Below are positions 1 to 46,894 of a stretch of 46,894 bases of DNA, in pieces. Numbering within the stretch: the first letter of the stretch is position 1; the number at the start of each line of letters is the position of its first letter. The notes beneath the pieces were generated by a model. That model saw only the letters and a list, made by a program, of their open reading frames with translations. It had not been told where the DNA came from and ran no database searches. The stretch spans positions 1-46,894 of the forward strand of contig JAHJEG010000041.1 in NCBI GenBank assembly GCA_018825665.1, written 5' to 3'. The DNA comes from a bacterium. Its GTDB lineage: Bacteria > Campylobacterota > Campylobacteria > Campylobacterales > Sulfurimonadaceae. The translations under genes were made by a program, and so were the position numbers.

Positions 1-187
1 TCCACATGCCGACAAAAGCTACAAAGAACTCATCACCTTTGTAGAAGACAGAGCAGGACATGACAGAAGATACGCCATAGATGCAACAAAACTGGAGAAC
101 GAACTCGGCTGGAGAGCGGATGAGAACTTTGAGAGCGGGATAGTTAAGACTGTTGATTGGTATTTGGAGAAGTATAATGATAAGTGA
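1..187 (+). CDS. rfbB: dTDP-glucose 4,6-dehydratase, C-terminal fragment
   Basis: Only the last 61 codons are in the window, read in the frame starting at base 2 and ending at TGA 185-187. The visible tail contains [13 protein letters not shown] followed by KLENELGW and a KTVDWYLE ending, which are characteristic of RmlB/RfbB. The family makes dTDP-4-keto-6-deoxyglucose from dTDP-glucose in the cytoplasm. That product is the substrate of the next gene, an FdtA-type ketoisomerase, which overlaps it by 11 bases, so the context supports the call. The catalytic YxxxK region lies outside the window. A copy of the word TCCACATGCC, discussed under repeats, sits at the window edge inside this gene. 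Confidence 0.88.
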
Positions 188-575
188 AGTAAAAGAATTT
201 AAAATACTCGGAGACCATCGCGGTCAGTTAGTGGCTCTTGAGGCAAATAGACAAATCCCCTTTGAAGTTAAGAGGGTCTTTTATATTTACGGGACACAGC
301 CGGAGATATCAAGAGGGAACCATTCCCACTACAAAACCAAACAGTTTTTAGTCGCGGTACACGGCAGCTGCAAAGTAACTTTGGATGATGGAGTGGACAA
401 AGAGGTATATGATTTGGATAGACCGAACCTGGGTCTTTTTCAAGATGCTCTAATCTGGGGAAGTATGCACGACTTCAGCCCTGATTGCGTTTTAATGGTA
501 CTGGCGAATGATTATTATGATGACAAGGATTATATACGAACGTATGATGAATTTTTGCAAGAAGTTAATCGATGA
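177..575 (+). CDS. dTDP-4-oxo-6-deoxyglucose 3,4-ketoisomerase (FdtA/QdtA type)
   Basis: A 132-residue single-domain cupin of the WxcM-like family. ATG 177 is preferred over an upstream in-frame TTG at 153 because the family begins with a short strand like SEVKEFKIL and the ATG overlaps rfbB only slightly. Counted from 177, the motif RGNHSHYK puts histidines at 49 and 51, the same positions as the catalytic pair known in FdtA. The reaction converts dTDP-4-keto-6-deoxyglucose into the 3-keto isomer. FdtA gives the galacto form (towards Fuc3NAc) and QdtA the gluco form (towards Qui3NAc); I cannot tell these apart by eye. The acetyltransferase and aminotransferase of the same pathway follow directly, overlapping as ATGA and GTGA. 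Confidence 0.9.
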
Positions 576-1087
576 TACATGGACTCTCTGATGTTCAGAC
601 AGGCGATATCGGTGAAAATACGAATATTTGGCAATTTTGCGTAGTTTTGAAGGGTGCCAAAATAGGAAAGAACTGCAATATCAATGCAGGTGTATTTATT
701 GAAAATGATGTTGTGATAGGGGACAATGTGACCATCAAGAGCGGTGTACAGATTTGGGACGGAATCGCTTTGGAAGATAATGTTTTTATAGGTCCCAATG
801 TGACTTTTACAAATGATTTTACACCCAGAAGCAAGCAATATCCAAAAGAGTTTTTGAAAACGAATATAAGTACAGGGGCTTCTCTTGGTGCAAACTGCAC
901 GATAATAGGCGGAATAAATATAGGTGCGTATGCCATGATAGGTGCGGGGAGTGTCCTTACCAAGAATGTAGGGACGCAAGAGCTTTGGTACGGCAACCCT
1001 GCAAAACATAAAGGCTATGTTTGCAGATGCGGACAAAAGTGCGATGATTCGCTTTTGTGCAGGGATTGTAAAGGAAAGATACAGTGA
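572..1087 (+). CDS. dTDP-3-amino-3,6-dideoxyhexose N-acetyltransferase (FdtC/QdtC type)
   Basis: A 171-residue left-handed beta-helix acyltransferase. Hexapeptide repeats of the [LIV]-G-x4 type run through most of the chain, with a loop carrying [10 protein letters not shown] near residue 85, typical of sugar 3-N-acetyltransferases. The C terminus is cysteine-rich ([15 protein letters not shown]), a rubredoxin-like zinc knuckle found in some members. The enzyme would acetylate the 3-amino group made by the following aminotransferase, using acetyl-CoA. The start ATG overlaps the fdtA stop as ATGA, indicating translational coupling. The assignment to the 3-amino-sugar pathway rests largely on the flanking ketoisomerase and aminotransferase. 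Confidence 0.85.
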
Positions 1088-2184
1088 TTTCATTTTTAGA
1101 TTTAAAAGGGATAAACGCCCAATACAGAGAAGAACTTATACAAGCCTGTACAAAAGTTATAGACAGCGGCTGGTATATCCAGGGAAGTGAATATAAAGAG
1201 TTTGAAAAAGAGTTTGCCGGATATTGCGGCACAAAATACGCAATTGGTGTGGCAAACGGACTGGACGCACTTATCCTGATCTTAAGAGCGTATAAAGAAC
1301 TGGGTGTCATGAAGGAGGGTGATGAGATCATCGTGCCTTCAAATACCTATATAGCTTCAATATTAGCTATCAGTGAGAATAATCTTGTGCCCGTTTTAGT
1401 GGAACCGGATATAAATACATATCTCTTGGACCCGGCTAAAATAGAAGAAAAAATAACTTCCAAAACAAAAGCTATCTTACCGGTACACCTTTATGGACAA
1501 ACGTGCCAGATGGATAAGATTAATAAGATAGCAGAAAAATATAATCTAAAGGTGATAGAAGATTCAGCACAATCTCACGGTGCATATTTTGGAGATAAAC
1601 GAAGCGGAAACTTGGGAGATGCAAGCGGGTTTAGCTTTTATCCTGGAAAAAACCTCGGTGCCTTGGGTGATGGCGGAGCCGTCACTACGAATGATGAAGA
1701 GCTGGCAAATTCTATACGTGCTTTGGCCAACTACGGAAGCCATAAAAAATATGAGAATCTTTATAAAGGCGTAAACAGCAGACTTGATGAGATACAGGCC
1801 GCAATACTGAGAGTAAAACTAAGATATTTAGATGAAGAGACAAGCAGAAGAAGAGCAATTGCAGGCTACTACCTGCAAAATATAAAAAATGAAAACATCA
1901 TCTTGCCAAATCTTGCAGACGAAGAGAGCCATGTATGGCATCTGTTCGTAATAAGAACAAAAAACAGAGACGGATTGCAAAAATATTTACTTGAGAATGA
2001 TATTCAAACGCTCATCCATTATCCCCTGGCTCCACATAGACAAGTTGCATATAAAGAGTGGAATCACAAAGAGTATCCCCTTAGCGAACAAATCCACAAT
2101 GAAGTGCTGAGTTTGCCTATAAGCGGTATTCAGAGTATACAAGACACCAAAACTATAGTTGATGTAATAAATGACTTTGAATAA
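1084..2184 (+). CDS. dTDP-3-keto-6-deoxyhexose aminotransferase (FdtB/QdtB type)
   Basis: A 366-residue PLP-dependent DegT/DnrJ/EryC1/StrS-family sugar aminotransferase, the usual family length. It starts at GTG 1084, overlapping the previous stop as GTGA. Visible family motifs are ANGLDAL near residue 57, VPSNTYIAS near 84, PVHLYGQ near 133, ED-SAQSHGA near 159, and [15 protein letters not shown], where K189 should form the Schiff base with PLP. It would transfer an amino group from glutamate to C3 of the dTDP-3-keto sugar. Together with the ketoisomerase and acetyltransferase this completes dTDP-Fuc3NAc or dTDP-Qui3NAc synthesis. The gene overlaps the next one by 14 bases. Confidence 0.9.
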
Positions 2185-2758
2185 GCTGTTGTTTAAAATC
2201 AGAGAAAGGGCGGTAGAAATACTTATACAAAAAAGCAGGGTGCTTTTTTATTCTCTGTTGTCCAATATTCCCCTAAAGGCAAAAAAATATCAGCCCGTGC
2301 TCTCAAACGGGGAGGGGACGATCAAAATAGGCAAAAATGTAAGTTTTGGTGTCTCCTACGCTCCGGATTACTATAGCAGGTATTGCTATTTAAATGCCAG
2401 AAGAGAGCAAAGTTATATAGAGATAGGGGATAACTGCTGGATAAACAATAATGCCGCCATAATCTCAGATGGGAAAAAAATAATCATAGGCAAAAATTGT
2501 CTCATAGGCACAAATTTCCAAGCCATCGATTCGGATTTTCACGACTTGAATCCTGAGAATAGGTTTGGCGGAAAAAATATTATTAAAAAAGATGTCATCA
2601 TTGAAGACAATGTGTTCATAGGAAACGACGTGACTATCTTAAAGGGTGTTGTAGTCGGTGAGAACAGTGTTATAGGGAACCACTCCGTCCTCACCAAGAG
2701 TATTCCCAAAAATACCGTAGCAGCAGGAAACCCGGCTGTTGTGATTCGAAAAATATGA
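2171..2758 (+). CDS. hexapeptide-repeat acyltransferase (WbbJ/Maa-like)
   Basis: A 195-residue acyltransferase with an extended N terminus (about 60 residues) followed by left-handed beta-helix hexapeptide repeats. The stretch [12 protein letters not shown], then [10 protein letters not shown], carries the His expected at the active site of maltose/galactoside-type O-acetyltransferases. The C-terminal [13 protein letters not shown] is typical of the family. The likely role is O-acetylation (or N-acylation) of a sugar in the glycan assembled by this operon; the acceptor cannot be read from sequence. The start ATG 2171 lies inside the end of the aminotransferase gene and the stop overlaps the flippase start as ATGA. 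Confidence 0.8.
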
Positions 2759-3999
2759 CATTAATCAAGACCTCCATACTATCGGCTATTGCCACTGTCA
2801 TAAAAATCATAAGCGGATTTATAATAACCAAAGTGATTGCCGTATATGTAGGACCCGCAGGTTTGGCGATGATAGGGCAGTTACAGAATTTTATTAATAT
2901 CGTGCTTATGTTTTGTGGAGATTTTTTAAAAACTGCCACCACAAAATATACAGCGGAGTATACAGCCGAGAATGAGAGAAAATATCAATTATGGTCCTCC
3001 TCTGTAAAAATCATATTCTTTTTAAACCTTTTTGGATTTTTTTGTTTATTCTTTTTTTCCGAGGTAATTTCAGCGTATTTGTTAAAAGATACCCAATATG
3101 GCTATGTATTGAAAGTGCTGGCTTTTAGTATCCCGTTTTTTGTACTCAACACAATGTTGTTGGCTATTTTAAACGGGCATAAGCAGATAAAAAAATATAT
3201 AATCTTAAATATTGTCTTAAGTCTTATATCCCTGGCTCTGGTAGTAGTGCTAAGTGTGTATTACGGATTAAACGGAGCGCTTATCGCCTACGTTATCAAC
3301 CAGTCTGTAGTGTTTTTTGTCACGCTTGTTTTTGTAAAGGATGAATACTGGTTTAAGCTGGAACATTTTTTCTATCAAACAAATAAAGAGGATATGAAAA
3401 AGCTTCTGGGCTTTGCCATGATAACACTTGCTGCGGTCCTCTCTTCAAACGGCTCTTTAATCTATATCAGAGATTTTATTTCTGAAACTATTTCGATGGA
3501 GAGTGCCGGACACTGGCAGGGGATATGGGGTTTGTCTCAAATATCACTGACGCTTATCACGACATCACTGGCTACATATTTTTTACCTACATTATCTGCA
3601 TTGAAAAACAAACACGATATCTCAAAAGAGCTCAAAAGTGCAATAAAAATTATTGTCCCTCTAGCATTTTTAATCTCTTTGACACTCTATGTTTTAAGAG
3701 ATTTTATAATTCTCCTTCTGTATACAGAAGATTTTTTGCCTATGAACGAATTGTTTTTATGGCAAATGACAGGAAATGTGATTAAGGTATGCGGATGGAT
3801 GTTCGGCTATGTATTGGTCGCCAGGGCAATGATAAAATATACAGTGTTTACCGAGATATTATTTGCATTGACGTTTATAGGCTTAAGCGTCTATTTTACA
3901 GCTTTATACGGCTTGGTCGGTGTGACATACGCCTATGCCCTTAATAGTCTCATCCATTTTTTTGCAATGTACTATATATACAAATACAAAATCAACTAA
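2755..3999 (+). CDS. wzx: O-antigen/oligosaccharide flippase, Wzx family
   Basis: A 414-residue polytopic membrane protein with about a dozen hydrophobic segments and no soluble domain. It resembles the WzxE-like O-antigen translocase branch of the MOP/MATE superfamily: it begins LIKTSILSAIATVIKI and has VIAVYVGPAGLAMIGQ near residue 30, the conserved first-helix region of this branch. It should move undecaprenyl-diphosphate-linked oligosaccharide from the cytoplasmic to the periplasmic face of the inner membrane. The presence of Wzx, with no ABC flippase of the PglK type in the window, matters because the only glycan-handling enzyme downstream is a PglB-type oligosaccharyltransferase. It overlaps the acyltransferase gene by four bases. 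Confidence 0.85.
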   Translation: MTLIKTSILSAIATVIKIISGFIITKVIAVYVGPAGLAMIGQLQNFINIVLMFCGDFLKTATTKYTAEYTAENERKYQLWSSSVKIIFFLNLFGFFCLFFFSEVISAYLLKDTQYGYVLKVLAFSIPFFVLNTMLLAILNGHKQIKKYIILNIVLSLISLALVVVLSVYYGLNGALIAYVINQSVVFFVTLVFVKDEYWFKLEHFFYQTNKEDMKKLLGFAMITLAAVLSSNGSLIYIRDFISETISMESAGHWQGIWGLSQISLTLITTSLATYFLPTLSALKNKHDISKELKSAIKIIVPLAFLISLTLYVLRDFIILLLYTEDFLPMNELFLWQMTGNVIKVCGWMFGYVLVARAMIKYTVFTEILFALTFIGLSVYFTALYGLVGVTYAYALNSLIHFFAMYYIYKYKIN

Positions 4000-4007
4000 G
4001 GGGTACC

Positions 4008-4844
4008 ATGTCTAAGAAAGTATCAATAATCATACCAAGCTATAATGCCCAAAAGTATATTCAGGAGACGATTGATTCCTGCTTGAATCAAACATATGAA
4101 AATATTGAGATAATAGTTGTGGATGACTGTTCCACGGACCAAACGCTTGAGATATTAAAGTCGTATGAAAATAAAATCAGCTTGAATGCCAATCAAACAA
4201 ATCAGGGAATGGTCAGGAATCTAAACTCTGTGACGCTCTCTTTGGAGAGTGATTATTTTATCTTTCTGGGTCATGACGATATTTTGCCCAAAAAACATGT
4301 AGAGAGTATGCTAGGCGAATTTGATGATGAAACTGTCGGCGTCCATTGTAACAGTATCATCATTGACGGCGATTCAAAGGAGATCCGACTGGCCTGCAAT
4401 GATGAAAAGCAGATGCATAAGACAAAGAGGTGTCTCTATGAACTCTCTATTGATAATTTTATAAGCAGTTGCGGAATGATGCACAGGACTGAAGTGTTCA
4501 AAAAGCTCAAGGGCTGGTCCGAGGATTATAAAAATTATGGAGAGTGGCTTTTTTACATCAATGAGCTAAAGCATGGAAAAATAAAATATACGACAAAAAC
4601 AAGAGCCCTCTACAGAAGGCATGAAACAAATATAACAAACAGCTTTACCGACAAAGATGTGGTGAAGGAGTTGACTTTATATAAAGACAGATGCAGAAGA
4701 GAGGCATATTCTTTACATGAGTACAGTTGGATGGAATTTTTGAGATTTATACTACATGACAAAATAATTTCACAATCTTATTTTTTAATCAAACTTAAGA
4801 GTTTTTTGTATAATTTAAAAAATACTATGAAAAGTGCAAGGTGA
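4008..4844 (+). CDS. family 2 glycosyltransferase
   Basis: A 278-residue inverting GT-A transferase. The N terminus KVSIIIPSYNAQKYI, the VVDDCSTDQT nucleotide-binding strand near residue 37 and the FLGHDDILP metal-binding DxD-type motif near residue 90 identify the GT2 fold. A second acidic region, DYKNYGEWLF near residue 175, probably contains the catalytic base. It has its own ribosome-binding site (AAGGGG a few bases before ATG 4008) and follows the flippase after eight bases. It presumably adds one sugar of the repeat unit at the cytoplasmic face; donor and acceptor are not predictable. Confidence 0.85.
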   Translation: MSKKVSIIIPSYNAQKYIQETIDSCLNQTYENIEIIVVDDCSTDQTLEILKSYENKISLNANQTNQGMVRNLNSVTLSLESDYFIFLGHDDILPKKHVESMLGEFDDETVGVHCNSIIIDGDSKEIRLACNDEKQMHKTKRCLYELSIDNFISSCGMMHRTEVFKKLKGWSEDYKNYGEWLFYINELKHGKIKYTTKTRALYRRHETNITNSFTDKDVVKELTLYKDRCRREAYSLHEYSWMEFLRFILHDKIISQSYFLIKLKSFLYNLKNTMKSAR

Positions 4845-4847
4845 CAG

Positions 4848-5720
4848 ATGTTCTTCTATATCAAAAAAATCAAACATTTTCTTGAGTTTCTTATCTTTGG
4901 ATTGTACTACAGGGTGATGCGCCCCTTTTGTAACAAGAATACGTATAAGCTTTCTTGGGACGCAAAATTCAATAATTTTGGCGATATCATAACCCCGTAT
5001 ATACTTGAAAATATAAGCGATGCAAAGTTTCAAAGGATAGACAAGTCCCAGTATTATCCGTATGAACACTATTTCGTTATAGGTTCCATTTTGGACAGAG
5101 CTACAAAACACACAATCGTCTGGGGTTCCGGATTGATCAGTGAAGACAGCGTACCGATTGAAAGTCCTCAAAAGGTATATGCTGTTCGCGGCCCTAAAAC
5201 AAGAAAAAAACTTTTGGAACTTGGAATCGAGTGCCCGGAAATCTACGGTGATCCCGCATTATTATTACCGAGAATATATCATCCAAAGATAGAAAAAAAG
5301 TATAAATTGGGAATCATCCCCCACTATGCGGATAAAAGTACGCCATGGCTGCATCATCTTGATCTGGGTGATGAAATCAAAATCATAGATATACAGGCGG
5401 AAGATCCCCTTGATTTTATTCGGGAGTTATTAGCTTGTCAAAGAATTGCGTCGAGTTCCCTGCATGGGATAATCACGGCGGATGCATATCGTATCCCGTC
5501 CCTTTGGTTGGAATTTTCAGATAAGGTAAAGGGGGAGGGGTTCAAGTTTTATGATTATTTTTTATCCGTGGGGAGAAAGGATACAACACCTTTTATGGTA
5601 ACACAAACCACTACAATACCTCAAATCATGGAGAGTTTTTCAGAGTATAGTATAGAGATAGATTTGGATAGACTATTGGAAGTCTGTCCCTTTGGCTGCA
5701 AAAAAAATGATACTCATTAA
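4848..5720 (+). CDS. polysaccharide pyruvyl transferase family protein
   Basis: A 290-residue protein of the polysaccharide pyruvyl transferase family. Family features visible are NFGDIITPYILE near residue 44, HYFVIGSIL followed by IVWGSGL near 80-95, YAVRGPKTRKKL near 108, GDPALLLP near 125, and the C-terminal SSSLHGIITADAYRIPSLW, the most diagnostic block. Characterised members transfer pyruvate from phosphoenolpyruvate to a sugar as a ketal; some relatives act as glycosyltransferases. Here it would most simply add an acidic pyruvyl ketal to the glycan made by this operon. It starts three bases after the GT2 gene, and the next gene starts inside its last codons. Confidence 0.8.
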   Translation: MFFYIKKIKHFLEFLIFGLYYRVMRPFCNKNTYKLSWDAKFNNFGDIITPYILENISDAKFQRIDKSQYYPYEHYFVIGSILDRATKHTIVWGSGLISEDSVPIESPQKVYAVRGPKTRKKLLELGIECPEIYGDPALLLPRIYHPKIEKKYKLGIIPHYADKSTPWLHHLDLGDEIKIIDIQAEDPLDFIRELLACQRIASSSLHGIITADAYRIPSLWLEFSDKVKGEGFKFYDYFLSVGRKDTTPFMVTQTTTIPQIMESFSEYSIEIDLDRLLEVCPFGCKKNDTH

Positions 5721-6846
5721 TTCTCTGGGAATTCAGGATTCCGGCGGGATAACCGTTCTTGAAAAACTGCTTCAGGAGCTTAAATCGGATGCAAATAAAA
5801 GATACCTTATCGTTTGCAATGACAATCTTCATATGAACACACTTGTGCAAAAGTATAAAAATATAGAAATATTTGACTTTAGAGTTTTGAAAAACAGAGG
5901 TTTTTTACACAGAATATATTATGAAAATATAGTTTTTAGAAAAATCATCCAAGAAAAGAGAATCCGTTTGATTTATAATTTTTCAGGTTCGGCGCAGTTC
6001 TTTTTGAAGATACCGCAGATTACAAAAGTGCATAATCTTCTTTTTTATTCCAAAAAGACGGATGCCGTTTATTTTCAAAAAAAAGAGTATCTTCTGTGGT
6101 TGAAGCAGATTTTTTTAAAAAGAGTCGTCTTTCATTCGATGTTAAGACAGACCAGATATGTGGAGATACAATCCGCACATGTACAAAAGTATATATCTGA
6201 TTTTATAGATACTCAAAGCAAGGTCTTTTTCATTAAAAGTGATATTGACATACAAAATGAATCGTTTTCAAAACCAAAAGAGTATGATTTTACAAAGAGG
6301 ATAAAATTCTTATATATCGTTGGTCCGCATTTTGAATATCTGCATAAAAATTTTACAGATTTTACACATGCCATGCAAATCTTACAGAAGCAGAATATGG
6401 ATTTTGAGATAGTGATAACACTTACAAAAGAACAGCTACATAATTCCAAACTTTGGGATAAAGGCCTGGACAAACAAACAAACTTCTTGGGATATGTGGA
6501 TACGGTCAAGAACCTTTTTACAGAGAATACTGTTTTAATCTCCACGTCGGTGATAGAGACTCTGGGGTTGCATGTCGTAGAGGCGATACAAAACGCGATA
6601 CTGGCAATATCCCCGAATGAGTATTATGCTAAAAACGTATACGGGGAAGATCTTTTTACATATGAACTTTTTGATAGCAACTCACTGGTTGCAACAATAA
6701 ATGATATGATTTTACTTGCCCATAATGAGATAAAAGATACAATATCGCGAAACCAAAAATATTTAATCGACAATGAAAATACCAAGTACAAAACTATAAC
6801 GCATCTCTTTGATAAAGTTTTAAAGGAAGAATATGTTCAAAAATAA
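5707..6846 (+). CDS. glycosyltransferase, probable GT-B fold (GT4-like)
   Basis: A 379-residue protein with a GT4-like layout: an N-terminal SLGIQDSGGITVLEKLL glycine-rich loop, a central linker, and a C-terminal donor-binding half with LGYVDTVKNLF and STSVIETLGLHVVEAI, where glutamates in this segment match the E-x7-E region of GT4 enzymes. ATG 5707 is chosen over an in-frame TTG at 5692 because it is the stronger codon and places the glycine-rich loop at the usual distance. The gene overlaps the pyruvyltransferase-family gene by 14 bases and is itself overlapped by the next. It likely adds a sugar to the lipid-linked glycan; which one is unknown. Confidence 0.72.
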   Translation: MILINSLGIQDSGGITVLEKLLQELKSDANKRYLIVCNDNLHMNTLVQKYKNIEIFDFRVLKNRGFLHRIYYENIVFRKIIQEKRIRLIYNFSGSAQFFLKIPQITKVHNLLFYSKKTDAVYFQKKEYLLWLKQIFLKRVVFHSMLRQTRYVEIQSAHVQKYISDFIDTQSKVFFIKSDIDIQNESFSKPKEYDFTKRIKFLYIVGPHFEYLHKNFTDFTHAMQILQKQNMDFEIVITLTKEQLHNSKLWDKGLDKQTNFLGYVDTVKNLFTENTVLISTSVIETLGLHVVEAIQNAILAISPNEYYAKNVYGEDLFTYELFDSNSLVATINDMILLAHNEIKDTISRNQKYLIDNENTKYKTITHLFDKVLKEEYVQK

Positions 6847-7858
6847 AATACTGCTGATTACGGGGGGAACAGGCTCTTTTGGAAATGCCGTTCTTAGAAA
6901 TTTTTTAGATACGGATATAAAAGAGATAAGAATATTCTCCCGTGATGAAAAAAAACAGGATGATATGAGAAAAGAGTACAGCCATGAAAAACTGAAGTTC
7001 TATCTTGGGGATGTTCGCGATATCAACTCTTTGGATGATGCGATCAAGGGTGTTGATTTTATTTTTCACGCGGCAGCTTTGAAGCAGGTGCCCTCTTGTG
7101 AATTCTATCCTATGCAGGCTGTTCAGACAAATGTGATAGGTACTGAAAATGTGCTCAACACGGCAATAAAATACAGGGTGAAAAAAGTCATAGTCCTTAG
7201 TACCGACAAGGCTGTGTATCCTATAAACGCCATGGGTATAAGCAAGGCGATGATGGAAAAGGTGGCTGTGGCAAAATCAAGAAATGTCAGAGAAGATGAA
7301 ACTGTTATCTGCTGCACGAGATACGGAAACGTAATGGCAAGCAGGGGCTCTGTCATACCGCTTTTTATAGAGCAAATAAGAAAAAACGAAGAGATTACCA
7401 TCACCGATCCGAATATGACAAGATTTATGATGAGTCTTGATGATGCGGTAGATTTGGTGATGTTCGCCTTTAAAAATGGGACAAACGGGGATATCTTCGT
7501 GCAAAAGTCGCCGGCAGCCACTATTGAACTTCTTGCTAACACCTTGAAAAATATTCTAAATAAAAAAGAGCAGGTCATCAAAATAATCGGAACAAGACAC
7601 GGAGAGAAGCTCTACGAAACACTGCTCACCAGAGAAGAGATGGTGCATGCCGAGGATATGGATGCCTATTTTCGCGTACCTGCGGACAACAGGGATCTCA
7701 ACTATGGAAAGTATTTTGAAGAGGGTGAAGTGATAACCGAAGCAGCCGATTATCATTCCCACAACACACATAGATTAAACGAAGAGGAGCTTAAAGAGAT
7801 GCTCCTGTCTTTGAGAGAGATTCATGCAGATTTGAAAGAGTTTGGAGTTATCGTATGA
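6833..7858 (+). CDS. UDP-GlcNAc 4,6-dehydratase (5-inverting), FnlA/WbjB/CapE/WbvB type
   Basis: A 341-residue extended SDR. The Rossmann motif TGGTGSFG is at residues 10-17. LSTDKAVYPINAMGISKAM supplies the active-site set of this subgroup, with M134 and K138 in place of the usual YxxxK. The strand SRDEKKQDDMR after beta-2 and the segment KQVPSCE are typical of polysaccharide biosynthesis CapD-like proteins of the WbjB/FnlA branch. It acts on UDP-GlcNAc, removing water across C4-C6 and inverting C5, to start UDP-L-6-deoxy-HexNAc synthesis. A WecB-like 2-epimerase and an RmlD-like reductase follow immediately, forming a three-gene pathway cassette. Confidence 0.88.
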   Translation: MFKNKILLITGGTGSFGNAVLRNFLDTDIKEIRIFSRDEKKQDDMRKEYSHEKLKFYLGDVRDINSLDDAIKGVDFIFHAAALKQVPSCEFYPMQAVQTNVIGTENVLNTAIKYRVKKVIVLSTDKAVYPINAMGISKAMMEKVAVAKSRNVREDETVICCTRYGNVMASRGSVIPLFIEQIRKNEEITITDPNMTRFMMSLDDAVDLVMFAFKNGTNGDIFVQKSPAATIELLANTLKNILNKKEQVIKIIGTRHGEKLYETLLTREEMVHAEDMDAYFRVPADNRDLNYGKYFEEGEVITEAADYHSHNTHRLNEEELKEMLLSLREIHADLKEFGVIV

Positions 7859-8976
7859 AAAAAGTTATGACTATCGTTGGAACGCGCCCTGAGATTATAA
7901 AACTCAGCAGAGTCATTGCAGAACTTGAAAAGTATACGCAGCATATACTCGTTCATAGCGGACAGAATTATGACTATGAGCTTAATGAAGTCTTTTTTAA
8001 TGAGATGGGGATTAAAAAACCAGATTATTTTTTAAATGCTGCCGCTGAGAACGCTGCTGAAACCATTGCAAATGTGATCAGTACATCGGACAAGCTTTTT
8101 GCTGAGCTAAGGCCTGATGCCGTTTTGCTTTATGGGGATACGAACAGCTGTTTATCCGTGATATCGGCAAAAAGAAGAAAGATACCGATTTTTCATATGG
8201 AAGCCGGCAACAGATGTTTTGACCAAAGAGTGCCTGAGGAGATAAACAGAAAGATTGTGGACCAGTTGAGTGATATTAACATGACGCTCACGGAACATGC
8301 AAGACGGTATCTTATTTCTGAGGGAATCAGACCCGAGACGGTGATAAAAACGGGTTCTTCAATGTTGGAAGTCTTACACTATCATGCAAAAGATATAGAA
8401 AACTCAAAAGTTTTACAGACGCTTGGACTCGAAGAGAAAGGCTTTTTTATCGTAAGTGCGCACAGAGAGGAAAATATTGACAGCGCAGAAAATTTCGGCG
8501 ATTTCCTCGAATCCTTGAATGTTATTGCCCAAAAATACAAGAAAAGGGTGATTGTCTCCACGCATCCCCGAACGAGAAAAAAACTGGAGTCTCTGGATAA
8601 ACAGGATTTTAATCCCTTGATAGAATTTATGAAGCCGCTTGGTTTTTTTGACTATATCGCATTACAGCAAAAATCATTTTGTGCGATATCCGACAGCGGC
8701 ACTATCACAGAAGAATCATCCATATTGGGATTTCCGGCTATCACGATACGACAGGCGCATGAGCGACCGGAGGGGATGGACGAGGGCACGCTCATAATGT
8801 CAGGGCTTAAAGGCGATGCTATTGTCAATGCGATAGAGATTGTTACCCAGCAGACACTTGCCAAACCTATGAAGATAGTAAAAGACTATGATGTAGATAA
8901 CGTCTCACAAAAAGTTGTAAGAATCATAGTAAGCTATATCGAGTATATAAACAGAACCGTTTGGAAAAAATACTGA
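7855..8976 (+). CDS. UDP-HexNAc 2-epimerase, WecB-like (FnlC/WbjD/WbvD type)
   Basis: A 373-residue non-hydrolysing UDP-GlcNAc 2-epimerase fold protein. Visible motifs are TIVGTRPEIIKLS at the N terminus, VHSGQNYDYELNEVFF near residue 35, MEAGNRCFDQRVPEEINRK near 117-135, SAHREENID near 200 and SDSGTITEESSILGFPAI near 280. The MEAGNRCFDQRVPEE form, rather than the MEAGLRT form of WecB, is usual in the FnlC/WbjD branch. It should perform the final C2 epimerisation on a UDP-L-6-deoxy-HexNAc. The start ATG overlaps the dehydratase stop (ATGA). Confidence 0.86.
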   Translation: MKKVMTIVGTRPEIIKLSRVIAELEKYTQHILVHSGQNYDYELNEVFFNEMGIKKPDYFLNAAAENAAETIANVISTSDKLFAELRPDAVLLYGDTNSCLSVISAKRRKIPIFHMEAGNRCFDQRVPEEINRKIVDQLSDINMTLTEHARRYLISEGIRPETVIKTGSSMLEVLHYHAKDIENSKVLQTLGLEEKGFFIVSAHREENIDSAENFGDFLESLNVIAQKYKKRVIVSTHPRTRKKLESLDKQDFNPLIEFMKPLGFFDYIALQQKSFCAISDSGTITEESSILGFPAITIRQAHERPEGMDEGTLIMSGLKGDAIVNAIEIVTQQTLAKPMKIVKDYDVDNVSQKVVRIIVSYIEYINRTVWKKY

Positions 8977-9890
8977 TGGATACAAATATGCAAAAGCAAA
9001 AAATATTAATATTGGGTGTGACCGGGATGCTTGGACATACACTCTTTAAAGAGATGTCTAAAAATGAATCCTTTCATGTCTATGGCACGACAAGAAGCAA
9101 GAGCAGTTTAGAGCACTATTTTACGCCAGAGGAGATGAACCATATCCGCGGCGGCGTTGATGCCGATAATTTTGACACGGTGATTAGAGCGATTGCCTCT
9201 GTTCAGCCAAGCATTATCATTAACTGTATCGGTATCATAAAGCAGCTTCCAATCGCCAAAGACCCGCTTACCGCTATTACGGTGAATGCCCAGCTTCCGC
9301 ATAGGATCTCTCTGGTGGCACGAAGTGCAAATGCGAGATTTATCCATATTAGTACGGATTGTGTGTTTAACGGCAAAAAAGGCAATTATAATGAAGAAGA
9401 TCAGTCCGATGCGGAAGATCTGTACGGACGTACGAAGTTTTTGGGTGAGGTTGATTATCCCCATTGTGTTACGCTGAGAACTTCCATCATCGGTCATGAG
9501 CTTAAAACAGAATTGAGCCTCATAGACTGGTTTTTGAGTCAGGAAAAAGAGATAAATGGCTTTACAAAGGCTATATACAGTGGTTTTACAACGATAGAGA
9601 TGGTGAATATCATCTCAAATTATGTGATACCCAATAAAGAGTTAAGCGGACTTTATCATGTTTCAAGTGAGGCAATCTCCAAATATGACCTGCTTAATAT
9701 TATGAAGGAAGTCTATAAAAAAGAGATTATTATCAAGCCTTATGATGATTTTGTCTTAGACAGATCACTGAGTTGCGAGAAGTTTAAAAGTGCTACGGGA
9801 TATCAGTCTGCAGAGTGGAAAGTCATGCTCAAAAATATGTACAGCCATGTTATGAAAGAAGATTGTTATCAAAATAAATCTTTTAGATGA
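8976..9890 (+). CDS. RmlD-like UDP-4-keto-sugar reductase (WbvR type)
   Basis: A 304-residue extended SDR of the RmlD-substrate-binding family. The Rossmann loop LGVTGMLGHTL lies near the N terminus, FIHISTDCVFNGKKG gives the catalytic Ser/Thr, and DLYGRTKFLGE carries the YxxxK dyad. ATG 8976 overlaps the previous stop by one base (TGATG) and is preferred to an in-frame TTG at 8961. It lacks the C-terminal cupin domain of the FnlB/WbjC/CapF reductases. In the Vibrio cholerae O37 UDP-L-QuiNAc pathway the reductase (WbvR) is likewise RmlD-like, so this cassette more likely makes UDP-L-RhaNAc/UDP-L-QuiNAc than UDP-L-FucNAc. That product call is inference. Confidence 0.8.
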   Translation: MDTNMQKQKILILGVTGMLGHTLFKEMSKNESFHVYGTTRSKSSLEHYFTPEEMNHIRGGVDADNFDTVIRAIASVQPSIIINCIGIIKQLPIAKDPLTAITVNAQLPHRISLVARSANARFIHISTDCVFNGKKGNYNEEDQSDAEDLYGRTKFLGEVDYPHCVTLRTSIIGHELKTELSLIDWFLSQEKEINGFTKAIYSGFTTIEMVNIISNYVIPNKELSGLYHVSSEAISKYDLLNIMKEVYKKEIIIKPYDDFVLDRSLSCEKFKSATGYQSAEWKVMLKNMYSHVMKEDCYQNKSFR

Positions 9891-9894
9891 AAAT

Positions 9895-11097
9895 ATGAAT
9901 AAAAAAATACTTATCGTTACGGAATATTTTTATCCTGAAGAGTTTAAGATTAATGAAATCGCCTCGGCATGGAAAGAAAAAGGGTATGAGGTGGATATAT
10001 TAACCCAAAATCCTACCTATCCTTTAGGTAAAACTTTTGAAGATTATTCCAACACCTGGTACAGCAAGGATGTGTATAAAGGGATGAACATCTATCGCGT
10101 AAAAGCGGTGACCGGCTACAGAGAAAGCCTTTTTAAAAAACTGCTCAAATATTTTACCTTTATGATTTTAGGGAGTATCGTAAGTCTTAAAATCGGTAAA
10201 AGATATGATTATATTTTCGGTTTTGATGTTGGGGCATTGACAGGGATGGTTCCGGCCGTACTTTTGAAAAAGTTTTATAAGAAGAGAGTCACTTTATGGG
10301 TGCAGGATGTTTGGCCCGACAGTGTGTATGCGTATGGATTTAAGAAAACGAAAGTATTAGGTTTCCTGCTGGATGGTTTTGTGAGCTTTGTTTACAGACA
10401 CAGTTCCAATTTTGCCGTATCGGGAAAAGGCTTTGTGAAAAAAATCAATCCCTATATCGATAAGGGCCAAGATATAGTGTATCTCCCCAATTGGGCAGAT
10501 ACGTTTAACAAAGAGTTGACCCCCTTTGAATTCAGTGAAGATGCAAAAGTACAATTTACTTTTGCGGGCAATGTCGGCAAGGTGCAAAATCTTGACAATA
10601 TTATAAAAGCATTCGGCAGTCTGCCTGAGGCATATATCCAAAAATCACAGTTAAATATCATCGGAGACGGCTCCCACTTGCAAAATTTGCACGACCTGGT
10701 GGATAAAAAGAGTATTGCCAATGTTATATTCTGGGGGAGAAAGCCAAGGCAAGAGATGTATAAATACTTCAGCGGAAGTGATTTTTTAATCGTCTCTTTG
10801 GTGGATGAACCGATATTTTCCTTAACCGTTCCTGCAAAAGTGCAGACATATATTGCTGCGAATAAGCCTATAATGGCGGTTATAAACGGTGACGCTGCGG
10901 ATATTATAAGAGATAACGCTTTAGGATATACCTCGAAGCCTGATGATATCTCAGAGATAAAAAATACTTTTATGAGATGTATCGATGCTGATGTAAATGA
11001 GACAAAAGAGTTTACAAAAAATTGTGAAGATTTGACAGCTACAACGTTTAACAAAGATAAAATAATTGATTCTTTACTTGAATTGATGATGAGGTAG
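9895..11097 (+). CDS. WbuB-like family 4 glycosyltransferase
   Basis: A 400-residue GT-B transferase close in pattern to WbuB. The N terminus LIVTEYFYPEEFKINEIA, then VDILTQNPTYPLG, and the central LWVQDVWPDSVYAYG are diagnostic of this GT4 subgroup. The donor-binding half has FTFAGNVGKVQNLDNII and VPAKVQTYIAANKPIMA. Known WbuB enzymes transfer L-FucNAc in O-antigen assembly, and such transferases commonly sit directly downstream of the fnlABC-type cassette, as here. It would therefore add the L-configured 6-deoxy-HexNAc produced by the preceding three genes, probably as an early step on undecaprenyl diphosphate. The exact sugar is inferred from context. Confidence 0.84.
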   Translation: MNKKILIVTEYFYPEEFKINEIASAWKEKGYEVDILTQNPTYPLGKTFEDYSNTWYSKDVYKGMNIYRVKAVTGYRESLFKKLLKYFTFMILGSIVSLKIGKRYDYIFGFDVGALTGMVPAVLLKKFYKKRVTLWVQDVWPDSVYAYGFKKTKVLGFLLDGFVSFVYRHSSNFAVSGKGFVKKINPYIDKGQDIVYLPNWADTFNKELTPFEFSEDAKVQFTFAGNVGKVQNLDNIIKAFGSLPEAYIQKSQLNIIGDGSHLQNLHDLVDKKSIANVIFWGRKPRQEMYKYFSGSDFLIVSLVDEPIFSLTVPAKVQTYIAANKPIMAVINGDAADIIRDNALGYTSKPDDISEIKNTFMRCIDADVNETKEFTKNCEDLTATTFNKDKIIDSLLELMMR

Positions 11098-11101
11098 TGT
11101 G

Positions 11102-11959
11102 ATGAATATATTATTGACCGGTTCAAGCGGATTTATAGGAAGTTATTTTATTAAGAAATATGCAGAGAAATACAATATCCGCAGATTTTCTTTTTTAGAG
11201 GATGATTTTCATAGTTTGGATTGCAGCGGCATCGATGGGGTCATTCATCTCTCCGCTCTTGTGCATCAGATGGACGGGGCAAGTGCAAAAGAGTACGAAA
11301 AAGTCAATCTCAACCAAACTCTGGAACTGGCGAAAAAAGCAAAAGTAAGCGGTGTGAAGCATTTTGTGTTTATGAGTACGGTGAAAGTATACGGCGAGGA
11401 AACGGATATCGCCTACACGGAGAACACGCAATGCAAACCGCAGGATGCGTATGGCAAGAGTAAACTTAGGGCCGAGAAAGAACTTCTGAAGATGGAAGAT
11501 AAAAATTTTAAAGTTTCTGTTATACGAACGCCTATAGTGTACGGATACGGGGTCAAAGCAAATATAAAAAGTCTTGTAAATCTGGTACAAAAAGTCTCAA
11601 TCCTTCCCTTTGGAGAGATTGATAATAAACGAAGTATGGTCTATATCGGAAATCTCTGCCATCTGGTCGATGAGGTGATAGGGCAGGGAAAAAGTGGAAT
11701 CTTTTTGGCAGGCGATGATGAAGTATGCAGTACAAGCAGGCTTATTGAACTGATATCCAAACATTTGGACAAGAAGACAACTCTTGTAAAGATCCCCTTA
11801 TTTAAATCCTTGCTCAAAGTGCTGAAACCTTCGTACCACAAGAGGCTCTACGGCAGTTTGGAAGTAGACAATCAGCTTACAAGAAAAAGATTGGATCTGA
11901 AGAATCCATACAGCGTGGACGAGGGGATACAGTATATGATTTACGGAGAAAAAAGTTGA
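11102..11959 (+). CDS. NAD-dependent epimerase/4-keto reductase (WbpV-like SDR)
   Basis: A 285-residue extended SDR: LTGSSGFIGSYF at the N terminus, catalytic MSTVKVYG with S92, and DAYGKSKLRAE with Y117 and K121. ATG 11102 is chosen over GTG 11099 because GAGG at 11091-11094 is then seven bases away. It sits directly before a WbpL-type initiating transferase and a PglF/WbpM-type dehydratase. In Pseudomonas the trio WbpV-WbpL-WbpM makes UDP-D-QuiNAc or UDP-D-FucNAc and loads it onto undecaprenyl phosphate, so this protein probably reduces the 4-keto product of the dehydratase. Stereochemistry at C4 cannot be decided from sequence. Confidence 0.78.
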   Translation: MNILLTGSSGFIGSYFIKKYAEKYNIRRFSFLEDDFHSLDCSGIDGVIHLSALVHQMDGASAKEYEKVNLNQTLELAKKAKVSGVKHFVFMSTVKVYGEETDIAYTENTQCKPQDAYGKSKLRAEKELLKMEDKNFKVSVIRTPIVYGYGVKANIKSLVNLVQKVSILPFGEIDNKRSMVYIGNLCHLVDEVIGQGKSGIFLAGDDEVCSTSRLIELISKHLDKKTTLVKIPLFKSLLKVLKPSYHKRLYGSLEVDNQLTRKRLDLKNPYSVDEGIQYMIYGEKS

Positions 11960-12918
11960 TATATCTTGGTTTGTTCCTGCTCTCTTTTATATTGACATAT
12001 CTTATAAAAAAGTATGCTCTCAAAAAATCGCTTGTGGCAAAGGTGACGGACAGAAGTTCGCATACATCCCCAACACCTCACGGCGGCGGAATCGCTTTGG
12101 CCTTCAGCTGGTTTTTGGGTATCAGCTATCTGTTTTACATGTCTGATATCGACAGTTCTTTGTATTATGCTCTGATGTGCGGTCTGCTCCTTAGTATCGT
12201 TTCTTATATGGACGATTTATTTGAACTCAGTGCGAGAATAAGACTGCTCACACAGGCATTCGTCAGTATCCTCGGCTTATATTTTTTAGGAGGACTCCAA
12301 ACACTTGATCTCCTTATTTTCAGTATCGATAATCAGATACTAAGCAACAGTATCGGATTTTTCTTGATTGTATGGTTTATCAATTTGTATAATTTTTTAG
12401 ACGGGATAGACGGATATGCCGCAAGTGAGGCTGTATTTTTGGCTCTTGCAGGGTTTTTGCTCTTTGGCGGGGAACACTTTTTGGTCTTGGCGGCTTCTGC
12501 TCTTGGTTTTTTGGTATGGAACTGGGACAAGGCGAAGATATTTATGGGGGATGTGGGAAGCACTCTGCTTGGGTACAACATAGCCGTGCTTACGATATAT
12601 TATGCAAACTATGAGAGCCAGAATATCTGGATTTGGATGATACTTTTTGGCGTCTTTGTCTTTGATGCCACCTTGACACTTTTTAGAAGGTATAAAAATG
12701 GGGAAAACCTCTCAGTCGCTCATAAAAAACATGCGTATCAAAGGCTGACTCAGGCCGGATGGAGCCATCAGAAGGTTGTCGTGTATTCCATCTTCGTCAA
12801 TTGTATTTTATTCTTTTTAATCTATAATGTCTCAAGTGTATTAGCCGCATTGCTAATCTCAATAATCTTTTTATATTCAATAATAAGATATATAGACTCT
12901 AAAAAGGCGTTTGAATGA
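11956..12918 (+). CDS. undecaprenyl-phosphate HexNAc-1-phosphate transferase (WbpL/WecA type)
   Basis: A 320-residue polytopic protein of the MraY/WecA/WbpL family. Signature motifs are HTSPTPHGGGIA near residue 36, SYMDDLFELSARIR (the Mg-binding DD) near 76, FINLYNFLDGIDGYAA near 136-151, KIFMGDVGSTLLGY near 193-206 and HKKHAYQRLTQAGW near 258. It starts at TTG 11956; the next Met is after the essential PHGGG loop, so the TTG (overlapping the previous stop as TTGA) must be used or be very near. It transfers sugar-1-phosphate, probably D-QuiNAc or D-FucNAc, onto undecaprenyl phosphate to begin the glycan. WbpL-type proteins usually pair with the WbpV- and WbpM-like enzymes that flank it here. 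Confidence 0.9.
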   Translation: MIYLGLFLLSFILTYLIKKYALKKSLVAKVTDRSSHTSPTPHGGGIALAFSWFLGISYLFYMSDIDSSLYYALMCGLLLSIVSYMDDLFELSARIRLLTQAFVSILGLYFLGGLQTLDLLIFSIDNQILSNSIGFFLIVWFINLYNFLDGIDGYAASEAVFLALAGFLLFGGEHFLVLAASALGFLVWNWDKAKIFMGDVGSTLLGYNIAVLTIYYANYESQNIWIWMILFGVFVFDATLTLFRRYKNGENLSVAHKKHAYQRLTQAGWSHQKVVVYSIFVNCILFFLIYNVSSVLAALLISIIFLYSIIRYIDSKKAFE

Positions 12919-14684
12919 ACATACAGCCGACACCGCTCAAAAGAGCTTTGTTTTTTATCTTTTTTGATATTATCATCTCTTTGGGAACTCTCTTTTTAGC
13001 CTATAATCTAAGGTTCAATTTCAGTATAGACGACAGCTATTTGGAACATTTCATGTTGGTGTTTTTTGTACTGATGGTCTTTAAAATCGGTTTGATTGCA
13101 TTTTTTAATATCTATGAAGTTTCCTGGAAGTTTTTTTCGCTCAATGAGCTGAAGAAGATGGCCTATGCGCATATGATCGCATATCCGCTTGTGATGATAG
13201 TCTATTATACCGTGCCGGATTTTTTTACACCCTTTCCAAGAAGTGTTTTGATTATCGATTTCTTCTTGTCTATCATGTTTTTAGGATTTTTTAGAGTCTT
13301 AAAGCGCCTTATAGTCGAGAATGATACAAATAAGAATCTGACCAAAACTCTTGTCATAGGCGCCAATTCATTTTCTCAAAGTATTATAAAAGATAAAATC
13401 AACCACTATGTAGCCTGTGTTGTCGATGATGATAAGAATATTATCGGAACATATTTTTCCAATATGAAAATAAAAAGTATGGATGCGCTTGCTGAGATAA
13501 TCGAGGGGGAGAATATCCAATCCGTAATCATAGCCAAGCCATTTGAGATTGAAACATTAAATAAAATATATGAAGAACTCAAAGCATTCGGTATTTTTGA
13601 TATCAAACTTGTTTCTTTGGCAAACAAAGAAAAAACCTTGAAAAATCTGACGATTGAAGATCTTTTGGCCCGAAATCCCAAAGATCTTGATAAGAATAAA
13701 ATCCGGGATTTCATAAAAGACAAAGTGGTGTTGGTGAGTGGAGCAGGAGGAAGTATAGGCAAAGAGATATGTCACCAATGTGAAAAGTTTGGTGCAAAAA
13801 AACTGATACTTTTGGATAACAGCGAATATAATCTTTATACGGTTACCGAAGAATTAAAAAACGTTCCAACGGTTTCGGTCATGCAAAGCGTGGTGGACAA
13901 GGAGCTTTTGGAAAATACATTTAGATTCCACATGCCGGATATCGTGATACATGCCGCCGCATATAAACATGTGCCTTTGGTTGAGGACAATATTACAGAA
14001 GCCATCATCAACAATGTAATAGGTACAAAGAACGTGATTGATCTTTCTATAAAGTATTGTGTTGAAAAATTTGTACTTATCTCCACCGATAAAGCCGTGC
14101 GACCGACCAATGTTATGGGAACAACCAAGCGTATCTGTGAACTGTATGCCCAAAATGCAGTTTCGTGCAGCACTCAAAACTGTGTGACTGAGATAGTGTC
14201 CGTACGATTTGGAAATGTTCTTGGAAGCAGCGGAAGCGTGATACCAAAATTTAAATCTCAAATAGATGCCGGGAAAAATATTACAGTCACCCATCCGGAT
14301 ATCACACGCTATTTTATGCTTATCTCCGAGGCCTGTGAGCTTGTGCTCCAAGCCGGCGCAATCGGCATGGGCGGGGAGATATTTATCCTGGATATGGGGG
14401 AACCCGTAAAGATAGTGGACTTGGCCCAAAAAATGATAGAACTAAGCGCCAAAGAGGATGTAAAGATTGAATTTACAGGGCTCCGTCCGGGGGAAAAACT
14501 GTATGAGGAACTGCTTATTGATGAGAGTGATGCTACAACCGACTACGAATCGATCACCGTAGCAGGCAAGACCCACTATGATATAGAAAAACTAAACAAA
14601 GATATAGAAGATTTGCTGGCATGTGCAAACAAGATACAAAAACTTCAGGAAATAGTACCCGAATTCACCCATCAGTTGAACTAG
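12915..14684 (+). CDS. membrane-anchored UDP-HexNAc 4,6-dehydratase (PglF/WbpM type)
   Basis: A 589-residue long SDR. About four hydrophobic segments occupy residues 10-125. A first Rossmann-like region follows (TLVIGANSFSQ near 145), and the catalytic SDR begins at VLVSGAGGSIGKEI near 275. Active-site residues lie in LISTDKAVRPTNVMGTTKRI, where M and K replace the YxxxK pair, as in PglF and WbpM. It converts UDP-GlcNAc to the UDP-4-keto-6-deoxy sugar. In Campylobacter PglF feeds a PglE aminotransferase to make diNAcBac. No PglE is visible here, and a WbpV-like reductase lies two genes upstream, so a D-QuiNAc/FucNAc product is more likely. It carries one TTCCACATGCC word at 13926-13936. Confidence 0.88.
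   Translation: MNIQPTPLKRALFFIFFDIIISLGTLFLAYNLRFNFSIDDSYLEHFMLVFFVLMVFKIGLIAFFNIYEVSWKFFSLNELKKMAYAHMIAYPLVMIVYYTVPDFFTPFPRSVLIIDFFLSIMFLGFFRVLKRLIVENDTNKNLTKTLVIGANSFSQSIIKDKINHYVACVVDDDKNIIGTYFSNMKIKSMDALAEIIEGENIQSVIIAKPFEIETLNKIYEELKAFGIFDIKLVSLANKEKTLKNLTIEDLLARNPKDLDKNKIRDFIKDKVVLVSGAGGSIGKEICHQCEKFGAKKLILLDNSEYNLYTVTEELKNVPTVSVMQSVVDKELLENTFRFHMPDIVIHAAAYKHVPLVEDNITEAIINNVIGTKNVIDLSIKYCVEKFVLISTDKAVRPTNVMGTTKRICELYAQNAVSCSTQNCVTEIVSVRFGNVLGSSGSVIPKFKSQIDAGKNITVTHPDITRYFMLISEACELVLQAGAIGMGGEIFILDMGEPVKIVDLAQKMIELSAKEDVKIEFTGLRPGEKLYEELLIDESDATTDYESITVAGKTHYDIEKLNKDIEDLLACANKIQKLQEIVPEFTHQLN
13926..13936 (+). repeat. TTCCACATGCC word inside the PglF/WbpM-type gene
   Basis: Exact copy of the 11-base word that recurs through the window. 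Here it lies on the coding strand and encodes part of a FRFHMPD segment. See the finding on a DNA-uptake-like sequence. Confidence 0.6.
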
Positions 14685-14711
14685 ATGCATCCGAGCACTC
14701 CAGACAAAATC

Positions 14712-14741
14712 GCAGCTCCTCATTGTTTGGGAGCTGCTTTT
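14712..14741 (+). terminator. hairpin terminator after the glycan operon
   Basis: GCAGCTCC (14712-14719) and GGAGCTGC (14730-14737) form a perfect 8-bp stem with a 10-base loop, followed by TTTT. It lies 27 bases after the stop of the dehydratase gene and would end or attenuate the long glycan transcript before pglB. The T-run is short, so read-through is possible. Confidence 0.7.
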
Positions 14742-14767
14742 ACATCAAAGCTGCATTTGGATAAAAT
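14739..14767 (+). promoter_or_regulatory. probable promoter of pglB
   Basis: TTTACA (14739-14744) and TAAAAT (14762-14767) are separated by 17 bases, a good sigma-70-type match about 50 bases before the pglB start. The -35 box overlaps the T-run of the preceding hairpin. This suggests pglB can be transcribed independently of the glycan operon. Confidence 0.5.
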
Positions 14768-14817
14768 AGCATCCTAATCACATGCATCAGCACAAATATT
14801 AATAACGGAAAATAAAA

Positions 14818-16929
14818 ATGACACTTACAAGAAACAAACAGACACTGCTCCTGATTTTAATCGCCTTTACTTTTAGCGTAGTTGTGAGGCTCATATGGGT
14901 GTATCAGTTTAGCGATATGGAGCAGTTTAAATTTAACGGCCAGTTTATGATCAATACGAACGACGGTTATTTTTATGCAGAGGGTGCGAGAGATATTTTA
15001 TCCGGGGTATCTCAGGAGAATGATTTGTCTCCCATCAGCAGTGCCACTTCGATAATAACCGCAGCCATTGCGAAGATACTTCCGTTTTCATTTGAGGTGG
15101 TTATATTCTATATGCCGGCTTTTTTGTCTTCTCTTTTGGTGATTCCCATAATTCTAATCGGTCGAAGTATCGGCAAACTTGAAGCAGGTTTTATCGCCGC
15201 ACTTCTTGCCGGCATAGCGTGGAGCTACTACAACCGCACTATGGTAGGGTACTATGACACCGATTTGTTAAACATAGTCTTCCCCACTTTTTTGCTATGG
15301 TCGCTGATATGGGCTATACAAACAAAAGAGGAGAAGTACCTTTTGTTCACGGCTATGGAGATTATCGCCTACAGATGGTGGTATCCGCAAAGTTATTCTC
15401 TTGAATTTGCCTTTTTCGGGCTCATTCTGGTTTATGTACTCTACCAGTATATAAAAAAACATGACATTGACTATAACCTTACGCTTCTTAGTTTTATGAT
15501 GTTTGCGATGATGGGGCTGGATGGCTGGATAAGATTTACAATCGTAGTTGTTTTGTTCTTGGCTCTCAAAAAAGGGCTGGTCTATAAATATACGTACTAT
15601 ATTGTAGCTGCATCGCTTTTGATGTTTTTTCTAAGCGGCGGATTTGATCCTATATGGGCACAACTCAAAGGCTATGTGTTTAAAGACTCCATACTTGTTA
15701 TGGGTGAGGATTTGAAACTTCATTATTTCAGTGTTATGCAGACTGTCCGTGAAGCTGGACAAATTCCTTTTGAAACTTTTGCAAATCGCATAAGCGGACA
15801 TACCCTTACCTTCCTTTTATCTCTTGCAGGCTATGTTTGGCTCTCCTATAAACATAGAGTGATGCTCCTTGGCCTGCCTCTTATAGGGCTTGGCTTTTTG
15901 GCGTATAGCAGCGGTCTGCGCTTTACCATCTATGCCGTTCCTGTCTTGGCCTTGGGCATAGCATTCTTGATATCGGAGCTAAGCAGTTATGCAAATACAA
16001 ATCTAAAGAAGTATGCTTTTATGGGCGTCTTTACCCTTTTGATCTTAGCTCCAAATATCAGTCATATCATAGAATATAAAGTGCCTACCGTTTTTAACAA
16101 ACAAGAGGTTGAGGTTCTGGATAGATTAAAAGGGATAGCCGACAGAGAGGATTACGTGGTCGGCTGGTGGGACTACGGATATCCTATCAGATACTACGCC
16201 GATGTAAAGACTCTAAGCGATGGGGGAAAACACGAAGGCAGTGTTAATTTCCCTACAAGTTTTATCCTTACGCAGCCGCAAATACAGGCAGCAAAAATGC
16301 TTCGACTTGATGTTGAGTATACAGAAGCAAAATTTGCCATGGATACAAACGACAGCCGTCATAAACGTACTAATATAGCGAACATGACGCTTGACTACGG
16401 CTTTCGTGACACAAACGATTTTATAACATCCCTGCAGTTAGATATGAAACTCCCTGCCAAAACAAGAGACATATACCTCTATCTTCCAAACAGGATGATG
16501 AGTATATATCCAACGGTCACACTTTTTTCCAATCTTGATCTTATGACTGGGGCAAAAGGGAAGCAGCCGTTTTTTTATGTATCCAACAGTGTGCAGGAAT
16601 CAAAAGAGTATCTTGATTTTGGAAGAGGGGTGAAGCTTCATAAAGCATCGGGAAGTATTGAAGTCGGCATGCAAAAAACTCCGGTCAAAAACTTTGTAAA
16701 AACTTTTTATGACAAAGGCGGGAAATTACATACGAATGTACAGGTCTTGAACCCTAATTCAAATCTAAATGTTGTATTTATGAGCAATTATAATCAGTTT
16801 TTGGTTATTGATGATACGGTGTATAATTCACTCTATTTTCAACTCTTTGTTTTTGAAAACTATGATAAGAATTTATTTGAACCTACGCTCTTAACACCTC
16901 TGGTCAAGGTGTATAAGCTGAAAATATAA
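14818..16929 (+). CDS. pglB: PglB/STT3-type oligosaccharyltransferase
   Basis: A 703-residue integral membrane protein with about 13 hydrophobic segments in the first ~420 residues and a periplasmic C-terminal domain. WWDYG, the acceptor-sequon-binding motif of STT3 proteins, is at residues 450-454 (457-461 in C. jejuni PglB). NTNDGYFYAEGARD near residue 47 and GYYDTDLLN with D147/D149 match the metal-binding acidic motifs. It transfers a lipid-linked oligosaccharide to asparagine of periplasmic proteins. Immediately upstream lies a full operon for building and flipping an undecaprenyl-linked glycan, so that glycan is the obvious donor. It converges with the next gene, on the other strand, across an 18-base gap. 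Confidence 0.93.
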   Translation: MTLTRNKQTLLLILIAFTFSVVVRLIWVYQFSDMEQFKFNGQFMINTNDGYFYAEGARDILSGVSQENDLSPISSATSIITAAIAKILPFSFEVVIFYMPAFLSSLLVIPIILIGRSIGKLEAGFIAALLAGIAWSYYNRTMVGYYDTDLLNIVFPTFLLWSLIWAIQTKEEKYLLFTAMEIIAYRWWYPQSYSLEFAFFGLILVYVLYQYIKKHDIDYNLTLLSFMMFAMMGLDGWIRFTIVVVLFLALKKGLVYKYTYYIVAASLLMFFLSGGFDPIWAQLKGYVFKDSILVMGEDLKLHYFSVMQTVREAGQIPFETFANRISGHTLTFLLSLAGYVWLSYKHRVMLLGLPLIGLGFLAYSSGLRFTIYAVPVLALGIAFLISELSSYANTNLKKYAFMGVFTLLILAPNISHIIEYKVPTVFNKQEVEVLDRLKGIADREDYVVGWWDYGYPIRYYADVKTLSDGGKHEGSVNFPTSFILTQPQIQAAKMLRLDVEYTEAKFAMDTNDSRHKRTNIANMTLDYGFRDTNDFITSLQLDMKLPAKTRDIYLYLPNRMMSIYPTVTLFSNLDLMTGAKGKQPFFYVSNSVQESKEYLDFGRGVKLHKASGSIEVGMQKTPVKNFVKTFYDKGGKLHTNVQVLNPNSNLNVVFMSNYNQFLVIDDTVYNSLYFQLFVFENYDKNLFEPTLLTPLVKVYKLKI

Positions 16930-16947
16930 AGAGAAAACAGGGGTGTG

Positions 16948-18126
16948 TCAAACGATGACATGCCCTACGAATTTACTCATGTTGTCCATTATCTCCGAGC
17001 CTTTTCTAAAGCTCATTCCACATGCCTCATAGGCGAAAAACACTCCGGCCTGATATTTGGTACCTTTTGCATCTTTTGGAAACTCCACATACTCCTGATA
17101 CACTTTTTTATAGTTGCCGTAGGGACCGTCTGTTTGTTCCAAAACAGCAGAATCTGCACCGATGATTCTGGTGTTGGCACCCTCTCTGCCAAAAACAGTT
17201 TTTTCAACATGCTTGATACCTTTTAAGGGCTCAAAAGAGGTTCTTAGCAGGTAAGGGGAATCTGGAAACAGATCGCATAAGATTTTCATCATGCCCTTTG
17301 ACTGAAACAACAAGGTGTATGCGGGGTTTAAGATAATCGCCTTTTGATTTTGCATAATATTTGAAAGAGTGGTTGCAAGTTCGGGCTCATCATGGGCTAT
17401 ATCTTCCCACGGATACAATTTAAACCAGTACTCATATTCATTCCCATGTGCATCAGAGATGCCGTTTTCGTCAAAGCCTACATTAAAAAGGTATTCAAAT
17501 CCCGTATTAAATCCTGCATCCGTAGCCATTTGCTGCAATAATCTCGTTGTGGCGATCTCTTCCTCATTTGTGTCTATGCTTGAGAAAAGTATTTTCCATC
17601 CGTCGTATCTCTCATTGAAATTCGAGGTGTCATCAAAAAGGGTTATAAGTCTTTTGAAATTTTCGGATATAGCTTCATAAACATTGTTGAACTGCTTCTC
17701 TTCATCCATATTGTTTTGTTTTAAAAGCGCCCACTGAAGCAGGGCGGTTTCAAACAATCCTGTCGGGGTGTCCGCATTGAACTCTATAAGTTTTATCGGT
17801 TGATCGTCGATTCCGCCTGCCAGGTCAAAGCGACCGTAAAGATGCCAGTGAACATCGTTTTCCAAGCTTTTTTTAATTGCATCGATAAGATTAAAAGGGA
17901 TTCCAAGCTCAAAAAAAAGTTCGTTTTCTATCACGTACTGGGCTGCTTCGACATACATGTCATAGATCTCATTGCATGCCTCGTAGTATGCTTCAGCCTC
18001 AGCCTCACTTATCTCTACGAGTTCATCACTTACGTATTTCGTGCCGTCACTATCCGTATGCCATGTAAATCCCAACTCTTCCAAATCAATGTCATCAAGC
18101 GGACTTACTTTTTGTAGTGTTACCAT
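16948..18126 (-). CDS. glutathionylspermidine synthase-like ATP-grasp protein (YgiC/YjfC, Cj0372 type)
   Basis: A 392-residue protein of the glutathionylspermidine synthase C-terminal-domain family, without the N-terminal amidase of E. coli Gsp. Recognisable blocks are FGRFDL-type HLYGRFDLAGG near residue 95, IELIEFNADTPTGLFE-like LIEFNADTPTGLFE near 113, FKLYPWEDIAHDEPE near 240 and ILNPAYTLLFQSKGMM near 268, ending with YQAGVFFAYEACGMSFRKGS. Members are ATP-grasp amide ligases; the natural substrate of the stand-alone versions is uncertain. It lies next to a UPF0323 lipoprotein gene, the same pairing as Cj0372 with Cj0371. One TTCCACATGCC word (17016-17026) lies near its 3' end. Confidence 0.85.
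   Translation of the reverse strand: MVTLQKVSPLDDIDLEELGFTWHTDSDGTKYVSDELVEISEAEAEAYYEACNEIYDMYVEAAQYVIENELFFELGIPFNLIDAIKKSLENDVHWHLYGRFDLAGGIDDQPIKLIEFNADTPTGLFETALLQWALLKQNNMDEEKQFNNVYEAISENFKRLITLFDDTSNFNERYDGWKILFSSIDTNEEEIATTRLLQQMATDAGFNTGFEYLFNVGFDENGISDAHGNEYEYWFKLYPWEDIAHDEPELATTLSNIMQNQKAIILNPAYTLLFQSKGMMKILCDLFPDSPYLLRTSFEPLKGIKHVEKTVFGREGANTRIIGADSAVLEQTDGPYGNYKKVYQEYVEFPKDAKGTKYQAGVFFAYEACGMSFRKGSEIMDNMSKFVGHVIV
17016..17026 (+). repeat. TTCCACATGCC word inside the YgiC-like gene
   Basis: Exact copy of the recurring 11-mer on the + strand, antisense to the gene, where it encodes part of the ACGMS region. Confidence 0.6.
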
Positions 18127-18167
18127 TTTATCTAACCTTGTATAATTTCTATTTCAGTATAGGATAT

Positions 18168-18743
18168 TCAACTGCCGTACGTTTTTGAGCTTGTTGCAGA
18201 ACTGCTCGATGAACCGCCAAAAAAGCTTTTTTTGGCAGAACCGCTTTTTGAGGCTTTTGCAGCAGCTGAACGGCTGTAGGCACTTTTGTTCGTATTTGCA
18301 GAGTTTCTTGCAAAGTTTTTGTTGTTCATTAGGGCGTTTCCTATCATATTTCCGAGCAATGATCCTGCCGCAACGGCCAAAATAGTTCCGGCAAGTCCCA
18401 TCCCTGCACTGGAGTCTGTACTTTGAACTGTTTCTGATGTTCCGTCTTGTACTTTTTGATATTCCTGCTCTGCCAGGGCTTTCATCTCGGCTTCGTCCAT
18501 AAATCTTTCAACGGTATTGCCGTTTTCATCCTTCTCCCGAATAATAGAACGGCTTGGCCCCTCCGTCGGAACCTCTTCTACGACGATATATTTTCCGTTT
18601 GTCTGCTGCTCTATGATCAGGAATCTGTTTGCGGGCTCTGGCTTTTGGGACTCACATCCGCTAAGCACGCTCATCATTATAAGACCGGCACCGCCAAGTG
18701 CAACTCCGCCTGCCAAAGAGGATATATGTCTGTTACCCGCCAT
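18168..18743 (-). CDS. UPF0323 family lipoprotein (Cj0371/HP0232 type)
   Basis: A 191-residue predicted lipoprotein. The N-terminal hydrophobic stretch ends in the lipobox LSGC with C30 as the lipidated residue. Next comes a conserved region with FLIIEQQTNGKYIVVEEVPTE-type sequence and a second hydrophobic glycine/alanine segment around residues 113-137. The low-complexity C terminus is rich in Ser, Ala, Lys and Gly (SGSAKKSFFGGSSSSS). This layout matches UPF0323, known almost only from Campylobacterota; its molecular function is not established. It is followed downstream by the YgiC-like gene on the same strand with a 41-base gap, so they are probably co-transcribed. Confidence 0.87.
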   Translation of the reverse strand: MAGNRHISSLAGGVALGGAGLIMMSVLSGCESQKPEPANRFLIIEQQTNGKYIVVEEVPTEGPSRSIIREKDENGNTVERFMDEAEMKALAEQEYQKVQDGTSETVQSTDSSAGMGLAGTILAVAAGSLLGNMIGNALMNNKNFARNSANTNKSAYSRSAAAKASKSGSAKKSFFGGSSSSSATSSKTYGS

Positions 18744-18770
18744 GTGGAACTTCTTTGTATTTAGTTTTTA

Positions 18771-19214
18771 TCATAATTCTAAATCCTTTTTATTTAATAA
18801 AATAATTTTTTTAAGTTCATAATCATAAAATGTGATTTTTTTTCGGCCATCATAGTAAATATCACCCCTAAAAGTATGCTTTTTACTTTTTAAAGTTATG
18901 TTTTCTTTCATAAGCAACATCTTGCCGACCTTATTCCCGACACTCTCAAAGAGTGTTAAGGACACAAGTAAAAAAAGTGTCGCATAGGTCACAGCTATAA
19001 ATTTTGTATTTTCAAGATAGGTAAACATATAGCCCAAAACGGCCGTAAAAAACATATAGACATAGATATTCTGATGGTCTGCAAATAAAATATTATAATA
19101 AACATCAATCTCGTATAAGTCTACATAATGAAGTTTTATGCCCAAAAATATAAAAAAATCCAAGATAAAGGTAAAAAACAGACCGCTCAGAAATGCTTGT
19201 ACAAACTTGCTCAT
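18771..19214 (-). CDS. hypothetical small membrane protein
   Basis: A 147-residue protein I do not recognise. Three hydrophobic segments are visible at about residues 8-27, 50-67 and 71-91. They are followed by a 50-residue basic, soluble tail (TLKSKKHTFRGDIYYDGRKK) that ends at the C terminus. Its start overlaps the stop of the YrdC-like gene by four bases, so the two are translated together. The UPF0323 gene begins 27 bases after its stop. Nothing in the sequence points to a catalytic role. Confidence 0.7.
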   Translation of the reverse strand: MSKFVQAFLSGLFFTFILDFFIFLGIKLHYVDLYEIDVYYNILFADHQNIYVYMFFTAVLGYMFTYLENTKFIAVTYATLFLLVSLTLFESVGNKVGKMLLMKENITLKSKKHTFRGDIYYDGRKKITFYDYELKKIILLNKKDLEL

Positions 19215-19675
19215 CTTATCCTCTTTTTTTTGATATTGTTGATCTTATAGAGTTTGGATGACTGTCTCTCACTCAAACCGTTTATATTCTCTATTATTAT
19301 ATCAGCTTTATCTTCACAAAACTTTCTGTCAAAATTTTTACCGGACTGATTTGCCGAAGTAGAAAAATGCCATGATTCATTTCTTAATAATTGGGAATGA
19401 AGAGAAGTTTTAGCAACTCTAAAAGCCATATTTTTTATAATAAACGTTGTTTTTCTAGAACGTCTTACAAAATTTTTCATGGCATGTGGAATTCTGTTGC
19501 AAGAGAGGGCTGAATGAAGTGAGCTCTTGTCCTTGGGTGCTGCGAATGTTTTAAAATCGCTAAATACCTTTATAAAGGGTTTTGTGGTTTCACGAGATTT
19601 TATCTCGTAAAGTCTTTGCTCATCCTGGGATAAGAAACCGACGGTAGTGTCGGTTTGCATAAGTATGACAGGCAC
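19211..19675 (-). CDS. Sua5/YciO/YrdC-family protein
   Basis: A protein of about 154 residues with a YrdC-like core: QTDTTVGFLS at the N terminus, KPFIKVF near residue 35, a basic RRSRKTTFIIK stretch, and STSANQSGKNFD near 115, the conserved SANxSG nucleotide-binding segment. Full YrdC/TsaC enzymes (about 180-200 residues) form threonylcarbamoyl-AMP for tRNA t6A; this short form, common in Campylobacterota, may be an YciO-like paralogue. The start is uncertain. GTG 19675, five bases after the carB stop, is chosen because the family begins just before QTDTT. An ATG at 19660, or an ATG/GTG overlapping carB (to 19720), are alternatives. Confidence 0.75.
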   Translation of the reverse strand: MPVILMQTDTTVGFLSQDEQRLYEIKSRETTKPFIKVFSDFKTFAAPKDKSSLHSALSCNRIPHAMKNFVRRSRKTTFIIKNMAFRVAKTSLHSQLLRNESWHFSTSANQSGKNFDRKFCEDKADIIIENINGLSERQSSKLYKINNIKKKRIR

Positions 19676-19680
19676 TGCTT

Positions 19681-22600
19681 TTAGGCTAAAAAGTCTTGAA
19701 GCGCTTGAGGTGAGGACCATAAATCATTACCCATTTCATCAAGTGCAAGAATCGTCGCTCTGGCTGCACTCAAAGTTGTGAAGTAAGGTATATTTCTTTT
19801 GAGTACTTCCTGGCGAATCACTATGGCATCTTTTTTGGATGTATTGTTATCGGATGTGTTGATTGCCATGTGAATTTCGTCATTTTTCATACTGTCTTCT
19901 ATATTTGGACGCCCCTCTGAAATCTTAAGAACAAGCTCACAAGGTATACCGGCTTCTTCTATGATTTTTTGGGTCCCTTTTGTAGCAAGAAGTTTAAAGC
20001 CGTGCTTATGAAGACCACTTGCGATTTCAGGTGCATGTACTTTGTCTGTATCTACAAAAGATAAAAAACAGGTCCCGCTTTTTGGAATCTTGTTTCCGGC
20101 TGCGAGTTGAGCTTTTGCAAAACTGATACCGAAGTTTGAACTGATACCCATAACCTCTCCTGTTGATTTCATCTCAGGAGAAAGAACCAAGTCTGCACCG
20201 TAAAGTTTATGGAACGGGAATACAGCTTCTTTTACAGATATGTGATCTTTTAGTATTGGTTTTAAAAGACCGTTTTCTTCTGTAACAATCTTGTATCTGT
20301 CGTAATATTCAAGTGAACTTCTAAGCGTCTCTCCGACCATGACACGTGTAGCGACTTTTGCAAGAGGCATACCTGTTGCCTTGCTTACAAACGGAACTGT
20401 ACGGGAAGCTCTTGGATTTACTTCGATAAGATATATCTCATTTTGGTAGATGGCGTACTGGACATTCATAAGACCCACAACACCAAGTCCCAGAGCTATA
20501 GTTTTGGTCTGCTGTTCAACTTTTGCAATCAGTTCTTTTGAAAGGTTTACAGGAGGAAGGGAACAGGCGCTGTCACCTGAGTGAATACCGGCTTCTTCGA
20601 TATGCTGCATTACAGAGCCTATATAGACATCCACTCCGTCACAGATAGCATCGACATCAAGCTCAATCGCCTGGTCCAAAAACTTGTCTATCAAAACGGG
20701 AGCATCATTACTGACAGATACGGCTACGTCCATGTACTGTTTTAATTCATTCTCGGAGTACACTATGCGCATTCCGCGTCCGCCAAGTACATAAGAAGGG
20801 CGCACTAAAACAGGATAGCCAAGTCTCTCGGCTATCACATAAGATTCCTCTTTTGTTCGTGCCAGGCCGTTTTCGGGCTGTTTGAGTCCGTGTTTGATAA
20901 CAAAGTCAGAAAATTTTTCTCTGTCTTCTGCCAAATCAATCACTCTAGCAGGTGTTCCGGCGATATTTGCACCGATATCCGTAAGCGCATTGGCAAGCTT
21001 TAGCGGAGTCTGTCCTCCAAAGTGGACTATGATTCCGTCGGGTTTTTCATTATCCACAACGGAGCGAACATGTTCAAAGTCTATAGGCTCAAAATAAAGT
21101 ACGTCCGAAGTATCATAATCGGTTGAAACAGTTTCAGGATTACAGTTATACATGATAGTCTCTATATCCATCTCTTTTAATGCAAAAGCGGCATGAACAC
21201 AGCAGTAGTCAAACTCAATACCCTGTCCGATTCTGTTTGGTCCGCCGCCAAGGATAAGAACTTTTTTCTTGTCACTTTTTCTTGTCGCAACATTTGGAAG
21301 TTTGCTTATGTTTGTCGTAGAGTACAGATAAGGAGTCAGCGCTTCAAATTCAGCTGCACAGGTATCCACTTCGTTGTATTCCAAATTTACATCCAGCTCT
21401 TTTCTAGCATTGTAGACATCATTTTCTTTTATTTTTAAGCCGGAGTTTTTATAGATGAGTTGCGAGATTCTTTTGTCTGAAAAACCATCAGCTTTTACAG
21501 TTCTCATAAAAACGGCATCTTTTAAGATGGCATCGGTTATTTTGCTTTCCGTTTGCAGTATCTCTTCTAGCTGATAAAGGAACCAAGGATCGATCTGACA
21601 GGTATCGAACATCTCTTCAACATTCATCCCGCGACGGAATCCCTCAGCCACATAAAGAATGCGGTCGGCATTTGGACGGCGTATCTCATGCTTTACAAAA
21701 TCGTCATCGGCATCCAGTTCGTCAAAACCGCAAAGTCCTGTTTCAAGTGAACAAAGAGCTTTTTGCACCGATTCTTTAAAAGTACGACCGATAGCCATAA
21801 CTTCACCGACAGACTTCATGCTTGTGCTTAAAGTATTTTCAGCTTCTGGAAATTTTTCGAATGTAAAACGGGGGATTTTTGTAACGACATAATCTATTAC
21901 AGGCTCGAATGATGCAGGAGTCCCGGTGATATCATTTGTGATCTCATCCAGAGTAAAACCAACTGCCAAAAGTGTTGCCACTTTTGCGATCGGATAACCC
22001 GTCGCCTTACTTGCAAGTGCAGATGAACGGGATACACGAGGATTCATCTCGATTACAATCATACGTCCCGATTTAGGATCGATGGAGAACTGGACATTTG
22101 ATCCCCCTGTATCCACGCCGATCTCTCTTAAGATATCAAAAGAGGCATCACGCATTCTCTGGTACTCTTTATCCGTGAGAGTAAGTGCAGGTGCTACGGT
22201 GATACTGTCTCCCGTATGAACACCCATCGGATCAAAGTTTTCGATTGAACATACGATGATACAGTTGTCAGCCTTGTCCCGGATAACTTCCATCTCGTAC
22301 TCTTTCCAGCCAAGCAGAGACTCTTCAATAAGGATTTCCGTAACAGGAGACTCATCCAGACCTCTGGCCGCAAGTTTTTTAAACTCGTCCATATTATATG
22401 CCACACCGCTGCCGCCGCCTGCCAGTGTGAATGAAGCACGAATGATGATAGGAAAACCAATCTCGTTGGCAGCCTTGAGGGCATCATCCATGTTATATGC
22501 GTACATTGAAAATGGCAAATCCATTCCAAGTTTGATCATCGCTTCTTTAAAAGCTGAACGGTCTTCACCCTTGTGAATCGCTTCTGGAGATGCACCTAGA

Positions 22601-22938
22601 AATTCCACTCCATCAAGCATCCCTTTTTCATACATGCTAGTAGCAACATTAAGTGCAGTCTGTCCGCCCATGGTAGGAAGCACGGCGTCAACACGCTCTT
22701 CTTTGATAATCTTGGCGATTATCTCTTCTTTTATCGGTTCAATGTAGGTTCTGTCTGCGAACTCAGGGTCTGTCATAATTGTTGCAGGATTTGAATTTAT
22801 CAGGATTACACGGTATCCAAGCTCTTTAAGCGTCTTAACTGCCTGTGTTCCGGAATAGTCAAATTCACATGCTTGACCAATGATAATTGGACCTGACCCA
22901 ATGAGTAAAATAGTATTAATGTCGGTGCGTTTTGGCAT
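19681..22938 (-). CDS. carB: carbamoyl-phosphate synthase large subunit
   Basis: A 1085-residue protein, the usual CarB length, with the internal duplication plain: [20 protein letters not shown] near the N terminus and [20 protein letters not shown] near residue 570 start the two halves. Each half has an ATP-grasp domain ([19 protein letters not shown] and [19 protein letters not shown]). The last ~150 residues form the MGS-like regulatory domain. With CarA, encoded elsewhere, it makes carbamoyl phosphate from bicarbonate, glutamine ammonia and two ATP for pyrimidines and arginine. It is followed on the same strand by the YrdC-like gene. pyrF of the same pathway lies 21 kb away. Confidence 0.97.
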
Positions 22939-22976
22939 TTTTAACCTTTTAGATATGTATACAAAAAAATTTGTTT

Positions 22977-22982
22977 ATTATA
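22977..22982 (-). promoter_or_regulatory. -10 element of the carB promoter
   Basis: A perfect TATAAT reads on the minus strand 39 bases before the carB ATG, in the short gap after the MipA-like gene. No convincing -35 box is visible, as is usual for Campylobacterota sigma-70 promoters. Confidence 0.5.
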
Positions 22983-23025
22983 GACAAAAGGCACTTAATA
23001 TTTGATGAGTTTTAAAGAAGTTTTC

Positions 23026-23763
23026 TCAATATTCAAAAGTGTAAATAAGAGAGCATAATCCCGAATATATATAAGCATCATCAACAAGAGGACTATTCGT
23101 TGCTTCTTGTGAGAGCTTATCAATTTTTATATTCGCAAATACGGATAATTTGTCTGTAAGGGGATAGTTTATATAGGTCTGAATGCCTAGCTGCAGGCCC
23201 TCTTGAGGAGTATATTCACCTCTTAGGGGAAGCTCTTCGCTTGGAGTGACACCGTAGTAGTAATCCAGAAATTTTGATGACTGGTAGCTAAGTACAAGGC
23301 TGGGATAAAACGAGAAGTTTCCAAGTTTAAAATCATATCCGAGCTCTGTATTGAGTATCCATAAATCATGTTTATTTAAAATATCTGTCAGTGCGATTAT
23401 CTCAAGATATGCTTTATCCGCTTTTGCGCTAAAAGCGATACCCCCTTCCCAGGAATTTTTTCGCTCATTCATACCCTGGATGTCAGAATCACCGTAACCG
23501 TACACTCTGGGCTGTGCAGTCAAAGAGAATCCCCAGGAATACTCATCTTGCACATCACCCAAAAAATAAACACCGGCTCTTGTCCATCTGACATAAAGGA
23601 TGCCGTTATCGAAAAAAATCACAGGGGAGGGAAGCACAATACTCTCCACATCTTTATAGGGCTGTGTCTGTACATACGCTCCAAGACCAAGAGTTAGTTT
23701 TTGCTTTGTCTGCTCTGCATGCAAGTTGAAAAAAAACAATATAAAGATGAACAAATATCTCAT
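23026..23763 (-). CDS. MipA/OmpV-like outer-membrane beta-barrel protein
   Basis: A 245-residue protein with a signal peptide (MRYLFIFILFFFNLHA, cleavage near residue 16) followed by alternating amphipathic strands and an aromatic C terminus (SLIYTFEY), typical of an outer-membrane barrel. The opening KLTLGLGAYVQTQPYKDVE and later SWGFSLTAQPRVYGYGDSD resemble MipA/OmpV proteins, some of which scaffold murein enzymes. It overlaps the mreC stop as ATGA, so it is co-translated with the cell-shape gene mreC. That is suggestive, but not proof, of an envelope-assembly role. Confidence 0.72.
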   Translation of the reverse strand: MRYLFIFILFFFNLHAEQTKQKLTLGLGAYVQTQPYKDVESIVLPSPVIFFDNGILYVRWTRAGVYFLGDVQDEYSWGFSLTAQPRVYGYGDSDIQGMNERKNSWEGGIAFSAKADKAYLEIIALTDILNKHDLWILNTELGYDFKLGNFSFYPSLVLSYQSSKFLDYYYGVTPSEELPLRGEYTPQEGLQLGIQTYINYPLTDKLSVFANIKIDKLSQEATNSPLVDDAYIYSGLCSLIYTFEY

Positions 23764-24527
23764 TTTACTCTCCTGATCATATGAAAATAGCTTGGGTCGT
23801 TTGCTTCATAATAGGGCTCTACTATGGCTGTCTGATAGCCTTGTGCTTTTGAAACAGAGATCACTTTTCCAACCCTTAGACCCTTGAAGAATATCTCATC
23901 CAGTCCGGAGCTTATCACTTCATCCCCTGCTTTTATTTTAAACCATGCGGGAATAAATTTTACGACCAGGTTTTTGGAATTGTTCCCGTGTGCAATGCCT
24001 GGAGCAAGCTCTTCTCCTATATAAACGGCATAGGAACTTTGAATATCTTTATTTAAAAGACCCAGGGATTTTGAATTTTCGCAGACTACTATGCCTGCGA
24101 CTTGCTCTTTATATACGAGTCCGTAAACTTTTGACTTGTCCAGCTCTTTTGTCTCAAGCCAAATCCTGTTTGTATCGCCGAATTTGGCATATGATATCGT
24201 TCTGACGAGTTCGGCATCGGGATTTGTTTTTAGAGTAGAATTGTTTTCTTTTACCAGATCGTTCATCTGTGAAGCCAACTGCTGCATGAGGAGGTGGTTT
24301 TTTTCATATTGTTTGAGTTTATTTTTGAGTTCATCTATTTTTCGTGCTTGAAAAAAATATTTGTCTATGGAGTTTTCTATAAATTCTGTTGAATTGCGGT
24401 AGCTTGATTTGATCTTGTTCAAGGCCGAGATAAAAGGACCCTGAATAGTATCCGTGTAATATAGTGCACCCACAAAGAGTGCAATGAAAATTGTTAAAAA
24501 GCCAAAGAGCCCTTTATTCATTTTCAA
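23760..24527 (-). CDS. mreC: rod shape-determining protein MreC
   Basis: A 255-residue protein with one N-terminal membrane segment (about residues 7-24) and a coiled coil (about 60-98, KIDELKNKLKQYEK onward). The periplasmic beta domain includes WLETKELDKSKVYGLVYKEQVAGIV and AGDEVISSGLDEIFFKGLRVGKV, the latter highly conserved in MreC. It links cytoplasmic MreB to the periplasmic cell-wall elongation machinery. The gene overlaps mreB by 14 bases and the MipA-like gene by four. No mreD is next to it. Confidence 0.9.
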   Translation of the reverse strand: MKMNKGLFGFLTIFIALFVGALYYTDTIQGPFISALNKIKSSYRNSTEFIENSIDKYFFQARKIDELKNKLKQYEKNHLLMQQLASQMNDLVKENNSTLKTNPDAELVRTISYAKFGDTNRIWLETKELDKSKVYGLVYKEQVAGIVVCENSKSLGLLNKDIQSSYAVYIGEELAPGIAHGNNSKNLVVKFIPAWFKIKAGDEVISSGLDEIFFKGLRVGKVISVSKAQGYQTAIVEPYYEANDPSYFHMIRRVK

Positions 24528-25551
24528 AAAGTTCTTGTAGCAGGTCTATCTCTTCCAGTGCTCTTCCTGTCCCGCGTGCAACAGCCAAAAGAGGTTCGTC
24601 CGCAACAAAAACAGGTATTTTTACAATGTCTGAAAGGAACTTGTCAAGCTGACGTATCAGAGCTCCGCCCCCGGTCAAAATAATACCGTGGTTTACAATG
24701 TCTCCGGCTAAGTCAGGCGGCATTCGCTCTAGCACGTCTCTTAGAGCTTCTGCAATCTCTTTGAGAGGTTCCTTCATCGCTTCTCTTGCATCTTCGCTTG
24801 TCAGTTCAACAGAGCTTAAAAGCCCCTCTACCTGATCCCGTCCGTTTACTACCATCGTCAGTTCTTCATCAAGAGGAACGGCAGTTCCTACGGCTATTTT
24901 TATCTCTTCAGCCGTTCTCTCACCGATAAGGAGATTATATTTTCTTTTAACATAATCTACTATAGCTTTGTCCAGTTTGTCTCCGGCTGTTCTGATTGAT
25001 TTTGAGAGTACAAGACCGCCTAAAGAGACCACACCGATCTCAGTCGTACCGCCGCCGATATCTACAACAAGGTTCCCCTGCGGCTCCCGGATATCGATTC
25101 CTGCACCAATGGCTGCAGCCATAGGCTCTTCGATAAGAAAAACTTCTCTCGCCCCTGCGCTTAAGGCAGATTCTCTAACTGCTTTTCTCTCAACCTGAGT
25201 AAGTCCGTAGGGTACACATATAATAATTCTAGGACTGATCAAAGAGCTTCTTCCGTGCGCTTTTTCAATAAATTTTCTTATCATCTTTTCAGTCATATCA
25301 AAGTCGGCTATAACGCCGTCACGCATAGGACGGATAGCTTTGATATTCCCAGGTGTCTTACCGACCATATCTTTTGCCTCATGCCCGACTGCAAGAACTC
25401 TCTGATGCCCGAATTTTTCAGTTTTTACCGCAACGACAGAAGGCTCGTTGATAATGATACCTCTGCCTTTTGCAATAACAATGGTATTGGCGGTTCCAAG
25501 GTCGATAGAGAGGTCGTTTGAAAAAAGTCCAATTAATTTATTAAATATCAT
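24514..25551 (-). CDS. mreB: actin-like rod shape protein MreB
   Basis: A 345-residue MreB of standard length. The phosphate-1 loop is SIDLGTANTIV near residue 16, phosphate-2 is VVDIGGGTTEIGVVSL near 160, and the adenosine loop is GIILTGGGALI near 290. EEPMAAAIGAGI near 138 is also typical. It polymerises on ATP under the inner membrane and directs cell-wall insertion in rod growth. clpX ends ten bases upstream of it. The order fabZ-lpxA-clpX-mreB-mreC is the same as in Helicobacter. Confidence 0.97.
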   Translation of the reverse strand: MIFNKLIGLFSNDLSIDLGTANTIVIAKGRGIIINEPSVVAVKTEKFGHQRVLAVGHEAKDMVGKTPGNIKAIRPMRDGVIADFDMTEKMIRKFIEKAHGRSSLISPRIIICVPYGLTQVERKAVRESALSAGAREVFLIEEPMAAAIGAGIDIREPQGNLVVDIGGGTTEIGVVSLGGLVLSKSIRTAGDKLDKAIVDYVKRKYNLLIGERTAEEIKIAVGTAVPLDEELTMVVNGRDQVEGLLSSVELTSEDAREAMKEPLKEIAEALRDVLERMPPDLAGDIVNHGIILTGGGALIRQLDKFLSDIVKIPVFVADEPLLAVARGTGRALEEIDLLQELFENE

Positions 25552-25560
25552 GTCTGTGCC

Positions 25561-26799
25561 TTATGCTGTTTTTTTTGTTGATTTTTTGATATAGACCGGT
25601 TTTTCGCCATCTTCTATGACTTCTTTGGTGATTATTACTTCATAACCGCTGTATTCCGGGAGTTCGTACATAATATCAATCATATTCTCTTCTAGTATTG
25701 CACGGAGTCCGCGAGCACCTGTTTTTCGTTTTATCGCTTTTTTTGCAATGGCAAGCAGCGCGTCTTTTTCAAAGTTCAGTTCAACTTTATCGATAGAGAA
25801 AAGTTTTTTATACTGTTTGATAAGAGAATTTTTCGGTTCGGTAAGGATACGCACCATATCTTCTTCGGTAATCTCATTCAAAGAAGCGATAATAGGAAGA
25901 CGGCCAACAAGTTCCGGAATAAGTCCGTAACCAACCAAGTCGTCGGGTTCAACCATATCAAATGTCGTCTCCTGCTCCTGTTTGGTTTTTTTCTCATGAC
26001 CGAAACCTAAAATGTTTTCACCGCTCTTTTTCTTTAAAATATCTTTTAATCCGTCAAAGGCGCCACCGCATATAAATAAAATATTTGTAGTGTCAATCGC
26101 CGTAAAGTCCTGGTTTGGATGTTTTCTTCCACCCTTTGGCGGGATGTTTACAGAAGCACCTTCAATTATTTTTAAAAGAGCCTGCTGCACACCTTCTCCT
26201 GAGACATCTCTGGTGATAGAACGGTTTTCGCTCATACGCGAGATCTTGTCCACTTCATCAATAAAAACGATTCCCTGCTGTGCTCTTTGGATATCCCCAT
26301 CGGCTGCCTGAAGAAGTTTTGTCAAGATATTTTCAACATCCTCTCCAACATATCCCGCTTCGGTAAGACTTGTAGCATCGGCTATGGCAATAGGCACGTT
26401 GAGCACTCTTGCTATGGTCTGGGCCATAAGTGTCTTTCCGCTTCCCGTAGGTCCTATCAGGAGTACATTCGATTTTGCTATTTCAGTATCATCATCGGCT
26501 ATATCATGCACCTTGAAAATTCTTTTATAATGGTTGTATACGGCTACACTTAAAAGTTTTCTGGCTCTTTCCTGACCGATGATGTAATCGCCTAAAAACT
26601 TGTCGAGTTCTTTGGGAGTCATAAGCTCATTTACGGCTTCTACAAGAGCATGAGAGCCTGCGCTTTCTTTTTCGTCGCCAAACATTATTTTATATGCAGA
26701 TGTAACGCAGTTTCTACAGATATATACACCGTTTCCGGCTATGAGAGGATTTTCTTCACTCTCACTTGCTTCACAAAAACTACAGTGTCTGTGTATCAT
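25561..26799 (-). CDS. clpX: ATP-dependent Clp protease ATP-binding subunit ClpX
   Basis: A 412-residue AAA+ unfoldase. The N-terminal zinc finger has C6, C9, C28 and C31. Walker A is GPTGSGKT at residues 116-123 and Walker B is [10 protein letters not shown] near 180. [15 protein letters not shown] and [12 protein letters not shown] are conserved ClpX pore and sensor segments, and the C-terminal domain follows. It unfolds tagged substrates for ClpP. The start ATG overlaps the lpxA stop (ATGA). The unusual first residues MIHRHC still preserve the zinc ligands. Confidence 0.97.
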
Positions 26800-27581
26800 A
26801 TGTTTTTCCTTTCAAATGGAATTCCTCTTTTTGTCTTTAATACAAAATCGCAAAGATCATGTACATAATGGTTTTGTGTATTTTCCAGTATATTTGCGGC
26901 ATTTTCTTTTAGGGGTTTACCTGTTTCAAAAAGCTCTCTGTAGGCTGATTTTAATTCATCGATATCTTCTCTTTTGAGTTTTCTTCTTAAGCCTGTGAGA
27001 TTTAAACCTCTAAGAGATGCACGGTTTCCTTCCGCCATACAAAAGGGAGGAACATCCTGGGCAAGAGCACTGGCTCCGCCTACCATGGCATAATCGCCGA
27101 TATGGACAAACTGGTGCACGGGAGTCATTCCTCCTATGACAGCATAATCTCCCATTTCCACATGCCCGGCCAAAGTAGCGGCATTTGCCAAAATACAGTG
27201 ATTGCCTATAATAACATCGTGACCCAGATGAACATACCCCATAAAAAGGTTGTGGGAGCCGATAATCGTTTTTCCGCCGCCGCCTTTTGTCCCGGGATTG
27301 AAAAGTGTAAACTCTCGGATTGTATTGTTGTCACCGATGATAAGTTCAACATCCTCACCGTCAAATTTCAGGTCCTGAGGGATGGAGCCGATTACGGCAT
27401 GTGAAAATATTCTGTTATTTTTGCCGATGGTCGTTTTACCGTAGATACAACTGCCCTGAGCTATCGTAGTCCCATCACCTATGGTAGCCTGTGATGATAC
27501 AAAACAATACGGTCCTATCTCAACATTATCGCCAATTACCGAACCATCTTCTATGATAGCCAGAGGAGAAATTTTACTCAA
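26796..27581 (-). CDS. lpxA: acyl-ACP--UDP-GlcNAc O-acyltransferase
   Basis: A 261-residue left-handed beta-helix protein, the usual LpxA length. Hexapeptide repeats fill the first ~190 residues, with [23 protein letters not shown] carrying the catalytic histidine region (His125 in E. coli). A helical C-terminal domain begins at [16 protein letters not shown]. It catalyses the first step of lipid A synthesis. It lies between fabZ (12-base gap) and clpX (4-base overlap). A TTCCACATGCC word is embedded at 27156-27166. Confidence 0.96.
27156..27166 (+). repeat. TTCCACATGCC word inside lpxA
   Basis: Exact copy of the recurring 11-mer on the + strand, antisense to lpxA, where it encodes part of GHVEMG. 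Confidence 0.6.
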
Positions 27582-27593
27582 TGTTCAGCCTTT

Positions 27594-28043
27594 TTATTTA
27601 TCAACGATCATAGCTTTTAATTCTGCTTCTGAAACCAGAGCACCGTCTACATACGCCTTACCCTGAAGCAACCAGATCGAGCCTTTTCTTTTTATAACAC
27701 TGATGCGGTATTCAAGTCTGTCTCCCGGTCTTACAGGAGAGCGGAATTTTGCCTTGTCTATGCTCATAAAATATACAACTTTGTTCGCCGCTTCCTCTTC
27801 AGTCATATCATCCATGCTTTTGAATGCCAAAATACCGCCGGCCTGAGCCATACCTTCTAATATCATAACACCCGGATAAATAGGGTGACCCGGAAAATGT
27901 CCTTGAAATACGTTATCACCGATAGTTACGTTTTTAAAGCCGACTAAAGTTTCATTTTTAACGATATCCGTAACACGGTCTAAAAGTAGAAAAGGGTAAC
28001 GGTGAGGTATAATTTTTTGTATTTCCATAACATCCATAATCAT
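27594..28043 (-). CDS. fabZ: 3-hydroxyacyl-ACP dehydratase FabZ
   Basis: A 149-residue hot-dog-fold protein. [13 protein letters not shown] near residue 11 and [20 protein letters not shown] near 49 give the catalytic His and Glu. It dehydrates 3-hydroxyacyl-ACP in fatty-acid elongation and shares its substrate pool with LpxA, encoded directly downstream. In-frame ATGs at codons 1, 3 and 6 are all possible starts; the one nearest IQKIIPH would give a more typical N terminus. queH ends 50 bases upstream. Confidence 0.95.
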
Positions 28044-28093
28044 GAGTGGGAGCCTTTATAAGAATAATTTCGGCTATTTTATCCAAAATATTA

Positions 28094-29176
28094 TTAGATT
28101 ATGATTAGCTTTTCTCGTACGTCTTCGTAAGTTTTTGCATCAAGTTCTATAGTCAGTTTTCCATCGGGTATGGTTTGCACAACGATAAGCGCGCTCAAAT
28201 CATAGTTTCCACATGCCAGAACAGTTCTGAGTCTGAGTTCATCCTCATAGGAGGGGGGATTGAATATGAGCTCTTTTATATTTTGATACGCACCCGCGCA
28301 TGCCGCATTAAATGTCTCTAAGGTGATAAACCTGATCTCTTCTCGGTTAAAGTAATGAATATTTGAAGCGCTGAACTCTATACGTCCCTGAGCTTTTTTT
28401 CTGGGAACGGTTGAATAGGAGAGGGCATAAGCGGCAATATTCGTATTTTTCCCCTCCAGGACTGTAAGAGAAAACTGGCGATAGTTTAGGAACTTCTCTT
28501 TTACTATCTTATAGTTTATATTTTTTTCTTCAAGCTCCATTCTGTGTCTGTACATTTGAAGTCTCTCTTCAATAGAAGCCGGAAGAATCTGCCCTGAGAC
28601 CGGGGAAAACATCTCGTCCATCAGACGCTCTTGCTGTTGTCTTTGCATCGTGAGTCCGTAAATACACCCGCAGTAGTCCTGACGATAGAGCTGTTCCTCT
28701 TTTGTCACGCGGCTCTGTTCCTGTGTGCCTCCGCCTGAACGGTAATCCACTGCTATAAATTCAACCCCGTGCTTTTTATAAAAAATATCACCCGTTCTTT
28801 TTAGCTGCTCCTGAGATTTGAGCGGGCTCACAAGAAGAGTCGTGGTCATCTTTTTTTCACCGAGCTCTAAGGCTTTATGCGCACTCACATCAAAACGTCT
28901 GTCAAAACAGACCTCACATCTGGCACCTTTTTCCGGCTCGTTTTCCAGACCTCTGACAGCCTCCATCCAGGCTTGGAAATCATAGTCTCCCTCAATCAGG
29001 TCAATCCCGAGTTTTTTGCAAGAGCGCTGAACATCAAGGTAGCGTAAAGTGTATTCTGAATAGGGGTGAATATTGGGGTCATAAAAAAACCCCGTAAGTT
29101 TTTCCTCTGGATAATCGGCTTGAAGTTTTTCTAAAAAAAAGTGTGAATCGACACTGCAGCAGATATGTACTAAAAT
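28094..29176 (-). CDS. queH: epoxyqueuosine reductase QueH, apparent AUU start
   Basis: A QueH (DUF208) protein of 360 residues if started at ATT 29176. The first ATG in frame (28966) would remove 70 conserved residues, including HICCSVD. Between the in-frame TAA at 29189-29191 and that motif there is no ATG, GTG or TTG. ATT 29176 follows AAGGA by seven bases and gives MLVHICCSVDSHFFL, the usual start of this family. Conserved cysteines are C6, C7, C87, C90 (CEVC), C169 and C171 (CGC), expected to hold the iron-sulfur centre. QueH reduces epoxyqueuosine to queuosine in tRNA wobble positions. About 180 residues beyond the QueH core form a C-terminal extension of unknown role. A sequencing error is the alternative to the AUU start. 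Confidence 0.88.
   Translation of the reverse strand: MLVHICCSVDSHFFLEKLQADYPEEKLTGFFYDPNIHPYSEYTLRYLDVQRSCKKLGIDLIEGDYDFQAWMEAVRGLENEPEKGARCEVCFDRRFDVSAHKALELGEKKMTTTLLVSPLKSQEQLKRTGDIFYKKHGVEFIAVDYRSGGGTQEQSRVTKEEQLYRQDYCGCIYGLTMQRQQQERLMDEMFSPVSGQILPASIEERLQMYRHRMELEEKNINYKIVKEKFLNYRQFSLTVLEGKNTNIAAYALSYSTVPRKKAQGRIEFSASNIHYFNREEIRFITLETFNAACAGAYQNIKELIFNPPSYEDELRLRTVLACGNYDLSALIVVQTIPDGKLTIELDAKTYEDVREKLIII
28207..28217 (+). repeat. TTCCACATGCC word inside queH
   Basis: Exact copy of the recurring 11-mer on the + strand, antisense to the queH C-terminal extension (encoding part of LACGNYD). Confidence 0.6.
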
Positions 29177-29188
29177 GGGAATTCCTTT

Positions 29189-29635
29189 TTAAACTTTATA
29201 TAATGATTTTATTTTTGTATTTTCTAAACTTATTTTTTGTATTTTTTCCAAATCTGCTTTGTCCAGTACGAATGTACGGCTTTTTTGAACAAGGGAGATA
29301 ATGTTCGCGTAAGAGCTCAGATCAACACTCTTTTCGTATAAAGCAGAGTTGCTGATGTAGGCGACGATATCTTCTTTTGTAATTTTTGTAAAATTCTCTA
29401 TTATATTTTGTGCCATAAGGTCATTGACATATTCATCGCCCTGTAAAGATTTGGAAATCTTTTGCTGTGCTGTTTTTTTATCCAGACCTCTTTGATAAAG
29501 ATGCAGACCGGCAAGATTTGACAAGGTATTGAGCCTGTTGCTGTTGGCACTGCCGTGTGCTATGTTTACGGGTAAAACCGAAGCAAATACGATGTTGCTC
29601 ACAAAAACGGAAATAATGATTATCTTTTTACTCAT
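29189..29635 (-). CDS. hypothetical secreted protein
   Basis: A 148-residue protein from ATG 29635, chosen because AAGGAG lies seven bases upstream; an in-frame ATG at 29656 lacks this. The N terminus KKIIIISVFVSNIVFA is a signal peptide with cleavage near residue 16. The mature part is polar and probably helical, with KITKEDIVAYISNSALYEKSVDLSSYANIISLVQ in the middle, where short segments suggest paired helices. I do not recognise a family. It ends 12 bases before the inferred AUU start of queH, in the same reading frame, so queH may depend on translation of this gene. Confidence 0.7.
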   Translation of the reverse strand: MSKKIIIISVFVSNIVFASVLPVNIAHGSANSNRLNTLSNLAGLHLYQRGLDKKTAQQKISKSLQGDEYVNDLMAQNIIENFTKITKEDIVAYISNSALYEKSVDLSSYANIISLVQKSRTFVLDKADLEKIQKISLENTKIKSLYKV

Positions 29636-29743
29636 GTGCAATCTCCTTTTGGTCATACAAGTTTATTCAAGCAAAGCTAATGGAATATAAATGCATTTTT
29701 ATATTAGGAATATAGAAGGAATAAAAGGGTGGTTCAAAAAAGT

Positions 29744-29779
29744 TTCCACATGCCAGGACAATACTCTTGGCATGTGGAA
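29744..29779 (-). terminator. terminator of the cyclophilin gene, built from two inverted TTCCACATGCC words
   Basis: TTCCACATGCCA (29744-29755) and TGGCATGTGGAA (29768-29779) form a perfect 12-bp stem. On the minus strand it lies 10 bases after the cyclophilin stop and is followed by ACTTTTTT, so it works as an intrinsic terminator for that gene. Both arms are exact copies of the recurring 11-mer, the arrangement known for uptake sequences in Neisseria and Haemophilus. Confidence 0.8.
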
Positions 29780-29789
29780 GTGATAGAGA

Positions 29790-30293
29790 TTATTTAGTTT
29801 CTGAGATCGTTATAGAGTTGATTGCGTCATTGCCTTTGATGGAGTCAAGAACTTTAAAGCTCTCAGCATCATCTTCTTCAATCCCGCCAAAGACAGTATG
29901 TACGCCGTCTAAGTGCGGAGTGTTTGCAAAACAGATGAAAAACTGGCTTCCTCCGGTGTTTGGTCCGGCATGTGCCATGGATAAAGTTCCGCGACGGTGA
30001 CGAGAAGTGTTCAATGCAGTCTCACACGGAATAGCCCAGTCCGGTCCGCCTGTGCCTGTTCCGTGCGGACAACCGCCTTGAGCCATAAATCCAGGGATTA
30101 CACGGTGAAAATTCAAGTCATCGTAAAAACCTGTTTCAGCCAAATGTGCGAAGTTTGCAACTGTGTTTGGAGTTTCATCAGGATAAAGTTTTATCCAGAT
30201 ATCACCTTTTGCAGTTGATACTTTAGCCCATTGAAGTTTGCTAAGCTCATCTTTTGTCAAATCATAAGATTTTAATTCTTTTCTTCCAAACAT
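29790..30293 (-). CDS. cyclophilin-type peptidyl-prolyl cis-trans isomerase
   Basis: A 167-residue cyclophilin with no signal peptide, hence cytoplasmic (PpiB-like). Motifs are NFAHLAETGFYDDLNFHRVIPGFMAQGG near residues 47-73, with the catalytic Arg and Phe, LSMAHAGPNTGGSQFFI near 99-115, and LDGVHTVFGGI near 124. The first ~30 residues (MFGRKELKSYDLTKDEL) precede the core. It accelerates proline isomerisation during folding. AAGGA precedes the ATG, and a divergent promoter region separates it from the histidine kinase gene. Confidence 0.95.
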   Translation of the reverse strand: MFGRKELKSYDLTKDELSKLQWAKVSTAKGDIWIKLYPDETPNTVANFAHLAETGFYDDLNFHRVIPGFMAQGGCPHGTGTGGPDWAIPCETALNTSRHRRGTLSMAHAGPNTGGSQFFICFANTPHLDGVHTVFGGIEEDDAESFKVLDSIKGNDAINSITISETK

Positions 30294-30333
30294 ATTGTTC
30301 CTTTTTATAGTTATAGTTTTGGAATTATAGTTA

Positions 30334-30359
30334 AGTTTTCTAAATATTATAGATATAAT
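30334..30359. promoter_or_regulatory. divergent -10 elements between the cyclophilin and kinase genes
   Basis: TATAAT reads on the minus strand at 30334-30339 (41 bases before the cyclophilin ATG) and on the plus strand at 30354-30359 (41 bases before the kinase ATG). Both are perfect -10 boxes without clear -35 boxes. Confidence 0.5.
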
Positions 30360-30399
30360 CTTTTTTTGTATCTAAAATTTACTATGGATTATATCTCTT

Positions 30400-31644
30400 A
30401 TGGAAGACTATGTGAGTAAAATACGTGAGTATTTACTGTTAAAAGTAAATACTATTACTATTAAACAAGCAAACTTTTACACTACATTGTTTATCCTTGC
30501 CTTTACCGCGATTTTTGCTTTTTTACTTATCAAAGAAAATTATCGTGATTATGAAAGAACACTGCATCATGATATGACAACCAAAAATATTGAAGTGCAA
30601 TCTGCAGATTATAAAGAAAAAGTCAAAAAAACTTTAAAAACACTTTTGATTAAGAACACTATTGCTATCGCGACCCTGGCCTTTATCTTATTCGCAATAG
30701 TACTGGGGCTCAACAAAGTATTCAATACTATTCTACAAAGGGATACGCAGGCCTTTTTGGATTTTTTTGCAGATGCGGCGCATAATGAACAGGTGCTCAA
30801 TCCCAATGCGATTTTTTTCAAGGACTTTAAGGTTATGGTGGGTTATGCAAATAATATGGTAGAAACCATCAGCGAACAAAAACGTACACTTCAGGAATTG
30901 AACCAAGGACTGGAAGAGAAGATCAGAAAAAAAACCGCAAACCTGCAAGAGACCAACAAAAATCTTGAAATAGAAAAAAAATTCTCCGAGGATATCTTAA
31001 ATGCCCAAAAAGAGTTTTTGAGATATACGGTACATGAGACAAATACGCCTTTGAGTGTTATGCTCACAAGTATAGAACTGTTTGTGATGAAAAACGGAAA
31101 AGACAGACAACTCTCTAAGATAGAAGCGGCTGCAAAAAATATTTTTAACATTTATGATGATTTGAGTTATCTCGTCAAAAAGGACCAGGTGCAGTATCCA
31201 AAAATATCCATAGAACTGGAACAGTTTTTAAACAGCAGAATCGATTTCTTCTCAGAAGTGGCACAAATGTCAAAGGTGAGTTTCAACTACAGGGCAGATG
31301 CGAAGAATACTTATGTGTATATGAATGAGACAAAACTGCAGCGTGTTATAGACAATACGATAACCAATGCTATAAAATATACCTTGGCGAATGAGCCTAT
31401 ATTCGTAACGCTGAGTACAAACGGTATCTTTATAGATGTCTCCGTGTCTAGCAAATCAAAAGTGATTAAAGACACGGATAAGATTTTTGATGCGTATTAC
31501 AGGGAAGAACAAAAGCGTGAAGGCTTTGGAATAGGTCTAAGACTTGTCCGAACTATCTGTGATGAGGAGAATATTTTGATCTCTCTTGATTCAGATGATG
31601 AAAAAACTACTTTTTCATATAGATTTAAAATGATGGGTGATTGA
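30400..31644 (+). CDS. sensor histidine kinase
   Basis: A 414-residue membrane kinase. Two hydrophobic segments (about residues 25-44 and 86-104) bracket a short periplasmic stretch of ~40 residues. A coiled linker follows (about 156-200). The phospho-acceptor is in VHETNTPLSV with H212. The ATPase domain has NAIKYTL (N box) near 328 and GFGIGLRLVRT (G2 box) near 382. The HETNTPL H-box differs slightly from the common HELRTPL. It is translationally coupled to the response regulator that follows. The small sensor loop suggests sensing at or within the membrane; the ligand is unknown. See the findings for its link to the acetate genes. Confidence 0.9.
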   Translation: MEDYVSKIREYLLLKVNTITIKQANFYTTLFILAFTAIFAFLLIKENYRDYERTLHHDMTTKNIEVQSADYKEKVKKTLKTLLIKNTIAIATLAFILFAIVLGLNKVFNTILQRDTQAFLDFFADAAHNEQVLNPNAIFFKDFKVMVGYANNMVETISEQKRTLQELNQGLEEKIRKKTANLQETNKNLEIEKKFSEDILNAQKEFLRYTVHETNTPLSVMLTSIELFVMKNGKDRQLSKIEAAAKNIFNIYDDLSYLVKKDQVQYPKISIELEQFLNSRIDFFSEVAQMSKVSFNYRADAKNTYVYMNETKLQRVIDNTITNAIKYTLANEPIFVTLSTNGIFIDVSVSSKSKVIKDTDKIFDAYYREEQKREGFGIGLRLVRTICDEENILISLDSDDEKTTFSYRFKMMGD

Positions 31645-32300
31645 TGAAAATACTGCTTTTAGAAGATGAAGTGATGCTCAATGAGTCTATACAGGAATAT
31701 TTGGAGGTGCAGGGTCATAAGGTGGAGACTTTTTTTGACGGACTTGAAGCATACGAGGCTATCAAAGAAAGTGCCTATGACTTACTCATTCTGGATATTA
31801 ATGTGCCGGGGATGGACGGGCTGAGCTTTTTGGAAAAACTGCATGATTTAAAAATACATGTGCCGACGATATACATAAGCGCATTGGTAGATATAGAAGA
31901 TATCTCAAGAGCATATAATCTGGGGTGTTTTGATTATCTGAAAAAACCTTTTCACTTAAAAGAGCTGGCACTTCGCCTAGACAGGATAGTATTGTCTAAT
32001 GAAACACCGAGAGTTCATCTGAGACTTTCAAAAAACTATAGCTATGATCAGGAACACTCAACCCTGCTTTTTAATTCAAAACCGCAAACACTTACCAGAA
32101 AACAAGCCCAGATAATAGATCTGCTTGCCAGAAACAGAGGCAGGGTGGTTGATTTTGAACAATTTCAAATATATGTATGGGATGAGCAGATAGTAGACAA
32201 TGCGACAATCCGGGCTGAAGTAAACAGACTTAAAAAATTTTTGCATGAAGATATCATCAATAATATCAGGGGAATGGGTTATATGATAGACAAGCCATAA
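31644..32300 (+). CDS. OmpR-family response regulator
   Basis: A 218-residue two-domain regulator. The receiver domain has LLEDEV acidic residues at 7-9, the phosphorylation site D51 in LILDINVPGMDG, and KKPFHLKEL near residue 100. The C-terminal winged helix carries TRKQAQIIDLLARNRGRVV and ATIRAEVNRLKKFL, ending IRGMGYMIDKP. ATG 31644 shares one base with the kinase stop; an in-frame TTG at 31641 is less likely. The last codons (ATG ATA GAC AAG CCA TAA) are the attachment site of the integrated element, and the protein is left unchanged by the insertion. Confidence 0.92.
   Translation: MKILLLEDEVMLNESIQEYLEVQGHKVETFFDGLEAYEAIKESAYDLLILDINVPGMDGLSFLEKLHDLKIHVPTIYISALVDIEDISRAYNLGCFDYLKKPFHLKELALRLDRIVLSNETPRVHLRLSKNYSYDQEHSTLLFNSKPQTLTRKQAQIIDLLARNRGRVVDFEQFQIYVWDEQIVDNATIRAEVNRLKKFLHEDIINNIRGMGYMIDKP
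32281..32299 (+). repeat. attL core, 19-bp direct repeat
   Basis: ATATGATAGACAAGCCATA, covering the last codons of the response-regulator gene (Met-Ile-Asp-Lys-Pro and most of the stop). An exact copy is at 35913-35931. Bases outside the repeat differ on both sides (t/a before, a/g after), so 19 bp is the exact extent. Confidence 0.88.
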
Positions 32301-32317
32301 GCTCTTATTTATGGGGG

Positions 32318-33397
32318 TTAAATATGGCTTGTACCGTTTTTGTACCGTTTTTCTAAAAAGTCTATCACCATTTTTTCTTTTTTTGGAATATAGTGAGTAT
32401 AAACTTTTAGAGTAATATCTAAGTTTTTATGCCCCAATATTGCCGATACCCACATAGGGTCAATTTGGTTGTTAAGCATCATACTTGCAAATGTATGTCT
32501 TGTATTGTGCAAACTTCTTCTTTCAAGACCAACTTTATCTAAAATCTCTCTGTAAGTATTATAAAACAAAGAGTTATTTGCATAATGAGAGACTTTATCG
32601 GATTTTGTAAATACAAATCCATTTAGCAAACCAGTTTCTAATCTTTGAGCCTCAAAATACTTTTTAGCCATTGGTAACATCTCTACAACTCTTTTGCTAG
32701 ATGATGTTTTAGGCTCGTTTATAATGCCTTTAGAAAGCGTTTTGCTTATGGAAATTGTTTCTACTTCCAAATCTATATCAGACCATTTTAAAGCTAGTAT
32801 CTCTCCGCTTCTTGCCCCAGTAAAAAAAGAAATTCCTAAAAAGTTTTTAAACTGACCTTTTGCAGATGATAAAATTAAATCTATTTCATCAAGTGTAAAA
32901 GGTTTTTGCTCTTTTGGAACTTGATTTATTTTTGGAAGCTTTACAACGCTAACGGGATTAGATACAATATCCTCATTTAAAATTGATAAATCAAAGACCT
33001 CTTTTAAAATAAACTTAACACGATTAATAAGAGTTCTTGAAAAGCCCTCATCAGCTATACTTTGATAAAAGTTTTTAAGGTTAATTGGTTTTACATCTGT
33101 TATTTTTTTATCTCCAAAAAATGAAGATATTCTACGAAATGAACTTTCGTAAGCTTTAAAAGTGTTATGCCTTACATTTTTTCTTTTATCGAGTATAACT
33201 TTGTCTAAATAATCATTTATTGTTGGTGCTGTTTGTTCCGAACCAAACCCTAGATTTTCATCTAAAGCACCATTTTTAAATTTACCAATAATGATATTTC
33301 GATTTACTTTTGTATCTTTCATTTTTGAGGATATAAATTTATCTCCAAAACCAAAATACAGTACACCATTTCGATTTTTAAACCTTAACTTTTTCAT
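32318..33397 (-). CDS. tyrosine recombinase (phage-type integrase)
   Basis: A 359-residue integrase. The N-terminal region includes an arm-binding-like segment, and the core-binding domain covers about residues 58-150 (TINDYLDKVI onward). Catalytic residues are R196 (TGARSGEILALKW), a lysine near 219-223, H297 and R300 (LHNTRHTFASMM), H323 (LGHKNL) and Y333 (KVYTHY). It lies at the attL end and reads away from the element interior, as is usual. Its last codons (encoding RYKNGT) overlap the 21-bp inner repeat at 32329-32349. Its start overlaps the HTH gene stop by four bases. Confidence 0.95.
   Translation of the reverse strand: MKKLRFKNRNGVLYFGFGDKFISSKMKDTKVNRNIIIGKFKNGALDENLGFGSEQTAPTINDYLDKVILDKRKNVRHNTFKAYESSFRRISSFFGDKKITDVKPINLKNFYQSIADEGFSRTLINRVKFILKEVFDLSILNEDIVSNPVSVVKLPKINQVPKEQKPFTLDEIDLILSSAKGQFKNFLGISFFTGARSGEILALKWSDIDLEVETISISKTLSKGIINEPKTSSSKRVVEMLPMAKKYFEAQRLETGLLNGFVFTKSDKVSHYANNSLFYNTYREILDKVGLERRSLHNTRHTFASMMLNNQIDPMWVSAILGHKNLDITLKVYTHYIPKKEKMVIDFLEKRYKNGTSHI
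32329..32349. repeat. left copy of the 21-bp inner repeat (putative integrase arm sites)
   Basis: Two tandem TTGTACCGTT units separated by a single T. An identical copy in the same orientation lies at 35787-35807, near the other end of the element. The distance from the att core is different on the two sides (about 30 and 105 bases). Paired short direct repeats inside the core sites are typical of integrase arm-binding sites. Confidence 0.6.
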
Positions 33398-33669
33398 ACT
33401 AAACCTTTATTTAGTTGGTTCCTAAATTCGGTAATAGCGTCCTCTATAAACACCAAAATTTTACCATTTTTTCTATAAAAATGTTTGCCCTCAATCAAGT
33501 ATCTGAGCTGTATGTATCTGTTTACAGTGCTCTGAGATTTTCCTAGAAAATTTGCAACCTCTTTTTTTGTCGTGATAGGAGGAAGTAACTTGTTTAACTT
33601 CTCTAGCAGTATTCTGTTTTGCTCAACTAAAGCAGGTATCAGTTCTAGATTTTCAAAATTTACATTCAT
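33394..33669 (-). CDS. small helix-turn-helix protein (possible excisionase/AlpA-like)
   Basis: A 91-residue protein. After a helical N terminus (about residues 1-28), ITTKKEVANFLGKSQSTVNRYIQLRYLIEGKHFYRKNGKI forms a winged-helix excisionase-like/HTH_17 pattern in short segments: a helix-turn-helix followed by a wing that ends in a KHFYRKNGK loop. It overlaps the replication gene and the integrase gene by four bases each. Between integrase and Rep this position is typical for a recombination directionality factor or small regulator. The exact role is inference. Confidence 0.75.
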   Translation of the reverse strand: MNVNFENLELIPALVEQNRILLEKLNKLLPPITTKKEVANFLGKSQSTVNRYIQLRYLIEGKHFYRKNGKILVFIEDAITEFRNQLNKGLV

Positions 33670-34823
33670 GCCACCACCCCTAACGCACTCTCGTTTGTTT
33701 GCGAGTAATTAAAATTACTCCCTCTCGTACAGACATCAAAGTTACTACTGCGTGAATAGACTGTATCTCCGAACTCATCTATAATCTCCATGACTTTGTT
33801 TGTGTCAAGTGTGACATAGATTCTAAAGTGATTCTCATCTATTAATTTTGTCAGAGCGAACAGAGAGTATCTTCTGTGAAGCAGTCTATATATGCCAAGT
33901 GGTGCCAAAGTTCGTGAACTGTTAAAGCGTGTCACTCTGTTTTTAAAGTACCAAGCGTTCATATATCTGTCTTTAACACTAAGATTTTCTTTTTTAGAAA
34001 GTGGAAGTGTCTTGTTTATGTACTTCATAATATATGCAGCACCGCCTCTGATATTGTCTTGAATGTCATTGGCTTTGGAATCAAACAGTCTAACAAAGGC
34101 TTTTTTTACTCTCTCAATTTGCTCCGTAGGAAGAAACATTAAGATGTGCGTATGCGGAGTTCCATCTTTGTGAGGCTCATTTACTCGAAAGTAAATACGG
34201 TTCTCTTTGGAAAGTTCTTTTAACGCTCTATCTTGGCGAAGCCTTGCAAACATTTTTGTAAGTGCTTTGACTGCATCTCTTGGCTCTATGTTGTTGTGCT
34301 TTGGATTAGAGACAAGCTTGCCTTGTTTGGTTGTTTTAAACCTATGATACTCGCTCGGCAGAGTGAGTGTCATAAAGAGGGGTTTTAATCCTCTTTGCTT
34401 TGCAACTGTCTGCAAAGTATTCACCCTATTCTGAATCTCAGCATAGTATCTGTTTGGTGAGTGATTGGCTGAAATGATAATATCAGCTAGTGGGATTGAT
34501 GTTTGGTTGATGCGGTCATATAAAAAGCTGAAATCTAAAAAGCTCTTTTGCAATTCTAGTTTTTTCTCTGCGACATACAAGTCAAATTCTGAGAGACCAT
34601 AATGGACTTTTTTACACTCTTTGGTATCTTTGTCCACAACTTCTTTATAATTAGTCAAGGTGCCTACGGCACAGCACACAGTTTCTCTCTCACTCAGGCG
34701 TGCCGAGCCGAAACTATGAGCTTTACCTACGGCACTACTACAAGTAAAATTTTTAGACGACGTAGCGTCTGAAAAATTATTACATGCAGCGTGCTTTTTA
34801 TCTTTGTTTTTGCTACAATTCAT
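33666..34823 (-). CDS. HUH-type replication initiation protein (phage gene A-like)
   Basis: A 385-residue Rep. Motif 1 is LFMTLTLPSEY near residue 149, the HUH motif is GTPHTHILMFL with H224 and H226, and the tyrosine motif is AAYIMKYINKTL with Y264 and Y268 (YxxxY). This order matches the replication gene A endonucleases of phages and rolling-circle plasmids, which nick one strand and join it covalently to tyrosine. GGAGGG upstream supports ATG 34823. The first ~60 residues are Cys/Ser-rich and low in complexity, and their DNA contains several strong inverted repeats, so this part may serve mainly as DNA structure. The enzyme core begins around residue 75. Confidence 0.85.
   Translation of the reverse strand: MNCSKNKDKKHAACNNFSDATSSKNFTCSSAVGKAHSFGSARLSERETVCCAVGTLTNYKEVVDKDTKECKKVHYGLSEFDLYVAEKKLELQKSFLDFSFLYDRINQTSIPLADIIISANHSPNRYYAEIQNRVNTLQTVAKQRGLKPLFMTLTLPSEYHRFKTTKQGKLVSNPKHNNIEPRDAVKALTKMFARLRQDRALKELSKENRIYFRVNEPHKDGTPHTHILMFLPTEQIERVKKAFVRLFDSKANDIQDNIRGGAAYIMKYINKTLPLSKKENLSVKDRYMNAWYFKNRVTRFNSSRTLAPLGIYRLLHRRYSLFALTKLIDENHFRIYVTLDTNKVMEIIDEFGDTVYSRSSNFDVCTRGSNFNYSQTNESALGVVA
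34660..34778. other. inverted-repeat cluster inside the 5' end of rep (origin candidate)
   Basis: Within about 120 bases there is a GTGCC-TAC-GGCAC hairpin (34660-34672), a direct repeat CCTACGGCAC (34663-34672 and 34726-34735), and a larger hairpin with arms AATTTTTAGACG (34748-34759) and CGTCTGAAAAATT (34766-34778), one bulged base and a 6-base loop. In gene A-type replicons the nick site often lies inside the Rep gene, so this is a plausible origin or regulatory structure. No nick sequence is identified. Confidence 0.45.
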
Positions 34824-34848
34824 TTGTTTTTCCCTCCGAGGAATTACA

Positions 34849-34884
34849 GTCAGGGAAGCCCTCCGCCAAGATTGCTTCTCTGAC
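34849..34884. other. inverted repeat between rep and the ssDNA-binding-like gene
   Basis: GTCAGGGAAGC (34849-34859) pairs with GCTTCTCTGAC (34874-34884) with one mismatch and a 14-base loop; a CCTCCGAGG near-palindrome lies beside it at 34833-34841. It sits in the longest non-coding gap within the element operon, just upstream of the Rep ribosome-binding site. It could be a double-strand origin, an attenuator, or both; no T-run follows on the transcribed strand. Confidence 0.45.
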
Positions 34885-34900
34885 GCTTATTGTTTAATAA

Positions 34901-35176
34901 CTATTTTGCTTTACCAATCTTTATTTGAGCAAAGTTTTCTCCATACACATTACATAATACTTTTACAGTATCACCGACTTTTTTATCAGCATATTGCTTT
35001 TCTAAACTTCTATCTACTGGGATATCATAATATTCCATTTGAACGGCACCGTTTGGTAAGATTTTTTTTTGCTGTATCTGAACAACATAGTCACCTTGAA
35101 CTGATTCGCCACTAGTTTTATCTTTAAACTCTTTACCAAATCCATTTAGGAACATACCTGAAATTTCTACATTCAT
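34901..35176 (-). CDS. small protein, possible ssDNA-binding (phage gene V-like)
   Basis: A 91-residue protein with mostly beta-type pattern (GDYVVQIQQKKILPNGAVQMEYYDIP, in alternation, then VGDTVKVLCNVYGENFAQIKIG), consistent with an OB-fold. I do not recognise a named family by sequence. Its size, strand pattern and place in an operon directly before an HUH Rep match the helix-destabilising proteins of rolling-circle phages, so ssDNA binding is the best guess. AGGAG lies seven bases before the ATG, and the ribbon-helix-helix stop is one base upstream of the start. Confidence 0.6.
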   Translation of the reverse strand: MNVEISGMFLNGFGKEFKDKTSGESVQGDYVVQIQQKKILPNGAVQMEYYDIPVDRSLEKQYADKKVGDTVKVLCNVYGENFAQIKIGKAK

Positions 35177-35177
35177 T

Positions 35178-35519
35178 TTATACTCCTCTTAATGCTTCGA
35201 TTTGCTTTTTCATATCTACAGCTTTTGTATAATATACAATGTTATCTGCATCAAGCCCATGCTTTTCAATTCCTTCTATATCATGCACAATACGACTATA
35301 GAATTCCAATAATAAACTTTTAGCCTCTCTTAATTCTTTTCCGCAATCATCATCTATTAATGAATGTAAAGTGGCAACAATTAAAGAATTCATCGAAATT
35401 GATTCTTTCTCACCTAGCTTTTGTAATTGTTCTTTTAAGCTTGCAGGAAGTTTTAAACTAACAGCTACCTTTTCCTCTTCTTGTCGTTTGACCGATTTTA
35501 TGATTTTGTTCTTATCCAT
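35178..35519 (-). CDS. ribbon-helix-helix (Arc/CopG-like) DNA-binding protein
   Basis: A 113-residue protein. EKVAVSLKLPASLKEQLQKLGEKESISMNSLIVATL is a ribbon-helix-helix domain in order: a short strand, helix A, and helix B starting at SMNSLI. A helical C-terminal region of about 55 residues follows. It is the first gene of the element operon and has AAGGAG before the ATG. A promoter and ATACC/GGTAT half-sites lie directly upstream. It is therefore probably an autoregulatory copy-number or lysogeny-type repressor for the element; this is inference. Confidence 0.8.
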   Translation of the reverse strand: MDKNKIIKSVKRQEEEKVAVSLKLPASLKEQLQKLGEKESISMNSLIVATLHSLIDDDCGKELREAKSLLLEFYSRIVHDIEGIEKHGLDADNIVYYTKAVDMKKQIEALRGV

Positions 35520-35539
35520 TTTGGACTCCTTTTATAATG

Positions 35540-35589
35540 ATACCTATATTGGTATTAGAAATGGTATCTTAATGAATATTAATTGTCAA
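35540..35589 (-). promoter_or_regulatory. promoter and operator-like half-sites of the element operon
   Basis: On the minus strand TTGACA (35584-35589) and TACCAT (35561-35566) are 17 bases apart. ATACC at 35540-35544 faces GGTAT at 35551-35555 across six bases, and another GGTATC starts at 35563, overlapping the -10 box and offset by 12 bases. Such spaced half-sites over a -10 box fit binding by the ribbon-helix-helix protein encoded directly downstream. Confidence 0.6.
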
Positions 35590-35674
35590 GTTCATTTTTA
35601 TAATTAAGCAATTACTTGAATTATATTTAATTGATTTACGATAGAATATATTAAATATATGGAGAATGCTGACT

Positions 35675-35776
35675 ATGCAAGATATGGTATTAAAAGAAAA
35701 AAATAGACTTAATACTGGCTTATGGAGTATCGAACAAGTTTGTGGTTTGCACTATTTCATATTTGTCTTGTTATAG
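35675..35776 (+). CDS. possible 33-residue peptide of the element
   Basis: An open frame starting ATG 35675 and ending TAG 35776, with GGAGAATG upstream (35661-35668), facing away from the element operon. The peptide (MQDMVLKEKNRLNTGLWSIE at its start) matches nothing I know. It could be a real small gene, the remnant of a longer cargo gene, or chance. No supporting evidence beyond a ribosome-binding-like sequence. Confidence 0.25.
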   Translation: MQDMVLKEKNRLNTGLWSIEQVCGLHYFIFVLL

Positions 35777-35786
35777 GTGTGCTATT

Positions 35787-35807
35787 TTGTACCGTTTTTG
35801 TACCGTT
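35787..35807. repeat. right copy of the 21-bp inner repeat
   Basis: Identical to 32329-32349, again two TTGTACCGTT units one base apart, same orientation. It lies about 105 bases inside attR, in DNA without another clear function. Confidence 0.6.
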
Positions 35808-35912
35808 GTATAATAAGAAAATAGCAAAATAATGAGCTTAAGTGTTTATAGATTGGCTATTACAACTACCAAAAACAAGCCTTTTTACTTGCTATCTCTT
35901 ATTTTCCACATA

Positions 35913-35931
35913 ATATGATAGACAAGCCATA
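35913..35931 (+). repeat. attR core, 19-bp direct repeat
   Basis: Exact copy of the attL core. The base after it is G, so the sequence reads ATG ATA GAC AAG CCA TAG: the pre-insertion regulator gene probably ended in TAG, and the element supplies TAA instead. Confidence 0.88.
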
Positions 35932-36105
35932 GATATTATTTTGTGTTTTTAATACACAAATGCTCAAGAATCACATAATTTGCCTGTTACATATCTTCAC
36001 AATATTGAAATACACCACACTTTAAGCAATAAATATCTCCTTTGCTATGTTCATGCTATTTTTCTCTTTTAGTATTAGAATGTTAACTTTACACGGGGAG
36101 ATAAA
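35932..36105 (+). other. host spacer between attR and the porin gene
   Basis: About 170 bases without a gene. TTTGTGT (35940-35946) and ACACAAA (35954-35960) form a small hairpin directly after attR, probably the old end-of-operon structure of the two-component system, now 3.6 kb from it. Upstream of the porin ATG lie a clear GGGGAG ribosome-binding site (36094-36099) and AT-rich promoter-like DNA without an unambiguous -10/-35 pair. With the element part (35520-35912) this makes up the largest gene-poor stretch in the window. Confidence 0.4.
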
Positions 36106-37428
36106 ATGAAAAAATTCATGGCATTAAGCGCAATAACTGCAGGACTCTTAAGTTCTGTAAATGTATATGCGGCTGAAGATTTAAGTACAATGTTTTCTGA
36201 GGGGAAAACGAGCGGACAGATTCGTATGTTCTCTATAGACAGAACATATAACGGCACTGCCGGAAATACGACACACAGAAACGGCACTGCTCTTGGCGGT
36301 AACCTTAAATTTGAGACTGCTGCTTATGAGGGTTTAAGTTTGGGAACTGCATTTTATACAACAAATAAAATAGCATCCAGCCCGACGGTCGATCCGACTT
36401 TATACGGCATAGATAACAATGGTTATTCTATTTTAGGTGAAGCGTATCTTCAATACAAACGCGGCAATACCACTTTTAAAGGCGGTCGTCAAAAGCTGGA
36501 CACTCCTTTAGCCGGAAGCGATGATGCCAGAATGGTTCCCAACCTTTTTGAAGCGTATCTTCTAATCAATACCGACTTGCCTGATACAACTTTAATCGCA
36601 GGACATGTGACTAGGTTCGCACAAGGTACATTTGGACGTGCATACGGTGCCGGCGGACTTGTGAGCGTGACTTCTGGTTATTCCGCATGGGATGCTTCGA
36701 ATCAGGTTGGCGATTTTGTAAATATGGGTACATATGCAATCAATCAAGAAACAAGCGGCGTATCTGTAGTCTCTGCTACTTACACCGGAATTGAAAACTT
36801 GAAAATCCAGGTCTGGGATTATTATGCGCATAATATTTTAAATGCACTTTACGGGCAGGTTGATTACTCTTGGAAATGTTTATTGAGTGACAAGGTAAAA
36901 CCTTTTGCGGGTGCACAGCTTATCAAAGAAAATGAAGTTGGAGACAAGCTTGCCGGAAGAACCGACGGTTTATATGTTGGTGCCAAGTTTGGTGCTAAAA
37001 TTGAAAACTTCACGGCATATATCGCGTATTCTCAGACTACTGCAAACGAAGCAACAGATGCCGCAACGGAAAATGCTATCATAACTCCATGGGGCGGTAT
37101 GCCTGCGTTTACTCAGGGGATGGTAACAAGACACCAATTCCTAGCAGGTACAAAAGCTAGTAAAATAGCAGCATCTTACAATTTCAAAGATTTGGGTGCC
37201 GACCTTTCTACTACCGTATACTATGCTTCTTTTGATATGGATGCAAACAGCGGCTATGGTGTTACAAGAGTTGCAACCGAACCAGGTTTTGATATAATCT
37301 ATAATCCTGAAATGGTTAAAAAATTACAACTTCGCTTTCGTGGGAATTTCCCAAGCAAGTTTGCTGAAAGTGCAGCAGGTGACACAGGCTGGAACGAATA
37401 CAGATTTATAGCAAACTATAATTTCTGA
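36106..37428 (+). CDS. OprD-like outer-membrane porin
   Basis: A 440-residue protein with a signal peptide (MKKFMALSAITAGLLSSVNVYA, cleaved near residue 22) followed by beta-barrel pattern and a C-terminal aromatic residue (FIANYNF). GEAYLQYKRGNTTFKGGRQKLDTPLAGSDDARMVPN, read in short pieces, is characteristic of Campylobacterota OprD-family/major porins, with the KGGRQKLDTPL block near residue 125. It probably admits small carboxylates across the outer membrane. It is followed after 26 bases by the DUF485 gene and actP, so acetate is a likely substrate. A strong GGGGAG ribosome-binding site precedes the ATG. Confidence 0.87.
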   Translation: MKKFMALSAITAGLLSSVNVYAAEDLSTMFSEGKTSGQIRMFSIDRTYNGTAGNTTHRNGTALGGNLKFETAAYEGLSLGTAFYTTNKIASSPTVDPTLYGIDNNGYSILGEAYLQYKRGNTTFKGGRQKLDTPLAGSDDARMVPNLFEAYLLINTDLPDTTLIAGHVTRFAQGTFGRAYGAGGLVSVTSGYSAWDASNQVGDFVNMGTYAINQETSGVSVVSATYTGIENLKIQVWDYYAHNILNALYGQVDYSWKCLLSDKVKPFAGAQLIKENEVGDKLAGRTDGLYVGAKFGAKIENFTAYIAYSQTTANEATDAATENAIITPWGGMPAFTQGMVTRHQFLAGTKASKIAASYNFKDLGADLSTTVYYASFDMDANSGYGVTRVATEPGFDIIYNPEMVKKLQLRFRGNFPSKFAESAAGDTGWNEYRFIANYNF

Positions 37429-37454
37429 TACTAAAGTAATAAAAGGAAAAAGAT

Positions 37455-37769
37455 ATGAACAAAGAACTTGTTGAAAAGATCAAAAACGATCCTAACTATC
37501 AAGAACTTGTTTCTAAAAGAAACGGTTTTGCGGTAAAGCTTTCAATCGCTATGTTGGTGGTTTATTTTACTTTCATTTTAACGATAGCCTTTAACCCGTC
37601 TGCATTGGGTACTCCTATTTCAGCAGATTCGGTTACTACGATAGGTATTCCGATCGGGATAGCTGTAATTATTTTTGCATTTATCCTGACGGGTATTTAT
37701 ACGAAAAGAGCAAATAGCGAATTTGACGATTTGAATAATAAAATCAAAAATTCTATAAAGGATAATTAA
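37455..37769 (+). CDS. DUF485 membrane protein (YjcH-like)
   Basis: A 104-residue protein with two membrane segments (about residues 27-46 and 66-88) and charged ends. The pattern [17 protein letters not shown] near residue 15 and [16 protein letters not shown] near the C terminus is that of DUF485 proteins such as E. coli YjcH. These are almost always encoded directly before ActP and probably assist or form part of the acetate permease. Its stop overlaps the actP start by one base (TAATG). Confidence 0.92.
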
Positions 37770-39433
37770 TGAATAGAATATTTACATTTTTAATACTTTC
37801 TTGTGTTGTGCTTTTTGCTGCAGGCGCAATAGAGGGCGAGATTGCAAAGCAGGATCTTAATATGTCTGCCATTGTGATGTTTTTAATCTTTGTCGGCGGT
37901 ACATTGGGTATCACGTACTGGGCTGCCAAACGTACGAAAAGTGCAAAAGATTTTTATACTGCCGGCGGTGGGATTACCGGTTTTCAAAACGGTATGGCAA
38001 TCGCGGGTGACTATATGTCGGCTGCATCATTCCTTGGAATTTCCGGTCTTGTATACCTAAAAGGATACGATGGTCTTATCTACTCAATCGGTTTTCTTGT
38101 TGGTTGGCCTATTATTCTTTTCATGATTGCTGAGCCTTTGAGAAACCTGGGTAAATATACGTTTGCCGATGTTGCTTCTTACAGACTTCGCCAAACACCT
38201 ATACGTACACTTGCGGCATCTGGTTCGATTGCAACTGTTATTCTTTATCTTATAGCTCAAATGGTTGGTTCGGGTAAACTTATCCAGCTTTTATTCGGTC
38301 TTGAATATGAGATCGCTGTAATACTTGTCGGTGTTCTTATGATTCTATATGTGACATTTGGCGGTATGCTTGCAACTACCTGGGTTCAGATTATCAAGGC
38401 TTTCTTGCTGCTATCGGGTGCTACTTTTATGGCGGTCGCTGTTATGGCGCATTACGATTTCAACTTCGGGGCGCTTTTCTCACATGCAACAGAGCTTAAA
38501 GGGATAGAAATAATGAGTCCGGGCGGATTGGTTTCAGATCCTATTTCTGCAATATCTCTGGCAGTTGCACTTATGTTCGGTACAGCTGGTCTGCCACACA
38601 TTCTAATGAGATTTTTTACGGTAAGTGATGCAAAAGAAGCACGTAAATCAGTTTTCTATGCGACAGGTTTTATCGGTTATTTCTATATTTTGACTTTCAT
38701 CATCGGTTTTGGTGCGATTGTTATGGTATTTCAAAATCCACAGTATTTGGATCTTGCAAAACAAGCTATTGACGGCGGTTCTCCTATTTTAGGCGGAAAC
38801 AATATGGCGGCGATTCACTTATCCCATGCTGTTGGCGGTGACTTCTTCCTGGGCTTTATCTCAGCTGTTGCATTTGCAACTATCTTAGCTGTTGTCTCAG
38901 GTCTGACACTAGCCGGTGCATCTGCTATATCTCATGACTTATATGCATCTGTTATCAAAAAAGGTAACGTGGATTCACTAAAAGAGATGAAAGTATCTAA
39001 AATAGCGACAGTCGTTCTTGGTATCGTTGCTATCATTATGGGTATTATGTTTGAAAAACAAAATATCGCATTCGTTGTAGGTCTTGCTTTTGCTATCGCG
39101 GCATCTGCTAACTTCCCGATTTTATTCCTTTCTATGTACTGGAAAAAATTAACGACTCGCGGTGCTGTAATCGGTGGTTCTTTAGGTCTTGCTACAGCAA
39201 TCCTTCTTGTAATCCTCGGCCCGATTGTTTGGGTGCAGATCTTAGGAAATGCAGAAGCAATTTTCCCTTACAAGTATCCGGCACTATTTTCAGTGACTGT
39301 GGCATTTGTCGGAATCTGGTTCTTTTCGATCACAGACAGCTCTCATAATGCAGAAGAAGAAAGAGAAGCATTTGAAGCTCAGTTTATCAGAAGTCAGACT
39401 GGTATAGGCGCAGAAGGTGCTTCAGAGCACTAG
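37769..39433 (+). CDS. actP: cation/acetate symporter ActP
   Basis: A 554-residue solute:sodium symporter family protein with about 13 membrane segments and a first hydrophobic segment that resembles a signal peptide. [30 protein letters not shown] near residues 70-98 and the SSS signature around [15 protein letters not shown] (near 271) are typical of ActP. It takes up acetate and related short carboxylates with a cation. Context is coherent: porin, DUF485 protein, ActP, a regulator, an exonuclease and acetyl-CoA synthetase. A long hairpin lies eight bases after its stop. Confidence 0.95.
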
Positions 39434-39441
39434 AATAAAAC

Positions 39442-39480
39442 TTTTCTTTGCATGTGCTTTTTTTGCGCATGCAAAGAAAG
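39442..39480 (+). terminator. long stem-loop after actP
   Basis: Arms 39442-39457 and 39465-39480 form a 16-bp stem (two G-T pairs, central TTTGCATG/CATGCAAA) closed by a T7 loop. It may end or slow the porin-actP transcript and protect its 3' end. No T-run follows the stem, so termination efficiency is doubtful. Confidence 0.5.
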
Positions 39481-39486
39481 CACTCT

Positions 39487-39510
39487 CGCATGTGGAACTT
39501 TCCACATGCC
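39487..39510. repeat. inverted pair of TTCCACATGCC words
   Basis: GCATGTGGAA (39488-39497) and TTCCACATGC (39500-39509) form a 10-bp palindrome with a 2-base spacer. The right word (39500-39510) is an exact 11-mer and the left (39487-39497) matches 10 of 11. It stands between the actP hairpin and the ribosome-binding site of the next gene. Confidence 0.7.
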
Positions 39511-39531
39511 GAACTTTTGGAGTAAAATGAA

Positions 39532-41346
39532 GTGAGTATATTAGATCAAAGAAAACTTATTGAATCTATTCATCCCTTTGAATTGTTAAGTTCTACTGCG
39601 CTTGACAATCTGATGCGAAAGATTGACATAGCCTACTATCCTAAAGACACACTTCTAATATCAAAAAATCTTCCATCCATAGCATTTTATATAATTATCA
39701 AAGGTTCCGTAACAGAATACATAGATGAAGAGATTCACAATGTCTACGCTTCTGGTGACAGTTTTGATGCCGATGCCCTTATCTATAATAAAACCGAAGC
39801 CAAATTTCTTGTTGCAGAAGATCTGATCTGCTATGAGATTAAAAAAGAAGACTTCTTGGATTTGATGCAGGATAAACGTGTACAGGCTTATTTTTTACAA
39901 GATTTCGTAAGCCGCCATCAGCATTTGAAAGATTATGATGCTCAGGGTGATTTGACGCCGTTTTTAATGTCTCGGGTTTCAGACATGTATCTTCATCAAG
40001 CCTGTGTCGTTCAAAAAGAGGAAACGATTTATGACTCTTTGAAAAAAATGCGAGAACTCCAAGCCAGAGTTATAATTGTTAAGGATGATGCGAAGTATCT
40101 CATTGTTACAGATACGAATCTCATTGACAAAGTTTTGCTTGGAGATGTCCTGATTAGTGATAAAATCGAGCGTCTTGCAACGGCCCGCATCATCAGTATA
40201 GATATCAATGACTTTTTATTCAATGCTCTTTTGCTTATGACACACAATTCGATAAAAAGAGTCGTTGTCATGCAAAACGGCGAGATCAAAGGTGTCTTGG
40301 AACAGCTGGACCTGCTGAGCTATTTTGCAAATCACTCCCATTTGATTGCAACGCAGATTGACAAAGCAAAAACAAAAGAAGAGCTTCAGGACATACAAAA
40401 AGATTTAAAGAACCTTATACTTTCACTTCACTCAAAAGGGGTAAAAGTAAGATACATCACAAAGCTCGTCTCAACTTTAAATGAAAAAATGTACGCAAAA
40501 GTCTTCGGGATGTGTGTTGATAAGTCTCTTCGGGACAAATGCGCATTAATTGTTATGGGCTCTGAGGGGCGCGGCGAGCAGAGTATAAAAACAGACCAGG
40601 ACAATGCACTGATAATTGAAGACGGCGTAGATGTGGAACTGTTCTATGAGCCTATGATGAAATTGAACTCCTACCTGCTAGAACTTGGATATCCAAAGTG
40701 CAGCGGCGATGTGATGGTAAGTAATTCACTGTGGAGAAAGGATGTTCAAGGGTATAAAAACACTATAGATACCTGGACACATAGTCTAAATGAGCAGAAC
40801 CTGCAAAATCTCAGCATTTTTCTGGATGCAAAATGCGTATCGGGAAATTCAGCTCTCTTGGATGAGCTTGTTCAGTATTTGCAAAATACTTTTTATTCCC
40901 GTGATGATGTTTTGGCGCATATGGCAAAGGCTGTTTTGAATTTTGAAACGCCCTTATCCATGTTTTCAAGTTTTGTTTTGGAGAAAGAACATAACAATAA
41001 ACTTGATTTGAAAAAAGGTGGTATTTTTGCACTTGTTCACGGTGTAAGAGTCTTGTCTTTGGAATGTAAAATAAGTGAGACCAACACGATTGAAAGAATC
41101 AAACAGTTGAACAACAAAGGGATTATTGATAAAAACTTTGCAACTGAGTTGATAGAGAGTTTTGACACTTTGTCTTCTATACGTTTAAAAGCGATGTTAG
41201 AGTCAAAGGATTTGGATGAAAGCAATTATATAAATCCTAAAAAACTTGAAAAGATACAAAGAGATTTATTAAAAGACAGTTTCAAAATCATAAATAAATT
41301 CAAAAAATTTATGAGCTTTCATTTTCATTTACAGATGGTAAGCTGA
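39532..41346 (+). CDS. cNMP-binding/CBS/DUF294 nucleotidyltransferase-like signalling protein
   Basis: A 604-residue cytoplasmic protein starting at GTG 39532, nine bases after GGAG. Domain order: cyclic-nucleotide-binding-like (about 15-125), two CBS motifs (about 150-275), DUF294 nucleotidyltransferase (about 300-450) and a C-terminal DUF294-associated helical domain (about 470-600). The nucleotidyltransferase motif is GSEGRGEQ at residues 343-350 with D355 and D357 (TDQD), the same layout as GlnD. It is likely to sense adenylate nucleotides and transfer a nucleotide to a protein. Such genes commonly accompany actP/acs, so control of acetate metabolism is a fair inference; the target is unknown. 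Confidence 0.88.
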   Translation: MSILDQRKLIESIHPFELLSSTALDNLMRKIDIAYYPKDTLLISKNLPSIAFYIIIKGSVTEYIDEEIHNVYASGDSFDADALIYNKTEAKFLVAEDLICYEIKKEDFLDLMQDKRVQAYFLQDFVSRHQHLKDYDAQGDLTPFLMSRVSDMYLHQACVVQKEETIYDSLKKMRELQARVIIVKDDAKYLIVTDTNLIDKVLLGDVLISDKIERLATARIISIDINDFLFNALLLMTHNSIKRVVVMQNGEIKGVLEQLDLLSYFANHSHLIATQIDKAKTKEELQDIQKDLKNLILSLHSKGVKVRYITKLVSTLNEKMYAKVFGMCVDKSLRDKCALIVMGSEGRGEQSIKTDQDNALIIEDGVDVELFYEPMMKLNSYLLELGYPKCSGDVMVSNSLWRKDVQGYKNTIDTWTHSLNEQNLQNLSIFLDAKCVSGNSALLDELVQYLQNTFYSRDDVLAHMAKAVLNFETPLSMFSSFVLEKEHNNKLDLKKGGIFALVHGVRVLSLECKISETNTIERIKQLNNKGIIDKNFATELIESFDTLSSIRLKAMLESKDLDESNYINPKKLEKIQRDLLKDSFKIINKFKKFMSFHFHLQMVS

Positions 41347-41963
41347 TGTTTTTTAATTTTTTTGATAATTTTAAAAGAAAGAAAAATTTATCAAGGTTAA
41401 AAGATCAAAACTTCAGTTTTTTGTTTGATGAATGCGAATCGGGAGAGTATGTTGTTTTTGATACGGAAACAACGGGTTTAAATCCCAAAGAGGATGAAAT
41501 TCTTTCAATCGGAGCCGTCAAGATAAAGGATAACAAAATCCTGACGTCGCAGACTTTTGAGATCTATTTGAAACCCTCCAGGGAGATAAACTTTAAAAGT
41601 ATCGAGATTCACGGTATCAGACCATGCGATTTGCAAAATGCTACAAATGCACAAGACGGTATCAGGGAGTTTTTAAGATTTATAGGTTCGCACCCTTTAA
41701 TAGGTTATTATTTAGAGTTTGATGTTGCAATGATAAACAAGTATATAAAACCTATGCTTGGAATAACGTTGCCCAACAGGATGATTGAAGTTTCTGAGAT
41801 ATATTTTGAAAAGAGAATTACATTAATACCTCAAGGAAATATTGATTTACGCTTCGATACAATCTTGAAAAATTATGATATTCCCAATATGGGAGTGCAC
41901 AATGCCGTCAATGATGCTATCATGACAGCGATGATATACTTAAAATTAACAATGGAGAAATAA
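41346..41963 (+). CDS. DnaQ-like 3'-5' exonuclease
   Basis: A 205-residue DEDDh exonuclease. Exo I is FDTETTGL with D39 and E41, Exo II is around GYYLEFDVAMIN near residue 124, and Exo III is HNAVNDA with H185 and D190. It resembles the epsilon subunit of DNA polymerase III but is a stand-alone short form. It is translationally coupled to the DUF294 protein (one-base overlap) and directly adjoins acs. Stand-alone DnaQ-like exonucleases often sit beside the CBS/DUF294 protein in acetate clusters, and their role there is unclear. Confidence 0.88.
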   Translation: MFFNFFDNFKRKKNLSRLKDQNFSFLFDECESGEYVVFDTETTGLNPKEDEILSIGAVKIKDNKILTSQTFEIYLKPSREINFKSIEIHGIRPCDLQNATNAQDGIREFLRFIGSHPLIGYYLEFDVAMINKYIKPMLGITLPNRMIEVSEIYFEKRITLIPQGNIDLRFDTILKNYDIPNMGVHNAVNDAIMTAMIYLKLTMEK

Positions 41964-43922
41964 ATGTCAGAAATACAGATAAAGCCAGTTTTTAAGCCAA
42001 ATAAAGAGTTTAGCAAAAATGCTAGAATAAAAAATATGTGTGAATACCAAGCTTTGCAGGAAGCGGCGACTGAGGATTATGAAGGTTTTTGGGGAAATTA
42101 TGCAAAAGAGAAACTCGATTGGATAGAGCCTTTTACGAATACAATGAACGAGAGCAATTTCCCTTTTGTTAAATGGTTTGAGGGCGGAAAGCTGAATGTT
42201 TCATCCCAGTGTATTGATCGTCATCTGGATTCTCGTAAAAATAAAGCGGCTATTATCTTTGAAGGCGACAGAGGGGATAAGCAGATCATCACATATCTTG
42301 AACTTTACTATAATGTGAACAGATTTGCGAATCTGTTAAAAAGTGAGTTTGGCGTAAAAAAAGGTGATCGTGTCGTAATCTATATGCCGATGATTCCAGA
42401 AGCAGCGTATGCAATGCTGGCATGTGCAAGAATCGGAGCAATCCACTCTATCGTATTTGGCGGGTTCTCTGCAGAAGCACTTAAAGACAGAATCGAAGAT
42501 GCAGATGCGAAGGTTGTGATCACGGCAGACGGAGCATACAGAAAAGATAAGCCGTATATGCTCAAGCCGGTTGTAGATGAAGCACTAAGCGGTGCAACTC
42601 CTGTACAAAAAGTTTTGGTTGTTGAGAGAAACGGCGAAGATGTTACATGGGTGGCAGGACGTGACTACTCATACAATGAGCTGATTAAACATCAGGACAC
42701 GAAATGTGAACCGGAAGTTATGGACAGTGAAGACCCGCTTTTCTTACTCTACACCTCAGGTTCAACAGGAAAACCAAAAGGGGTGCAACATAACTCTGCA
42801 GGGTACATCCTTTGGGCTCAAATGACAATGGAATGGGTATTTGACGTTAAAGAAAATGACACATACTGGTGTACAGCCGATGTGGGCTGGATTACGGGAC
42901 ATACGTATATAGTTTACGGACCTCTTGCAATGGGAGCGACAACAGTTATGTTCGAAGGTGTGCCTACATATCCGGATGCAGGTCGTCCTTGGAAAATGGT
43001 GGAAGAGTATAAAATCAACCAATTTTATACAGCGCCTACAGCCATTCGTGTTTTACATAAAATGGGTGAGGACGAGCCGGGCAAATACGACCTTTCAAGT
43101 TTAAAAGTTCTTGGAACTGTTGGTGAGCCTATCGACCCACCGGCGTGGAAGTGGTACTATGAAGCAGTCGGTTCAAGTAAATGTGCTATCGTTGATACAT
43201 ATTGGCAGACTGAGACAGGCGGTCATATCGTATCACCTCTTCCTGGTGCTACGCCTATTAAGCCGGCATGTGCAACATTTCCGCTTCCTGGAATCATGGC
43301 AGAGATTTTAGATCCTAAAACCGGTGAAAAAGTAGAAGCAGGCGAGAGCGGATATATGTGTGTTACCCGTCCTTGGCCATCTATGATTCGCGGTGTTTGG
43401 GGAGATGAGGAAAGATTTGTTAAATCTTACTTCGGAGATGTAAAAAAAGATGGTAAGCCTGTTTATTTTACAGGAGACGGTGCCGTTTATGATGATGAAG
43501 GATATATCACGATTACAGGCCGTACAGATGATGTTATCAATGTTTCAGGTCACAGAATGGGCACAGCCGAAGTTGAAGCTGCCATTAAAAAGCATGCAAA
43601 TGTAGCTGAAGTTGCAGTTGTTGGAAAACCACACCCTTTAAAAGGTGAGGGTATTTTTGCTTATATCGTTTTAAAGTCTGATGATGGTGTAGCCGATGAA
43701 GTTGAAGAGGTCAAAGCAATCAACAATATTATTAAAAAAGAGATAGGAAATATCGCTTTATGTGATGATATGGTGTTTGCTCCGGGACTGCCGAAAACTC
43801 GTTCGGGCAAGATTATGAGAAGAATTCTCCGCTCAATTGCCAAAGGCGAAAAAATCACTCAGGACATCTCCACTCTTGAAGATCCAAGTGTAGTTGAAAA
43901 AATCGAGGCAATGGTAAAGTAG
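41964..43922 (+). CDS. acs: acetyl-CoA synthetase
   Basis: A 652-residue AMP-forming acetate--CoA ligase, the same length as E. coli Acs. The AMP-binding loop is [13 protein letters not shown] near residue 258, [11 protein letters not shown] lies near 410, and the C-terminal [11 protein letters not shown] carries the conserved lysine K616, the acetylation site in Acs proteins. It activates acetate to acetyl-CoA through acetyl-adenylate. It begins immediately after the exonuclease stop with GGAG upstream, completing a co-transcribed uptake and activation module. Confidence 0.97.
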
Positions 43923-43934
43923 GTTTTCCTACTT

Positions 43935-43945
43935 TTCCACATGCC
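43935..43945 (+). repeat. TTCCACATGCC word between acs and pyrF
   Basis: Exact single copy in the intergenic region, 13 bases after the acs stop, not part of a hairpin. Confidence 0.6.
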
Positions 43946-44033
43946 CAAGCTTCCGCCCCCTTATTTTATAAAAATCCATCTGCTCGCGATAAAATTTTAC
44001 ATTCTTCCCTATGGATACAATTCGTAAAAATGG

Positions 44034-44039
44034 TACAAT
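44034..44039 (+). promoter_or_regulatory. probable -10 of the pyrF promoter
   Basis: TACAAT preceded by TGG (extended -10 type) 27 bases before the pyrF ATG. No clear -35 box. The position would give a short leader. Confidence 0.4.
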
Positions 44040-44066
44040 TGCATAATTAAAACAAAAAGAGAAATA

Positions 44067-44750
44067 ATGGAACTTTGTGTCGCCCTTGATTTACCAACAA
44101 AAGAAGATAATCTTGCCTTGGTACAAAAGCTAAAAGAGTATGATGTGTGGCTGAAGGTTGGTCTGCGCTCCTATATAAGAGACGGAGAACAGTTTTTAAA
44201 AGATATAAAAAAAATTAATCCTGATTTCAAAATATTTTTGGATTTGAAGCTTTATGACATACCAAATACAATGGCTGATGCCGCTGAATCGATAATGGGT
44301 CTGGGTGTTGATATGTTCAATGTTCATGCAAGTGCGGGTAAAAGAGCTATGAAAGAGGTGATGGACCGACTGAGCTCTTATGAAAAAAGACCGATAGTCT
44401 TGGCAGTTACCGCTCTTACCTCTTTTAATGAAGAAGAGTTTGGTGATGTTTATGAAAAAAGTATTGCAGACAAAGCGGACCAGTTCGCAAAAGATGCGTA
44501 TGACAGCGGACTTGACGGCGTTGTATGTTCAGCGTTTGAGAGCAGATCTATCAAAAATATCACAGCTAATGGATTTTTGACTTTAACTCCGGGTATTCGT
44601 CCTTTTGGAGAAGATGCGGGAGACCAGCAGAGAGTTGCAGATATCGGTTTTGCCCATTCTGAAAAGGTTGATTTTATAGTTGTAGGACGTCCTATTTATA
44701 AGGCTGAAAATCCGGATCAAGTAGTGCAAAAGATTTTAGAAAAACTATAA
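44067..44750 (+). CDS. pyrF: orotidine 5'-phosphate decarboxylase
   Basis: A 227-residue TIM-barrel enzyme of the usual length. The first strand is ELCVALDLP with D8. The catalytic set is FLDLKLYDIPNT with D59, K61 and D64. The phosphate loop is LTPGIRPFGEDAGDQQRV near residue 172. It decarboxylates OMP to UMP in pyrimidine synthesis. It has its own promoter-like region and converges with the LapG-type gene across ten bases. Confidence 0.97.
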   Translation: MELCVALDLPTKEDNLALVQKLKEYDVWLKVGLRSYIRDGEQFLKDIKKINPDFKIFLDLKLYDIPNTMADAAESIMGLGVDMFNVHASAGKRAMKEVMDRLSSYEKRPIVLAVTALTSFNEEEFGDVYEKSIADKADQFAKDAYDSGLDGVVCSAFESRSIKNITANGFLTLTPGIRPFGEDAGDQQRVADIGFAHSEKVDFIVVGRPIYKAENPDQVVQKILEKL

Positions 44751-44760
44751 AGATATATTT

Positions 44761-45384
44761 CTAACTTTCTTTTTCTACCCGCTTTATTAATTCTTGAAAT
44801 TTTTTGGAAGTGTACGCAATCTTGATAAGTTTATTATTCTCATCAATTTTGTATGTACCGGTAGAATTAACGAAAATTTGAGGTTTTAAGTCCTCTCTGG
44901 TTCTCAGGTTGAGGACTCTAAAACTAAGGTTATCCAATATCAGCGGTGACTCATCCTGATTTTCAAAATAACTAAGCACCATATGGTACCTTCCGCTAAA
45001 TTTTTCATATACAGTTGTAATAAACAGCTTCTCTTGTTCGAATCCAAGTTTTAAGAGAGTGAAATATTTTATAATTGCATAATCTTCACAATCTCCATAT
45101 CCCAAAGTCAAAAATTCTTTTGGAGTTTCCCAATAATCTTCCTGATTCTGATTCAATTTGTCAACCTGAGGCAAGAGCTGGTTCAGATAAAAATTCACTT
45201 TTAAAAGCTGCTTGTCTTTTGTGTCATTTTTATAAGAATTTATCGTATCAAAATAGTCAACTATTCTGTTTTTTGCTATTTTTCCGGAATGCAGGGAAAT
45301 TTTATCTATTTCCCCTTCTGTAAAATGAGGATAGGATGAAGCGTACAATGCAAGGGAAAAAGTAAATATAAATATCGCTTTTAT
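44761..45384 (-). CDS. LapG-type periplasmic cysteine protease, apparent AUA start
   Basis: A bacterial transglutaminase-like cysteine protease of the LapG family. With a start at ATA 45384 it has 207 residues and a good signal peptide, MKAIFIFTFSLALYA. The catalytic triad is C99 (GYGDCEDYA), H134 (GRYHMVLSY) and D151 (ILDNL). The spacings of 35 and 17 match those of characterised LapG. A TTG at 45348 is the only conventional start nearby, and it would cut off the signal peptide. ATA 45384 has AGAGGA eight bases upstream and an in-frame TAA lies further upstream. LapG cleaves the N-terminal retention module of LapA-type adhesins, and such an adhesin begins 0.9 kb away. No LapD-like c-di-GMP receptor is in the window. 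Confidence 0.85.
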   Translation of the reverse strand: MKAIFIFTFSLALYASSYPHFTEGEIDKISLHSGKIAKNRIVDYFDTINSYKNDTKDKQLLKVNFYLNQLLPQVDKLNQNQEDYWETPKEFLTLGYGDCEDYAIIKYFTLLKLGFEQEKLFITTVYEKFSGRYHMVLSYFENQDESPLILDNLSFRVLNLRTREDLKPQIFVNSTGTYKIDENNKLIKIAYTSKKFQELIKRVEKES

Positions 45385-45556
45385 GGTTCCATTCCTCTGA
45401 ATAAAAATTTATTTCTGATGATTATAATATTAAAAAGATTATAAAGCAATTATATTTAAAATTTATGTTGTATAGTATCCCATAAATTGTAAAGAATAAT
45501 TTCATATACTTAAGCTATATGTTATAAACATCTGACTATAATTTCCCTCTTCAAAA

Positions 45557-45646
45557 GGACAAGTGGGTGAGCGGCTGAAACCACATCCCTGCTAAGGATG
45601 CGTACGGGTAACTGTACCGAGGGTTCGAACCCCTCCTTGTCCACCA
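45557..45646 (+). tRNA. tRNA-Ser (anticodon GCU)
   Basis: The acceptor stem GGACAAG/CTTGTCC closes a class II tRNA of 90 bases including an encoded CCA (45644-45646). The anticodon stem CATCC/GGATG has the loop CTGCTAA, giving GCU, which reads AGC and AGU serine codons. A long variable arm (GTACGGGTAACTGTACC) and the T-loop GTTCGAAC are clear. It stands alone, upstream of the cold-shock gene. Confidence 0.97.
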
Positions 45647-45722
45647 CTGAAGCATATTCATATTCTCATAAATTATAAATCACTTGCAAACATTTTTAAA
45701 AACAGATATAATTTCATCGATG

Positions 45723-45747
45723 AAAGATGAGGTTCGAGTTCATCTTT
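45723..45747 (+). promoter_or_regulatory. stem-loop in the leader region of the cold-shock gene
   Basis: AAAGATGA (45723-45730) pairs perfectly with TCATCTTT (45740-45747) around a 9-base loop. It lies 77 bases after the tRNA and 99 bases before the cold-shock ATG. No T-run follows, so it is more likely a leader structure than a terminator. Long structured leaders are known to act as temperature sensors in cold-shock mRNAs; that role here is a guess. Confidence 0.35.
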
Positions 45748-45845
45748 AGTGCAATAATTAAATATTCTGCTAGACCGAACAACTCTCCCAAAATTTTGAT
45801 TCCGCTTCCACTAAAGAAGTGTATTTTCCTATTAGAGGTATTATT

Positions 45846-46064
45846 ATGGCGCAATTGCTAAATGGAACTGTTAAATGGTTCAACGAAGAAAAAGGTTATG
45901 GATTTATCCAGCAAAATGATGGCGGTGGTGATTTATTTGTACATTTTCGTCAAGTAAACAGCACTGGACCTGGTCGTGTTTCTTTATCAGAAGGTCAAAA
46001 AGTAACATACGAAATTGGTGAGGGACAAAAAGGTCCTCAAGCTGAGAACGTAACTGCACAGTAA
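45846..46064 (+). CDS. cold-shock protein (CspA family)
   Basis: A 72-residue CspA-family protein. The RNA-binding motifs are GYGFIQQ (RNP1) near residue 18 and DLFVHF (RNP2) near 31; [15 protein letters not shown] is the typical N terminus. ATG 45846 is chosen over an upstream in-frame ATG at 45819 because AGAGG lies seven bases before it and the protein then has the standard length. It binds single-stranded RNA or DNA as a chaperone. Its long leader (about 200 bases after the tRNA) holds one stem-loop. Confidence 0.93.
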
Positions 46065-46116
46065 GTAAAACTTACATCCTATTTTAATACTTAACGATTT
46101 CTATTTGAAATTGTAT

Positions 46117-46163
46117 AAGTTTAAAATAGATATTTATAAAATTCCCCCCCCCCCTTTAAACTT
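46117..46163 (+). repeat. C11 homopolymer within an inverted repeat upstream of the adhesin
   Basis: Eleven consecutive C residues at 46144-46154 lie between AAGTTTAAA (46117-46125) and TTTAAACTT (46155-46163), a perfect 9-bp inverted repeat. The tract is 97 bases before the adhesin ATG and about 31 bases before a TACAAT -10-like box (46186-46191). Long G/C tracts of this kind are slippage-prone contingency sites in Campylobacterota. The rest of the 187-base gap between the cold-shock and adhesin genes is AT-rich with no other gene. Confidence 0.6.
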
Positions 46164-46250
46164 CTATCTACAAAATGTCCTCAGGTACAATATACAATAT
46201 ATATTAATTATTCTATTATTTGTCAATACTAAAATTTTCAGGAGTCTGTT

Positions 46251-46894
46251 ATGGCATCATATATAGGAAAAATTGATAGTTTAGATGGCACATTTTACGC
46301 AAAAAGCGCTGACGGTTCGCTTCGTGAATTATCTATTGGAGATAAGCTTTACGAAGGTGAAATTATTGTTGGTGATGATGGAAATAGTGCTATTAATAGC
46401 ATTATAGTTTCCATGAATGATGGAAATGACATTATAGTTCTTGGAACTCAAACACAGGCTCTTGATGCATCTCTTACCCAAGAAGAATTTGCAGAAAACG
46501 AAACAGTAACTGAAACTAGTTCAATACAGTCAATGTTGGAAAAAAACGGTGATATAGATAGTGATAATATCGAAGATTTACAAACTGCTGCCGGTGAAGA
46601 AACAGGCGGAGCAGAATCAACAGATGGTATTCATGCCAATTTTGCCGAATCTAATGATGCAAGTGCTGACGTAAATGCAAATGTAGGCGGTAGTGCATTT
46701 ACAAGTGAAGAAAATATTGATACACATAAGGTAGATGAAAGTGAAGAATCGCGTCGTGTTGAAGGAAGTGTAGATGAGATATTAGAATCTGTGACAGATA
46801 CAGAGATCGCTTCCATGGTAGGCAATGTAGCCGATCTTACAGACGCAGCCAATGAAGCAGCCACAGCCGCCGATGCAGCCGCAGCCGCAGCCAA
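46251..46894 (+). CDS. LapA-type giant adhesin, N-terminal retention module (partial)
   Basis: The first 214 codons of a gene that runs off the window. GGAG precedes ATG 46251 by six bases. There is no signal peptide, as expected for type I secretion. Residues 1-75 (YIGKIDSLDGTFYAKSADGS, then LRELSIGDKLYEGEII and MNDGNDIIVLG) form the retention module that plugs the outer-membrane exporter in LapA-like adhesins. TAAG at residues 112-115 matches the LapG cleavage motif at about the same place as in Pseudomonas LapA. The chain then becomes acidic, and from about residue 193 alanine-rich (AANEAATAADAAAAAA). A LapG-type protease gene lies 0.9 kb upstream on the other strand. Repeats and RTX secretion signal would be outside the window. 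Confidence 0.82.
   Translation, partial: MASYIGKIDSLDGTFYAKSADGSLRELSIGDKLYEGEIIVGDDGNSAINSIIVSMNDGNDIIVLGTQTQALDASLTQEEFAENETVTETSSIQSMLEKNGDIDSDNIEDLQTAAGEETGGAESTDGIHANFAESNDASADVNANVGGSAFTSEENIDTHKVDESEESRRVEGSVDEILESVTDTEIASMVGNVADLTDAANEAATAADAAAAAA

Follow-up and report, generated by a model that had tools for sequence, protein, structure and literature searches.

A homopolymeric tract upstream of an adhesin gene

Does the run of eleven cytosines that precedes an adhesin gene in a free-living Sulfurimonas act as a switch for that gene? An earlier note on this DNA had suggested that it could: slippage of the C11 tract, framed by an inverted repeat, was thought to alter spacing upstream of the -35 region and so to make the adhesin promoter phase variable. 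The window, by which we mean the whole stretch of 46,894 nucleotides that was analyzed, belongs to a nearly complete genome (2.34 Mb in 59 contigs, 98.6%) whose genus was taken as Sulfurimonas (Campylobacterota). In it, the tract is preceded by genes for a LapG-like cysteine protease (Peptidase_C93; 44761-45348, minus strand), which would be expected to process the adhesin, a tRNA-Ser(GCT) (45557-45646, plus strand), whose linkage to the adhesin gene recurs in several relatives, and the cold-shock protein csp (45846-46064, plus strand), and it is followed by the adhesin gene itself.

The plus-strand gene at 46251-46892 encodes the N-terminal part of a LapA-type retention-module adhesin and is truncated by the contig end, 214 codons in. 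Its identification as an adhesin holds: the product matches NF033682 with an E value of 2.3e-7 (31 bits, below the curated cut-off of 50) and aligns from its first residue with nine congeneric proteins at 52-64% identity, which together indicate an N-terminal retention module. The contig breaks off within an alanine-rich adhesin repeat (46850-46894), and a search of the genome found no further copy of the adhesin N-terminus. The locus resembles the LapA/LapG/LapD system in its retention-module N-terminus, in the lapG-like gene ~0.9 kb upstream and in the presence of a LapD-type sensor domain elsewhere in the genome (LapD_MoxY_N above cut-off at C24:81516), which provides both the LapG and the LapD partner of a LapA-type adhesin; it differs in that the family score of the adhesin lies under the curated cut-off. 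In one Sulfurimonas genome, a tandem pair of LapG-like genes (loci L036 and L142) was seen 5' of tRNA-Ser and adhesin. A literature search returned nothing on LapA adhesins in Sulfurimonas, and only loosely related work on phase variation in this genus.

Position and rarity of the C11 tract

Inspection base by base confirmed the C11 homopolymer at 46144-46154 on the plus strand, with AT-rich DNA on either side and with the flanking 9-bp inverted repeat exactly where it had been described (46117-46163). The tract lies 97-107 nt 5' of the ATG of the adhesin gene, at about -82 to -72 from the predicted start site. It is the only C11 or G11 in the 2.34-Mb genome, and the second-longest C/G run within the window measures 6 bases. 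Under a first-order Markov model of the window, C/G runs of at least 11 bases were expected 0.0018 times in the window and 0.09 times in the genome. For runs of at least 10 bases, the same window-based model yielded 0.44 for the genome versus three observed, corresponding to a Poisson chance of ~1% by our own arithmetic. From these expectations and counts, C11 is unusual for the window but only mildly to moderately unusual for the genome. The other two runs, both of 10 bases, are located at C24:102843-102852 and at C25:62-71, the latter in apparently non-coding DNA near a contig end. The former (L003 1501-1510; C10/G10) separates two flagellar hook-type genes and lies 3 bases past the stop codon of one of them.

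Runs of at least 8 C or G occur at four distinct places in the genome, compared with ~10 expected. This lack of an excess indicates that the genome carries no Campylobacter-style set of contingency tracts, and we rejected the idea that C11 is one of many such tracts. The length of C11 itself is slip-prone, as had been claimed: G/C tracts of at least 8 are known to be mutable in C. jejuni (PMC6321876), and eleven bases fall within this range for phase variation driven by simple sequence repeats. C11 shares phylum, tract type and a length above their cut-off of at least 7 G/C with the poly-G/C loci of Campylobacter (PMC6321876); it differs in that the best-known of these loci act by frameshift within genes, whereas C11 is intergenic and stands in a genome with only four runs of at least 8.

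A conserved operator and promoter downstream of the tract

We compared the upstream regions of 30 retention-module adhesins found in the genus, including the one in the window. All 30 regions contain a palindrome, TTGTAC-N4-GTACAATA, 75-81 bp 5' of the start codon, several positions of which are invariant (30/30). In the window this putative operator reads ATGTCCTCAGGTACAATA (46175-46192, plus strand), with two mismatches to the consensus. It is followed on the same strand by a degenerate -35-like hexamer, TATACA (46191-46196), a -10 hexamer, TATTAT (46214-46219), at the commonest offset, and a Shine-Dalgarno sequence, AGGAG, assigned by eye (46240-46244). Most of the 30 regions have a -10 element (TATNAT or similar) at or near a fixed offset; in 17 this offset is +39, counted from the palindrome start. 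An adenine at +51, present in 28, is the likely start site, predicted at ~46226 in the window. The palindrome centre thus falls at about -43.5 from the predicted start, a position suited to an activator that touches RNA polymerase.

The exact 17-base core of the palindrome was found at 56 distinct places in 135 genomes of the genus, 36 of which have a retention-module start on the same strand no more than 160 bp downstream; a reversed control pattern gave zero matches in the same 135 genomes. The palindrome also recurs at similar distances in retention-module genes of several other Campylobacterales genera and families, where it scores 12-14 out of 14, as compared with 7-11 by chance; it is missing from some other retention-module genes of the order. 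On these sequence comparisons, the case for an operator common to LapA-type adhesin genes of several Campylobacterales genera is stronger than that for a switch.

In Pseudomonas, lapA is under the control of FleQ, and the operator of the window adhesin is unlike the one used there. Its layout (TGTAC-N4-GTACA, that is, 5-bp half-sites around a 4-bp centre at about -43.5) would suit an operator of the Crp/Fnr type, for which a centre near -41.5 would be expected, and the genome encodes Crp/Fnr-family helix-turn-helix domains (three HTH_Crp_2 matches above cut-off). The same 5-4-5 layout is seen in the Crp/Fnr-type site of C. jejuni NssR, TTAAC-N4-GTTAA (PMC1274295), which the palindrome resembles. 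In two genomes of the comparison the palindrome is located between divergent genes (L111, G009:C1:2004910; L118, G028:C63:1919) that by eye are DEAD-box-helicase-like and membrane-sensor-like; these sites point to a possible second target or a possible clue to the regulator. Within the window, a further operator copy with one mismatch, TTGTACCGTTGTATAATA, occurs at 35796-35815, ~290 bp 5' of an OprD-like porin gene, which stands ahead of actP and acetate-CoA ligase genes.

The end of C11 is separated by 20 bp from the palindrome and by ~36 bp from the -35-like hexamer, with the tract on the upstream side. The earlier description of the tract as just upstream of the likely adhesin promoter is thus correct as to direction, and generous as to "just". 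Because C11 lies outside the conserved promoter, slippage would alter none of the spacings between operator, -35 and -10, and the claim that length changes act through the spacing upstream of the -35 region is not supported. The tract neither lies within promoter or regulator elements nor respaces them. Upstream of the palindrome, the columns of the 30-region alignment show an AT bias only and no further conservation.

Absence of the tract from relatives

None of the other 29 congeneric regions has a C/G run of at least 6 upstream of the adhesin gene; the window stands alone in this respect. The tract is also missing from 15 named-genome loci and from the order-level loci with a placeable start (L163, in which the start could not be placed, was left out). 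C11 was accordingly rejected as a conserved promoter element. The comparison set comprised one genome per species.

In the nearest syntenic relative, G108, which has the same succession of tRNA-Ser, csp and adhesin, CCC occupies the place of C11. Between G108 and the window, the operator, the -10 hexamer and the Shine-Dalgarno sequence align nearly letter for letter, and the spacer is poorly conserved. Short C-runs are found 23-26 bp 5' of the operator in G108 (C3) and in two other relatives (C4 in G015 and G004); we do not claim that they are conserved, because most relatives are without any. The two-sequence alignment of the window with G108 suggests that C11 probably expanded from such a short C run.

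Elsewhere in the genus, runs of at least 10 are sporadic (41 of 135 genomes) and, among the loci sampled, mostly intergenic, a scattered distribution that fits tolerance in non-coding DNA where they are harmless. At one locus (L106; G096:C93:2901-2916), a C16 run lies inside one reading frame, with the end of the next 11 bp away; it is a stronger candidate for phase variation by frameshift than C11 of the window.

The tract as a probable, largely neutral spacer

Judged from sequence, C11 is most likely a slippage-prone, largely neutral spacer rather than a proven on/off switch. This reading is based on the position of the tract outside the shared promoter and on its absence from every relative examined. 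With reasonable though by no means full confidence, we regard C11 as a species-specific, slippage-prone homopolymer in an unconserved spacer, with the adhesin promoter wholly downstream and with an effect on expression that is nil or small. The tract would have arisen by slippage in a freely varying spacer that runs from the hairpin at the putative csp transcript end to the conserved adhesin promoter, and its length would probably drift by slipped-strand mispairing. The adhesin itself would be driven by the activator-type palindromic operator at about -43, the degenerate -35 and the TATTAT -10. A change in tract length would then shift the csp-side DNA alone relative to the operator, and adhesin expression would respond little or not at all, because nothing is conserved beyond the far side of C11.

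Surface adhesins are a classic kind of contingency gene. That the genome has few long tracts and that the longest of them lies 5' of a surface adhesin counts against a neutral spacer. In addition, C11 lies just 5' of where the sites for the RNA polymerase alpha C-terminal domain would be, beside an activator at about -43, which makes an effect on expression possible; the tract may thus act weakly on expression via the upstream DNA.

Comparison with known promoter tracts

Related tracts are known upstream of other adhesin genes. In H. pylori sabA, a T-tract adjacent to the -35 tunes the contact of the polymerase with upstream DNA in the manner of a rheostat (PMC4081817). When C13 took the place of T13, a reporter in E. 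coli became more active, with polymerase binding like that of T13 (PMC4081817). C11 resembles the sabA tract in that both are slippage-prone mononucleotide repeats upstream of an adhesin -35, and both occur in the same phylum. It differs in base (C instead of T), in its distance to the -35-like hexamer, ~36 bp from the end of C11 where a sabA-type tract is next to the -35, and in that length variation and its effect have been demonstrated for sabA, whereas C11 is known from sequence alone. In the fim2, fim3 and fimX genes of Bordetella pertussis, a C-stretch overlaps with the functional promoter, where it determines how far the activator region lies from the -10 (PMC1891110). The likeness here consists of poly-C 5' of an adhesin gene and an activator-dependent promoter; the tract of the window, however, lies outside the promoter, with the operator downstream of C11, whereas a fim-type C-stretch separates activator site and -10.

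Modeled on sabA, C11 could function as a transcriptional rheostat: with changes in its length, the AT-rich DNA further upstream would be rotated against the operator and core promoter, which would tune the contact with RNA polymerase or the activator, so that adhesin levels vary between cells. Consistent with such a role are the AT-rich DNA flanking C11 on both sides and the fact that adhesins are typical contingency genes. A length within the mutable range for Campylobacterota (PMC6321876) and the sabA precedent, a same-phylum adhesin gene whose tract precedes the -35 (PMC4081817), also speak for it. Yet the sabA tract adjoins the -35, while C11 is ~36 bp further upstream with the operator between; the T13 and C13 results indicate that the base of which a tract consists makes a difference, and poly-C is not an established substitute for poly-T (PMC4081817); no relative examined has a tract, and no conserved element is found upstream of C11. 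We therefore consider a rheostat unlikely. More doubtful still is the extended version, in which a free-living Sulfurimonas would superimpose a rheostat on an adhesin that is controlled by the operator and gated by LapG/LapD, with cell-to-cell variation in attachment outside any host as the result. For the proposal of a phase-variable promoter as a whole, the tract length and the adhesin stand, and the promoter spacing, the absence of a tract from relatives and the near-chance inverted repeat do not support it; a promoter switch is a possible but not a favored reading, with roughly the same modest likelihood as the rheostat.

It is very improbable that the C11 length reflects a sequencing or assembly error, or that the tract is otherwise not as drawn. 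Homopolymers are error-prone, the C11 length is known from the assembly alone, and the adhesin gene is broken at a contig end; against this stand clean flanks, a nearly complete genome (98.6%) and the rarity of other long runs, and an error would be likelier to shift the length by 1-2 bases than to create a tract.

The inverted repeat and the csp hairpin

The arms of the inverted repeat, AAGTTTAAA (46117-46125) and TTTAAACTT (46155-46163), form a perfect 9-bp match that frames C11, and such a frame could be a functional hairpin, a cruciform or an operator. A perfect repeat of at least 9 bp spanning the tract arose in 98 of 3000 dinucleotide shuffles of the flanks (~3%), that is, near chance, and a hairpin with C11 in its loop is weak (-2.5 kcal/mol, z -1.05). 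Far stronger is an AT-rich hairpin 3' of csp (46079-46129, plus strand), the probable 3' end of the csp transcript, for which folding of 46065-46143 gave -18.4 kcal/mol (z -5.4). When the csp 3' region is included in the fold, the left arm AAGTTTAAA, which lies within the 3' arm of this csp hairpin, pairs into it instead. A strong hairpin is also present in the matching place after csp in G108 (z -5.2), and no sequences resembling the repeat arms were found in the aligned upstream columns of relatives. The role proposed for the repeat as a hairpin loop or operator was therefore rejected as near chance and outcompeted by the csp hairpin, and we give a functional repeat in any of these forms almost no credence.

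On the bottom strand, G11 could just accommodate a two-tetrad quadruplex whose loops are one base each, which would count for a G-quadruplex or i-motif as an insulator between the csp and adhesin transcription units; such an insulator is highly implausible, as two-tetrad structures are weak, the run is not conserved in relatives and the csp hairpin already supplies a transcript end.

Implications

If it were true that C11 tunes the adhesin, contingency control by promoter tracts would extend from host-associated Campylobacterota to a free-living sulfur oxidizer. The more solid result is the comparison, which points to a conserved operator-plus-promoter module that the LapA-type adhesins of Sulfurimonas share with those of other Campylobacterales genera. 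With this module in hand, the regulator of the LapA-type adhesin operator can now be sought.
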